Below, piece after piece: positions 1 to 38,601 of a stretch of 38,601 nucleotides of DNA (the stretch's first letter is position 1; each line of letters opens with the position of its first letter). The stretch spans positions 1 through 38,601 of the forward strand of contig CACKXF010000012.1 of the NCBI GenBank assembly GCA_902604065.1. The letters are read 5' to 3'. Under the pieces are notes generated by a model. It did not search any database and had not been told where the DNA came from. It worked only from the letters and a program-made list of their open reading frames with translations. The translations under genes were made by a program, and so were the position numbers. The stretch comes from an uncultured Pelagibacteraceae bacterium. Its GTDB lineage: Bacteria; Pseudomonadota; Alphaproteobacteria; Pelagibacterales; Pelagibacteraceae.

Positions 1-66
1 ATCTGTAGCAAAATTAGAGTCTTTAATTTCTTGTTTTATTTTAATTAAACTGTTTATTATACTCAT
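1..66 (-). CDS. 5' end of a leftward gene, possibly YggS-family PLP homeostasis protein (partial)
   Basis: Reading leftward from the ATG at 66-64, the frame stays open for 22 codons to the window edge (MSIINSLIKIKQEI...). This resembles the N-terminus of short cytosolic enzymes, and in other alphaproteobacteria a YggS-family pyridoxal-phosphate-binding protein lies beside the thiE/DUF3576/leuS cluster. The name rests on that neighbourhood and a loose N-terminal likeness only; no PLP lysine is visible in this fragment. Its start codon is directly back-to-back with the start of the rightward thiE-like gene (CATATG), leaving no intergenic DNA. Confidence 0.4.
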   Translation of the reverse strand, partial: MSIINSLIKIKQEIKDSNFATD

Positions 67-642
67 ATGTTTGTGCGAAAAAAAAAATACTATTTATTTA
101 TAGAAAATACTAGAGAATTTAATGTAAATTTAATTAAAATTCGAAATAAATTTAATATAATTTACAGGAATCAAAAAAAAGAAGAAGAAATTAGTAACCT
201 CATTAAGTTTAGAAATAAGTGTAGGGAAAGGGGGGTGGCTTTTTACGTATCTAATAATACTCTTTTATTATCAAAATTAAAAGCAGATGGTCTTTACATT
301 TCTGCACATAATAAAAATTTACTCTTAAATATATATTCAAAACTAGGATATAAAATAATTGGTTCCGCTCACAATCAAAGTGAGATCAATATTAAAGAGA
401 AGCAGGGCTGTAAGACGATTATGTATTCTCGTATTTTTAAAACAGATTATACTTATAAAAAAGGCTTTTTAGGTTTGCAAAAGTTTAATATAATTTCACT
501 AAGGTCAAAAGTTGATTTAGTTCCTTTGGGAGGCATTAATAAAACAAATTTAATTAAATTGAATTCTGTGATCTGTAATTCTTTCGCTTGTTTATCGCTC
601 ATAAAAAAAAAGCCGGCTAAAGTAATTAACCGGCTTTTTTAA
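67..642 (+). CDS. Divergent thiamine-phosphate synthase (ThiE/TenI)-like protein
   Basis: 191 residues, slightly shorter than ThiE (about 205-215). ThiE catalyses coupling of HMP-pyrophosphate with thiazole phosphate in the cytosol. Traces of the TIM-barrel family pattern are visible: IIYRNQ (in place of QLRxK), ADGLYIS (ADGxHLG), a KIIGSAHN segment (IGxSxH) and PLGGI near residue 155. Several substrate-binding positions of true ThiE are changed, so it may be a degenerate or repurposed TenI/ThiE-like protein. The ATG at 67 abuts the divergent gene start, and a GTG two codons on (73) is an alternative. The last codons of the gene form the upstream arm of a strong terminator hairpin, so the C-terminus and terminator share DNA. 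Confidence 0.55.
   Translation: MFVRKKKYYLFIENTREFNVNLIKIRNKFNIIYRNQKKEEEISNLIKFRNKCRERGVAFYVSNNTLLLSKLKADGLYISAHNKNLLLNIYSKLGYKIIGSAHNQSEINIKEKQGCKTIMYSRIFKTDYTYKKGFLGLQKFNIISLRSKVDLVPLGGINKTNLIKLNSVICNSFACLSLIKKKPAKVINRLF
605..640. terminator. Bidirectional intrinsic terminator between thiE-like gene and porin
   Basis: AGCCGGCTAA pairs with TTAACCGGCT (one mismatch) around a 5-base loop. The stem is flanked by a run of A on the left and T on the right, so it gives a U-tract in both directions. It sits between two convergent genes and can end both transcripts. It lies inside the thiE-like coding sequence and just after the porin stop. Confidence 0.85.
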
Positions 643-662
643 TTTTTTATATTCTAACTTAA

Positions 663-1739
663 TTAGAACGCCATTGACATAGCAACGATAGTCTCTGTAA
701 CATCGTCACCTTCTATGTAAGAAGCGTTTTTAGTCTCTGAGTTAGATACTGACAATGTCATACCACCAACTGTGTACGCAAGATCAATAGTTTCGATTTC
801 CATCTCTACTGCTGTTCTTGTTACTGCGTTAGCAACTGAAGTAGCTTTTGTTTTCTTTTCAGAATTCTCTTCAGTGTATGATACTGACAATGCATCGTTT
901 ACTGCAAAACCTAATGAGAACGCGTTGTTATCATAGTAGTTTGTCTTAGCTGTAGTAGACGCTGTGCTCATTCTTTGAGATGGTGCGTGTAATGTTTCAC
1001 CATAACCTAAAGAAACTGGGCCCATTGAATAGTTAGCTGAGTAAGAACCACCTTCGTTCTCTTGTCTTGCACCGATATTTCCTGCTGCATCCATTATGTA
1101 GTATGAAGCTGCTAAAGATAAACCATCAATTGGAGCCATTGTTACCGCGTATTGCGTCATGTCACCAACTGTTTTAGTTCCCACTACTGAGTGAACTGAA
1201 TCATTAGCTGTTCCACCTGCACCACCAACTGTAGACGCTGCTTTGAACGTCATGCTGAATGGTAAAATGTCTGCTGGAGCATGGTACTGAACGTTATTGT
1301 ACGAACTGATGTTTGAACCGTACTGCATAGTTGTACCTGCAGCTGCACCACCACCATATCCGTTATCAGAACCTACACCGTAAGCTGAATTATCGAATGA
1401 GTATTTTGTTGATAGTCCACACTCTGATATACAAACTTTAAATGTACCGTAGTCAGTACCGATTGCTAAATTAGCATCGTCTTGTACAGTAGCACCGTCA
1501 ATATCTTGAGCATATGACCATGTCATTCCGTTATCTAGTTCACCTGAAGCTGATAGTGAGAATTCGTTAGATAAACCAATTCCTTTACCAACACCATGTG
1601 TTCCAACTGTTCCACTGTTACTTAAGATTGTGTAAGTAGTTTTAACACCACCTGTCACTGCGAATTCACCAGCAAAAGCTGATGTAACTAGCATTACAGA
1701 AGTAATAGCTGAGAACAATATTTTTGTTAATTTATTCAT
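663..1739 (-). CDS. Outer-membrane porin (Gram-negative general porin type)
   Basis: 358 residues. A clear Sec signal peptide (MNKLTKILFSAIT..., with cleavage likely after AFA) is followed by Gly/Ser/Thr/Tyr/Asn-rich alternating beta-strand sequence. The chain ends in phenylalanine (MSMAF), the usual C-terminal signature for BAM-dependent insertion of beta-barrels. It should form the passive diffusion channel of the outer membrane. Codon use is visibly richer in G/C-ending and preferred codons than in its neighbours, consistent with high expression. A good ribosome-binding site (AAAGGAGA, plus-strand 1743-1750) precedes the ATG. It shares a terminator with the convergent thiE-like gene. Substrate preference cannot be told from sequence. 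Confidence 0.85.
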   Translation of the reverse strand: MNKLTKILFSAITSVMLVTSAFAGEFAVTGGVKTTYTILSNSGTVGTHGVGKGIGLSNEFSLSASGELDNGMTWSYAQDIDGATVQDDANLAIGTDYGTFKVCISECGLSTKYSFDNSAYGVGSDNGYGGGAAAGTTMQYGSNISSYNNVQYHAPADILPFSMTFKAASTVGGAGGTANDSVHSVVGTKTVGDMTQYAVTMAPIDGLSLAASYYIMDAAGNIGARQENEGGSYSANYSMGPVSLGYGETLHAPSQRMSTASTTAKTNYYDNNAFSLGFAVNDALSVSYTEENSEKKTKATSVANAVTRTAVEMEIETIDLAYTVGGMTLSVSNSETKNASYIEGDDVTETIVAMSMAF

Positions 1740-1757
1740 TGTTTCTCCTTTGTTTAA

Positions 1758-1777
1758 ACGTTAATTATAATTAACGT
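1758..1777 (-). promoter_or_regulatory. Perfect 20-bp palindrome in the porin upstream region, containing a TATAAT
   Basis: ACGTTAATTATAATTAACGT is identical to its own reverse complement. It lies 18 bases upstream of the porin ATG, just before the ribosome-binding site, and contains a perfect TATAAT reading toward the porin (1769-1764). It could be the -10 region within an operator, or a 5'-UTR hairpin. I found no convincing -35 at standard spacing. Confidence 0.5.
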
Positions 1778-1941
1778 CCCAGTTATCTTACTTTTAAGAG
1801 GAAGATAGTATTAAAAGTTGTTAAATAACTTAATTAATTCAACATATGTGATATTTTTACAACATATTAAAAAGCCCATTTTCCTTAATTTTATTGGAAT
1901 TTAGCCTAACAATGCTATTAATTGTTGTATTGAACAAAAAC

Positions 1942-2463
1942 ATGAGAATTTTAGTCAAATTATTACTTTATATTTTTATAGTTTCCATAACCGTTTCTTG
2001 TGGCAAGGGGTTTTTTAAAAAAGTGGATACAAGAAAAGTTCCTATATCAGGTCCCGAAAGAGCTAAACAAAACGTAAAGGAAGGAAGAGGTGTTTCCTTA
2101 GGTGAAATGGTCGGGGTTGGTAAAAATAATACTAATTACGAATTTAGTACATCAAATCCAATGTGGAGGGCAACTTTAGATATTTTAGATTTTTTACCTT
2201 TATCAACTGTAGACTATTCGGGAGGTGTTATTATTTCAGACTGGTATACAGATGATACTGAAAAAAATCAGGCTTTAAAAGTTACTGTACGATTTTTATC
2301 TAATGTTGTTAGGTCAAATAGTTTAAAAATAACGGTTCATCGTAAACGATGTTCTGTCGATCAGACATGCAAAATTGAATTATTTCAATCTAGGATTCAA
2401 GAAGAACTTGTCGCTTCAATTTTAAGAGAGGCAACTCTTTTAGAAAAACAAAAAAAAGAGTAA
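1942..2463 (+). CDS. DUF3576 family putative lipoprotein
   Basis: I place the start at the ATG at 1942 rather than the TTG at 1894, because a compact lipoprotein-type signal begins there ([20 protein letters not shown]). This gives 173 residues with a candidate lipidated Cys in VSC. The body has the features I associate with DUF3576: a W-R-A-T-L-D segment, FLPLS, then [12 protein letters not shown] and a V-T-V-R-F block. Function is unknown. The family is typically found immediately upstream of leuS in alphaproteobacteria, as here, where leuS begins 13 bases after its stop. A role at the cell envelope is inferred from the lipobox and from lptE two genes on. Confidence 0.8.
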
Positions 2464-2476
2464 TTTAAAAAATATT

Positions 2477-4999
2477 ATGGAAAGACTTAATTTTCAAGCA
2501 ATTGAAAAAAAATGGCAACTAATTTTTGAAAAAGAAAAATTGTATAACGGTAAAGATGCCAAAAAATTTTACTGTTTAGAAATGTTTCCTTACCCTTCTG
2601 GTAAAATTCATATGGGTCATGTCAGGAATTATACAATTGGAGATGTGATAGCAAGATTTAAATATTTGAATGGATTCAATGTTCTTCATCCAATGGGATG
2701 GGATGCTTTTGGGTTACCTGCTGAAAATGCTGCAAGAGAAAATAAACTACATCCTAAAATTTGGACAGAAAAAAATATAGCCGAGATGAAAAGACAATTA
2801 AAATTAATGGGTCTCTCAATAAACTGGGATCTTGAAGTATCTACGTGTGATGAAAATTATTATAAACATCAACAAGAAATCTTTATAGATTTTTTTAATA
2901 AAGGATTTGTGAAAAAAAAAGAAAATTATGTTAATTGGGACCCAGTTGAACAAACTGTATTAGCTAATGAACAAGTTGTAAATGGAAAAGGTTGGAGATC
3001 AGGAGCTATTGTAGAAAGAAAAAAGCTTTCACAATGGTTTTTTGACATTACTAAATTTTCAGATGAATTATTGACAGGTTTAGAAGAATTAGGGGGTTGG
3101 CCTGAAAAAGTAAAAACAATGCAAAAAAATTGGATTGGTAAATCTTTAGGATGTGAAATTAAATTTAAATTATCAAAGTCTGAAGATAGTTTAACTGTAT
3201 TTACAACAAGACCTGATACGATATTTGGAGCAAGTTTTATTGCAGTTTCAGTAGACCATCCAATTTGCAAAAAATTTATCAAAGATAAAAAATTTACAAA
3301 TTTTAAGAATGAATGTCTGAAAGTCGGTACTACAGAGGAGGCTTTAGCAAATGCAGAAAAAATTGGTTTTGATACTAATTTATTTGCTTGTCATCCTTTT
3401 ATAAGCAATAAAAAGTTACCCATTTATGTGGCAAATTTTATTTTAATGGATTACGGAACTGGAGTAATTTTTGGCTGCCCTGCTCATGACCAAAGAGATC
3501 TCGATTTTGCAAAAAAATATAATCTTGAAATAACTGAAGTCGTAACAGACGATGAAAAAAACAAAAAAGATTTTAGTAAATTAAGTGATGCTTACACTGG
3601 AGAAGGAAAATTAATTAATTCAGACTTTCTAAATGGTTTGAATGTAGACTCCGCAAAAAAAAAGATTACAGATAAAGTTGAGAAGCTCAAAATTGGTAAA
3701 AAGAAGATTTCATATCGTCTAAAAGATTGGGGTATATCTAGACAAAGATATTGGGGTTGTCCTATACCAATGATCTATCTTAAAGATGGTTCAACAGTTC
3801 CTGTAGACAAAAGTGAATTACCTATAAAATTACCTAAAGACATTAGTCTGAGTGAAAGAGGAAACCCGTTAGAACATCATAAGTCTTGGAAAAATACAGT
3901 TTATAAGAAAACTGGTGAACAGGCTGTAAGAGAGACAGATACTCTAGACACTTTTGTAGATTCTTCTTGGTACTTTTTAAGATTCTGTTCACCTCAGGAA
4001 AAAGATAAGCCTTTTGATATTAATAAGATAAATTATTGGATGCCTGTAGATCAGTACATAGGAGGGATAGAACACGCAATTTTGCACTTACTTTACTCCA
4101 GATTTTTTATGAGGGCTTTAAAAAAAACAAATAATAAAATTAAAGATGATGAACCTTTTAAAGGGCTTTTTACCCAGGGTATGGTTTGTCATGAAACCTA
4201 TAAAGATAACAAAGGTAAATGGTTGAAACCAGATGAAATAGAGCAAGATAAGAAAGGAAACTTTTTAAAAATTTCCGATAAATCAAAAGTGACTGTTGGG
4301 CCATCGGAGTCAATGTCAAAATCAAAAAAAAATGTTATTGATCCTGAGAACATGATAAAATCATATGGGGCAGATGCAGTTAGATGGTTTATACTTTCTG
4401 ATAGTCCTCCAGAAAAGGATGTACAATGGTCGAATCAGGGTGTGAATGCAGCCTATAAATTTCTTCAAAAGATTTATAATTTAAATCATATTATAATTGA
4501 AAATAAAAACGAAAAAAATAAAGATGATCGAGATTTTGATTTAAAAATGAATTCTTACATAAATAAAATTACAGGTTTAATTAATAATTTTAATCTAAAT
4601 GTCGTAGTTGCAAATGTTTATGAAATATACAATCTCTTTAACAATTACTTGAGCAAAGAAATCAGTAACGTTTGTTTAAAAAGAAATTTAGTAAAATTAA
4701 TGAAGATCTTGATACCATTTACACCACATTTGGCTTATGAATGTTTAGATATGCTAGGAGTTAAAGAAAAAAATAAATGGCCATCTATTGATGCAAAATT
4801 AATTGGTCAAGAAAAAGTAAAAATAGCCGTACAATTAAATGGAAAAACAAGAGATATAATGGAAATTGAAAAGAACATGCCTGAAAAAGAAGTGTTAAAA
4901 TTATGTGATAAAAATAACAAAATTAAAGATAAAATTAAAAATAAAAATAAAATGAAAATTATTTTTGTGACAAATAGAATTATTAATTTCGTAGATTAA
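2477..4999 (+). CDS. leuS: Leucyl-tRNA synthetase
   Basis: 840 residues, close to the usual 860 of bacterial LeuRS. It charges tRNA-Leu with leucine in the cytosol. The class I signature appears as HMGH at residues 45-48 after FPYPSGKI, and the KMSKS loop appears as SMSKSKKN around residue 613 (first Lys replaced by Ser). The CP1 editing domain is present, with [12 protein letters not shown] and later GCPAHDQRD. An anticodon-binding helical domain and a short C-terminal domain ([10 protein letters not shown]-like [12 protein letters not shown]) follow. lptE starts 3 bases after the stop, so leuS-lptE-holA form one transcription unit. Confidence 0.98.
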
Positions 5000-5002
5000 A
5001 TT

Positions 5003-5470
5003 ATGGTAATAAGATTAAAGTTTTTAATTATTGTATTGGCATTGTTGGTCAACAATTGTGCATATGAAAAAATAAATACACCCGGTCAAAAAGTAATATT
5101 TATTCAGGAAATAAATATAGAGGGTGATAAAAAAGCTGCATTTTTAATGAAAAGAAATCTACTTCGGGCATCAAATATTAAAAGTGAGAATAAAATCATA
5201 ATTGATATGGTTTTAGATAATCGTACCTCAATTAAAGAAAAAAATATGCAAAATAAGGTTACCAAATATGAAATGAATATAAATGCAAAAGTTACAATAA
5301 AAGAAATTACAAAAGGTATCGAAAGAACGAAAGAGTACGCAGCAAGTAAACATTATGATGTTGCTGATAAGTATTCTCAAACAATTAATAATAAAAAAGA
5401 GACAAGTGTATCGCTTGTAAACTACATAGGTGGTCTAATTGTGGAAGACCTAAAATTATCTTACAGGTAA
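5003..5470 (+). CDS. lptE: LPS-assembly lipoprotein LptE-like
   Basis: 155 residues. The N-terminus has a hydrophobic signal (RLKFLIIVLALLV) and then NNCAYE, a degenerate lipobox with Asn before the candidate lipidated Cys. The rest is a small alpha/beta protein with little recognisable motif. LptE plugs the LptD barrel that delivers lipopolysaccharide to the outer leaflet. The call depends heavily on the conserved leuS-lptE-holA order in alphaproteobacteria. The holA start follows the stop codon with no gap (TAAATG). Confidence 0.7.
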   Translation: MVIRLKFLIIVLALLVNNCAYEKINTPGQKVIFIQEINIEGDKKAAFLMKRNLLRASNIKSENKIIIDMVLDNRTSIKEKNMQNKVTKYEMNINAKVTIKEITKGIERTKEYAASKHYDVADKYSQTINNKKETSVSLVNYIGGLIVEDLKLSYR

Positions 5471-6472
5471 ATGATTGTAAAAAGTTTTTTAGTAGAAAAT
5501 AATATAAAATTAATTTTAGACTATAACTTTATCTTATTATATGGAGAAAATAGCGGACTTATTTCAGAAATAAAAAAAAAGATTTTAACAAATCATAAAA
5601 GTGATGAGATAATAAATATTTATCAAGAGGATATTAATAAAAATAAAGATATAATATTAGAAGAATCTAAGAATGTTTCCTTATTTGCAACAAATAAAAT
5701 AATATTTATCAATCAATCAAACGATAAAGTTTTCAATGACATTAGTTATTTGCACGAAAATCCTAATGGTACAAAAATTATTTTAATATCAGATATACTC
5801 GATAAAAAATCAAAAATAAGAAACTTTTTTGAAAAAGAAAAAAATTTTGTTATAGTGCCTTGTTATAATGACAACGAAATTACTTTAAAGAAAATAATTA
5901 CTACTGAGTTAAAAAATTATAACAATCTAAATTCAAATATTATAAATTTAATTATAAATTGCTCAAATTTGAATAGAAATATGGTAATAAGTAATATTTT
6001 AAAAATTAAAACATATTTTGATAATAAAATTATACAAGAAGACCAACTCGAAAAGTTATTGAATACAGACAGAAATGAATTATTTGAAAAAATTAGAGAT
6101 TCAGCTTTAATGGGTGATAAAATTAAGCTTAATCAACTACTTAATAACTTTTCGTTCTCTAAAGAAGACTCTTTTATGTATTTAAATGTATTGAACTCAA
6201 AACTGCTAAAACTGTTGGAAATACACAATAATAAAGCATCTGAAGAGAGTATAGAGGCAACTATGAACAGAATTAGACCACCGATATTTTGGAAAGATAA
6301 ACCATTAATGCTTAATCTTTTAAAAAAGTGGAATAAAAGGGACATTCAGGAGGCAATTATATATTTAAGTAAAATTGATAAGATTTGCAAAATAAATTCT
6401 GGTGTAAATGCTCTTACAATTATTCAAAACTCCATTACAAACTTGTGCTCTAGATCTTGGACTTATTTTTAA
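5471..6472 (+). CDS. holA: DNA polymerase III subunit delta
   Basis: 333 residues, as expected for HolA (about 340). It is the wrench of the clamp loader that opens the beta clamp. The sequence is strongly diverged and Lys/Asn/Ile rich, but shows the family layout: an N-terminal degenerate AAA+ part (FILLYGENSGLI, with KIIFINQS and ...TKIILISD strands), then a helical collar with RPPIFWKDKPLM near residue 270. It sits after lptE, its usual place. Its 3' end overlaps that of the convergent parB by 23 bases. Confidence 0.85.
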   Translation: MIVKSFLVENNIKLILDYNFILLYGENSGLISEIKKKILTNHKSDEIINIYQEDINKNKDIILEESKNVSLFATNKIIFINQSNDKVFNDISYLHENPNGTKIILISDILDKKSKIRNFFEKEKNFVIVPCYNDNEITLKKIITTELKNYNNLNSNIINLIINCSNLNRNMVISNILKIKTYFDNKIIQEDQLEKLLNTDRNELFEKIRDSALMGDKIKLNQLLNNFSFSKEDSFMYLNVLNSKLLKLLEIHNNKASEESIEATMNRIRPPIFWKDKPLMLNLLKKWNKRDIQEAIIYLSKIDKICKINSGVNALTIIQNSITNLCSRSWTYF

Positions 6473-7307
6473 GTTTATTTGAAATTAATTCTAATTGATC
6501 TAAATTTTTGTATGCTACAATAATTTTTCCATTATTATTTTTTTTATTAATAATAGATACTTTTAGACCCAAAGATCTTTCTAATTCCCTCTGAAGATCA
6601 AATATATTTGGATCAATTGTAAAAGATTTCGTGTTTCTCTTTTTAAGGTTTTCAATAGACCTTGCAGAAAGTTTTTTTGAGACAATTTCCTCTGCTATTG
6701 CAGATGCGTTTGGCATGCCTATTAAAGGTCTAGCTTGTCCGGCTGTTAATTCACCTTGTTCGATCATAGCTATAATATCTTTTGGCAAATTAAGTAATCT
6801 TAATGTGTTGCTTACATGACTTCTACTTTTTGACATAAATTTAGCAATCTTGTCTTGATCGTATCCAAATTCGTCATTTAATCTCTTATAACCCCTGGCT
6901 TCTTCTATAATATTTAAATCCTCACGCTGAATGTTTTCTACAATTGCAATCTCTAGCGTTTCACTATCATTTAATTCAAGAATAATAATTGGAACCTCGT
7001 GCAAACCGGCTTTTTGCGCGGCTAACCATCTTCTTTCACCAGCTACTATTTCAAACGGTTCGGAAGAAAAAGTATTTTTTCTTACTGCTATAGGTTGGAT
7101 TATTCCATTTTTTTTTATAGACTGAGATAGTTCTTCAATTTTATTTTCATCAAATATTGTTCTTGGTTGATACTTATTTCTTACTAATTCTCCGATTAAA
7201 GCCTTTTTAGCATTACTATCAATTTTACCTTTGTTTTCGGGCTTTTTTTGATCACCAAACAAGGCTGATAGTCCTTTTCCGAGACCTTTTGGTTTTTTTG
7301 AACTCAT
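6450..7307 (-). CDS. parB: Chromosome-partitioning protein ParB
   Basis: 285 residues. The N-terminus is Lys/Gly rich (KKPKGLGKGLSALFGD, the usual ParA-interacting start). Next come NKYQPR and the CTP-binding ParB box (EIVAGERRWLAAQKAG), an ENIQREDLN segment, and a helix-turn-helix (DKIAKFMSKSRSHVSNTLRLL) for parS binding. A C-terminal dimerisation region ends in a KxKGKIxVxYxNLDQLE-type motif. ParB spreads around parS and is moved by ParA to segregate origins. The start codon overlaps the parA stop by 4 bases. The 3' end overlaps convergent holA with no terminator between. Confidence 0.97.
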   Translation of the reverse strand: MSSKKPKGLGKGLSALFGDQKKPENKGKIDSNAKKALIGELVRNKYQPRTIFDENKIEELSQSIKKNGIIQPIAVRKNTFSSEPFEIVAGERRWLAAQKAGLHEVPIIILELNDSETLEIAIVENIQREDLNIIEEARGYKRLNDEFGYDQDKIAKFMSKSRSHVSNTLRLLNLPKDIIAMIEQGELTAGQARPLIGMPNASAIAEEIVSKKLSARSIENLKKRNTKSFTIDPNIFDLQRELERSLGLKVSIINKKNNNGKIIVAYKNLDQLELISNKLKNKSKI

Positions 7308-8098
7308 GCTGCGCTTCCAATTTTATTTGTTTGACTTATAAATTCTTCAGCCAGTTTGAAGTATGCTTTACTCCCACTGCATGTCTTATCATATGTTACA
7401 CATGGTTGTCCGTGTGATGGCGCTTCCGAGAGCCTTACATTTCTAGGTATTACCGATTGATAAACTTTTTCTTTAAAATAATTTCGTGCTTCCTTATCAA
7501 CTTGAGATGACAATTTATTTCTTTTATCAAACATGGTTAACAAAATGCCCCTAACATTTAATGAGGGGTTGAGGTTAATTTTAATTCTATCTATTGTTTT
7601 AACTAATTGTGTAATTCCTTCTAATGCAAAGAATTCAGTTTGTAATGGCACTAATATTTCATTAGCTGTCACTAAGGCCATTATTGTTAACAAGCTTAAT
7701 GAAGGCGGACAATCAATAAAAATATTATCATATTGATTTATAATTTCGGTATTATTATTTAAAATCTTTTTTAAAATGAAAGCTCGGTTTTCATCGTTAG
7801 CTGTTTCAACTTCGAGGCCTGAAAGATTTACGTTGGATCCAAAAATATCTAGATTTGATATATTAGTTTTTTGTAATCCTTCTCTTAAATTAATTTTTTT
7901 TATAAGAAGATTATAAATATTTTTATCGTCATCATTATTAGACTTACCAAAACCTGTTGTAGCGTTTCCTTGTGGATCTAGATCTATAACAAGATTATTT
8001 TGACCCAAAATGGACAGTGAAGCAGCCAAATTAATAACTGTTGTGGTTTTGCCTACTCCACCTTTTTGATTAATAACTGCTACGATGTTCGGTTTCAC
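7304..8098 (-). CDS. parA: Chromosome-partitioning ATPase ParA
   Basis: 264 residues, with no N-terminal DNA-binding extension (chromosomal or Soj type). The deviant Walker A box is KGGVGKTTT at residues 12-20. Walker B-like NIFIDCPPSL and the DPQGNATTGFG block are present. It forms an ATP-dependent gradient on the nucleoid that pulls ParB-parS complexes. It lies in the usual rsmG-parA-parB order, starts 5 bases after rsmG ends, and is coupled to parB by a 4-base overlap. The candidate parS site is just upstream, inside rsmG. Confidence 0.97.
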   Translation of the reverse strand: MKPNIVAVINQKGGVGKTTTVINLAASLSILGQNNLVIDLDPQGNATTGFGKSNNDDDKNIYNLLIKKINLREGLQKTNISNLDIFGSNVNLSGLEVETANDENRAFILKKILNNNTEIINQYDNIFIDCPPSLSLLTIMALVTANEILVPLQTEFFALEGITQLVKTIDRIKINLNPSLNVRGILLTMFDKRNKLSSQVDKEARNYFKEKVYQSVIPRNVRLSEAPSHGQPCVTYDKTCSGSKAYFKLAEEFISQTNKIGSAA

Positions 8099-8103
8099 AA
8101 AAT

Positions 8104-8724
8104 TTATCCCGCATTAAGAATTATTATTTTAGAATCTTTATCCGTAATGCTTTTCTCTAATCTATACTTATAATTTTTAATCTGGGAAGCTTTATTTATC
8201 TCTTCTTGTGCATTTCTTCCTTTCATGATGATCATTTTATGGTTTTTAATACAGTTTTCACGTGAAATATTCAATATTTGGGGTAATTTCTTAAAAGCTC
8301 TACAAACTATATAATTAGAATTAATTTTAACAGAATTAATATCTCTACAGACTACTTTGGCCTTTAATCCCAGGGTTTTTATTACACTGCGTAAAAAATC
8401 TGATTTTAAAGGAGATTTTTCATATAATTTCACATGAAAATTACAATTTTCATAAAATATAGATAAAACTATGCCTGGAAATCCTCCTCCAGACCCAAAA
8501 TCTGCTATACTGTTACATTTATCCTGGTTTATAAATTTCGTTAATTGTGCACTATCAAGGATATGTCTGTCCCAAACATTTTTTTCTGTGCTTTTTGAAA
8601 TTAAATTACGATTTTTGTTAAAATTAAGTAAGTATTTAACAAAATTATCTAGTTTGGTAATCTGATTTGCATTAAAATTTAAGTCTTTTAGAAGAATCCG
8701 TTTAACATTTGGCTCTGTTTTCAA
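8104..8724 (-). CDS. rsmG: 16S rRNA (guanine-527-N7) methyltransferase RsmG (GidB)
   Basis: 206 residues. SAM-binding motif [16 protein letters not shown] near residue 95 is the RsmG signature, preceded by [21 protein letters not shown]. It methylates G527 of 16S rRNA. The start (MKTEPNVKR) lies 23 bases inside the 3' end of mnmG, implying translational coupling. A parS-like palindrome is embedded in its codons for ISREN. Confidence 0.96.
8254..8269. promoter_or_regulatory. Candidate parS centromere site inside rsmG
   Basis: GTTTTCACGTGAAATA matches the widely conserved parS consensus TGTTTCACGTGAAACA at 13 of 16 positions and keeps the full 12-base palindromic core TTTCACGTGAAA. It lies about 160 bases upstream of the parA start, where parS sites cluster in many bacteria. 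It is the only CACGTG-centred parS-like site I found in the window. Confidence 0.7.
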
Positions 8725-10588
8725 GCTGAGACCTTTTTTTTTTTGATTTAATATAACCTAAAAGGATAATAGCTGCGGCTGGAGTTACACCATCTATCCT
8801 TAATGCCTGACCTAACGTTTTAGGCTTTATAAGCTTTAATTTTGATTTAACTTCATTAGATAATCCACTAAAGATGTCATAGTCAATCATTTCTGGAATC
8901 TTTATACCTTCGTCTTTTTTGAAAGCTGCTATATCATGGGATTGCCTTTTTAGATAACCGGAGTAATGAGCATCAATTTCAACTTGATCATCTAGGTCAG
9001 AACCGAAAGCAGGTAATGTAGGCCATATCTGCCTTATTTTTGCCATATTTAGATTTCGTTGGGCCATTAATTCTATGCCTGATCTTTTAACACCATCTTG
9101 AGCAACTTTAACATCATGTTTACTTGCCTCGTTAGGAGATATCACATTAGATTTCAGATGGTCTAATATCTGAACTAGTTTTTTTTGCTTGTCTAAAAAT
9201 ATTTTCGTTCGATTCACATTTACACAATTAATTTTTATACCAGATGGCGTTAACCTTTGATCCGCATTATCTGCTCTCAATGACAGCCTGTATTCTGCTC
9301 TTGAGGTAAACATACGGTATGGTTCTGAAACTCCTTTTGTAATTAAGTCATCAATCATTACTCCAATATAAGACTCAGATCTATCTAATATAAATTCCTT
9401 TTTTTTAAAGATTTTTAAAGCTGCATTAATTCCAGCAATCAACCCTTGAGCTGCAGCTTCTTCATAACCAGTCGTTCCATTAATTTGTCCGGCTAAAAAT
9501 AATGATTTAATTTTTTTAGTCTCTAAAGTGGCATTTAATTCCCTTGGATCTACATAATCATACTCTATTGCATATCCGGCTCTTTTCATCTTGACTGCTT
9601 CTAAACCCTTTATTTTAGCCAATATCTTGAGCTGAATCTCTTCTGGAAGTGATGTTGATATACCATTTGGGTAAACAGTGTTGTCCTTTAATCCTTCTGG
9701 TTCTAAGAATATCTGATGCTTTTGTTTCTCTTTAAATTTGACTATTTTATCTTCTATAGAAGGGCAATATCTTGGACCAATACCTTTAATGTTCCCCGAG
9801 TACATCGCGCTTCTTTTAATATTGTCACTAATAATTTTATGCACCTCGTCATTAGTATGTGTCATACCACATGACACCTGTTTATTTTCGAGCTTAGTTG
9901 ATAAGAAAGAAAAAAAATAAGGATCTTCATCAGCGGGCTGCATTTCTAAATCATCATAATTAATTGTCGACCCATCCAATCTCGGAGGAGTACCAGTTTT
10001 CAGTCTACCTATTTGCATTTTAAATTTAGCAAGCTGTTCACTTAAACCAGTAGAAGGTTTTTCATCATATCTACCTGCAGGGATTTGTGTTTCACCTATA
10101 TGTATTAATCCGTTTAAAAAAGTTCCAGTTGTCAAGATAAGTTCCTTGCATCTAATCTCCTTCCCGCTTTGACATAAGAATCCTATAACCTGATTATCAT
10201 TAAACAAAAACTTAACTACAGGGTCGGCTATCACAGTTAAGTTTTTATAATTAAGTAAAATTTTTTGCATGTGCTCCTTATAAAGAGCTCTGTCTGATTG
10301 GGTACGTGGTCCTCTTACAGCTGGACCTCTACTTCTGTTCAATAATCGGAACTGAATACCTGATTTATCAGAGACTATGCCCATCACACCATCTAGTGCA
10401 TCGATTTCACGAACCAAATGCCCTTTACCTAGTCCGCCAATGGCAGGATTGCAGGACATCTCACCAATAGTCTCAACTTTATGTGTAAAAAGTGCAGTAT
10501 TGACGCCCATTCTAGCGGAAGCTGCAGCTGCTTCACATCCAGCGTGTCCACCACCTATAACTACTACTTCATAGCTTTCTTTAGTCAT
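8702..10588 (-). CDS. mnmG: tRNA uridine-5-carboxymethylaminomethyl modification enzyme MnmG (GidA)
   Basis: 628 residues, the family's normal length. The N-terminal FAD-binding Rossmann motif is [14 protein letters not shown], followed by [26 protein letters not shown] and [14 protein letters not shown], all diagnostic for Mnm[18 protein letters not shown] and [18 protein letters not shown] occur in the C-terminal half. With MnmE it installs the cmnm5 group on wobble U34 of tRNAs. mnmE lies directly upstream (42-base gap). The C-terminus contains a Lys run encoded by an 11-base A tract. Confidence 0.98.
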
Positions 10589-10630
10589 GAGGAGAATGTA
10601 ACGCTCTGAATTAATAATACAAGAGCTATT

Positions 10631-11959
10631 TTATTTACCTATACAGAAGTCCTTAAATATAGATCCAAGTATTTCCTCTACATCTACTTTACCAACTATA
10701 ACGCCTAAATGTCGTGTAGCCATTCGAAGATCCTCGGCAGCCAACTCTAGATGTTTACTTTGATCTTTTTTGAGAAATTTATCTATTTCCTTCAAACATT
10801 CATTTAATTTTATTCTATGCCTTTCTCTTGTAATTAAGATGTTGTTATTCAACGTATATTTCTTGCTTAATTTTTTTTTAATAAGATTTATAAGTTGATC
10901 AATATTTTTATTATTTCTCACTGATGCTAAAATAGTATCAGTATTAAATTTATGGTTTTCTTTAGATTGAACATCAGATTTATTTAATAAAACTATTGAA
11001 TCTTTATTAATCATAGACTTTATTTTATCGCTAATTTTTTTGTTTGTATTATCAACTACTACAATATTTAAGTCAGCTTCTTTAAATTTGTTTAACGCTA
11101 ATGATATTCCCTTTTTTTCAACGTCATTCTTTGCTTCTCTAATTCCAGCCGTATCAGCAAGTATGACTGGATAACCATCTAAGTTAAGGTATGTCTCAAT
11201 CACATCTCTAGTTGTTCCAGCTTCATCAGAGACTATTGCTGCATCTCTTTTTGATAGTAAATTTAATAACGAAGACTTTCCTACATTTGTTTCTCCAACA
11301 ATTGATATTCTAAATCCATCTCTAATTTTTTCACCTACTTTGTTGTCATCAATAATTTTACTTATATCACTATGTATTGATTTAATTGATTTATGAGCTT
11401 CTTTTAAAACATTTTCAGGAAGATCGTCCTCAGCAAAATCAATTTTAGCCTCAATGAAAGAAAGGGATTTTATCAATTTTGATCTTAAATCATCATAATA
11501 TTTGGAAGCATACCCATTAACTAAATTTACTGCTTGTTTTCTTTGTAATTCAGTTTCAGAATGTATTAAATCGCCTATACTTTCAGCTTTTAATAAGTCA
11601 ATTTTATTATTCTGAAAAGCAACTTTAGTAAACTCTCCCGGTTCAGCCATTCTACAATTTTTTTGACTAGATAATACTTTTAGAAAATAACTAATAATTG
11701 CGTTACTTCCATGAACATGAAATTCTGCTAAATCATCACCTGTAAAACTATTCGGTTTTGGAAACCATAATATTAAAGCCTCTGGATCAATAATAGCATC
11801 ATTGCTTGGATCAAAAAACTTACATAAGTTTATCTCATTTTCTTTGATTTTATTCTCTTTGGAAATCAGTTTGCAAATACTTAGAGTATCTGGTCCCGAC
11901 ATTCTAATAATAGCTATACCACATGGGCCTCTACCAGAAGATAGAGCAAAAATGTTCAT
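10631..11959 (-). CDS. mnmE: tRNA modification GTPase MnmE
   Basis: 442 residues. The N-terminal formyl-THF-binding domain has GRGPCGIAIIRMSG and GEFTKVAFQNNKIDL. An inserted G domain follows with G1 GETNVGKSS, G2 GTTRDVIE, G3 DTAGIRE and G4 NKSD. The chain ends in CIGK, the catalytic C-terminal motif. It is the GTPase partner of MnmG. Its start overlaps the stop of the upstream monooxygenase gene by one base (TAATG). In many other alphaproteobacteria rho and hem genes sit beside mnmE, but here they are about 20 kb away. Confidence 0.98.
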   Translation of the reverse strand: MNIFALSSGRGPCGIAIIRMSGPDTLSICKLISKENKIKENEINLCKFFDPSNDAIIDPEALILWFPKPNSFTGDDLAEFHVHGSNAIISYFLKVLSSQKNCRMAEPGEFTKVAFQNNKIDLLKAESIGDLIHSETELQRKQAVNLVNGYASKYYDDLRSKLIKSLSFIEAKIDFAEDDLPENVLKEAHKSIKSIHSDISKIIDDNKVGEKIRDGFRISIVGETNVGKSSLLNLLSKRDAAIVSDEAGTTRDVIETYLNLDGYPVILADTAGIREAKNDVEKKGISLALNKFKEADLNIVVVDNTNKKISDKIKSMINKDSIVLLNKSDVQSKENHKFNTDTILASVRNNKNIDQLINLIKKKLSKKYTLNNNILITRERHRIKLNECLKEIDKFLKKDQSKHLELAAEDLRMATRHLGVIVGKVDVEEILGSIFKDFCIGK

Positions 11960-13089
11960 TAGTTTAAACCCAAGTTTGCAACTCTTTTAGTAATTTTTTT
12001 TAATAATTTTGATTTAGAAAAATTGTTAAGAATGTTCTCTTTTATTGGATCTAAATATTTATTGCTCTTAAAAAATTTTCTTGTTGTATCTATCCCTAAT
12101 CCCATTAATAAGTTTTCTGGTTTCCTACTATCTGATAAATCTTTTGGAATATTTGAATCTTTTATAGGCAAACCCAGTCTAAGATTATTAAAAATTAATT
12201 CATTCAATTTTTCAATATCTCTTAGAATTAAATTAAACCCTTGTCCCGCTAAAGGGTGAACTACGTGCAATCCATCTCCTAAAATTATTGTATTTTTTTT
12301 ATAATAGTTTCTTTTTAACGATAATTTTAAAGGATAGCTTTGAATATTTCCTAAAGATAATTTATTTGTTTTTAACAAATTTGAGAGTTTAGTTTTTAAA
12401 TAGTTTGCAATATTATTTTTATTTTTGATAAAATATTTATCTTCAACACTCCATACCACAGAAAATTTATTTTTATTATAAGGTAATATAGCAAGAGGCC
12501 CTTCTTTTAAAAAAAACTGCTGAGCTCCAATATCTTTAATCTGATGTTTAACAGAACAAGTTATGGAATGCTCCTTGTAATTTTTTTTAATTTCTCTGTT
12601 GCCATTTATCTTTTGATAGATTGGAGAATTTGATCCCAAACATAAAAGTAGTAAATCATAAGATTGTGAAGACTGATTAGTAAAAACTTTATTTTCCGCT
12701 AAATCGATTGATTTTATTGTTTTTTTTTGAACTTTAATTTTTGTTTTTTTCAATAATTTTATTAGATGTTCTTTGGTAAATTTGTTTTCAAAAAAGAACA
12801 TTAGGTTTTTATTTTCATCAAAATTTAAAAAATTTTTTGTTTGATTATTCTTTTCAAAAAAAAGATTAATCTTTTTTACGGGGTAAAATAATTTTAAATT
12901 TATATTTTTTATCGTAGATTTTAAAAATTCCATATTTTTCTCAGATATTGCTGTAACTCTTAAATCTTTGATTTTAGACACATTATTTTCAATTATTAAA
13001 TCAATATCTAATCCCTTTTCACTTAGAACAAGTGCTGTTATCAGACCAGTTAAACCGCCACCTACAATGCATATTTTATGTTTTTTCAT
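11959..13089 (-). CDS. UbiH/UbiF/Coq6-family FAD-dependent monooxygenase
   Basis: 376 residues. N-terminal dinucleotide fold CIVGGGLTGLITALVLSEKG, and the FAD ribityl-binding motif ILGDGLHVVHPLAGQGFNLILRD near residue 270 is characteristic of ubiquinone-ring hydroxylases. The likely role is hydroxylation of the benzoquinone ring at the membrane during ubiquinone synthesis; which ring position cannot be told. Very Lys/Asn rich. Only 33 bases separate its start from that of divergent ftsK. It is translationally coupled to mnmE. Confidence 0.88.
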   Translation of the reverse strand: MKKHKICIVGGGLTGLITALVLSEKGLDIDLIIENNVSKIKDLRVTAISEKNMEFLKSTIKNINLKLFYPVKKINLFFEKNNQTKNFLNFDENKNLMFFFENKFTKEHLIKLLKKTKIKVQKKTIKSIDLAENKVFTNQSSQSYDLLLLCLGSNSPIYQKINGNREIKKNYKEHSITCSVKHQIKDIGAQQFFLKEGPLAILPYNKNKFSVVWSVEDKYFIKNKNNIANYLKTKLSNLLKTNKLSLGNIQSYPLKLSLKRNYYKKNTIILGDGLHVVHPLAGQGFNLILRDIEKLNELIFNNLRLGLPIKDSNIPKDLSDSRKPENLLMGLGIDTTRKFFKSNKYLDPIKENILNNFSKSKLLKKITKRVANLGLN

Positions 13090-13122
13090 AATAATGATAA
13101 AAAGTAAGTATTACGATTCGAT

Positions 13123-15201
13123 ATGAATACAAACTTTTTAAATAGTTTAACAAATTTTTTAAAAAAGCGAACCTTTGAGTTGGCAGGTTTATTGCTTATT
13201 TCTCTTGGAATTGCTTTGACAATATCGTTTGCTACTTATTCGCCATCAGATCCATCACTAGTCTATGGGCAAAGTAGCTCAATCATAAAAAATTACTTCG
13301 GCATATATGGAAGTAGAATTTCAGATTTTTTGCTACAAAGTTTTGGTTTGATATCTTTTTTAATTTTAGCAAATTTAATTTCTTGGGGCTTTAAATTAGT
13401 CTTTGCTAAGGAGTTAAAAAATTTTATTTATAAATTACTTTTTCTTACAATTTATCTAATTTCCGGATGTACATTTTTACATATTACTTTTGATAATTCT
13501 TTTTGGCTTATAGACAACGGAAATTCAGGTTTCGTTGGGGAGTTAATATATAATTTTCTATACCAATATGTTCCTTTAATTGAAAATCAATATACAGGTT
13601 TTGTTCTTATTGTTTTTACAATTGTTTTTTTTATTCTAAGTGCAGGTATAAATTTTAAAAAATTTTTTAGCTTTTTATTAAGTATTTTTTCAAAAAAGAA
13701 GGTTGAGAGTTTAAATATAAATGATAATGAAATAATTGCTGATAAAGAAACTGTAGAAGAAAATAAAGAAAATCAACAAAGTTTTTTCTTTACTAAAGAA
13801 CAATCTAAAACAATTGAAAAATCAAATAAATTTCAACTTCCTTCAATAGATCTTTTAGAAAAGAATACATCAAAACTTTCTCCTCAAGAACTAAATAAAA
13901 ATAGACCTGACAGTCAGTTTATGGAAGGCATTTTACAAGATTTTGGAATAAGTGGGCAAATTAAGAAAATTAATAATGGCCCAGTTGTTAGCCTTTATGA
14001 ATTTGAACCAGCGGCTGGAGTAAAGGTTTCTAAAATAGTAAACCTTTCAGATGATTTAGCTAGAAATACTAGTTCCACATCAGCTAGAGTAGCTGTAATC
14101 CCGGGAAAGAACACTGTTGGAATAGAAATCCCTAATGAGAAAAGAGAAAGTGTTTCTTTAAGAGAAATAGTATCTAACGATAAATTTAGAAATAGAGATA
14201 TAAAGCTTCCAATAGCTTTGGGCAAAAGTATTTCAGGTTTACCTATAATTGGTGATTTAACCTCAATGCCTCACTTATTAATTGCCGGAACTACTGGATC
14301 AGGAAAATCTGTTTGTATAAACACAATTATCACATCTCTTTTATTCAAATTAAGTCCTGAATTATGTAAATTAATTTTAATTGATCCTAAAATGTTAGAA
14401 CTTTCTGCCTACGAGGGTATTCCTCACTTATTAACTCCAGTTATAACAGATGCAAAAAAAGCTACTTCTGCTCTTGGTTGGACTGTAAGAGAAATGAACA
14501 ACCGATATAAACTAATGTCAAAAGTCGGAGTTAGAAATATTGATGGATATAATGAAAAACACAAACTAAAGATGCCATATATCGTAGTTGTTGTAGATGA
14601 AATGTCTGACCTGATGTTAGTTGCAGGGAAAGAAATAGAAAATTATATTCAAAAATTATCTCAAATGGCTAGAGCGGCTGGAATTCATATAATTATGGCG
14701 ACTCAAAGACCTAGTGTAGATGTAATCACAGGGACCATCAAAGCAAATTTTCCAACTCGAGTATCTTTTCAGGTGAGCTCAAAAATAGATAGTAGAACCA
14801 TACTTGGAGAACAAGGTGCTGAACAATTACTAGGTAAGGGAGATATGCTTTTTATGTCATCTGCTAACAGAATTATAAGAATTCACGGTCCATACGTTTC
14901 TGAAAAGGAAATAGAAAAAATTAGTGGCGTTTTACGGGCACAAGGAGAGCCAAATTACATTGATGATATTACGACAATTTCTAGCCCTACTGATGATGCT
15001 AGCAATACCTCGATTGGGGACGGGGATGAGCTTTATAATGAGGCAATAAATATAGTAAAATCTGAAGGCAAAGCATCAACTAGTTTTTTACAAAGAAAAC
15101 TACAGATTGGCTATAACAGGGCTGCTAGAATTATTGATATGATGGAAGATAAAGGAGTAGTCAGTAAGGCCAATCATGTTGGAAAACGTGAAGTTCTTTA
15201 A
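13123..15201 (+). CDS. ftsK: DNA translocase FtsK
   Basis: 692 residues, a short FtsK with a brief linker. Four N-terminal membrane segments occupy about residues 15-185. The motor domain has Walker A GTTGSGKSVCINT, VVVVDEMSDLM (Walker B), QMARAAGIHIIMATQRPS and a PTRVSFQVSSKIDSRTILGEQGAE block. A C-terminal gamma winged helix (EAINIVKSEGKASTSFLQRKL...) reads KOPS sites. It pumps DNA through the septum and activates dif resolution. The last 26 bases overlap the start of lolA. Confidence 0.97.
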   Translation: MNTNFLNSLTNFLKKRTFELAGLLLISLGIALTISFATYSPSDPSLVYGQSSSIIKNYFGIYGSRISDFLLQSFGLISFLILANLISWGFKLVFAKELKNFIYKLLFLTIYLISGCTFLHITFDNSFWLIDNGNSGFVGELIYNFLYQYVPLIENQYTGFVLIVFTIVFFILSAGINFKKFFSFLLSIFSKKKVESLNINDNEIIADKETVEENKENQQSFFFTKEQSKTIEKSNKFQLPSIDLLEKNTSKLSPQELNKNRPDSQFMEGILQDFGISGQIKKINNGPVVSLYEFEPAAGVKVSKIVNLSDDLARNTSSTSARVAVIPGKNTVGIEIPNEKRESVSLREIVSNDKFRNRDIKLPIALGKSISGLPIIGDLTSMPHLLIAGTTGSGKSVCINTIITSLLFKLSPELCKLILIDPKMLELSAYEGIPHLLTPVITDAKKATSALGWTVREMNNRYKLMSKVGVRNIDGYNEKHKLKMPYIVVVVDEMSDLMLVAGKEIENYIQKLSQMARAAGIHIIMATQRPSVDVITGTIKANFPTRVSFQVSSKIDSRTILGEQGAEQLLGKGDMLFMSSANRIIRIHGPYVSEKEIEKISGVLRAQGEPNYIDDITTISSPTDDASNTSIGDGDELYNEAINIVKSEGKASTSFLQRKLQIGYNRAARIIDMMEDKGVVSKANHVGKREVL

Positions 15202-15745
15202 AAAAATATTTTTCATTTCTGTTTTTATATTATTATCAGCAAATCTTGTTGCTAAGGAGAAAAATCTAATAATTACTCAATTAGAGAGCTTAAGTTCTTT
15301 AGAATTTAAGTTTGAACAATTAATTAATGAGAAAACTGAGACGGGTAATTGTCTTTTAAAATTTCCTGGAAAATTAAAATGTGATTATTACGGTGAAAAG
15401 GAGAAGGAGCTGGTTATAAATAATAAAAAATTAGCTATAACACAAAAAAGGTATAATAAAACCTATCATTACCCAATTTCAAAATCTCCATTTTTAAATA
15501 TTTTATATAAAGACAAACTTTTAGAAATTGTACAATCTGGGAAATTAGTAATTTCTGAACAATTTATTAAACTCATTTATCTTGGTGATAATAAAATTAC
15601 AGTCTTATTTGATAGAAAAACATTTGATTTAAAAGGTTGGCAAATCTTCGATCAGTATAACAATAAAATAGATTTTTCTTTAAGTATTATTGCTAAAAAT
15701 GGTGTCTTTGAAAAAGGAACTTTTAAAATTCCTGAAACTAATTAA
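15176..15745 (+). CDS. lolA: Outer-membrane lipoprotein carrier protein LolA-like
   Basis: 189 residues from the ATG inside ftsK; a GTG at 15188 is another possible start. A Sec signal (KIFFISVFILLSANLVA) with cleavage after LVA is followed by the LolA pattern: LESLSSLEFKFEQ, ...GNCLLKFPGKLKCDY, then beta strands ending in FDLKGWQIFDQYNN. It carries lipoproteins across the periplasm from LolCDE to the outer membrane, fitting the several lipoproteins in this window. Placement after ftsK is common in alphaproteobacteria. Confidence 0.88.
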   Translation: MLENVKFFKKIFFISVFILLSANLVAKEKNLIITQLESLSSLEFKFEQLINEKTETGNCLLKFPGKLKCDYYGEKEKELVINNKKLAITQKRYNKTYHYPISKSPFLNILYKDKLLEIVQSGKLVISEQFIKLIYLGDNKITVLFDRKTFDLKGWQIFDQYNNKIDFSLSIIAKNGVFEKGTFKIPETN

Positions 15746-16255
15746 TTAAGCTACAAAATCAATTTGTTCTTTTTTAAATACTTTAAAGCCTCTTGATAAA
15801 TAATTTGCTAAAGCAAACTTATGGTCTAATGAGCAAGTATGAACCCAAACTTTCTTAGCTTTATTATCATAAGATTGTTTAAGGACGTGGTTTAACAATA
15901 ATGATCCAAAACCCTTAGATCTAAATTCGCTTAGTATTCCCATATTAATTAACTCAAATTCTTTATTATCATGTTTTTCAATTTCATAATATCCAATTAA
16001 ATCATTGTTGATGTCTTTAAAAATCCAAGTCTCTAAGAGTGGATTAGAAGTATATTTTAACCATTGTTTATCTGTCCACACGAGTCTATCTCTCCAAAAA
16101 TGGTCTTTTCCAATTTGCCTATAGAAAAATTTATTAATCTCGTAATCTTTTTTATCGCTTTGTATAATTTTAAATGAGTTTTTATTGTAACTTTCTGGAA
16201 TACTTTCATTCTTCAAAAAATTATAATCTAAGAAATACCTTTGAACTTTCTTCAT
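15746..16255 (-). CDS. GNAT-family N-acetyltransferase
   Basis: I choose the ATG at 16255 (MKKVQRYFL), giving 169 residues. The longer frame in the ORF track starts inside hinT. Acetyl-CoA-binding motif A is clear in INMGILSEFRSKGFGSLLLNHVL, and the end (ALANYLSRGFKVFKKEQ) matches the family's last strand. The substrate is unknown. The ATG lies one base beyond the hinT stop, making it the last gene of the his transcription unit. It converges on lolA with no gap. Confidence 0.85.
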   Translation of the reverse strand: MKKVQRYFLDYNFLKNESIPESYNKNSFKIIQSDKKDYEINKFFYRQIGKDHFWRDRLVWTDKQWLKYTSNPLLETWIFKDINNDLIGYYEIEKHDNKEFELINMGILSEFRSKGFGSLLLNHVLKQSYDNKAKKVWVHTCSLDHKFALANYLSRGFKVFKKEQIDFVA

Positions 16256-16256
16256 T

Positions 16257-16613
16257 TTAGATAACCATCTTTCCAATTTTTTCTCCAGCAAATATATGAA
16301 AGTGCAAATGTGGGACTTCTTGACCACCATCTGAACCAATATTTGAAAGCACTCTATAGCCTTTGTCTGAAGCTCCTAATAAACCTGAAACAAGACTAAC
16401 TGCCTTATGAAACTCAGCAATTTCTTTATCGCTCGCTTTTTTGTTAAAATCATCTAAATCAATATATTCACCCTTAGGAATAACAAGTGCATGAATTTTT
16501 TTTTGAGGATTTATATCATGAAAAGACAAGACGTGATCATTTTCAAATATTTTTTTGCAGGGTATTTCACCTCTTAAAATTTTAGCAAAAATATTATTTT
16601 TGTCGTAAGGCAT
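16257..16613 (-). CDS. HIT-family nucleotide hydrolase (HinT-like)
   Basis: 118 residues. The histidine-triad motif HLHFHIF is near residue 103, with the family start NIFAKILRGEIPCKKIFENDHVLSF and DINPQKKIHALVIPK. HinT-type enzymes cleave purine nucleoside phosphoramidates. It overlaps hisE by 20 bases and follows it in the operon, an arrangement seen in related bacteria. A regulatory or salvage role linked to histidine synthesis is only suggested by position. Confidence 0.94.
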   Translation of the reverse strand: MPYDKNNIFAKILRGEIPCKKIFENDHVLSFHDINPQKKIHALVIPKGEYIDLDDFNKKASDKEIAEFHKAVSLVSGLLGASDKGYRVLSNIGSDGGQEVPHLHFHIFAGEKIGKMVI

Positions 16614-16884
16614 TATTTTTTCTTTTTTCTAGTTCTTTCATAACATCTTCGATTTTAATATCATTAGCCTCTAAGTAAACTAAAAGATGATATATTACAT
16701 CAGCACTTTCGTGAGTTTTATTAGTGTTTTTTTCCACAGCTTCAATCAGCTCGGCTACCTCTTCTTTTACTTTAGAAACAGATAAATTTTTATTATTTAA
16801 AAGTTTATTAGTATAGGATTTGTCAGGAGATGAATTTTTTCGATCTCTAATTGTTATTATTAAATCTTCCAAATTTTTAAGCAT
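16594..16884 (-). CDS. hisE: Phosphoribosyl-ATP pyrophosphatase
   Basis: 96 residues, a stand-alone HisE not fused to HisI. The MazG-like metal-binding pattern is visible as KEEVAELIEAVEK and HESADVIYHLLVYLE. It removes pyrophosphate from PR-ATP in the second step of histidine synthesis. It starts one base after hisF ends. Confidence 0.95.
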   Translation of the reverse strand: MLKNLEDLIITIRDRKNSSPDKSYTNKLLNNKNLSVSKVKEEVAELIEAVEKNTNKTHESADVIYHLLVYLEANDIKIEDVMKELEKRKNNALRQK

Positions 16885-16885
16885 A

Positions 16886-17644
16886 TTATAACCTTACTGG
16901 AATATTCTTTGATTTTAAATATTCTTTTGTATTTTTAATAGTGAATTCGCCATAATGAAAAATAGAAGCTGCAAGAACAGCACTAGCTCCTCCTTTTTTA
17001 ATAGCATCATATAAATGATCTAGAGTTCCGGCTCCTCCGGATGCAATAACTGGTATATTTACTGATTTAGTAATTATTTTCAAAAGTTCTAAATCGTAAC
17101 CGCTTTTAGTGCCATCTTTATCCATTGAAGTTAAAAGAATTTCACCAGCTCCATTGGCTTCTGCTTTTTTTGTGAATTCAGTGGCATCTATTCCTGTTTT
17201 TTCTCTTCCACCATGGGTAAATATTTCCCATTTTCCCTCTGAGACTTTCTTAGCATCCACAGCTACAACCATGCACTGGGTACCAAATTTCCTTGAAGCT
17301 TCTCTAACAAAATTAATATCTTTTACAGCTGCAGTGTTTATGGAAACCTTATCAGCACCCGCGAGTAATAAATTCCTTACATCATCAATCGTTCTAATTC
17401 CTCCGCCGACGGTTAAGGGTACGAAGCACTTTTCTGCAGTTTTGTTAACAACATCTATTATTGTATTTCTATTTTCATTGCTTGCGGTTATATCTAGAAA
17501 ACATATTTCGTCTGCACCCCCATTACTATAAATACTTGCTTGCTCAACTGGATCTCCAGCATCTTTTAAGTCTACAAAATTAATTCCTTTAACTACTCTT
17601 CCGTTTTTAACGTCTAAGCAAGGTATGATTCTATTTTTTAACAT
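16886..17644 (-). CDS. hisF: Imidazole glycerol phosphate synthase, cyclase subunit HisF
   Basis: 252 residues of TIM barrel. The N-terminus [16 protein letters not shown] holds the catalytic Asp, with VAVDAK giving the second Asp near residue 130. Phosphate-binding GGGIRTIDD and ASGGAG loops are present. It uses ammonia delivered by HisH to convert PRFAR to IGP and AICAR. The 44-codon ORF upstream overlaps its start by 14 bases, so translation may be coupled. Confidence 0.98.
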
Positions 17645-17765
17645 TTTTCTTTTTTTTTGCTTTGCTAGGCAATAATCCTTTATTAACGGCTCTAGCTCTT
17701 TCTGAAAAACCTAGTTTTTCCCCATTACTAATTTTTCTTCTTATTGTAGAAAGCTTTGCTACCAT
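17631..17765 (-). CDS. Small basic protein, 44 aa, between hisA and hisF (unrecognised)
   Basis: Not in the supplied ORF track. Reading leftward from the ATG at 17765: [17 protein letters not shown]..., then a Lys-rich tail ending KKKKNVKK and TAG. The frame fills the whole gap between hisA and hisF: it starts 7 bases after the hisA stop and overlaps the hisF start by 14 bases, typical of a real operon gene in this compact genome. About a third of its residues are Lys or Arg, so it probably binds nucleic acid or ribosomes; this is inference. No family recognised. Confidence 0.6.
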
Positions 17766-17772
17766 TTTAATA

Positions 17773-18492
17773 TTATATTTCTTTTGCTAATTCACTTAAT
17801 TTAATATCACCGTCGTAAATAGCTTTACCGATTATTATTCCTTCTATTTTTTTATTCCTCAGTTCTTTAGCTTTTTGTATATCACTAATTGAAGATACTC
17901 CTCCAGAAATAACTAGTGGACATTTTGATTTGTTGGCCAGTTTAATTGTTTCTTCCAGATTAGGTCCTATTTTTGTTCCATCTCTATTAATATCTGTAAA
18001 AATAAGTCTACTTATACCAAGGTCATTTATTTCATTTAAAAAGTCTAAAGTTTTGATATTCAAATTTTCTTTCCAGCCTGAAACAGAAAGTTTGCCATCT
18101 TTTGCGTCTAATCCTAAAGCAATTTTATCCTTAAATTTTGTACAAGCTTCCTTTAAAAAATCTTTATTTTTAATTGCTGCGCTACCTAAAATTACTTTTT
18201 CTACCCCCACATCAATATAATGTTTAATACTATCTATATTTCTTACACCACCACCTACTTCAACATTTAAAGCGTGTTTACTTATAATTTCTTGAACAAT
18301 ATCTAAGTTGACTGTCTTACCAGTTAATGCGCCATCTAAATCAACAACATGTAAATTTTTAAAACCATGGGCTTTATATTTCCCTGCTTGTTCGACTGGG
18401 GACATATCATATTCAGTTTTATTATCGAAATCACCTTTAACTAATCTCACACACTTTTTATCTTTTATATCGATAGCAGGAAATATTTTCAT
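17773..18492 (-). CDS. hisA: ProFAR isomerase HisA
   Basis: 239 residues. FPAIDIKDKKCVRLVKGDF is the classic HisA start with the catalytic Asp. VEVGGGVRN and ISGGVSS provide the two phosphate loops, and FTDINRDGT carries the second catalytic Asp. It isomerises ProFAR to PRFAR. Its ATG overlaps the stop codon of the upstream restriction nuclease gene (ATGA), so its translation is likely coupled to a gene unrelated to histidine synthesis. Confidence 0.98.
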   Translation of the reverse strand: MKIFPAIDIKDKKCVRLVKGDFDNKTEYDMSPVEQAGKYKAHGFKNLHVVDLDGALTGKTVNLDIVQEIISKHALNVEVGGGVRNIDSIKHYIDVGVEKVILGSAAIKNKDFLKEACTKFKDKIALGLDAKDGKLSVSGWKENLNIKTLDFLNEINDLGISRLIFTDINRDGTKIGPNLEETIKLANKSKCPLVISGGVSSISDIQKAKELRNKKIEGIIIGKAIYDGDIKLSELAKEI

Positions 18493-19352
18493 TTTTTAAT
18501 CTCTTTACTTATATCTTGAACTTCTCTGTTAATATTACGCCAGCCTTTTTTAAAACATTCTCTTCTCGCTTTATAAATATAATCCCATTCCATTGTGTCT
18601 AATTCTTTTTTTGTAATATTTGTTGGCTCTTCTAATATTTCTTTCTTAAAAATGTTTCTATCATAAGCAATAAGGCAAAATGTTGTCAAAATTGATGATC
18701 CAAAATAATAATTTACTCCCCTGCAAAGTTTATCTTGTCCTACATAAACAAAGGTTTTTTTATTAATAGTAAAAGTGATCTTATAAATTTGAGCTCTTTT
18801 AATTATGTCAGTTAACTTGCCAGTTTGGCCACTAGCATACTTGTCTAGTCCAGGATTTATTTTTTGTAAAAAAATATTTGGCTCAAATTGTTGTCTTAAT
18901 AATTCTTTTGATTTTTTTGATTTCTCTCTTTCTGAGGGACTAAGTACATTAATGGATAATCCACCTCGCTCTATATCAACTATAAAATTAGTTTCTCCAT
19001 CAACAACAACTTTTTCTACTATAATTGTATCTCCTTCTTTAGGTTTTCTAGCACCATAACATTCTGCTAACTTGTAAAGTCTAGTTTGTTTACTAACTCT
19101 TGCGAACTCAAACCTCACTTTGTAAATATCACCCGTAATTTTATCTATATGATTTACAAAAACCCAGTTTTTTTTTCCTGGCCTACCAGGTTCTCTATTA
19201 TAAAATTCAGTTGGATTTTTATCTGTTCCAATAAATGGACTGACTTTTTCACCATTAACTGTTATTTTTTTTGGAATGTTAAGGTATTTGTCATGGGTGC
19301 CCCCTTCACCAATGTCAGTCTTTGATAAGATCTTTCTCCATGAATTAATCAT
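18489..19352 (-). CDS. Putative type II restriction endonuclease: EcoRII-N (B3-like) domain fused to GIY-YIG nuclease
   Basis: 287 residues. Residues 9-28 (LSKTDIGEGGTHDKYLNIPK) match the opening of the EcoRII N-terminal recognition domain (LSxxDxGxxGxHxxxLxIP), and the region to about residue 130 (with PKEGDTIIVEKV) fits that B3-like fold. The C-terminal part looks like GIY-YIG: QIYKI at 188-192, YVG at 203-205, YYFGSS at 215-220, NIFKKEIL and then the likely catalytic Glu in TMEWDYI (E255). It lies 4 bases after the second of two cytosine-5 methyltransferases and ends overlapping hisA. Expected role is cleavage of unmethylated foreign DNA. Domain calls are by eye. Confidence 0.75.
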   Translation of the reverse strand: MINSWRKILSKTDIGEGGTHDKYLNIPKKITVNGEKVSPFIGTDKNPTEFYNREPGRPGKKNWVFVNHIDKITGDIYKVRFEFARVSKQTRLYKLAECYGARKPKEGDTIIVEKVVVDGETNFIVDIERGGLSINVLSPSEREKSKKSKELLRQQFEPNIFLQKINPGLDKYASGQTGKLTDIIKRAQIYKITFTINKKTFVYVGQDKLCRGVNYYFGSSILTTFCLIAYDRNIFKKEILEEPTNITKKELDTMEWDYIYKARRECFKKGWRNINREVQDISKEIKK

Positions 19353-19356
19353 TAAT

Positions 19357-20847
19357 TTAATTTAAATATTTTTTAATCACTTTTGCAATATGTTTAGCCA
19401 TTACTGGAGGAACTGCATTTCCTATTTGCATATATGTTTTTAAATAGGGTCCTAAAAAAAAATAATCATCTGGAAAAGATTGAATTCTAGCAGCCTCCCT
19501 CGGTGTAATAGTTCTTACTTGAGTTGGATGAATATGTGACAGACAATCCATTCTTAAATGTGCTGTAATTGTTCTAGATGGCTTGTTTTCATTAAGTCTA
19601 AAATATTTATCTTTAAAAATATGGTTTCTATGTTTGTAGGGAAAAACGTGTTGTATTTTTTTACTTGTACCATCTTCACCCTGACCTAATTTTGAGAATA
19701 TTTCATAATTTACATTACTTGCATACCTAGCTTTGTGGTTAAATATAAAATCGATTTTTCTATTTTGATTTATTAACTTTAAGTAAGAGTTTTCATCTCC
19801 TTTAAAAGAATTTATTGCAATTTTTTTTCCAGTTTTATCATCATCCACCTCAGTGATATTTTTAACGCGTGGTGATATAAGTGGTTTTATATATTTAAGT
19901 GCATCTTTCAAAATATGTTTTTTAACCAATTTATTGTTATTTTTAATATCTTTAAAAATACGTTCTACAGATATTTTTTTTGTTTTTGCAAAATCCTCTC
20001 TTATTCCAATAAAGAAAAGTCTGGGTCTTTTTTGAGCTACACCAAACTGATCTGATACTAAAAGATCATAATCAGAAATATAAGAGATTTTTTTTAAATC
20101 TTGTTTTACTTGCTCTGCATAAGGGTACATTCCTTTAACATTTTCCATCACTACTATTTTGGGATTAATCTTTTTTACTGCCTGGATAAAATATTTATAT
20201 AATTTATTTCTTGGATCATTAATGATTCTCTGCTGATTTACATTGCTAAAACCTTGGCAAGGCGGGCCGCCTACCACAACATCAACTTTTTTATTAATTA
20301 AATACTTTTTAAGATTTGGTATAATTTTTTTTATATCATCAAGAATAATTTTACTTGGTAGTATTTCTGGATGATTAAATTTATAGGTTTCTATACATTC
20401 CTCGTCATTATCGTTAGCTAAAACAATTTTAAAATTTTCTTGTATAAACCCGTAACTTAAACCACCTGCACCACAAAAAAAATCTACAACGTTATGTTTT
20501 CTCTGGTATTGTTTTTTTTTCCTTTTTTGTGGCTCTATCTTTTCTAGATAATTTCCAATTTTTCTTTTATTTAAAATATTAAAATTTACAGCACATATAA
20601 AATTTTCGAAAAGATTTGGGTCAAGAACTTCTCTTAATAATTTTTTATCTCTACTATTACATGAGTTAAAAATATTTAATTCTTTAAGTCTCAAAGAAGT
20701 TTTTTTATCAATTGTAGCCTTATTTTTATCAATTTTTATATTAAGATTATTAGAAATTAATTTTAAATATTTTATATATATATTTACTTTTTCAATAAAA
20801 AATTTTTTTTTTTTGGTACCTTTAATGTTTTTAATTAATTCAAACAC
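19357..20847 (-). CDS. DNA cytosine-5 methyltransferase (second of pair) with N-terminal extension
   Basis: 496 residues. Catalytic motifs are intact: motif I VVDFFCGAGGLS, motif IV GGPPCQGFS (Cys197), motif VI MENVKG, motif VIII QKRPRLFFIG, motif IX region ...REAARIQSFPDDY, and motif X MQIGNAVPPVMA. Motif I begins only at residue 120, after a Lys-rich 118-residue extension of unknown fold; most m5C enzymes start motif I within the first 10-20 residues. A 12-base A tract lies at codons 12-15. It overlaps the upstream methyltransferase gene by 8 bases and probably protects one strand of the nuclease's target. Confidence 0.95.
   Translation of the reverse strand: MFELIKNIKGTKKKKFFIEKVNIYIKYLKLISNNLNIKIDKNKATIDKKTSLRLKELNIFNSCNSRDKKLLREVLDPNLFENFICAVNFNILNKRKIGNYLEKIEPQKRKKKQYQRKHNVVDFFCGAGGLSYGFIQENFKIVLANDNDEECIETYKFNHPEILPSKIILDDIKKIIPNLKKYLINKKVDVVVGGPPCQGFSNVNQQRIINDPRNKLYKYFIQAVKKINPKIVVMENVKGMYPYAEQVKQDLKKISYISDYDLLVSDQFGVAQKRPRLFFIGIREDFAKTKKISVERIFKDIKNNNKLVKKHILKDALKYIKPLISPRVKNITEVDDDKTGKKIAINSFKGDENSYLKLINQNRKIDFIFNHKARYASNVNYEIFSKLGQGEDGTSKKIQHVFPYKHRNHIFKDKYFRLNENKPSRTITAHLRMDCLSHIHPTQVRTITPREAARIQSFPDDYFFLGPYLKTYMQIGNAVPPVMAKHIAKVIKKYLN
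20803..20814 (-). repeat. 12-base homopolymer near the start of the second methyltransferase gene
   Basis: Twelve T on the plus strand (A12 in the gene) encode four lysines at codons 12-15. One-base slippage would truncate the protein almost at its start, so this is a possible on/off switch or a sequencing-error hotspot. Confidence 0.9.
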
Positions 20848-22054
20848 CTTTGATTTCCTTAAGAGCCTTTTTTAAACTTATTGCAATTTGTTCAGCCATA
20901 AGAGGAGGAACTGCATTTCCTATCTGTTTAAATTGTTCTGTTCTCGGACCAAAAAATATAAAGTCATCAGGGAAAGATTGTAATCTAGCCGCTTCTCTCA
21001 CTGTGAGAGTTCTTTCTTGTTTATAATCAGGATGGATAAATTGGTTACCATCCTTATACAAGTGAGAGATTATTGTTCTGGCTGGTTTATCCCAAAATTG
21101 AACAACATAGCTATTTTTAAAAACTCTCTGTTTTTTATGTCTAAGTTGGGGTTTTTTTTTAAGGAGTTCTTCGAAAGTCCACTTGTTTTTACTCATTTCT
21201 TTAAATCTTTTTCTATCGGCTAAATTATGATTTCTCACAACATGATCAAATAGTTTTAAATTTTTTTGTTTTCTAATTTTTTTTATATATTTATTTTTAA
21301 GCTTTTTGTTATATTTGATGATAGGTCTTCCTTGGCCAGGTTTTAAAGGGGGCAAATCAGAAATAGCATCTCTTACTGTAACAAATTTTTTTTTTTTAAT
21401 TTTTTCATTATTTTTACAATCTGGGGTATAATGAGTTTTTTTGATGTCACTAAAAATCTTTTTTATATCGTAATTTATATCTTTTCTTATTCCGATTAAA
21501 AAAATTCTTTTTCTAATTTGTGGTACGCCATATTCACAAGAATTTAGTATCATTTTATAAGTATCATTTATTATATTATAGTTTTTTCCTAATCTCATTT
21601 TTATAACATCAATAACTTTTTTATTGTTAAATTTTGCTGTGGTTAAACCCGTTACATTTTCAAATAAAAATATAAATGGATTAAAGTGATTTAATATTTT
21701 TTCATAATTTTCAAATAGGTAATTTCTTGGATCATTTTTCATTGCATTGTCATCTTTGGCTCTCCCAAGGCTAGAAAAGCTTTGACATGGCGGGCCACCT
21801 AGAATTACATCAACACTCGTACCATTGATGCCTTTTTTAATTTTTTTAATAATATTTTTATCTTTAATATCGCTTTTTAAAATATTAACTTTTCTTTCAT
21901 TAAAACCATAATGTTTTAATCTAATTGTTAGCGTTTTACATGAGAAATGATCATGATCTACATGTGAAAGAGGTAAAAAACCTTGTTTGTAGAAACCTTC
22001 GGAAAGCCCGCCACAACCTGCAAATAAATCTATAAATGTATGTTTTGAATTCAT
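20840..22054 (-). CDS. DNA cytosine-5 methyltransferase (first of pair)
   Basis: 404 residues. Motif I FIDLFAGCGGLSEGF at the very N-terminus, motif IV LGGPPCQSFSSLG (Cys90), motif VI FENVTG (residues 131-136), motif VIII IRKRIFLIG, a target-recognition region rich in Lys and Asn, TVREAARLQSFPDDF, and motif X FKQIGNAVPPLMA. All catalytic elements are present. It transfers methyl from SAM to cytosine C5. It is first in the module, 95 bases after hisH, so modification is made before the nuclease. It differs clearly from its neighbour in the recognition region, so the two probably methylate different sequences or strands. Confidence 0.96.
   Translation of the reverse strand: MNSKHTFIDLFAGCGGLSEGFYKQGFLPLSHVDHDHFSCKTLTIRLKHYGFNERKVNILKSDIKDKNIIKKIKKGINGTSVDVILGGPPCQSFSSLGRAKDDNAMKNDPRNYLFENYEKILNHFNPFIFLFENVTGLTTAKFNNKKVIDVIKMRLGKNYNIINDTYKMILNSCEYGVPQIRKRIFLIGIRKDINYDIKKIFSDIKKTHYTPDCKNNEKIKKKKFVTVRDAISDLPPLKPGQGRPIIKYNKKLKNKYIKKIRKQKNLKLFDHVVRNHNLADRKRFKEMSKNKWTFEELLKKKPQLRHKKQRVFKNSYVVQFWDKPARTIISHLYKDGNQFIHPDYKQERTLTVREAARLQSFPDDFIFFGPRTEQFKQIGNAVPPLMAEQIAISLKKALKEIKGV
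21386..21397 (-). repeat. 12-base homopolymer inside the first methyltransferase gene
   Basis: Twelve T on the plus strand (A12 in the gene) encode the four lysines of KIKKKKFVTV, between the catalytic motifs and the target-recognition region. With the tract in the partner gene, it ties for the longest homopolymer I found in the window. Confidence 0.9.
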
Positions 22055-22127
22055 AAAAAATTAACTAATTCTGAATTTATAAAATTTTGTATTATTTGTA
22101 ATCTTATTTTACTTAACTTAAAAAAAT

Positions 22128-22178
22128 ATTTGTTAATATTTATTGATATTTATAAATTTAAAAAATTTGTTAATATTT
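22128..22178. repeat. 14-bp direct repeat duplicating the hisH 3' end
   Basis: ATTTGTTAATATTT occurs at 22128-22141 and 22165-22178. The right copy encodes the KILTNF end of HisH; the left copy lies just beyond the hisH stop, and the similarity continues imperfectly for about 30 bases. The repeat is at the hisH-side border of the restriction-modification insertion and may be a scar of that event. Confidence 0.6.
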
Positions 22179-22785
22179 TTATTCCTGTGTTTTGGCTTTT
22201 TTCTGGGTGAAACTGAGATCCAAAAATATTTTCCCAAGATACCGCGGCAATTACATCTTTTCCATAATTTGTTGTAATAGAAACATTTTTTTTATCATTT
22301 GGTATGAATTCATAACTATGAATAAAATAGGCATGGTTATTATCATTAACATTTTTAAAAACTTTTGATTTGTTTTTTATTTTAAGTTCGTTCCATCCCA
22401 TATGAGGAATTTTTAAATTTTTTGTGCCTAGATCTAATTTAACAACTTCTCCAGGTATCCAGTTTAACCCAGGTGTTTCTTCTTCTTCGTATCCTTTGGT
22501 AGCGAACAATTGCATGCCTGCACAAATTCCGTAGATTGGTTTCTTTTTTGTTAAAACACTCTCATTTAATTCATCTAGTAGTCCTTTGATATTATTAATT
22601 CCTTTTTTACATGCTTTGAAAGATCCTTGTCCAGGCAAAACTATTTTGTCGGAATTTTTTATATCATTGATGTCTGAACTAATTTTTACTGAATAATTTA
22701 ATTTGTTATCAAAATTTGCTTTCTCGATAGATTTAGCGATTGATCTTAAATTGCCAACTCCATAATCAACTACTGTTAATAACAT
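22150..22785 (-). CDS. hisH: Imidazole glycerol phosphate synthase, glutaminase subunit HisH
   Basis: I place the start at the ATG at 22785 (MLLTVVDYGVGNLRS), the standard HisH N-terminus, giving 211 residues; the track's longer frame runs back into hisB. Class I amidotransferase triad: Cys in YGICAGMQLFA, and His and Glu in SQFHPEKSQ. It makes ammonia for HisF. The start lies 4 bases after the hisB stop. In the usual order hisA would follow directly; here a three-gene restriction-modification module intervenes. Confidence 0.97.
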   Translation of the reverse strand: MLLTVVDYGVGNLRSIAKSIEKANFDNKLNYSVKISSDINDIKNSDKIVLPGQGSFKACKKGINNIKGLLDELNESVLTKKKPIYGICAGMQLFATKGYEEEETPGLNWIPGEVVKLDLGTKNLKIPHMGWNELKIKNKSKVFKNVNDNNHAYFIHSYEFIPNDKKNVSITTNYGKDVIAAVSWENIFGSQFHPEKSQNTGIKILTNFLNL

Positions 22786-22789
22786 TAAA

Positions 22790-23380
22790 TTATATTTTGC
22801 CCTTTGTAGATGGTATTGAATTTTTAATTCTGCTATCAATAGTAAATGCATCTTTCAAAGATCTAGCTAGACCTTTAAAGCAAGACTCAATTTTGTGGTG
22901 ACTGTTGTCACCATATATATTTTCGACGTGAAGTGTAATGCCTGCTGATTGAGAAAAAGCTTGAAACCATTCTTTAAAAAGTTCTGTATCCATTTCCCCT
23001 AATTTTTCAACTTTAAGATCAACTTTCCAAATAAGATATGGTCTATTAGATACATCTAGAGACACTCTGCTTAAAGTCTCATCCATAGGTATCATTGTTG
23101 ATGCATATCTTTTAATGCCTTTTAAATTTCCTGCAGCTTTTTTAATTGCTTCACCAATTGCTATGCCGCTGTCTTCTGTAGTGTGATGGAGATCAATATG
23201 TGTGTCTCCTTTTGCTTTTATATTTAAATCAATCAGTGAATGCTTTGAAAGTTGTTCAAGCATATGATCTAAAAATCCTATTCCAGTTTTAATACTGTAT
23301 TTACCCTTACCATCAATATTTGCTTCTACAGAAATATTAGTTTCTTTTGTTTTTCTCAGTATTTTTGCTTTACGTTTCAT
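22790..23380 (-). CDS. hisB: Imidazoleglycerol-phosphate dehydratase
   Basis: 196 residues, the monofunctional HisB (no phosphatase domain). Metal-binding motifs: [31 protein letters not shown] and the C-terminal [16 protein letters not shown]. It dehydrates IGP to imidazole acetol phosphate. It is the first gene of the leftward his transcription unit and diverges from hslV across 105 bases that hold a candidate promoter. Confidence 0.98.
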
Positions 23381-23404
23381 AAAATAATAGCCGATTAACC
23401 TTAT

Positions 23405-23433
23405 GATATATATATAATTGGGCTTTTTATCAA
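23405..23433 (-). promoter_or_regulatory. Candidate sigma-70-type promoter for the his operon
   Basis: On the minus strand, TTGATA (23433-23428), a 17-base spacer, then TATATC (23410-23405). Transcription would start about 15-20 bases before the hisB ATG. Assigned by consensus likeness in an AT-rich gap, so moderate at best. Confidence 0.4.
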
Positions 23434-23485
23434 TAAACTCAAAATATCTATTGAAGAAATTAAATTAATCTCCACATAGAATAAC

Positions 23486-24025
23486 ATGAATACAGCTGAA
23501 AAATGGCATGGAACAACTATAGTTCTTTTAAGAAAAAACAATGAAACTATTGTTATCGGCGATGGTCAAGTAAGCCTTGGAAATACTGTGCTTAAAAGCA
23601 AAGCTAAAAAAGTCAGAAAGATAGAGAAACGAAATGTGATTGCTGGCTTTGCGGGGTCTACAGCTGATGCACTCACACTTTTTGAAAGGTTAGAAGCAAA
23701 GCTGGAAAAACACGCAGGTAATTTATCAAGAGCAGCAGTAGAGTTAGCAAAAGATTGGAGAAGCGACAAATATTTAAGAAGATTAGAGGCCTTGATGGCG
23801 GTAGCAGATAAAGAAAAAAGTTTTATAATATCAGGAACGGGCGATGTGCTTGAACCAGAGGATGGTATAATTGGAATTGGTTCTGGTGGTAACTATGCAT
23901 TAGCAGCAGCAAAAGTTTTAATGGACTCCAATATGAGCGCTGAAGAAATTGCAAAAAAAGCAATAAAAGTTGCCTCTGAAATTTGTGTATTTACAAACAA
24001 CAACATATCTATGGAAAAATTATAA
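23486..24025 (+). CDS. hslV: ATP-dependent protease peptidase subunit HslV
   Basis: 179 residues. After processing, the nucleophilic Thr would be T10 in [32 protein letters not shown] and [19 protein letters not shown] are signature blocks, as is [13 protein letters not shown]. Twelve subunits form the proteolytic core that pairs with HslU. The stop and the hslU start share a base (TAATG). Confidence 0.98.
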
Positions 24026-25398
24026 TGTCTGGAACTAAAAAAGTAACAAGTCTTAACTTGGTAAAAGAAAAGGTTGAACCAACCAAAGTAAGTGCTCTCT
24101 CACCCAGAGAAATCGTTTCTGAGCTTGATAGATATGTTATCGGACAAAAAGATGCTAAAAAAGCTGTAGCTGTAGCATTAAGAAATAGATGGAGAAGACA
24201 AGCTTTAACTGATGAAATGAAAGATGAAGTTTTACCTAAAAATATTTTAATGATTGGTCCAACTGGAGTTGGTAAAACAGAGATTTCTAGAAGACTTTCC
24301 AAACTAGCTGAAGCTCCATTCATTAAAGTTGAAGCTACTAGATTTACTGAAGTTGGATACGTAGGACGAGACGTAGAGCAAATTATTAGAGACTTAGTTG
24401 AAATAGCTATAGCGATGGAGAGAGAAAAAAAGAGGAAAGAAGTTCACGCTAAAGCACAGTTATTAGCTGAAGAAAAAGTATTAGATGCTTTGGTTGGAAA
24501 CAAAGCTTCAGTTGCAACAAGAGAAAGTTTTAGAAAAAGATTGCGAAGTGGGGATTTGGATAATAACAAAATTGAGATAGAAGTAATCGATACTTCTGCT
24601 TCTATGCCTAGCTTTGAAATTCCAGGCATGCCCGGTGCCAATGTTGGCATGGTAAACATTGGAGAAATACTCGGCAAGTCTATGGGTAACAAAAAAGGTA
24701 AAAAGAAAAAAATGACAGTAAAAGAATCCCATGAAATTTTAGTAGCTCAAGAGTCAGACAAAATGATCGAAGAAGATAAAATTGTTCAAGAAGCAAAAAA
24801 ATCAACTGAGGATAATGGTATTGTTTTTTTAGATGAAATAGACAAAGTATCAGCTCGTGGCGATAGGGTTGGTGGTGATGTTTCAAGGGAGGGGGTGCAG
24901 AGAGATCTGTTACCACTTATAGAAGGAACAACAGTGAATACTAAACACGGCCCGATAAAAACTGATCATATATTATTCATTGCATCAGGTGCCTTTCAGC
25001 TTGCTAAACCATCTGATTTACTTCCTGAACTACAAGGTAGATTGCCTATAAGAGTAGAGTTAAGCGCCTTAAACGAGAAAGATTTTATCAGAATACTGAA
25101 GGAACCGGATAATAGTTTAATCAAGCAATATAAAGCTCTTTTAAAAACTGAAAATGTGGATTTAGAATTTAAAGATGATGGTATTGAAATGCTAGCAAAG
25201 ATATCGACAGAAGTTAATTCTTCAATTGAAAATATAGGAGCACGAAGACTACATACTATTATTGAAAAAGTTTTAGATGATATAAGTTTTAATGCCACAG
25301 ATAGAGCGGGTGAAAAAATAATAGTTGATAAAGATTTTGTACAAAAAAATCTAGGTGATTTAGTCAAAGACACAGATCTATCTAAATTTATTTTATAA
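24025..25398 (+). CDS. hslU: ATP-dependent protease ATPase subunit HslU
   Basis: 457 residues from the ATG at 24025 ([11 protein letters not shown]); the track's earlier start lies inside hslV. AAA+ motifs: Walker A GPTGVGKT near residues 78-85, Walker [13 protein letters not shown], and sensor 2 IGARRLHT. The I domain lies between about residues 115 and 245. [26 protein letters not shown] is the family N-terminus. It unfolds substrates for HslV. Its 3' end overlaps the convergent Smr gene by 6 bases. Confidence 0.98.
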
Positions 25399-25806
25399 TT
25401 TCTTCAATTTTATTTGTAAGGCCCCTTGCCCACCTTCGTTTGGAGAAGATGTATTAATCGACAATACTAATTTAGAAATTTCTGAATCAGAATTAATAAA
25501 CTCTGGAACAGAATATCTAAGTTTGCTTAATTTAATGGACTTGTAGACATCTTGAGAATTAGAATGCAGGCCTTTTCCTGTAATTAAAATTATTTCTCTT
25601 AAGTTTTTCTTACTACAAGATAATATGATTTCTTTTACTTTTTGATTTGCTTCATCTAAAGTTAGTCCATGAAGATCATATCTAAATTTTTTATAATTGC
25701 TTTGTTCTTTATGGGGCTTGTCCTTATCAGGTACCTGTGATAAATCCTCTATAAACTCATTCCAATCTTTTTGATCTTTTTTTGATAAATTATTTTTCTT
25801 CTTCAC
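25393..25806 (-). CDS. Smr/MutS2-domain protein
   Basis: 137 residues. A polar Lys-rich N-terminus ([17 protein letters not shown]) precedes a Smr domain: [19 protein letters not shown] (LDLHG motif), then [14 protein letters not shown] (TGKG motif). Smr domains bind nucleic acids and often nick DNA or RNA. This stand-alone type is found near hslUV and Tim44-like genes in alphaproteobacteria. It overlaps the upstream Tim44-like gene by 4 bases. Confidence 0.9.
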
Positions 25807-26411
25807 TTACTAAGTATTTCAACTAAAAACCAATTTGGGCTATTACTCGTTTTTTTCTTTGTAAATTTCCATTGATCAGTTACAGTCTTTATAAGATCAG
25901 GATTTCCCTCTATAACTTTACCATCTTTGTCTTTTTTTACTGAAATAATATCTGAAACAAATTTCACAGTTGCAAAAATATTATTTTGCAAGTTTTCATA
26001 CTTTTCTAAACTTGAGTTTTTCATACCTATAAAAGTTAATTCTGACTTTATTCCTTTATCATCTCGTTCAGAAATAGCACGATCAAAGTTTATCGACATA
26101 TCAGAAGTTAGTAAGCTTTTTAAAACTTTCTTATCGCCTTTTGCGAAAGCAGTTATTATTGTTTCGTAAGCAATCTCAGCGCCTTTGAGAAATTTAACTT
26201 TTTCTTCACCTTCTAAATCATTAGACTTAGTGTTTTCAAAATTAACCCTCTGTTTTTTCTGAAACTCTTTAAATTTTTTGTCTGAAAAACCAGGATAAAT
26301 TTTATCTTCATGCCCAGTCTTTCTTCCTAAGATGCTTCTTAATCTTAAGATGATAAAACCAGCAATCATGCCCAATAGAATTATATCTATGTATCCAAAA
26401 TTGTTACTCAT
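25803..26411 (-). CDS. Tim44/TimA-domain inner-membrane protein
   Basis: 202 residues. One N-terminal membrane helix (IDIILLGMIAGFIILRLRSIL) is followed by a charged linker and a Tim44-like domain from about residue 70 (EEKVKFLKGAEIAYETIITAFAKGDKKVLKSLLT...), ending in WKFTKK...NSPNWFLVEI. Bacterial TimA proteins are membrane-anchored on the cytoplasmic side. It diverges from fxsA across 44 bases. Confidence 0.87.
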   Translation of the reverse strand: MSNNFGYIDIILLGMIAGFIILRLRSILGRKTGHEDKIYPGFSDKKFKEFQKKQRVNFENTKSNDLEGEEKVKFLKGAEIAYETIITAFAKGDKKVLKSLLTSDMSINFDRAISERDDKGIKSELTFIGMKNSSLEKYENLQNNIFATVKFVSDIISVKKDKDGKVIEGNPDLIKTVTDQWKFTKKKTSNSPNWFLVEILSK

Positions 26412-26455
26412 AATTTGCTAAATATACATTATTAATATATTTTTGTATCAGACAA

Positions 26456-26869
26456 ATGAACACAATTATATTCTCAATAATAGCGATTCCAGCGATAGAA
26501 ATATTTATTATGATCAAAGTTGGCCAAAACATTGGGGCATTGAATACAATTGTTCTCATATTTTTAACAGCTATTATAGGATTATATTATGCAAGATTAC
26601 AAGGATTGAGAACTATCAGATCTGGATTAGTAAACGTCTATCAAAATAAGGCTCCTATTTATGAATTGTTTTCAGGTGCGAGTATAGCTGTAGCAGCAAT
26701 TTTTCTAATAATTCCTGGTTTCTTTACAGACCTAATTGGATTTCTACTTCTCTTCCCACTTACAAGAAAGCTGATTATTTCTCCTTTGATAAAAAAAAAT
26801 AAATTTAAAAGCCAAGACAACAATACTATAGAAGCAGAAATAGTTGATGAAAAAAAAGATGAGTTATAA
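26456..26869 (+). CDS. fxsA: FxsA-family membrane protein
   Basis: 137 residues with two or three hydrophobic stretches: IIFSIIAIPAIEIFIMIKVG, LNTIVLIFLTAIIGLYYARLQG, and AVAAIFLIIPGFFTDLIGFLLLFP. The last is the FxsA signature (PGFxTDxxGxLLLxP), followed by a charged cytoplasmic tail. The E. coli homologue affects phage exclusion by F plasmids; its cellular function is unclear. The 3' end overlaps secB. Confidence 0.9.
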   Translation: MNTIIFSIIAIPAIEIFIMIKVGQNIGALNTIVLIFLTAIIGLYYARLQGLRTIRSGLVNVYQNKAPIYELFSGASIAVAAIFLIIPGFFTDLIGFLLLFPLTRKLIISPLIKKNKFKSQDNNTIEAEIVDEKKDEL

Positions 26870-27275
26870 GATAATTGCAAGATATATCAAGAATTTAAGT
26901 TTCAACATTTCAAAACCAGAGATTTTTTTTTCTTTATCTGAAAATATATCCAAATATAAATTTAAAGTAGACATTAAAAGTAACAGTTTCAAAAATAATA
27001 TTATAGAAGTAGAAACAACTTTGTCATTGGAACCTAAGGAAATTCTCAAAGAAGAAATAATCGCAAAAGCTACTTTTTCTACTCTAGTTGAAATAGATAA
27101 AAATCTTACTAATAAAAACGAATTAGAACAAATAATATTAATCGACATACCCAATAAAACTTATCCGGAACTAAGAAAAATATTTATTTTTATTTTTGAG
27201 AATTCTGGCTTTAAAGACATAAGTATTGATAGAGAAGTAGATTTTAAGAAATTATATCTATCAAGAAAAAATTAA
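26859..27275 (+). CDS. secB: SecB-like protein-export chaperone
   Basis: I favour the ATG at 26859 (MSYKIIARYIKNLSFNI), which gives the usual SecB N-terminus and 138 residues; a TTG and an ATG slightly upstream are alternatives. The IARYIKNLSFNISKPEIF start and the E-x-T-x-x-L (VETTLSL) beta-strand pattern fit SecB, but the sequence is diverged and strongly basic where SecB is usually acidic. SecB keeps preproteins unfolded for SecA. It overlaps fxsA by 11 bases and its end meets convergent dnaQ with a 4-base overlap. Synteny with dnaQ-coaE-aroE supports the call. Confidence 0.75.
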   Translation: MSYKIIARYIKNLSFNISKPEIFFSLSENISKYKFKVDIKSNSFKNNIIEVETTLSLEPKEILKEEIIAKATFSTLVEIDKNLTNKNELEQIILIDIPNKTYPELRKIFIFIFENSGFKDISIDREVDFKKLYLSRKN

Positions 27276-27937
27276 TAATAATTTTTCTTAAGTTCATTTT
27301 TCAAGAAATTTTTATGAAGAGTAATTTCATCTTGAGTAGCAGAAACTATCTTTGTCGAATAAGTAAATTTTTTGGAATTATTAATTCTTTTTTCGACATT
27401 CGAATTTTCTAAAGAAAGTTTTGGCTCTTTTGCATCTATCAAATTTATATAAACTTCTCTTAAAAGTTCACAATCCAAAAGAGCATTATGTTTAGTTCTT
27501 CTGGATAAGTCTATTCCAAATCTTCTACAGAGTGCATCTAATGAATTTGATGACCCAGGATATTTACCCCTAGCAATATCCAGTGAATCGATAATATTAT
27601 TTTTATATATTTTATTTTTTTTGATGCCTTCGAGCTCGAAATTGATAAATGGAATGTCAAATGGAGCATTATGAACTATTATATTTTTTTCAGCGAGAAA
27701 AGATAATAGGTCCTCAGCTATATCTATAAACTTTGGTTTTTTTTTTAAAATCTCACTTGAATGACCATGTATTTTAAAGGCTTCCTCTGGAACATTACGC
27801 TCAGGATTTATAAGCGTATGGAAGATTTTTTTTGTTGGTATTAATTCTTTTGTTTCTATGCATGCTATTTCAACTATTCTATGCCCGTTTTTAAAAGACA
27901 AGTCTGTAGTTTCAATATCTAAAAATATTTCATTCAT
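27272..27937 (-). CDS. dnaQ: DNA polymerase III epsilon subunit (proofreading 3'-5' exonuclease)
   Basis: 221 residues. DEDDh exonuclease motifs: ExoI FLDIETTDLS, ExoII IVHNAPFDIPFIN, ExoIII HNALLDCELLREVY. Short C-terminal tail for binding the alpha subunit. It is the last of five coupled leftward genes running from the candidate origin, and its ATG overlaps the coaE stop by one base. Confidence 0.97.
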   Translation of the reverse strand: MNEIFLDIETTDLSFKNGHRIVEIACIETKELIPTKKIFHTLINPERNVPEEAFKIHGHSSEILKKKPKFIDIAEDLLSFLAEKNIIVHNAPFDIPFINFELEGIKKNKIYKNNIIDSLDIARGKYPGSSNSLDALCRRFGIDLSRRTKHNALLDCELLREVYINLIDAKEPKLSLENSNVEKRINNSKKFTYSTKIVSATQDEITLHKNFLKNELKKNYY

Positions 27938-28491
27938 TACAATATTATATCATCAACTCTTTTTTTTAAAATTTCTTTTGTTTTGTTATTAACAATTATA
28001 AAATCACAATATTTAACTTTTTTAATCTGAGGAATTTGGTGTTTTTCTAAAATATTAAACAACCTTTTATTTCCTCCACTTCTAATATATCTTTTTAGTC
28101 TTATGGCCCTTGCTGATACAACAATGATTATTAAATCAAAAAAATTCATAAGCTTACTTTCTATAAGTAGGGGTATTTCATAAAATAAAATTTCATTTTT
28201 ATTTTTATTTTTAGCAAAGGTTTTCATTTTTTTTCTAACAAAAGGTTGGATAAATTTGCCTAGATCTTTAAGATTAAGTTCTTTTTTTAATAATTTTTTT
28301 TTTATCTCTTCTTTAACTTTTTTTTTATTTAATTTAAATTTTTTAATCAACTTTTTTTGAAAATTGGATGAAGAATACAACTTTTTAACAACATGATCAG
28401 CACTAAAAAGCTGTCTGTTATTTTTCGATAATATTCTTGCTACTGTTGATTTCCCAGATGCTATAGATCCTGTAATTCCTATTTTTATCAT
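27937..28491 (-). CDS. coaE: Dephospho-CoA kinase
   Basis: 184 residues. P-loop KIGITGSIASGKSTVARIL at the N-terminus, LFSADHVVKKLY, and a central EIPLLIESKLMNFFDLIIIVV block. Extremely Lys-rich in the middle (several AAA/TTT runs). It phosphorylates dephospho-CoA in the last step of CoA synthesis. Coupled to aroE by a 4-base overlap. Confidence 0.95.
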   Translation of the reverse strand: MIKIGITGSIASGKSTVARILSKNNRQLFSADHVVKKLYSSSNFQKKLIKKFKLNKKKVKEEIKKKLLKKELNLKDLGKFIQPFVRKKMKTFAKNKNKNEILFYEIPLLIESKLMNFFDLIIIVVSARAIRLKRYIRSGGNKRLFNILEKHQIPQIKKVKYCDFIIVNNKTKEILKKRVDDIIL

Positions 28492-29318
28492 TGCAAATTA
28501 GTTTCGAGCAGATCAATAAGAATATCATCCACTTCAGGATTCACTTTATTCCATAAATAAAATGATTTTTGAGCCTGATAGATAAGCATATTTAAACCGT
28601 TATAAGTTTTTATTTTTTTTTCTTTAAAATTCAAAATCATTTTAGTTTGGGCTGGGTTATAAATGGTATCAATATAAAGCAATTTTTTTTTAATATCAGG
28701 CAATTTTAAGTTAAAGTTTTCACCTCCTGTTAAGCCAAGACTAGTAGCATTTATTACTATATCAAAATTTTCAATTTCATTTGAAAGATTATCCCATTTG
28801 ATAATTTGTAGATTTTCAAATTTTCTTTTAAGAAATAAAGATTTTTCATAAGTTCTGTTTACTAAAGAAACATTGTTTATACTTGACTTATTTAAAGCCA
28901 ATATTATTGAAGGAGCAACTCCTCCAGCTCCAATTACTAGAGCTTTTTTATTTTTTTTAGCCTCATCAGATAAAGCTTCAAGATAACCCGCTTGGAAACC
29001 GAAAACATCTGTGTTTTCTCCAATCAAATTTTCTTCTTTGTCTAAAAAAATTGTATTGACTGAGTGAGTATCTTTTGCGTCGTTTATAGTTTTAGATAGA
29101 TATGGAATTACAGACTTTTTATAAGGCAAAGTTACATTGATGCCTTGAATTTCTTTATTTTTAATTTTACTAATAGTATTTTTAATTTCATCCTCCTGGA
29201 TATTAAAAAGATTATATTGAGCGTTAATTTCATACTTTTTAAACCAATAGTTATGAATAATAGGTGATAAAGAGTGAGAAATAGGATTTCCAATTATACC
29301 AAAAATTAACTTTTTCAT
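28488..29318 (-). CDS. aroE: Shikimate dehydrogenase
   Basis: 276 residues. The shikimate-binding start GIIGNPISHSLSPIIHNYWF, then GINVTLPYKKSVIPYL with the catalytic Lys, the NADP fold VIGAGGVAPSIILAL and NATSLGL, and the NGLNMLIYQAQKSFYLW end. It reduces 3-dehydroshikimate in aromatic amino acid synthesis. Overlaps maf by 4 bases. Confidence 0.97.
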   Translation of the reverse strand: MKKLIFGIIGNPISHSLSPIIHNYWFKKYEINAQYNLFNIQEDEIKNTISKIKNKEIQGINVTLPYKKSVIPYLSKTINDAKDTHSVNTIFLDKEENLIGENTDVFGFQAGYLEALSDEAKKNKKALVIGAGGVAPSIILALNKSSINNVSLVNRTYEKSLFLKRKFENLQIIKWDNLSNEIENFDIVINATSLGLTGGENFNLKLPDIKKKLLYIDTIYNPAQTKMILNFKEKKIKTYNGLNMLIYQAQKSFYLWNKVNPEVDDILIDLLETNLQ

Positions 29319-29899
29319 ATTTTATAATTCTTTATATAATCTTTAATTTCTTTAATGGGCAAGCCCATAATTGAGCTCCTGTCTCCTTTAACGTACTCAA
29401 ATAAATCTAGGCCGTCAGCCTCAATTTGATAAACACCGTAGGACAATAAAATGTCTGTTGAAATTTTTTTTAAGTATTTTTTAAGCTCTTCTTCTCTTAA
29501 AGATTTCATTTTTAATTCAGAAGTATCTGTAAAATTCCAAATCATAGACCCATTTTTGGAAATACATACTGAGCTTATCAAAAAATGTTTCTGCCCATTC
29601 AGAGTTTTAAGAATTTTTAAAGCCTCTTCCCTTGTTAAAGGTTTATTTATCAAAGAAGAATTGAGAGATATTACACTATCTGCTCCTAAAACTAACATTT
29701 CAGGATTTTTTAAACTTACCTTGATTGATTTTAATTCTGCTAAGTTTTTTGAAATGAGCTCAGGATTAGCACCCTGTTCAAGCAAAGACTCCTTAACTTG
29801 ATCTTCGTCTACGTTTGACGGTATAACTTCACACTCTATTTTGTTATCTTCTAGAATTCTTTTTCGTACTCCACTTTTTGAAGCTAAAATTATTTTCAT
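29315..29899 (-). CDS. maf: Maf-family nucleotide pyrophosphatase
   Basis: 194 residues. IILASKSGVRKRILED is the Maf start (usual SxSPRR replaced by SKSGVR), followed by VLGADSVISL and the KPLTREEALKILKTLNGQKHFLISSV block. SYGVYQIEADG and GDRSSIMGLP complete the pattern. These enzymes hydrolyse non-canonical or modified nucleoside triphosphates. Overlaps ppsR by 4 bases. Confidence 0.95.
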   Translation of the reverse strand: MKIILASKSGVRKRILEDNKIECEVIPSNVDEDQVKESLLEQGANPELISKNLAELKSIKVSLKNPEMLVLGADSVISLNSSLINKPLTREEALKILKTLNGQKHFLISSVCISKNGSMIWNFTDTSELKMKSLREEELKKYLKKISTDILLSYGVYQIEADGLDLFEYVKGDRSSIMGLPIKEIKDYIKNYKI

Positions 29900-30717
29900 T
29901 TATTTTTTTTTATCTCTATAATTTTAATTATGGATGCCGCTGTTTCTTCTACAGACTTTCTAGTGACATCGATGGTTGGCCAATTATATTTTTTAAAAAG
30001 CTTTTTTGAATCTTCCACTTCTTTCTTAATTTCTTCTAAATTAGTATATTCAGTAGATTTACTATCTTCCATTAGCGCCACTCTATTTCTTCTGATGTCT
30101 GCTAGTCTTTCAGGATCAGCAAACAAACCTATAATACAAGAAGTTAAGTTTTCTTTTTTAAGTTCCTCAGGAATTTTTTGTTTTAATACTAATGGTATAT
30201 TTGCAGTTTTAAAGCCTCTATTAGCTAGATATATTGAGGTCGGTGTTTTACTGGTTCGACTAACCCCCAATAATATTATATCAGAGTTAAGAATGTCTTC
30301 TGTTTTCCTCCCATCATCATGGCCCATAGTGAATTGGATAGCTTCAATTCTTTTATAATAGTCTTCGTCAAGGACGTGTTGAGCGCTAGGTTTGTGTATG
30401 GCTTTTTGATTTAATAGTTTAGAGAATGCTAAAATTAAGTTACCTAACACTCCAAAACATGGAATATAATTTTCATCACTTTTTTTAGATAAGTATTTCG
30501 CTAATTTAGTTTCAACAATGGTGTATAAAATTATCGGATTATTGTTATTCTTACAATCATTAATTATTTTATTAACTTGCTGTTCAGTTCTAACAAAAAA
30601 GAATTCTTTTTTCTCGTATTCAAAATTTTCAAACTGTGACTTTAAAGATAAAAAAATTCTATCGAGGGTTTCACCGGTAGAGTCTGATATAAGATATACA
30701 TTGTATTTTTCGTTCAT
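29896..30717 (-). CDS. ppsR: Pyruvate,phosphate dikinase / PEP synthase regulatory protein (DUF299)
   Basis: 273 residues. N-terminal YLISDSTGETLDRIF and the P-loop-like GVSRTSKTPTSIYLANRGFKTANIPLV are family signatures, with YTNLEEIKKEVEDSKKLFKKYNWPTIDVTRKSVEETAA at the end. This bifunctional Ser/Thr kinase-phosphorylase switches PPDK or PEP synthase on and off. In alphaproteobacteria this gene and hemE flank the replication origin, as here. Confidence 0.95.
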   Translation of the reverse strand: MNEKYNVYLISDSTGETLDRIFLSLKSQFENFEYEKKEFFFVRTEQQVNKIINDCKNNNNPIILYTIVETKLAKYLSKKSDENYIPCFGVLGNLILAFSKLLNQKAIHKPSAQHVLDEDYYKRIEAIQFTMGHDDGRKTEDILNSDIILLGVSRTSKTPTSIYLANRGFKTANIPLVLKQKIPEELKKENLTSCIIGLFADPERLADIRRNRVALMEDSKSTEYTNLEEIKKEVEDSKKLFKKYNWPTIDVTRKSVEETAASIIKIIEIKKNK

Positions 30718-31000
30718 AAATCTGTTAATAGTTTTATAATAACATCTTTTTTTACATAAAATTTTTAATATCTAAATTACTATTAACATTAGTTAACACA
30801 GTTTGTACATTTTATACCATGTTACCTTTTTTTTAATAAATAACTAACAGCTGTTTACACGGTATAATAATTCTTTAGATTTCAACAAAAATTACAGTAA
30901 ATTAAGGGGATAACATGTTGAAAAGAAGGTATAAATAAATATTTCCATTACTAACATGACCTATTACAATCACTATACTTATCAATATAATATTTAATTA
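30718..31000. other. oriC: Candidate chromosomal replication origin (ppsR-hemE intergenic region)
   Basis: This 283-base gap is the largest intergenic region in the window in an otherwise overlapping genome. It is very AT-rich and lies between hemE and the ppsR-maf-dnaQ block, the position of the origin in Caulobacter and Rickettsia. Genes on both sides point away from it. Three TTATACC motifs and one TTATCCCC-type motif, similar to the first part of the DnaA box TTATCCACA, lie within 123 bases. No perfect DnaA box was found. It must also hold the hemE and ppsR promoters. Confidence 0.55.
30812..30934. repeat. Cluster of TTAT(A/C)CC motifs in the candidate origin
   Basis: TTATACCAT at 30812-30820 on the plus strand; TTATACCGT at 30859-30867, TTATCCCCT at 30905-30913 and TTATACCTT at 30926-30934 on the minus strand. 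They share TTAT-C with the DnaA box and may be weak DnaA sites. TTATACC also occurs inside genes elsewhere in this window, so each site alone means little. Confidence 0.45.
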
Positions 31001-32011
31001 ATGAATAAAATTAATAACTGTTTAATAAATTTAAATAATTCTTGTGTTCCTATTTGGTTTATGAGACAAGCAGGTAGATATCTTCCAGAATTTAGAAATA
31101 TACGATCACAAAATCCAGATTTTTTAAAATTATGTTTAGATAGTAATCTTGCATCTGAAATAACATTACAGCCAATAGAAAGATTTGATTTAGATGCTGC
31201 TATAATATTTTCTGATATATTAGTAGTACCTCATGCTATGGGACAATTAATTGAATTTAGAGAAGGAAAAGGGCCTTGGGTGCCTAGTTTTAATTTAAAC
31301 AAACTTTTAAACACAGAAGTCAATGAATTCATTGAAAAGTTACAACCGGTTTACGAAGCCATAAATAAAACTAGAAATAAACTTAGTAAAGATAAAAGTT
31401 TAATAGCTTTCGTTGCAGCGCCTTGGACATTATTAATATATTTATTAAATCTCAAGGTTGAAAATAAGCTTGATCTCAGACAATTAGAAAGACATGAGAA
31501 TAACATTGAATCAATTATAAAAAAACTTGATGAGTTCTTAAAAATTCACATTTTAAATCAAAAAAAAGCTGGCGCTGACACTATTCAAATATTTGATTCT
31601 TGGGCCGGTTTAATAAGTTCTCATAATATTAGTAAATATTGTTATACCCCCAATAGAAGTCTGTCAGTCTTTTGTCGCCAAAATAAAATCCCAGTTATCT
31701 GCTTTCCAAAAGGACTTAACGAAAACCTTAAAAAATTCGCTGAAACAGTTAAACCAAATGGGATTAATCTTGATTACGAAGTTGACCCAAAGTGGGTAAA
31801 TAAAAATTTTAATAATTTATGTTTACAAGGCGGGATGAAACCAGAATTGCTTCTTGATGACGAAGATAAAGTATTAAAAGAGACTGATAGATATTTAGAT
31901 ATTTTTAAAAGTAAGCCATATATATTTAATTTAGGACATGGTATCTTGCCTCAAACAGACCCAGAAATTATAAAAAAAATAGTTGCAAAAGTAAGGACGA
32001 TGAAAAGATGA
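31001..32011 (+). CDS. hemE: Uroporphyrinogen decarboxylase
   Basis: 336 residues. PIWFMRQAGRYLPEFR is the HemE N-terminal signature with catalytic Arg residues, then IIFSDILVVPHAMG with the catalytic Asp, AAPWTLL, QIFDSWAG and FNLGHGILPQTDPE at the end. It removes four carboxyl groups from uroporphyrinogen III in heme synthesis. It leads the hemE-hemH-hemJ-rho group reading away from the candidate origin and overlaps hemH by 4 bases. Confidence 0.98.
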   Translation: MNKINNCLINLNNSCVPIWFMRQAGRYLPEFRNIRSQNPDFLKLCLDSNLASEITLQPIERFDLDAAIIFSDILVVPHAMGQLIEFREGKGPWVPSFNLNKLLNTEVNEFIEKLQPVYEAINKTRNKLSKDKSLIAFVAAPWTLLIYLLNLKVENKLDLRQLERHENNIESIIKKLDEFLKIHILNQKKAGADTIQIFDSWAGLISSHNISKYCYTPNRSLSVFCRQNKIPVICFPKGLNENLKKFAETVKPNGINLDYEVDPKWVNKNFNNLCLQGGMKPELLLDDEDKVLKETDRYLDIFKSKPYIFNLGHGILPQTDPEIIKKIVAKVRTMKR

Positions 32012-33000
32012 ATTCAGATCACCCAAAAATAAATTTCGGCAAAACTGGAGTCTTACTAGTAAATCTAGGCACCCCAGACTCTACTAGTTGGTGGGATATT
32101 AGAAAGTATCTAAAAGAATTTTTATCTGATAAAAGGGTAATCGAAGTCAATCCCATAATTTGGAAAATAATTTTAAATTTAATAATATTGAATTTTCGTC
32201 CATCAAAAACTGCAAAAGCGTATAAAGAAATTTGGATGAAGAAAGAAAACATGTCTCCGCTTCGCTATTACACAATTATGCAAACGAAAAAACTTCTAGA
32301 CAAATTGGGAAATAAGGATCTTCTAGTTGATTATGCAATGCGGTATGGCTCACCAAGTATCAAAAGCAAAATTCATAAGCTTCACGAGGCAGGATGTGAA
32401 AAAATCGTAATTCTACCTCTTTATCCGCAATATGCTGCAGCCACTACAGCTACAGTTTGTGATGAAGTTTATAGAGTTTTAATGGAGATGAGGTGGCAAC
32501 CAAGCTTACAAATTATACCTCATTATGAGTCCGAGCCTTTGTATATCAAGGCACTAGTAAATAGTATTAGATTAAAGATATCAAAATTAGACTGGAAACC
32601 AGATCTAATTCTAGCGTCTTATCACGGTATTCCACAAAAATACTTTGACAAAGGAGACCCCTATCATTGTTATTGTCAAAAGACATCTAGGTTAATTTCA
32701 GAACAGTTTAAGGAAATTAAAATTAAAACAACTTTTCAATCAAGGTTTGGGCCTGAAGCATGGCTTAAACCTTATACTGACAAAACGTTAGAAAAATTAC
32801 CAAACGAAGGAAAAAAAAATATATTAGTAATTTGTCCGGGCTTTTCATCCGATTGTGTTGAAACACTAGAAGAAATTTTGATTCAAGGCAAAGAAAGCTT
32901 TTTAAGCTCTGGAGGGAGAAATTTTGATTTAATACCTTGTTTAAACGATAGCGAAGATCACATCAATTTACTTGAGAGAATAACTAAGAAAGCTTTATAA
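32008..33000 (+). CDS. hemH: Ferrochelatase
   Basis: 330 residues. VLLVNLGTPDSTSWWDIRKYLKEFLSDKRVIE is the family start. The catalytic His is in LASYHGIPQKYFDKGDPYHCYCQKTS and the active-site Glu in CPGFSSDCVETLEEI. QSRFGPEAWLKPYT is also present. It inserts Fe(II) into protoporphyrin IX at the inner membrane. hemJ starts on the base after its stop. Confidence 0.98.
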   Translation: MNSDHPKINFGKTGVLLVNLGTPDSTSWWDIRKYLKEFLSDKRVIEVNPIIWKIILNLIILNFRPSKTAKAYKEIWMKKENMSPLRYYTIMQTKKLLDKLGNKDLLVDYAMRYGSPSIKSKIHKLHEAGCEKIVILPLYPQYAAATTATVCDEVYRVLMEMRWQPSLQIIPHYESEPLYIKALVNSIRLKISKLDWKPDLILASYHGIPQKYFDKGDPYHCYCQKTSRLISEQFKEIKIKTTFQSRFGPEAWLKPYTDKTLEKLPNEGKKNILVICPGFSSDCVETLEEILIQGKESFLSSGGRNFDLIPCLNDSEDHINLLERITKKAL

Positions 33001-33438
33001 ATGAATTTTTATTTAACTTTTAAAGCACTTCATTTAATATCAGTAATTTCATGGATGGCGGGCTTATTATACTTACCAAGAATATTTGTTTATCATTCTG
33101 AAACTCGAAAAAATAAAGATCAATCCGAGACCTTTAAGCTAATGGAAAAGAGATTATATTTCTACATAATGAATCCAGCGATGATCCTATCTTGGATTTT
33201 TGGCATTTTACTCATATATAGCCAAGGCTTAGAAAGCCTCGGGTTTTTATGGATGAAAGCGAAATTAGGTCTAGTTTTGATTTTAACTATATATCACTTT
33301 TATTTATTAGTTTGTTTAAGAGATTTTCAAGTAGACAATAACATTAAAAGCTCAAAGTTTTTTAGAGTTATTAATGAGGTCCCAACAGTACTATTGATAT
33401 TAATCATATTTGTAGTGGTTTTTAAACCGCTATTATAG
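33001..33438 (+). CDS. hemJ: Protoporphyrinogen IX oxidase HemJ
   Basis: 145 residues with four membrane helices. The first carries the conserved His in FKALHLISVISWMAGLLYLPRIFVYH, and later ...MILSWIFGILL and LWMKAKLGLVLILTIYHFYL hold other conserved residues (Trp, Lys, His). HemJ is the oxidase used by most alphaproteobacteria instead of HemG or HemY, supplying protoporphyrin to the neighbouring HemH. A 62-base gap follows before rho. Confidence 0.95.
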   Translation: MNFYLTFKALHLISVISWMAGLLYLPRIFVYHSETRKNKDQSETFKLMEKRLYFYIMNPAMILSWIFGILLIYSQGLESLGFLWMKAKLGLVLILTIYHFYLLVCLRDFQVDNNIKSSKFFRVINEVPTVLLILIIFVVVFKPLL

Positions 33439-33500
33439 CTCTTGAAATTTTTAGAAAAAAGACTTATATTTAACATACTTACCTCACAACAAACAATCTA

Positions 33501-34772
33501 ATGAACTTACAAGAATTAAAAAAACAAAGTCCAGCCGATTTGATATCGCAAGCAGAAAAACTTGGTATTGAAAATCCTAGCACATTAAGAAAACAGGAAA
33601 TTTTATTTGCAATATTAAAAAAATTAGCAGAAAAAAATGAACAAATAAGTGCTTCCGGAGTTTTAGAGGTTTTGCAGGACGGATTTGGATTTTTGAGAGC
33701 AATCGAGTCTAATTATTTACCTGGCCCGGACGATATCTATGTAAGCCCAAGTCAAATTAGAAGATTTGGATTACGAACAGGTGACACAGTAGAGGGAGAA
33801 GTACGAGCACCAAAAGATGCAGAGAGATATTTTGCTCTACTTAAGGTTAACAAAATTAATTTTGATGAAACAGAGCAGGGTAGAAATAAAATTGCTTTTG
33901 ACAATTTAACGCCTCTTTATCCAAATAAAAGAATAAAACTTGAAGTAGAAAGCACTAAAGTAGAAAAGAAACCTGACAATACAGCAAGACTTATAGATTT
34001 GGTTAGTCCAATAGGAAAAGGGCAGAGAGCTCTTATAGTTTCACCACCTAGAGCAGGCAAGACTATGATACTGCAAAACATTGCACAATCTATAACTGCT
34101 AATCATCCTGAAATTTATTTAATGGTATTATTAATTGATGAAAGACCAGAAGAAGTTACAGACATGCAAAGATCTGTTAAAGGCGAGGTGGTGTCCTCGA
34201 CTTTTGATGAACCAGCTTCTAGACACGTAGCGGTAGCCGAAATGGTTATTGAGAAAGCAAAAAGACTGGTAGAGCACAAAAAGGATGTCGTTATATTGCT
34301 AGACTCAATTACAAGACTTGGAAGAGCTTATAACGCAGTTGTTCCTAGCTCAGGAAAGGTACTTACTGGAGGTGTAGATGCTAATGCCCTTCAAAGACCC
34401 AAAAGATTCTTTGGTGCAGCTAGAAATGTAGAACAAGGTGGGTCATTAACGATTATATCAACTGCCTTGGTAGACACTGGAAGCAGAATGGATGAAGTTA
34501 TATTCGAGGAATTTAAAGGAACTGGTAACTCCGAATTAATTCTTGATAGAAAAGTCGCCGACAAGAGAATATACCCTGCCCTAGACATAACCAGATCGGG
34601 AACAAGACGAGAAGAACTATTATTTGCAAAGGATGACCTTTCAAAAATGAATGTTCTACGGAGAATAATAAGTCCTATGGGCACAATGGATGGAATAGAA
34701 TTTTTGATATCTAAAATAAAAGATACAAAAAACAATTCAGATTTCTTTAATTCAATGAATAAGTCTAATTAA
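33501..34772 (+). CDS. rho: Transcription termination factor Rho
   Basis: 423 residues. N-terminal helical domain ([22 protein letters not shown]), a cold-shock-like RNA-binding domain ([37 protein letters not shown]), then the ATPase with Walker [42 protein letters not shown], the Q-loop region [23 protein letters not shown], and the R-loop. It forms a hexamer that ends transcripts. Few intrinsic terminators are visible in this window, so Rho may do much of the termination. Confidence 0.99.
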
Positions 34773-34818
34773 TTACCAGGGCTATCTTATGTTACGGATT
34801 GGCAGATAAAATATATAT

Positions 34819-35451
34819 TTAGTTTACAGTTTCGCCTTTATCAGAAGTATTTTCGTACGAATAAAATTTTATAATATTTAATAACGTGCTCATTTTATCA
34901 TCTAAAGTAACGGTTTCCAAAAGTTTTTGTTTTTCCTCATTTGAGATTGGAGCTATCATAGAAAGTGTGTTTATTCTCTGAGCCTCATCAAGTTTTTCAA
35001 ATTCTTTCCAATTGATCATAAGACCATTTTTTTCAAAAAACTTTTTAATCTTTTCCATAAAACCTAATTTATTATATGGGCTTTCATTTTTATCTTGAAC
35101 AAGAAGATCTTTATGAAATTTTTTATAATCCACTTCAAATTCTCTATATTTTTTTTCATTAGTAATCTCTTTTTTAATTTCAAACCTAGTTATTCCAGTC
35201 AAATTTATTAAAACTCTTCCATCAGAAGTCTCTTGATAATCACTTATTTTACCTAGACACCCAACTCTATACACTAGGTTATTCTCTCTTTTTGATTGTA
35301 CCATGCCCATTAATTTATCTTTTCTAAAAGAATCATTTACTAAATCCAAATATCTTTCCTCAAATATATTTAAAGGCAAATTTGTTCTTGGAAAGTATAT
35401 AACTCCGCTTAAAGGAAATACTGGTATTTGTTTTGGAAAATTTTTATCCAT
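34819..35451 (-). CDS. LON substrate-binding-domain protein (no protease domain)
   Basis: 210 residues consisting of a Lon N-terminal domain only. FPLSGVIYFPRTNLPLNIFEERYLDLV is the diagnostic start, then MGMVQSKRENNLVYRVGCLGKISDYQETSDGRVLINLTGITRF. The rest is helical. No AAA+ or protease part is present. Stand-alone LON proteins are common in alphaproteobacteria; function is uncertain, perhaps substrate binding or turnover control. It converges on rho with a 46-base gap that lacks a clear hairpin. Confidence 0.92.
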   Translation of the reverse strand: MDKNFPKQIPVFPLSGVIYFPRTNLPLNIFEERYLDLVNDSFRKDKLMGMVQSKRENNLVYRVGCLGKISDYQETSDGRVLINLTGITRFEIKKEITNEKKYREFEVDYKKFHKDLLVQDKNESPYNKLGFMEKIKKFFEKNGLMINWKEFEKLDEAQRINTLSMIAPISNEEKQKLLETVTLDDKMSTLLNIIKFYSYENTSDKGETVN

Positions 35452-35512
35452 ATTATTAAATATAAGAATAAAAAATTAGAACTGTCAATTTATAATAATG
35501 TGTTTAATTAGA

Positions 35513-36790
35513 TTAAAACTGCTCTGACTCAGTCGAACCTTTCATTGCAGTAGTAGAGCTTTTTCCTGAACTAATAGTATTAGACACTGCATCAAAATAA
35601 GAAGTTCCAACTTCTCTTTGATGTTTTATGCTTGTATATCCGTCTTTTTCTCTTAGAAACTCGTTTTGTTGAATTTCTGAATATGCTTTCATGCCCTCTT
35701 TTTTATATTTTTCAGCTAATTCGAACACAGCTATGTTTTGAGTGTGAAATCCAGCTAAAGTTATAAATTGAAATTTGTAACCCATGGCAGCAATTTTTTG
35801 TTGAAATGATGAGATCTCTTGATCAGATAAGTGTTTTTTCCAATTAAATGATGGAGAACAGTTATAAGCTAACAATTTACCAGGAAATTTTAAATGTATA
35901 GCATCGGCAAATTTTTTGGCCTCTTCAAGATTAGGTGAAGCAGTTTCGCACCATATTAAATCTGCGTAAGGAGCATAAGCTAAACCCCTTGAAATCGCCT
36001 GATCAATACCTTGATTGACATAATAAAAACCCTCTGGAGACCTTTCACCAGTCAAAAATGGTTTGTCGTTATTATCGAAATCATTTGTAATTAGTTTTGC
36101 GGCATTAGCGTCCGTTCTTGCTAATATTATTAACGGTACATCTGCAATATCAGAGGCTAATCTTGCTGCTTGTAAATTTTTTATCATTGTACTTGTCGGT
36201 ACTAAAACTTTACCTCCCATGTGACCACATTTTTTTTCACTAGCAAGTTGATCTTCAAAATGAACACCAGCTGCTCCAGCCTTAATAAATTTTTTGGTTA
36301 ATTCAAAAACATTTAATGGTCCTCCAAATCCTGCTTCTCCATCAGCAATAATAGGAAGCATATAATCTGTTTTTTTGTTAGGTGCCATGTCTCCATTTAA
36401 AACTTCCATATGTTGGATCTGATCTGCTCTTAGTAGAGCATTATTCATTGCCTCCACTAATTTTGGAGCGCTATCATACGGATATAAAGATTGATCAGGA
36501 TACATTTCTCCCGCACTATTAGCGTCAGCAGCTACTTGCCAACCACTTAAATAAATTGCTTTTAAACCAGCTTTTGCATGTTGCACTGCTTGATTTCCAG
36601 ATAAAGAACCAAGAGTATTAACATATGACTCAGAGTTTAGTAAATTCCAAAGCTTTTCAGATTGATTTTTGCTTAATGAGTATTCTATTTTTATAGAACC
36701 TTTCAACTTTTCAACGTCTTCTGGCTTATAATCTCTTTTTATACCTGCAAAACGTCTAAGTTTGAAAGATATGTTACTTTTTGAAGACAT
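35513..36790 (-). CDS. aceA: Isocitrate lyase
   Basis: I take the ATG at 36790 ([14 protein letters not shown]) over the TTG two codons upstream, giving 425 residues. The catalytic loop [14 protein letters not shown] is intact, with DGEAGFGG for Mg2+ and substrate binding and [14 protein letters not shown]. It cleaves isocitrate to succinate and glyoxylate, the entry to the glyoxylate shunt. A 48-codon ORF lies 21 bases upstream on the same strand, and both appear to be driven from the operator-bearing region shared with the divergent regulator. Confidence 0.98.
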
Positions 36791-36811
36791 ATACAATACA
36801 GTTTTACTGAA

Positions 36812-36958
36812 CTAGTTGTTCTCGTGGTTTTGCTCAATATCGTATTGGCTAACACCGCTTGAACCCCAGTCACAATAATCGTCTCTAAGGTAAATAGTTT
36901 GAGACTTGTGCTGATTATACTCTTCTTCAGTTATATGATTTGGTTTATTTTTGTTCAT
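36812..36958 (-). CDS. Small acidic protein, 48 aa, upstream of aceA (unrecognised)
   Basis: Not in the supplied ORF track. From the ATG at 36958: MNKNKPNHITEEEYNQ..., then a central YLRDDYCDWGSSGVSQYD and an Asn/His-rich end. It is soluble and hydrophilic, with a single Cys and a single Trp near residues 29-31. The ATG lies 13 bases beyond a perfect 17-bp operator copy, mirroring the regulator on the other side, and aceA starts 21 bases after its stop, so it is probably the first gene of an aceA operon. No Shine-Dalgarno is evident. No family recognised. Confidence 0.65.
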   Translation of the reverse strand: MNKNKPNHITEEEYNQHKSQTIYLRDDYCDWGSSGVSQYDIEQNHENN

Positions 36959-36971
36959 GTAAATGTTATAA

Positions 36972-36988
36972 TTTACAAAATTTACAAA
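36972..36988. promoter_or_regulatory. Operator copy 1 (aceA side): tandem TTTACAAA
   Basis: TTTACAAAATTTACAAA, two TTTACAAA units with a 9-base period. RamB/ScfR-type regulators of acetate and glyoxylate genes are known to bind TTTGCAAA-like sites, so this is probably the site for the divergent regulator. It ends 13 bases upstream of the small ORF start. Confidence 0.75.
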
Positions 36989-37044
36989 GTAAATAAATTA
37001 ATGATAAATACTTGTAAATTGATAAAATTTAGTGTAAAAATATA

Positions 37045-37061
37045 TTTACAAAATTTACAAA
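37045..37061. promoter_or_regulatory. Operator copy 2 (regulator side): tandem TTTACAAA
   Basis: An exact second copy of the 17-base sequence, ending 7 bases before the regulator ATG and so covering its likely ribosome-binding site or transcript start. An inverted half site TTGTAAA lies between the copies at 37012-37018. The position suggests negative autoregulation. Confidence 0.75.
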
Positions 37062-37068
37062 TAGAAAA

Positions 37069-38493
37069 ATGAGTCAATTTACATTAAAAATAGGACCTAA
37101 AATTAAAGCATTTAGACGCCAAAGAGGTTTGCAGGCTAATAAGTTGGCCGAACAACTTGGTATTTCTCCAAGTTACCTAAATTTAATAGAGGGCGGAAAA
37201 AGAAAAATAGACGGTGACCTATTACTGAAGGTTTGTGACAAGTTAAATATTGAGCTATCAGATCTTACTTCAAAATCCGACCTAAATTTAGAAAATAATA
37301 TAATGGAAATATTAGACGACAGTCTTTTTGAAGACCTGGACATTTTGGGGCCAGAAGTAAAGGATTTAGCATCAACTAATCCAAAAATTGGAAGAGCATT
37401 GGTTAGACTAGGGGATATTCTTAAAAAAAAAGACCATGAATTAGTAAATAAAATTGAAACATTATCGGGGAAAATTGTCGATAGCAGAAAAAATTCATTT
37501 CCTGGCGAAACAGTTTCAGATTTTCTTCAAGAAAACAGAAATTATTTTCCAAAACTTGAAGAATTTGCTAACGAAGTTTTTGAAGAAGTTCAAAATAATA
37601 ATCGCACAAGGTATATAGCATTATGTGAATTTCTTAGATCAAAATACTCAATTACTGTAAAAGATATCATTCCAGAGGAAGGCAAACCTTTTACGAAAAT
37701 ATTCAAAAAGAACAGGAAGGAACTATTATTAAGTGATTATAATTCTTTAGAAACTAAAAAACTTTATGCAGCCGCACAAATTGCTCAAGAAGGAGGAGAA
37801 AAAATAATAGAAGAATATCTATCAAATTTTAATTTTCCATCCGAAGAGTCTAGAAAACTTACAAAGGTAGCATTGTTAAATTATTGTGGAGCAGCTATTC
37901 TAATGCCATATAAACTTTTTCATACAGAATGTAAAAAACTAAAATATGATTTAGAATTATTACAAAACACTTTTTCAACATCATTCGAACAGGTTGCCCA
38001 TAGAGTTACTTGTTTGCAGGATCCGAAATTACCCGGAATACCATTTCATATGTTAAGAGTTGATATCGCTGGAAATATTTCTAAAAGATTTTCTTTGTCA
38101 GGAATTGAAATACCAAGATATGGCGGTGCCTGCCCAAGGTGGAATGTTTATTCTGCTTTTAAAAGACCTGGTGTTATTCAGGCTGCGGTCAGTAAAATGA
38201 CAAATGGAGAAAAATATGTTTGCATAGCAAGAACAGTTGAAAAAGGTATCGGTAGGTATGGCCTTTCAAAAAGTATTCTTTCAATTGGACTTGGTTGTGA
38301 AGCAAAATATGCGAAAGATTTTGTTTATACAGAAAATGTTGATATTAATGATAAAAAGACTGAAATACCTGTCGGCGTGTCATGTAGAACTTGTGACCGT
38401 TTAGACTGCTCTCAAAGAGCTTTTCCTCCGCTTCATAAAAAGTTTGATGTAGATATAAATAATCGAGGCGTATCTGTTTACGTTAACGAATAA
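37069..38493 (+). CDS. XRE-family transcriptional regulator, RamB/ScfR type (short-chain acyl/acetate metabolism)
   Basis: 474 residues. An N-terminal helix-turn-helix (IKAFRRQRGLQANKLAEQLGISPSYLNLIEGGKRK) is followed by a long helical region and an ImmA/IrrE-like domain (KVALLNYCGAAILMPYKLF, FSTSFEQVAHRVTCLQDP) with no HExxH, as in RamB/ScfR. The C-terminus contains the Cys motif CRTCDRLDCSQRAFPPL typical of this family. Relatives control isocitrate lyase and acyl-CoA genes according to acetate or short acyl-CoA levels. It is divergent from the aceA operon across two identical operators, so control of aceA and of itself is very likely. Confidence 0.9.
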   Translation: MSQFTLKIGPKIKAFRRQRGLQANKLAEQLGISPSYLNLIEGGKRKIDGDLLLKVCDKLNIELSDLTSKSDLNLENNIMEILDDSLFEDLDILGPEVKDLASTNPKIGRALVRLGDILKKKDHELVNKIETLSGKIVDSRKNSFPGETVSDFLQENRNYFPKLEEFANEVFEEVQNNNRTRYIALCEFLRSKYSITVKDIIPEEGKPFTKIFKKNRKELLLSDYNSLETKKLYAAAQIAQEGGEKIIEEYLSNFNFPSEESRKLTKVALLNYCGAAILMPYKLFHTECKKLKYDLELLQNTFSTSFEQVAHRVTCLQDPKLPGIPFHMLRVDIAGNISKRFSLSGIEIPRYGGACPRWNVYSAFKRPGVIQAAVSKMTNGEKYVCIARTVEKGIGRYGLSKSILSIGLGCEAKYAKDFVYTENVDINDKKTEIPVGVSCRTCDRLDCSQRAFPPLHKKFDVDINNRGVSVYVNE

Positions 38494-38517
38494 ATTATTT
38501 ATACTATTTTATAATTT

Positions 38518-38592
38518 GCGGGCATAGCTCAGTGGTAGAGCGTCTCGTTGCCAACGAGAAGGTCGAGGGTTCAAGTCCCTTTGCCCGCTCCA
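38518..38592 (+). tRNA. tRNA-Gly (anticodon GCC)
   Basis: Complete cloverleaf: acceptor GCGGGCA pairs with TGCCCGC, D arm GCTC...GAGC, anticodon stem TCTCG/CGAGA around TTGCCAA (anticodon at 38550-38552), T arm with GGTTCAAGTCC. The 3' CCA is encoded. It starts 24 bases after the regulator stop. Confidence 0.98.
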
Positions 38593-38601
38593 TGAGACAG
38601 G

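Follow-up and report, generated by a model that had tools for sequence, protein, structure and literature searches.

A probable restriction–modification cassette with two m5C methyltransferases and a GIY-YIG nuclease domain in the his operon of SAR11 bacteria

Three consecutive genes on the minus strand of a contig from an uncultured Pelagibacteraceae bacterium raise the question of whether they form a complete restriction–modification (R-M) system and, if so, what kind of protein serves as its nuclease. The DNA analysed (hereafter 'the window') comprises 38,601 nucleotides and is one whole contig (CACKXF010000012.1) of assembly GCA_902604065.1. A preliminary description had read the genes as two cytosine-5 (m5C) methyltransferases followed by a putative nuclease, all overlapping or within 4 bases of each other, and both the three open reading frames and their tight packing are indeed found: M1 (404 residues; 22054-20840) overlaps by 8 bp with M2 (496 residues; 20847-19357), which starts with GTG, and a spacing of 4 bp separates M2 from R (287 residues, two domains; 19352-18489), the putative restriction endonuclease. 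Absent from that description was the setting of the trio, which interrupts the his operon. On the minus strand the gene order is hisB-hisH-M1-M2-R-hisA-hisF, and the two flanks of the insertion site are formed by the upstream neighbour hisH (22150..22851; true start probably near 22779) and the downstream neighbour hisA (17773..18492), whose start codon overlaps the stop codon of R (TCAT on the plus strand, i.e. ATGA). In every one of the 29 congeners whose hisA locus was fetched, hisH directly neighbours hisA, with a spacing of 2 to 475 bp, and the trio therefore represents an insertion. A scan for promoters and terminators upstream of M1 found none. As a side observation, the spacing between hisH and hisA amounts to ∼190–475 bp at five congeneric loci (L049, L050, L051, L057 and L073) and to 2–18 bp in the remaining congeners; given these larger gaps, the junction may tolerate insertions generally.

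The same trio recurs in a second genome. A scan of genome contigs identified an M1-M2-R cassette in the SAR11 assembly CABYLY010000006.1 (single cell AG-894-I19; locus L044), where the order hslU-hslV-hisB-hisH-M1-M2-R-hisA-hisF places it at the identical hisH/hisA junction, with the same overlap of the R stop and the hisA start. This locus was found with loosened search patterns, derived by aligning R, the only real row, to two synthetic variants, and the match was then verified from L044's own sequence. Between the window and L044, R, M2 and M1 are, respectively, 77%, 72% and 70% identical, which is comparable with the identities of the flanking hisB (82%) and hisA (74%), and neither genome shows an interrupted frame in any of the three genes. 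The L044 copy thus shows R to be a genuine gene that has been conserved, and links it to M1 as well as M2; lack of conservation of the nuclease frame with the methyltransferases had been named in the preliminary description as a finding that would speak against its reading, and the opposite is observed.

L044 holds the one known orthologue of R, and the cassette is rare and patchy: no further orthologue was found among 397 genomes of the order besides the window and L044, R is missing from 168 other congeneric genomes searched, and it was not found in samples of the class and phylum. Three candidate matches of R were rejected, one (G757) as chance-level and two (G822 and G1073) as chance-level with stops in frame. 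Trees of hisA and hisF indicate that the window and L044 are not sisters. Because the nearest relatives of the window by hisF (G888 and G286) are both without the cassette, its gain by the window lineage is favoured as being more economical than descent with many losses. Recombination across the conserved his flanks has probably carried the cassette from one SAR11 lineage to another, the recombination signal in hisA being only a faint dip of identity. Two features of the surroundings are recorded here as separate observations. First, hisH occurs in the genus as two very different alleles: that of the window (22150-22779) is 82–85% identical to those of G888 and G286, which thus have the window allele without the cassette, and ∼50% identical to those of L044 and the other congeners examined. 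Second, L044 carries between hisF and hisE an ORF (8307-8846, minus strand) which, by eye, resembles 2-oxoglutarate/iron dioxygenases, and the window has no gene there.

That M1 and M2 are both complete m5C methyltransferases, as originally proposed, is confirmed by their matches to Pfam family PF00145 (1.2e-59 and 5.9e-67, respectively) and by intact catalytic motifs (GGPPCQ, ENV, QxRxR and GNAVPP). The two proteins are ∼33% identical overall and, again as proposed, their recognition regions differ. When the window is compared with L044, the best conserved parts are those concerned with recognition: the target-recognition region of M2 (residues about 366-446; 19510..19752, minus strand) is 96% identical vs 72% overall, that of M1 (residues about 264-350; 21005..21265, minus strand) is 83% identical vs 70% for the whole protein, and the N-terminal, putative reading domain of R reaches 84%. 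Such a pattern would fit a shared target that has been kept fixed between the two cassettes. M2 additionally possesses an N-terminal extension of about 115 residues (20503..20847, minus strand), which is fast-evolving (43% identical to L044), has no family match, and is possibly a regulatory domain.

Does the pair serve a single target? In the LlaJI system, an m5C pair guards one asymmetric site, GACGC/GCGTC (PMC1459862). Following the same logic of m5C pairs, and given that the recognition region of M2 is homologous to those of LlaJI-type methylases (46% identity to a methylase of a LlaJI-family Treponema system), it is plausible that the target of M1 and M2 is asymmetric, and probably it is. 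M2 has its nearest relatives in a SAR11 tandem pair, that of G005 (46% to its first methylase), and in LlaJI-type plasmid systems, whose first methylase shares homology with M2 in both the catalytic and the recognition region (38–41%). Leaving the cassette aside, M1 is most similar to the second members of SAR11 tandem pairs (40–41%) and, at 37%, to the second methylase of a Lactococcus lactis plasmid pair adjoining an NgoFVII-type PLD nuclease; the second methylase of the LlaJI-type plasmid systems is no close relative of M1. As these relatives belong to different kinds of pair, M1 and M2 may not share one target. One of them, recognizing a symmetric or degenerate sequence, would then guard against R, and the other would be a second solitary or regulatory methylase, for which the extension of M2 might provide a hint. 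We regard this explanation as unlikely, albeit worth serious consideration: M1 and M2 have stayed together with R in each of the two lineages, strong conservation is seen in the recognition region of either methylase, and tandem m5C pairs accompanied by one nuclease recur in the order.

Assignment of R as a nuclease was unsupported when first made. As a single protein query, R was without a match in Pfam, NCBIfam and PADLOC, among the PDB sequences, and in plasmids, phages, viral contigs and genome contigs; matches from the PDB search to a viral IFN-binding protein and a neurotoxin light chain were rejected as chance-level (E 0.1 or worse). Support is now provided by the C-terminal domain (residues 186-279; 18516..18797, minus strand), for which tblastn, hhalign and a viral scan supply the evidence. 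Using tblastn at permissive E-values against 50,697 phage records, R matched 107 records, and the annotated phage matches listed are mostly homing endonucleases, including SegD, SegH and one 'GIY-YIG family Seg-like' protein. When R is aligned to eight of these phage proteins, the segments IYKIT, FVYVG and YYFGSS as well as E255 and N273 are in register; the GIY-YIG residues of R are Y190, Y203, E255 and N273 (with IYKIT at 189 and FVYVG at 201), they are conserved in both orthologues, and R211 is a possible catalytic Arg. Comparison of the R C-terminus with these eight proteins by hhalign yielded 97.3% probability, an E-value of 2.5e-11 and a score of 64.9, vs a maximum score of 21 in a column-shuffle control (n = 150); because the eight were picked for their resemblance to R, this E-value flatters the comparison, yet the shuffles are exceeded by a wide margin. 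Pfam assigns to the same phage proteins SegE_GIY-YIG, GIY-YIG or I-TevI/NUMOD (homing-endonuclease DNA-binding) modules, and a separate scan of viral contigs revealed further phage Seg-like ORFs at E 1e-5. The Pfam GIY-YIG model itself does not match R even at E 10, and several of the phage relatives likewise fall below its cut-off; an hhalign comparison with ordinary GIY-YIG domains from Alphaproteobacteria (PF01541 matches, a set with two mis-extracted rows) gave no similarity. Judged by homology, on which the nuclease assignment rests, the C-terminus of R is a GIY-YIG nuclease domain that belongs to the Seg/homing type of phages and keeps its catalytic residues.

The N-terminal domain of R (residues 1-135; 18948..19352, minus strand) is a putative sequence-reading domain. 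It is the part of R best conserved between the window and L044 (84% identity; the linker reaches 64% and the nuclease domain 75%). It is an orphan domain and probably the part of the protein that reads the target. Residues 6-52 (DIGEGGTH...NIP) align with the EcoRII-N signature KRLSANDTGATxxHQ..YIP, and the hhalign score of 22.7 lies at the edge of chance (100 shuffles; mean 13.4, maximum 22.5). Likeness to the EcoRII-N/B3 fold is thus only suggestive; of the domains compared with it, which included NgoFVII-C and the N-termini of SAR11 HNH proteins, EcoRII-N alone came that close, and the catalytic domains of the B3-domain enzymes EcoRII (EcoRII-C) and NgoFVII/NgoAVII (PLD) differ from the GIY-YIG domain of R. 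AlphaFold is uninformative for R because its relatives are too few (pLDDT of 34 for R, and 40 for the N-terminal domain alone), and a Foldseek search with the predicted N-terminal domain retrieved nothing significant.

The kinship of the nuclease domain with SegD and SegH, together with the finding that the cassette occupies precisely the same position in two distant lineages and that the site is empty elsewhere, might also suggest that R is a freestanding Seg-like homing endonuclease, that is, a selfish gene beside two methylases, and that the cassette was mobilised by R cutting the empty hisH-hisA junction. However, the phage Seg/I-TevI-type enzymes, although the closest in sequence to the catalytic domain of R, carry the GIY-YIG domain at the N-terminus followed by DNA-binding modules and come without methylases, whereas in R the domain order is inverted, with GIY-YIG last. 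Moreover, Pfam detected no NUMOD or I-TevI-type DNA-binding module in R, which has its conserved N-terminal domain instead, and R stays in operon register with M1 and M2. On the strength of domain order, conservation and co-occurrence, both the homing explanation and that of divided targets are less likely, and we consider the former distinctly improbable.

Marine genomes often contain methylases that lack a partner nuclease (PMC9516812), and the cassette might accordingly be a relic or a methylation-only island in which R is no longer a nuclease. Against this, the frames of M1, M2 and R are intact in both genomes, the GIY-YIG catalytic residues are retained in both, and dN/dS for R between the window and L044 is ∼0.11, similar to hisB and hisA (dS is near saturation, and the values are thus rough). 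R is under purifying selection, and decay of its function appears very improbable. Finally, mis-assembly of the cassette into a SAR11 his operon, for which one could invoke the fragmented source assembly (33 contigs, 75% complete, 3.1% contamination), is ruled out for practical purposes by the identical junctions and hisA overlap in the independent record AG-894-I19, and the base composition of the cassette is in line with that of the window.

We thus consider it probable that the M1-M2-R trio makes up a full R-M cassette of Type II (IIA, Type IIS-like), having a GIY-YIG nuclease, an asymmetric target and a home in the his operon, and spreading by recombination. Features of a Type II system are present in the form of (i) methyltransferases with intact motifs and (ii) a linked gene for a nuclease domain which is kept with the methylases in L044. 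In the proposed mechanism, an asymmetric recognition sequence would receive m5C on one strand from M1 and on the other from M2; R would read the same sequence, when unmodified, through its N-terminal domain and would cut with its single C-terminal GIY-YIG domain, probably close to the site, either as a dimer or by sequential nicking. The cassette, carried between hisH and hisA, would probably be co-transcribed with the his genes, and it would pass among SAR11 lineages through recombination in the his flanks.

Comparison with characterised systems serves to define what is new here. LlaJI itself (Lactococcus lactis pNP40) and the LlaJI-type plasmid systems of Treponema and Pedobacter share with the cassette two tandem m5C methylases in an operon with restriction genes. 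Restriction by LlaJI, however, involves an McrB-like subunit and a second subunit (R1 and R2), whereas the cassette encodes a single GIY-YIG protein; neither RE_LlaJI (PF09563) nor McrB-like AAA genes were found at the cassette locus, while the Treponema relative has both. A GIY-YIG catalytic domain, in turn, is established in the restriction enzymes Eco29kI, Cfr42I and Hpy188I (PMC4081073) and is thereby shared with R, but these enzymes cut symmetric sites (PMC4081073), and R differs by its additional N-terminal domain, its Seg-like type of GIY-YIG domain and its two methylases; a search among PDB sequences gave no match of R to Eco29kI or Hpy188I. The kind of system, Type II with two m5C methylases, is already known; for the nuclease architecture of R we found no description, and the cassette has a fixed home in the his operon. 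More tentatively, and with the chances just short of even in our estimate, one may picture R as a Seg-type GIY-YIG domain placed in reversed order behind an undescribed reading domain and cutting an asymmetric, m5C-protected site, with the cassette travelling as his-operon cargo between SAR11 lineages.

The overall reading put forward at the outset, a three-gene R-M cassette with two m5C enzymes and a two-domain nuclease, has held up, with the trio conserved as one unit, but the accompanying view that such systems are unexpected in SAR11 has not. Of 197 Pelagibacterales genomes sampled, 37 gave matches to m5C methylases, and several of these have two adjacent m5C methylases beside an HNH_2 nuclease (L034 3449-6618; L043 4058-7270; L007 464-3597; L009 485-3665; L035 2368-5535). 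Like the cassette, the latter systems combine two m5C methylases with one nuclease gene; they differ in having an HNH nuclease to which R is not detectably homologous by sequence, in their other chromosomal surroundings, and in a gene order that is partly convergent. In a 2024 survey, 19 out of 172 Pelagibacter genomes were reported to have R-M systems (PMC11066056), and a 2022 study, which cited hardly any previous reports, found none in the SAR11 bins it covered (PMC9516812). In view of the m5C matches, the tandem HNH_2 pairs and the 2024 survey, R-M in SAR11 is uncommon but not unexpected. Variants of the methylase pairs were encountered as well: the first methylase is split into two frames in G040 (L043), a 743-residue protein of G188 (L039 1755-3986) joins two m5C methylase modules in one chain, and in two SAR11 genomes (L037 1-7471; L038 3382-9999) two m5C methylases are separated by another gene and accompanied by a protein of ∼850 residues, an arrangement that is possibly another defence cassette.

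SAR11 bacteria are among the most abundant bacteria of the surface ocean and are hosts of very abundant phages. If the proposed reading is true, they would gain a defined restriction system with a nuclease that annotation libraries have missed because R matches none of their models. Characterised GIY-YIG restriction enzymes are few and, as covered by one review (PMC4081073), serve symmetric sites; a Seg-like domain located behind a separate reading domain would directly link homing endonucleases and restriction enzymes. Finally, the fixed insertion point in the his operon means that presence or absence of the cassette can be easily typed in metagenomes.

Follow-up and report, generated by a model that had tools for sequence, protein, structure and literature searches.

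The aceA-ramB locus

The window, a stretch of 38,601 nucleotides from an uncultured Pelagibacteraceae bacterium, contains a cassette (approximately 35496..38493) between a lon-domain gene (34819-35451, minus strand) and a tRNA-Gly gene (38518-38589, plus strand). It comprises aceA, a small open reading frame (ORF), two predicted operators, and ramB. The aceA gene (35513..36790, minus strand) encodes an isocitrate lyase of 425 amino acids that scores 722.9 bits against NF011645 (cut-off 562), and ramB (37069..38493, plus strand) encodes a class 2-like RamB/ScfR regulator of 474 amino acids. The small ORF (36812..36958, minus strand) lies on the strand of aceA, between aceA and operator A, and encodes 48 amino acids with a conserved core, DDxCDWGSSG. 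The divergent start codon nearest operator A (36958) is therefore that of the small ORF, and the start codon of aceA is at 36790. A scan of genome contigs recovered 80 loci with protein identities of 85-88%, each titled Pelagibacteraceae, Pelagibacterales, or Pelagibacter; aceA, the preceding small ORF, and ramB have the same arrangement in all 80.

Counterparts of the small ORF in loci L010-L089 and L131-L133 are approximately 48-55 amino acids long with the core RDDHCDWGSSG, and no Pfam or NCBIfam family matched the ORF above its cut-off. Single-base codon differences in frame were 20005 synonymous and 9589 nonsynonymous, as compared with 3358:27820 and 5252:27915 in the other frames, a pattern that clearly points to selection at the protein level. 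Some other alphaproteobacteria have short ORFs in the same place, with ends reading APDYAPD or APEWAPD.

The product of ramB has the domains that characterize ScfR/RamB proteins, with an N-terminal XRE-type helix-turn-helix (HTH_3, 1e-11), an IrrE-like middle domain (Peptidase_M78, 4.7e-10), and a C-terminal ScfRs domain (2.4e-58). The nearest solved structure is that of PrpR from Mycobacterium tuberculosis (6cz6, E 1.1e-62). The score against NF038139, the RamB equivalog model, is 356.3 bits; with a curated cut-off of 700 bits, this marks the protein as a RamB homologue and not an NF038139 equivalog. An Fe-S motif as defined for IsaR (CX2CX4C with an upstream cysteine; PMC6765138) is present, and all four Fe-S cysteines of PrpR (363/447/450/455) are found in the window protein and in 110 of 110 aligned sequences. 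Among the CoA-contact residues, K347/R348 are conserved in 110/110 and R338 in 109/110. The PrpR CoA-pocket residues F155, K217, and K410 are replaced, so the ligand, presumably an acyl-CoA, may differ from that of PrpR.

The twin 17-bp sites and their conservation

The sequence-only reading had described two identical 17-bp units 73 bases apart, and the sequence TTTACAAAATTTACAAA is indeed present exactly at 36972-36988 (operator A) and 37045-37061 (operator B), both on the plus strand with a start-to-start offset of 73 bp. The genome, an assembly of 871,858 bases that is 75% complete, contains no further exact copy. The same reading had placed one copy beside each divergent start, and the copies do lie within 7-13 bp of start codons: operator B ends 7 bp ahead of the ramB ATG (37069), and operator A is 13 bp from an ATG that proved to be that of the small ORF, not of aceA. 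Each operator has two half-sites with an offset of 9 bp. The window has just two instances of their common core, TTTAC-N4-TTTAC, both at the TTTACAAAATTTACAAA pair, while shuffled sequences would be expected to hold 0.20 copies and none of 100 shuffles reached two.

Two conserved inverted half-sites lie between the 17-mers. The first, TTGTAAA at 37012..37018 (TTTACAA on the minus strand), is invariant at 7 of 7 bases in 75 of 75 aligned sequences; it is presumed to be a half-site and could possibly also serve as a -35 element. The second, GTGTAAA at 37032..37038 (minus strand), is 20 bp from the first and reads TTGTAAA in most relatives, with TGTAAA invariant in 75/75; it too is a putative half-site, and the ramB promoter may have its -10 region there. 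A promoter consensus scan of the region gave four matches, as compared with 1.9 expected, and structured RNA in the region was limited to the tRNA-Gly.

Conservation was assessed in 83 SAR11-type intergenic regions: the 80 loci, two further genomes of the same family, and the window. The 73-bp spacing is exact in 83 of 83. Operator A has 0-2 mismatches throughout; operator B is identical in 53 regions, has no more than two mismatches in any of the 83, and is 7-8 bp from the ramB ATG in every one. The TTTAC core is invariant at both half-sites of operator A in 75/75 aligned relatives, while several positions between the operators vary freely and the distance from operator to aceA varies among loci. 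In 8/83 regions a third, degenerate box is found 9 bp further on, beside the 73-bp copy.

The probable class of operator

The sequence-only reading had assigned the 17-mers to RamB/ScfR regulators as an AT-shifted form of TTTGCAAA. The assignment is supported by the neighboring ramB gene, the conservation across 83 regions, and the layout described below; the derivation from TTTGCAAA is not. Among 26 distant alphaproteobacterial regions, taken from upstream of regulators with identities under 60% and averaging 47% GC, 12 contain TTTACAAA or TTTGTAAA (shuffle mean 0.53). None contains TTTGCAAA, so TTTAC is the form of the box that alphaproteobacteria use and not a product of AT drift. TTTAC pairs with 9-bp spacing are present in 13 of the 26 (shuffle mean 0.04). 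A count made without reference to any motif gave 47 exact 5-mer direct repeats at a spacing of 9 bp in distant alphaproteobacteria, versus 0-18 at spacings from 6 to 39, and the repeats at 9 bp are mostly GTAAA/TGTAA. Next to RamB genes, the 9-bp TTTAC unit can be followed among alphaproteobacteria to protein identities as low as approximately 34-44%.

In Paracoccus denitrificans, the blocks mutated in the RamB boxes were TGACA-N4-TTACA and TGACA-N4-TGACT, and mutation abolished both binding and expression (PMC10370305). This 9-bp unit is common to the boxes here, so each 17-mer is most plausibly a single class 2 RamB box. As in class 2 operators, there are two near-identical boxes, each a 9-bp-spaced TKACA repeat; the spacer differs, with 56 bp between the 17-mers in 83/83 regions instead of 18 bp. 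Since the direct-repeat layout is that of the class 2 boxes of P. denitrificans, the operator reading is well supported: with a RamB/ScfR gene alongside, the 17-mer is very probably an operator of the RamB/ScfR type. The finding is ordinary in kind and the evidence is solid: the regulator class is known, and what is new is the placing of its operators in SAR11-type bacteria. For alphaproteobacterial RamB proteins, the binding rule also becomes sharper with the 9-bp TTTAC unit.

Extent of the regulon

The motif had been put forward as a means of finding the regulon in other genomes, with a scan for boxes at other targets as the check. In 30 Pelagibacteraceae genomes, the best loci fetched carry aceA and ramB in 30 of 30, and all exact copies listed fall on the aceA-ramB locus. 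One-mismatch copies off the locus number 26, versus 22 for a reversed-pattern control, and the window's own genome has one relaxed match elsewhere, on C15. A RamB regulon beyond aceA-ramB was accordingly rejected, since the 30 genomes hold no exact copy off the locus and malate synthase has none upstream, and the motif loses its proposed use as a regulon finder. In the window's own genome, malate synthase is preceded by a glycine riboswitch (L172 2363-2448, minus strand; G000:C11) and lacks the box, so the two steps of the glyoxylate shunt appear to be controlled separately. By this count, aceA appears to be the only target besides ramB, and the control system appears to be local.

Probable gain and loss of the cassette

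A search of 36 other genomes of the genus and 24 of the order found the RamB regulator in none, and full-length isocitrate lyase was absent from all of 24 same-genus genomes, most of which have malate synthase. Because most of these genomes are incomplete, an absence from any one of them carries little weight; it is the shared pattern of absence that counts. In 9 of 11 genomes of the genus, the cassette is missing and the lon-domain gene lies close to tRNA-Gly; of the other two, G009 has a different insert at the junction (L096) and G003 (L100) gives no reading. The G009 junction also has a second, partial tRNA-Gly copy of 39 bp approximately 2 kb from the whole one (L096 695-769, 2722-2760). 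This resembles insertion of an element into a tRNA gene, and the junction may be especially prone to insertions.

Identity within Pelagibacter was compared with identity to the window. It falls from 97.5 to 82.9% for Rho, from 78.7 to 63.4% for a PPDK-regulator-like protein (PPSR-like), and from 72.8 to 48.7% for hemE, but only from 91.9 to 87.1% for aceA and from 90.6 to 86.0% for ramB. The drop is less than 5 points for the cassette genes and 13-24 points for the vertical genes (rho, PPSR-like, hemE, and hemJ), so horizontal acquisition is the best reading and the inserted 3-kb aceA-ramB unit was probably gained in this way; vertical inheritance is unlikely on the same comparison. The hemH gene was left out because one genome has a replaced copy. 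In two genomes the hemH slot (L100 3479-4402, L167 5764-6705) holds a protein 26-31% identical to the ferrochelatase of the window between conserved neighbors, which suggests replacement of hemH in both. In a quick RamB tree, the window sequence is sister to 82 Pelagibacter-type sequences (support 89) and outside them, and elsewhere in the family the unit lies in other neighborhoods. The possibility that the contig is a binning contaminant was rejected, as Rho is 98% identical to that of same-genus G001 and gene order matches.

The nearest relative, G001, retains a scar of the 3' end of ramB beside tRNA-Gly (L090 4135-4182; VSVYLND versus VSVYVNE). The scar is 37/48 identical in register, a value reached in 0 of 20,000 shuffles, while other relatives have 13-22/48. 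A fully empty site in G001 was rejected with the last ramB codons still present, and the scar implies that the common ancestor had the cassette and that G001 deleted it. A search for direct repeats flanking the cassette gave nothing beyond a trivial 8-mer.

Proposed control and alternatives

The 17-mers are best regarded, with fair though not firm confidence, as operators of the divergently encoded RamB, repressing both ramB and the small-ORF/aceA unit. Each operator would bind presumably one HTH dimer through its two TTTAC half-sites 9 bp apart. Because 73 bp is approximately seven helical turns, the operators are on the same face of the DNA and a tetrameric regulator may bind both together. 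Operator B is 7 bp from the start of ramB, so its occupancy would most simply block ramB transcription, and since the operators are at the starts of ramB and of the small-ORF/aceA unit, repression of both is the most likely outcome. Both aceA expression and the level of RamB would then be self-limiting, and loss of or change in a bound acyl-CoA or [4Fe-4S] cluster would release the two genes together. Regulator, target, and operators make up a single local cassette, which is transferred among SAR11-type genomes. The sequence itself shows the sites, their conservation and fixed spacing, the protein family, the locality, and, through identity comparison, the transfer; binding, repression, cooperation, ligand, and iron response are inferred.

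The family does not fix the sign of control, since RamB of P. denitrificans, the alphaproteobacterial relative studied best, acts as an activator and PrpR turns on its own gene. The same operators could therefore serve activation of aceA, with operator A or the central half-sites recruiting RNA polymerase and operator B only limiting ramB, a reading that deserves attention but is rather unlikely. P. denitrificans RamB uses boxes 82 bp upstream to activate the glyoxylate operon and PrpR activates its targets in M. tuberculosis, and the conserved central half-sites, upstream of both start codons, are in a position more typical of activation. Both full operators, however, are so close to the ATGs (7-13 bp) that an activator could not easily help from there, and a conserved TATAA-like element beyond operator A would place that operator between the -35 and -10 elements.

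A different binding protein is much less probable. In one P. ubique study, a relaxed Fur-box search gave motifs upstream of SAR11_0964 (fur) and of SAR11_1242, which locus-tag order makes the regulator next to aceA (PMC3090418), from which the sites might be taken for Fur- or Irr-type iron boxes; but recurrence of the 9-bp TTTAC unit beside distant RamB genes, the match to validated RamB boxes, and the lack of exact copies elsewhere in the 30 genomes, unlike a Fur regulon, make this very improbable. Least credible of all is that the 17-mers are chance repeats or plain promoter elements without a regulator-specific role. The region is very AT-rich and short repeats in two copies are often due to chance, but conservation effectively refutes this, with invariant cores and exact spacing in 83 regions where intervening positions vary, and the genome counts and shuffles agree. 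Repression by RamB from the twin operators thus remains the preferred reading.

A possible link to iron

SAR11 bacteria are the most abundant heterotrophs in the ocean. Their isocitrate lyase expression is reported to be higher in iron-poor water (PMC6618146, PMC2864753), and in the Southern Ocean to be higher in iron-limited than in iron-fertilized water. The literature searched contained no named regulator for this response and no paper pairing Pelagibacter with RamB. In P. ubique under iron limitation, aceA (SAR11_1240) rose 1.58-fold (p 0.091) and the regulator SAR11_1242 rose 1.60-fold (p 0.054), and the two genes adjoin the strongly induced sfu operon, sfuABC (PMC2864753). By the order of locus tags, SAR11_1242 would be this RamB; it was also up in light. 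Both changes under iron limitation are small. The parallel rise fits loss of an Fe-S-dependent autorepressor, and it also fits a neighborhood effect, since the genes adjoin an induced operon.

A broader proposal can be offered only tentatively and is more doubtful than the operator assignment: the Fe-S RamB of SAR11 would be an iron-shortage switch that raises the glyoxylate shunt through twin operators on ramB and aceA, the whole switch traveling between SAR11 genera as a self-regulated cassette and completing the shunt where malate synthase, with its glycine riboswitch, is already present. With regulator, operator, and Fe-S motif defined, the link between SAR11 isocitrate lyase and iron is open to a direct binding experiment.

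Comparison with known systems

The RamB system of P. denitrificans Pd1222 (PMC10370305) is similar in that the regulator is divergent from glyoxylate-cycle genes and has two boxes of 9-bp-spaced TKACW repeats. Its boxes have a start-to-start offset of 32 bp, with an 18-bp spacer; they lie 82 bp upstream of malate synthase, which they activate. In the window the offset is 73 bp, each box adjoins a start codon, and aceA is the only apparent target. PrpR/RamB of M. tuberculosis (PMC6765138) belongs to the same family and has the same Fe-S cysteines, and its operator has a parallel layout: a 17-bp sequence in which a single base pair separates two 8-bp boxes, present upstream of icl1 as well and otherwise absent from that genome. 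It differs in the box (TTTGCAAA versus TTTACAAA here), in controlling the methylcitrate cycle, and in the three pocket residues noted above. The closest parallel by locus-tag order is the same gene pair, aceA and SAR11_1242, in Ca. Pelagibacter ubique HTCC1062 (PMC2864753, PMC3090418), where the published text neither assigns SAR11_1242 to RamB nor defines RamB operators. The pair in HTCC1062 adjoins sfuABC, while that of the window lies between the lon-domain gene and tRNA-Gly.
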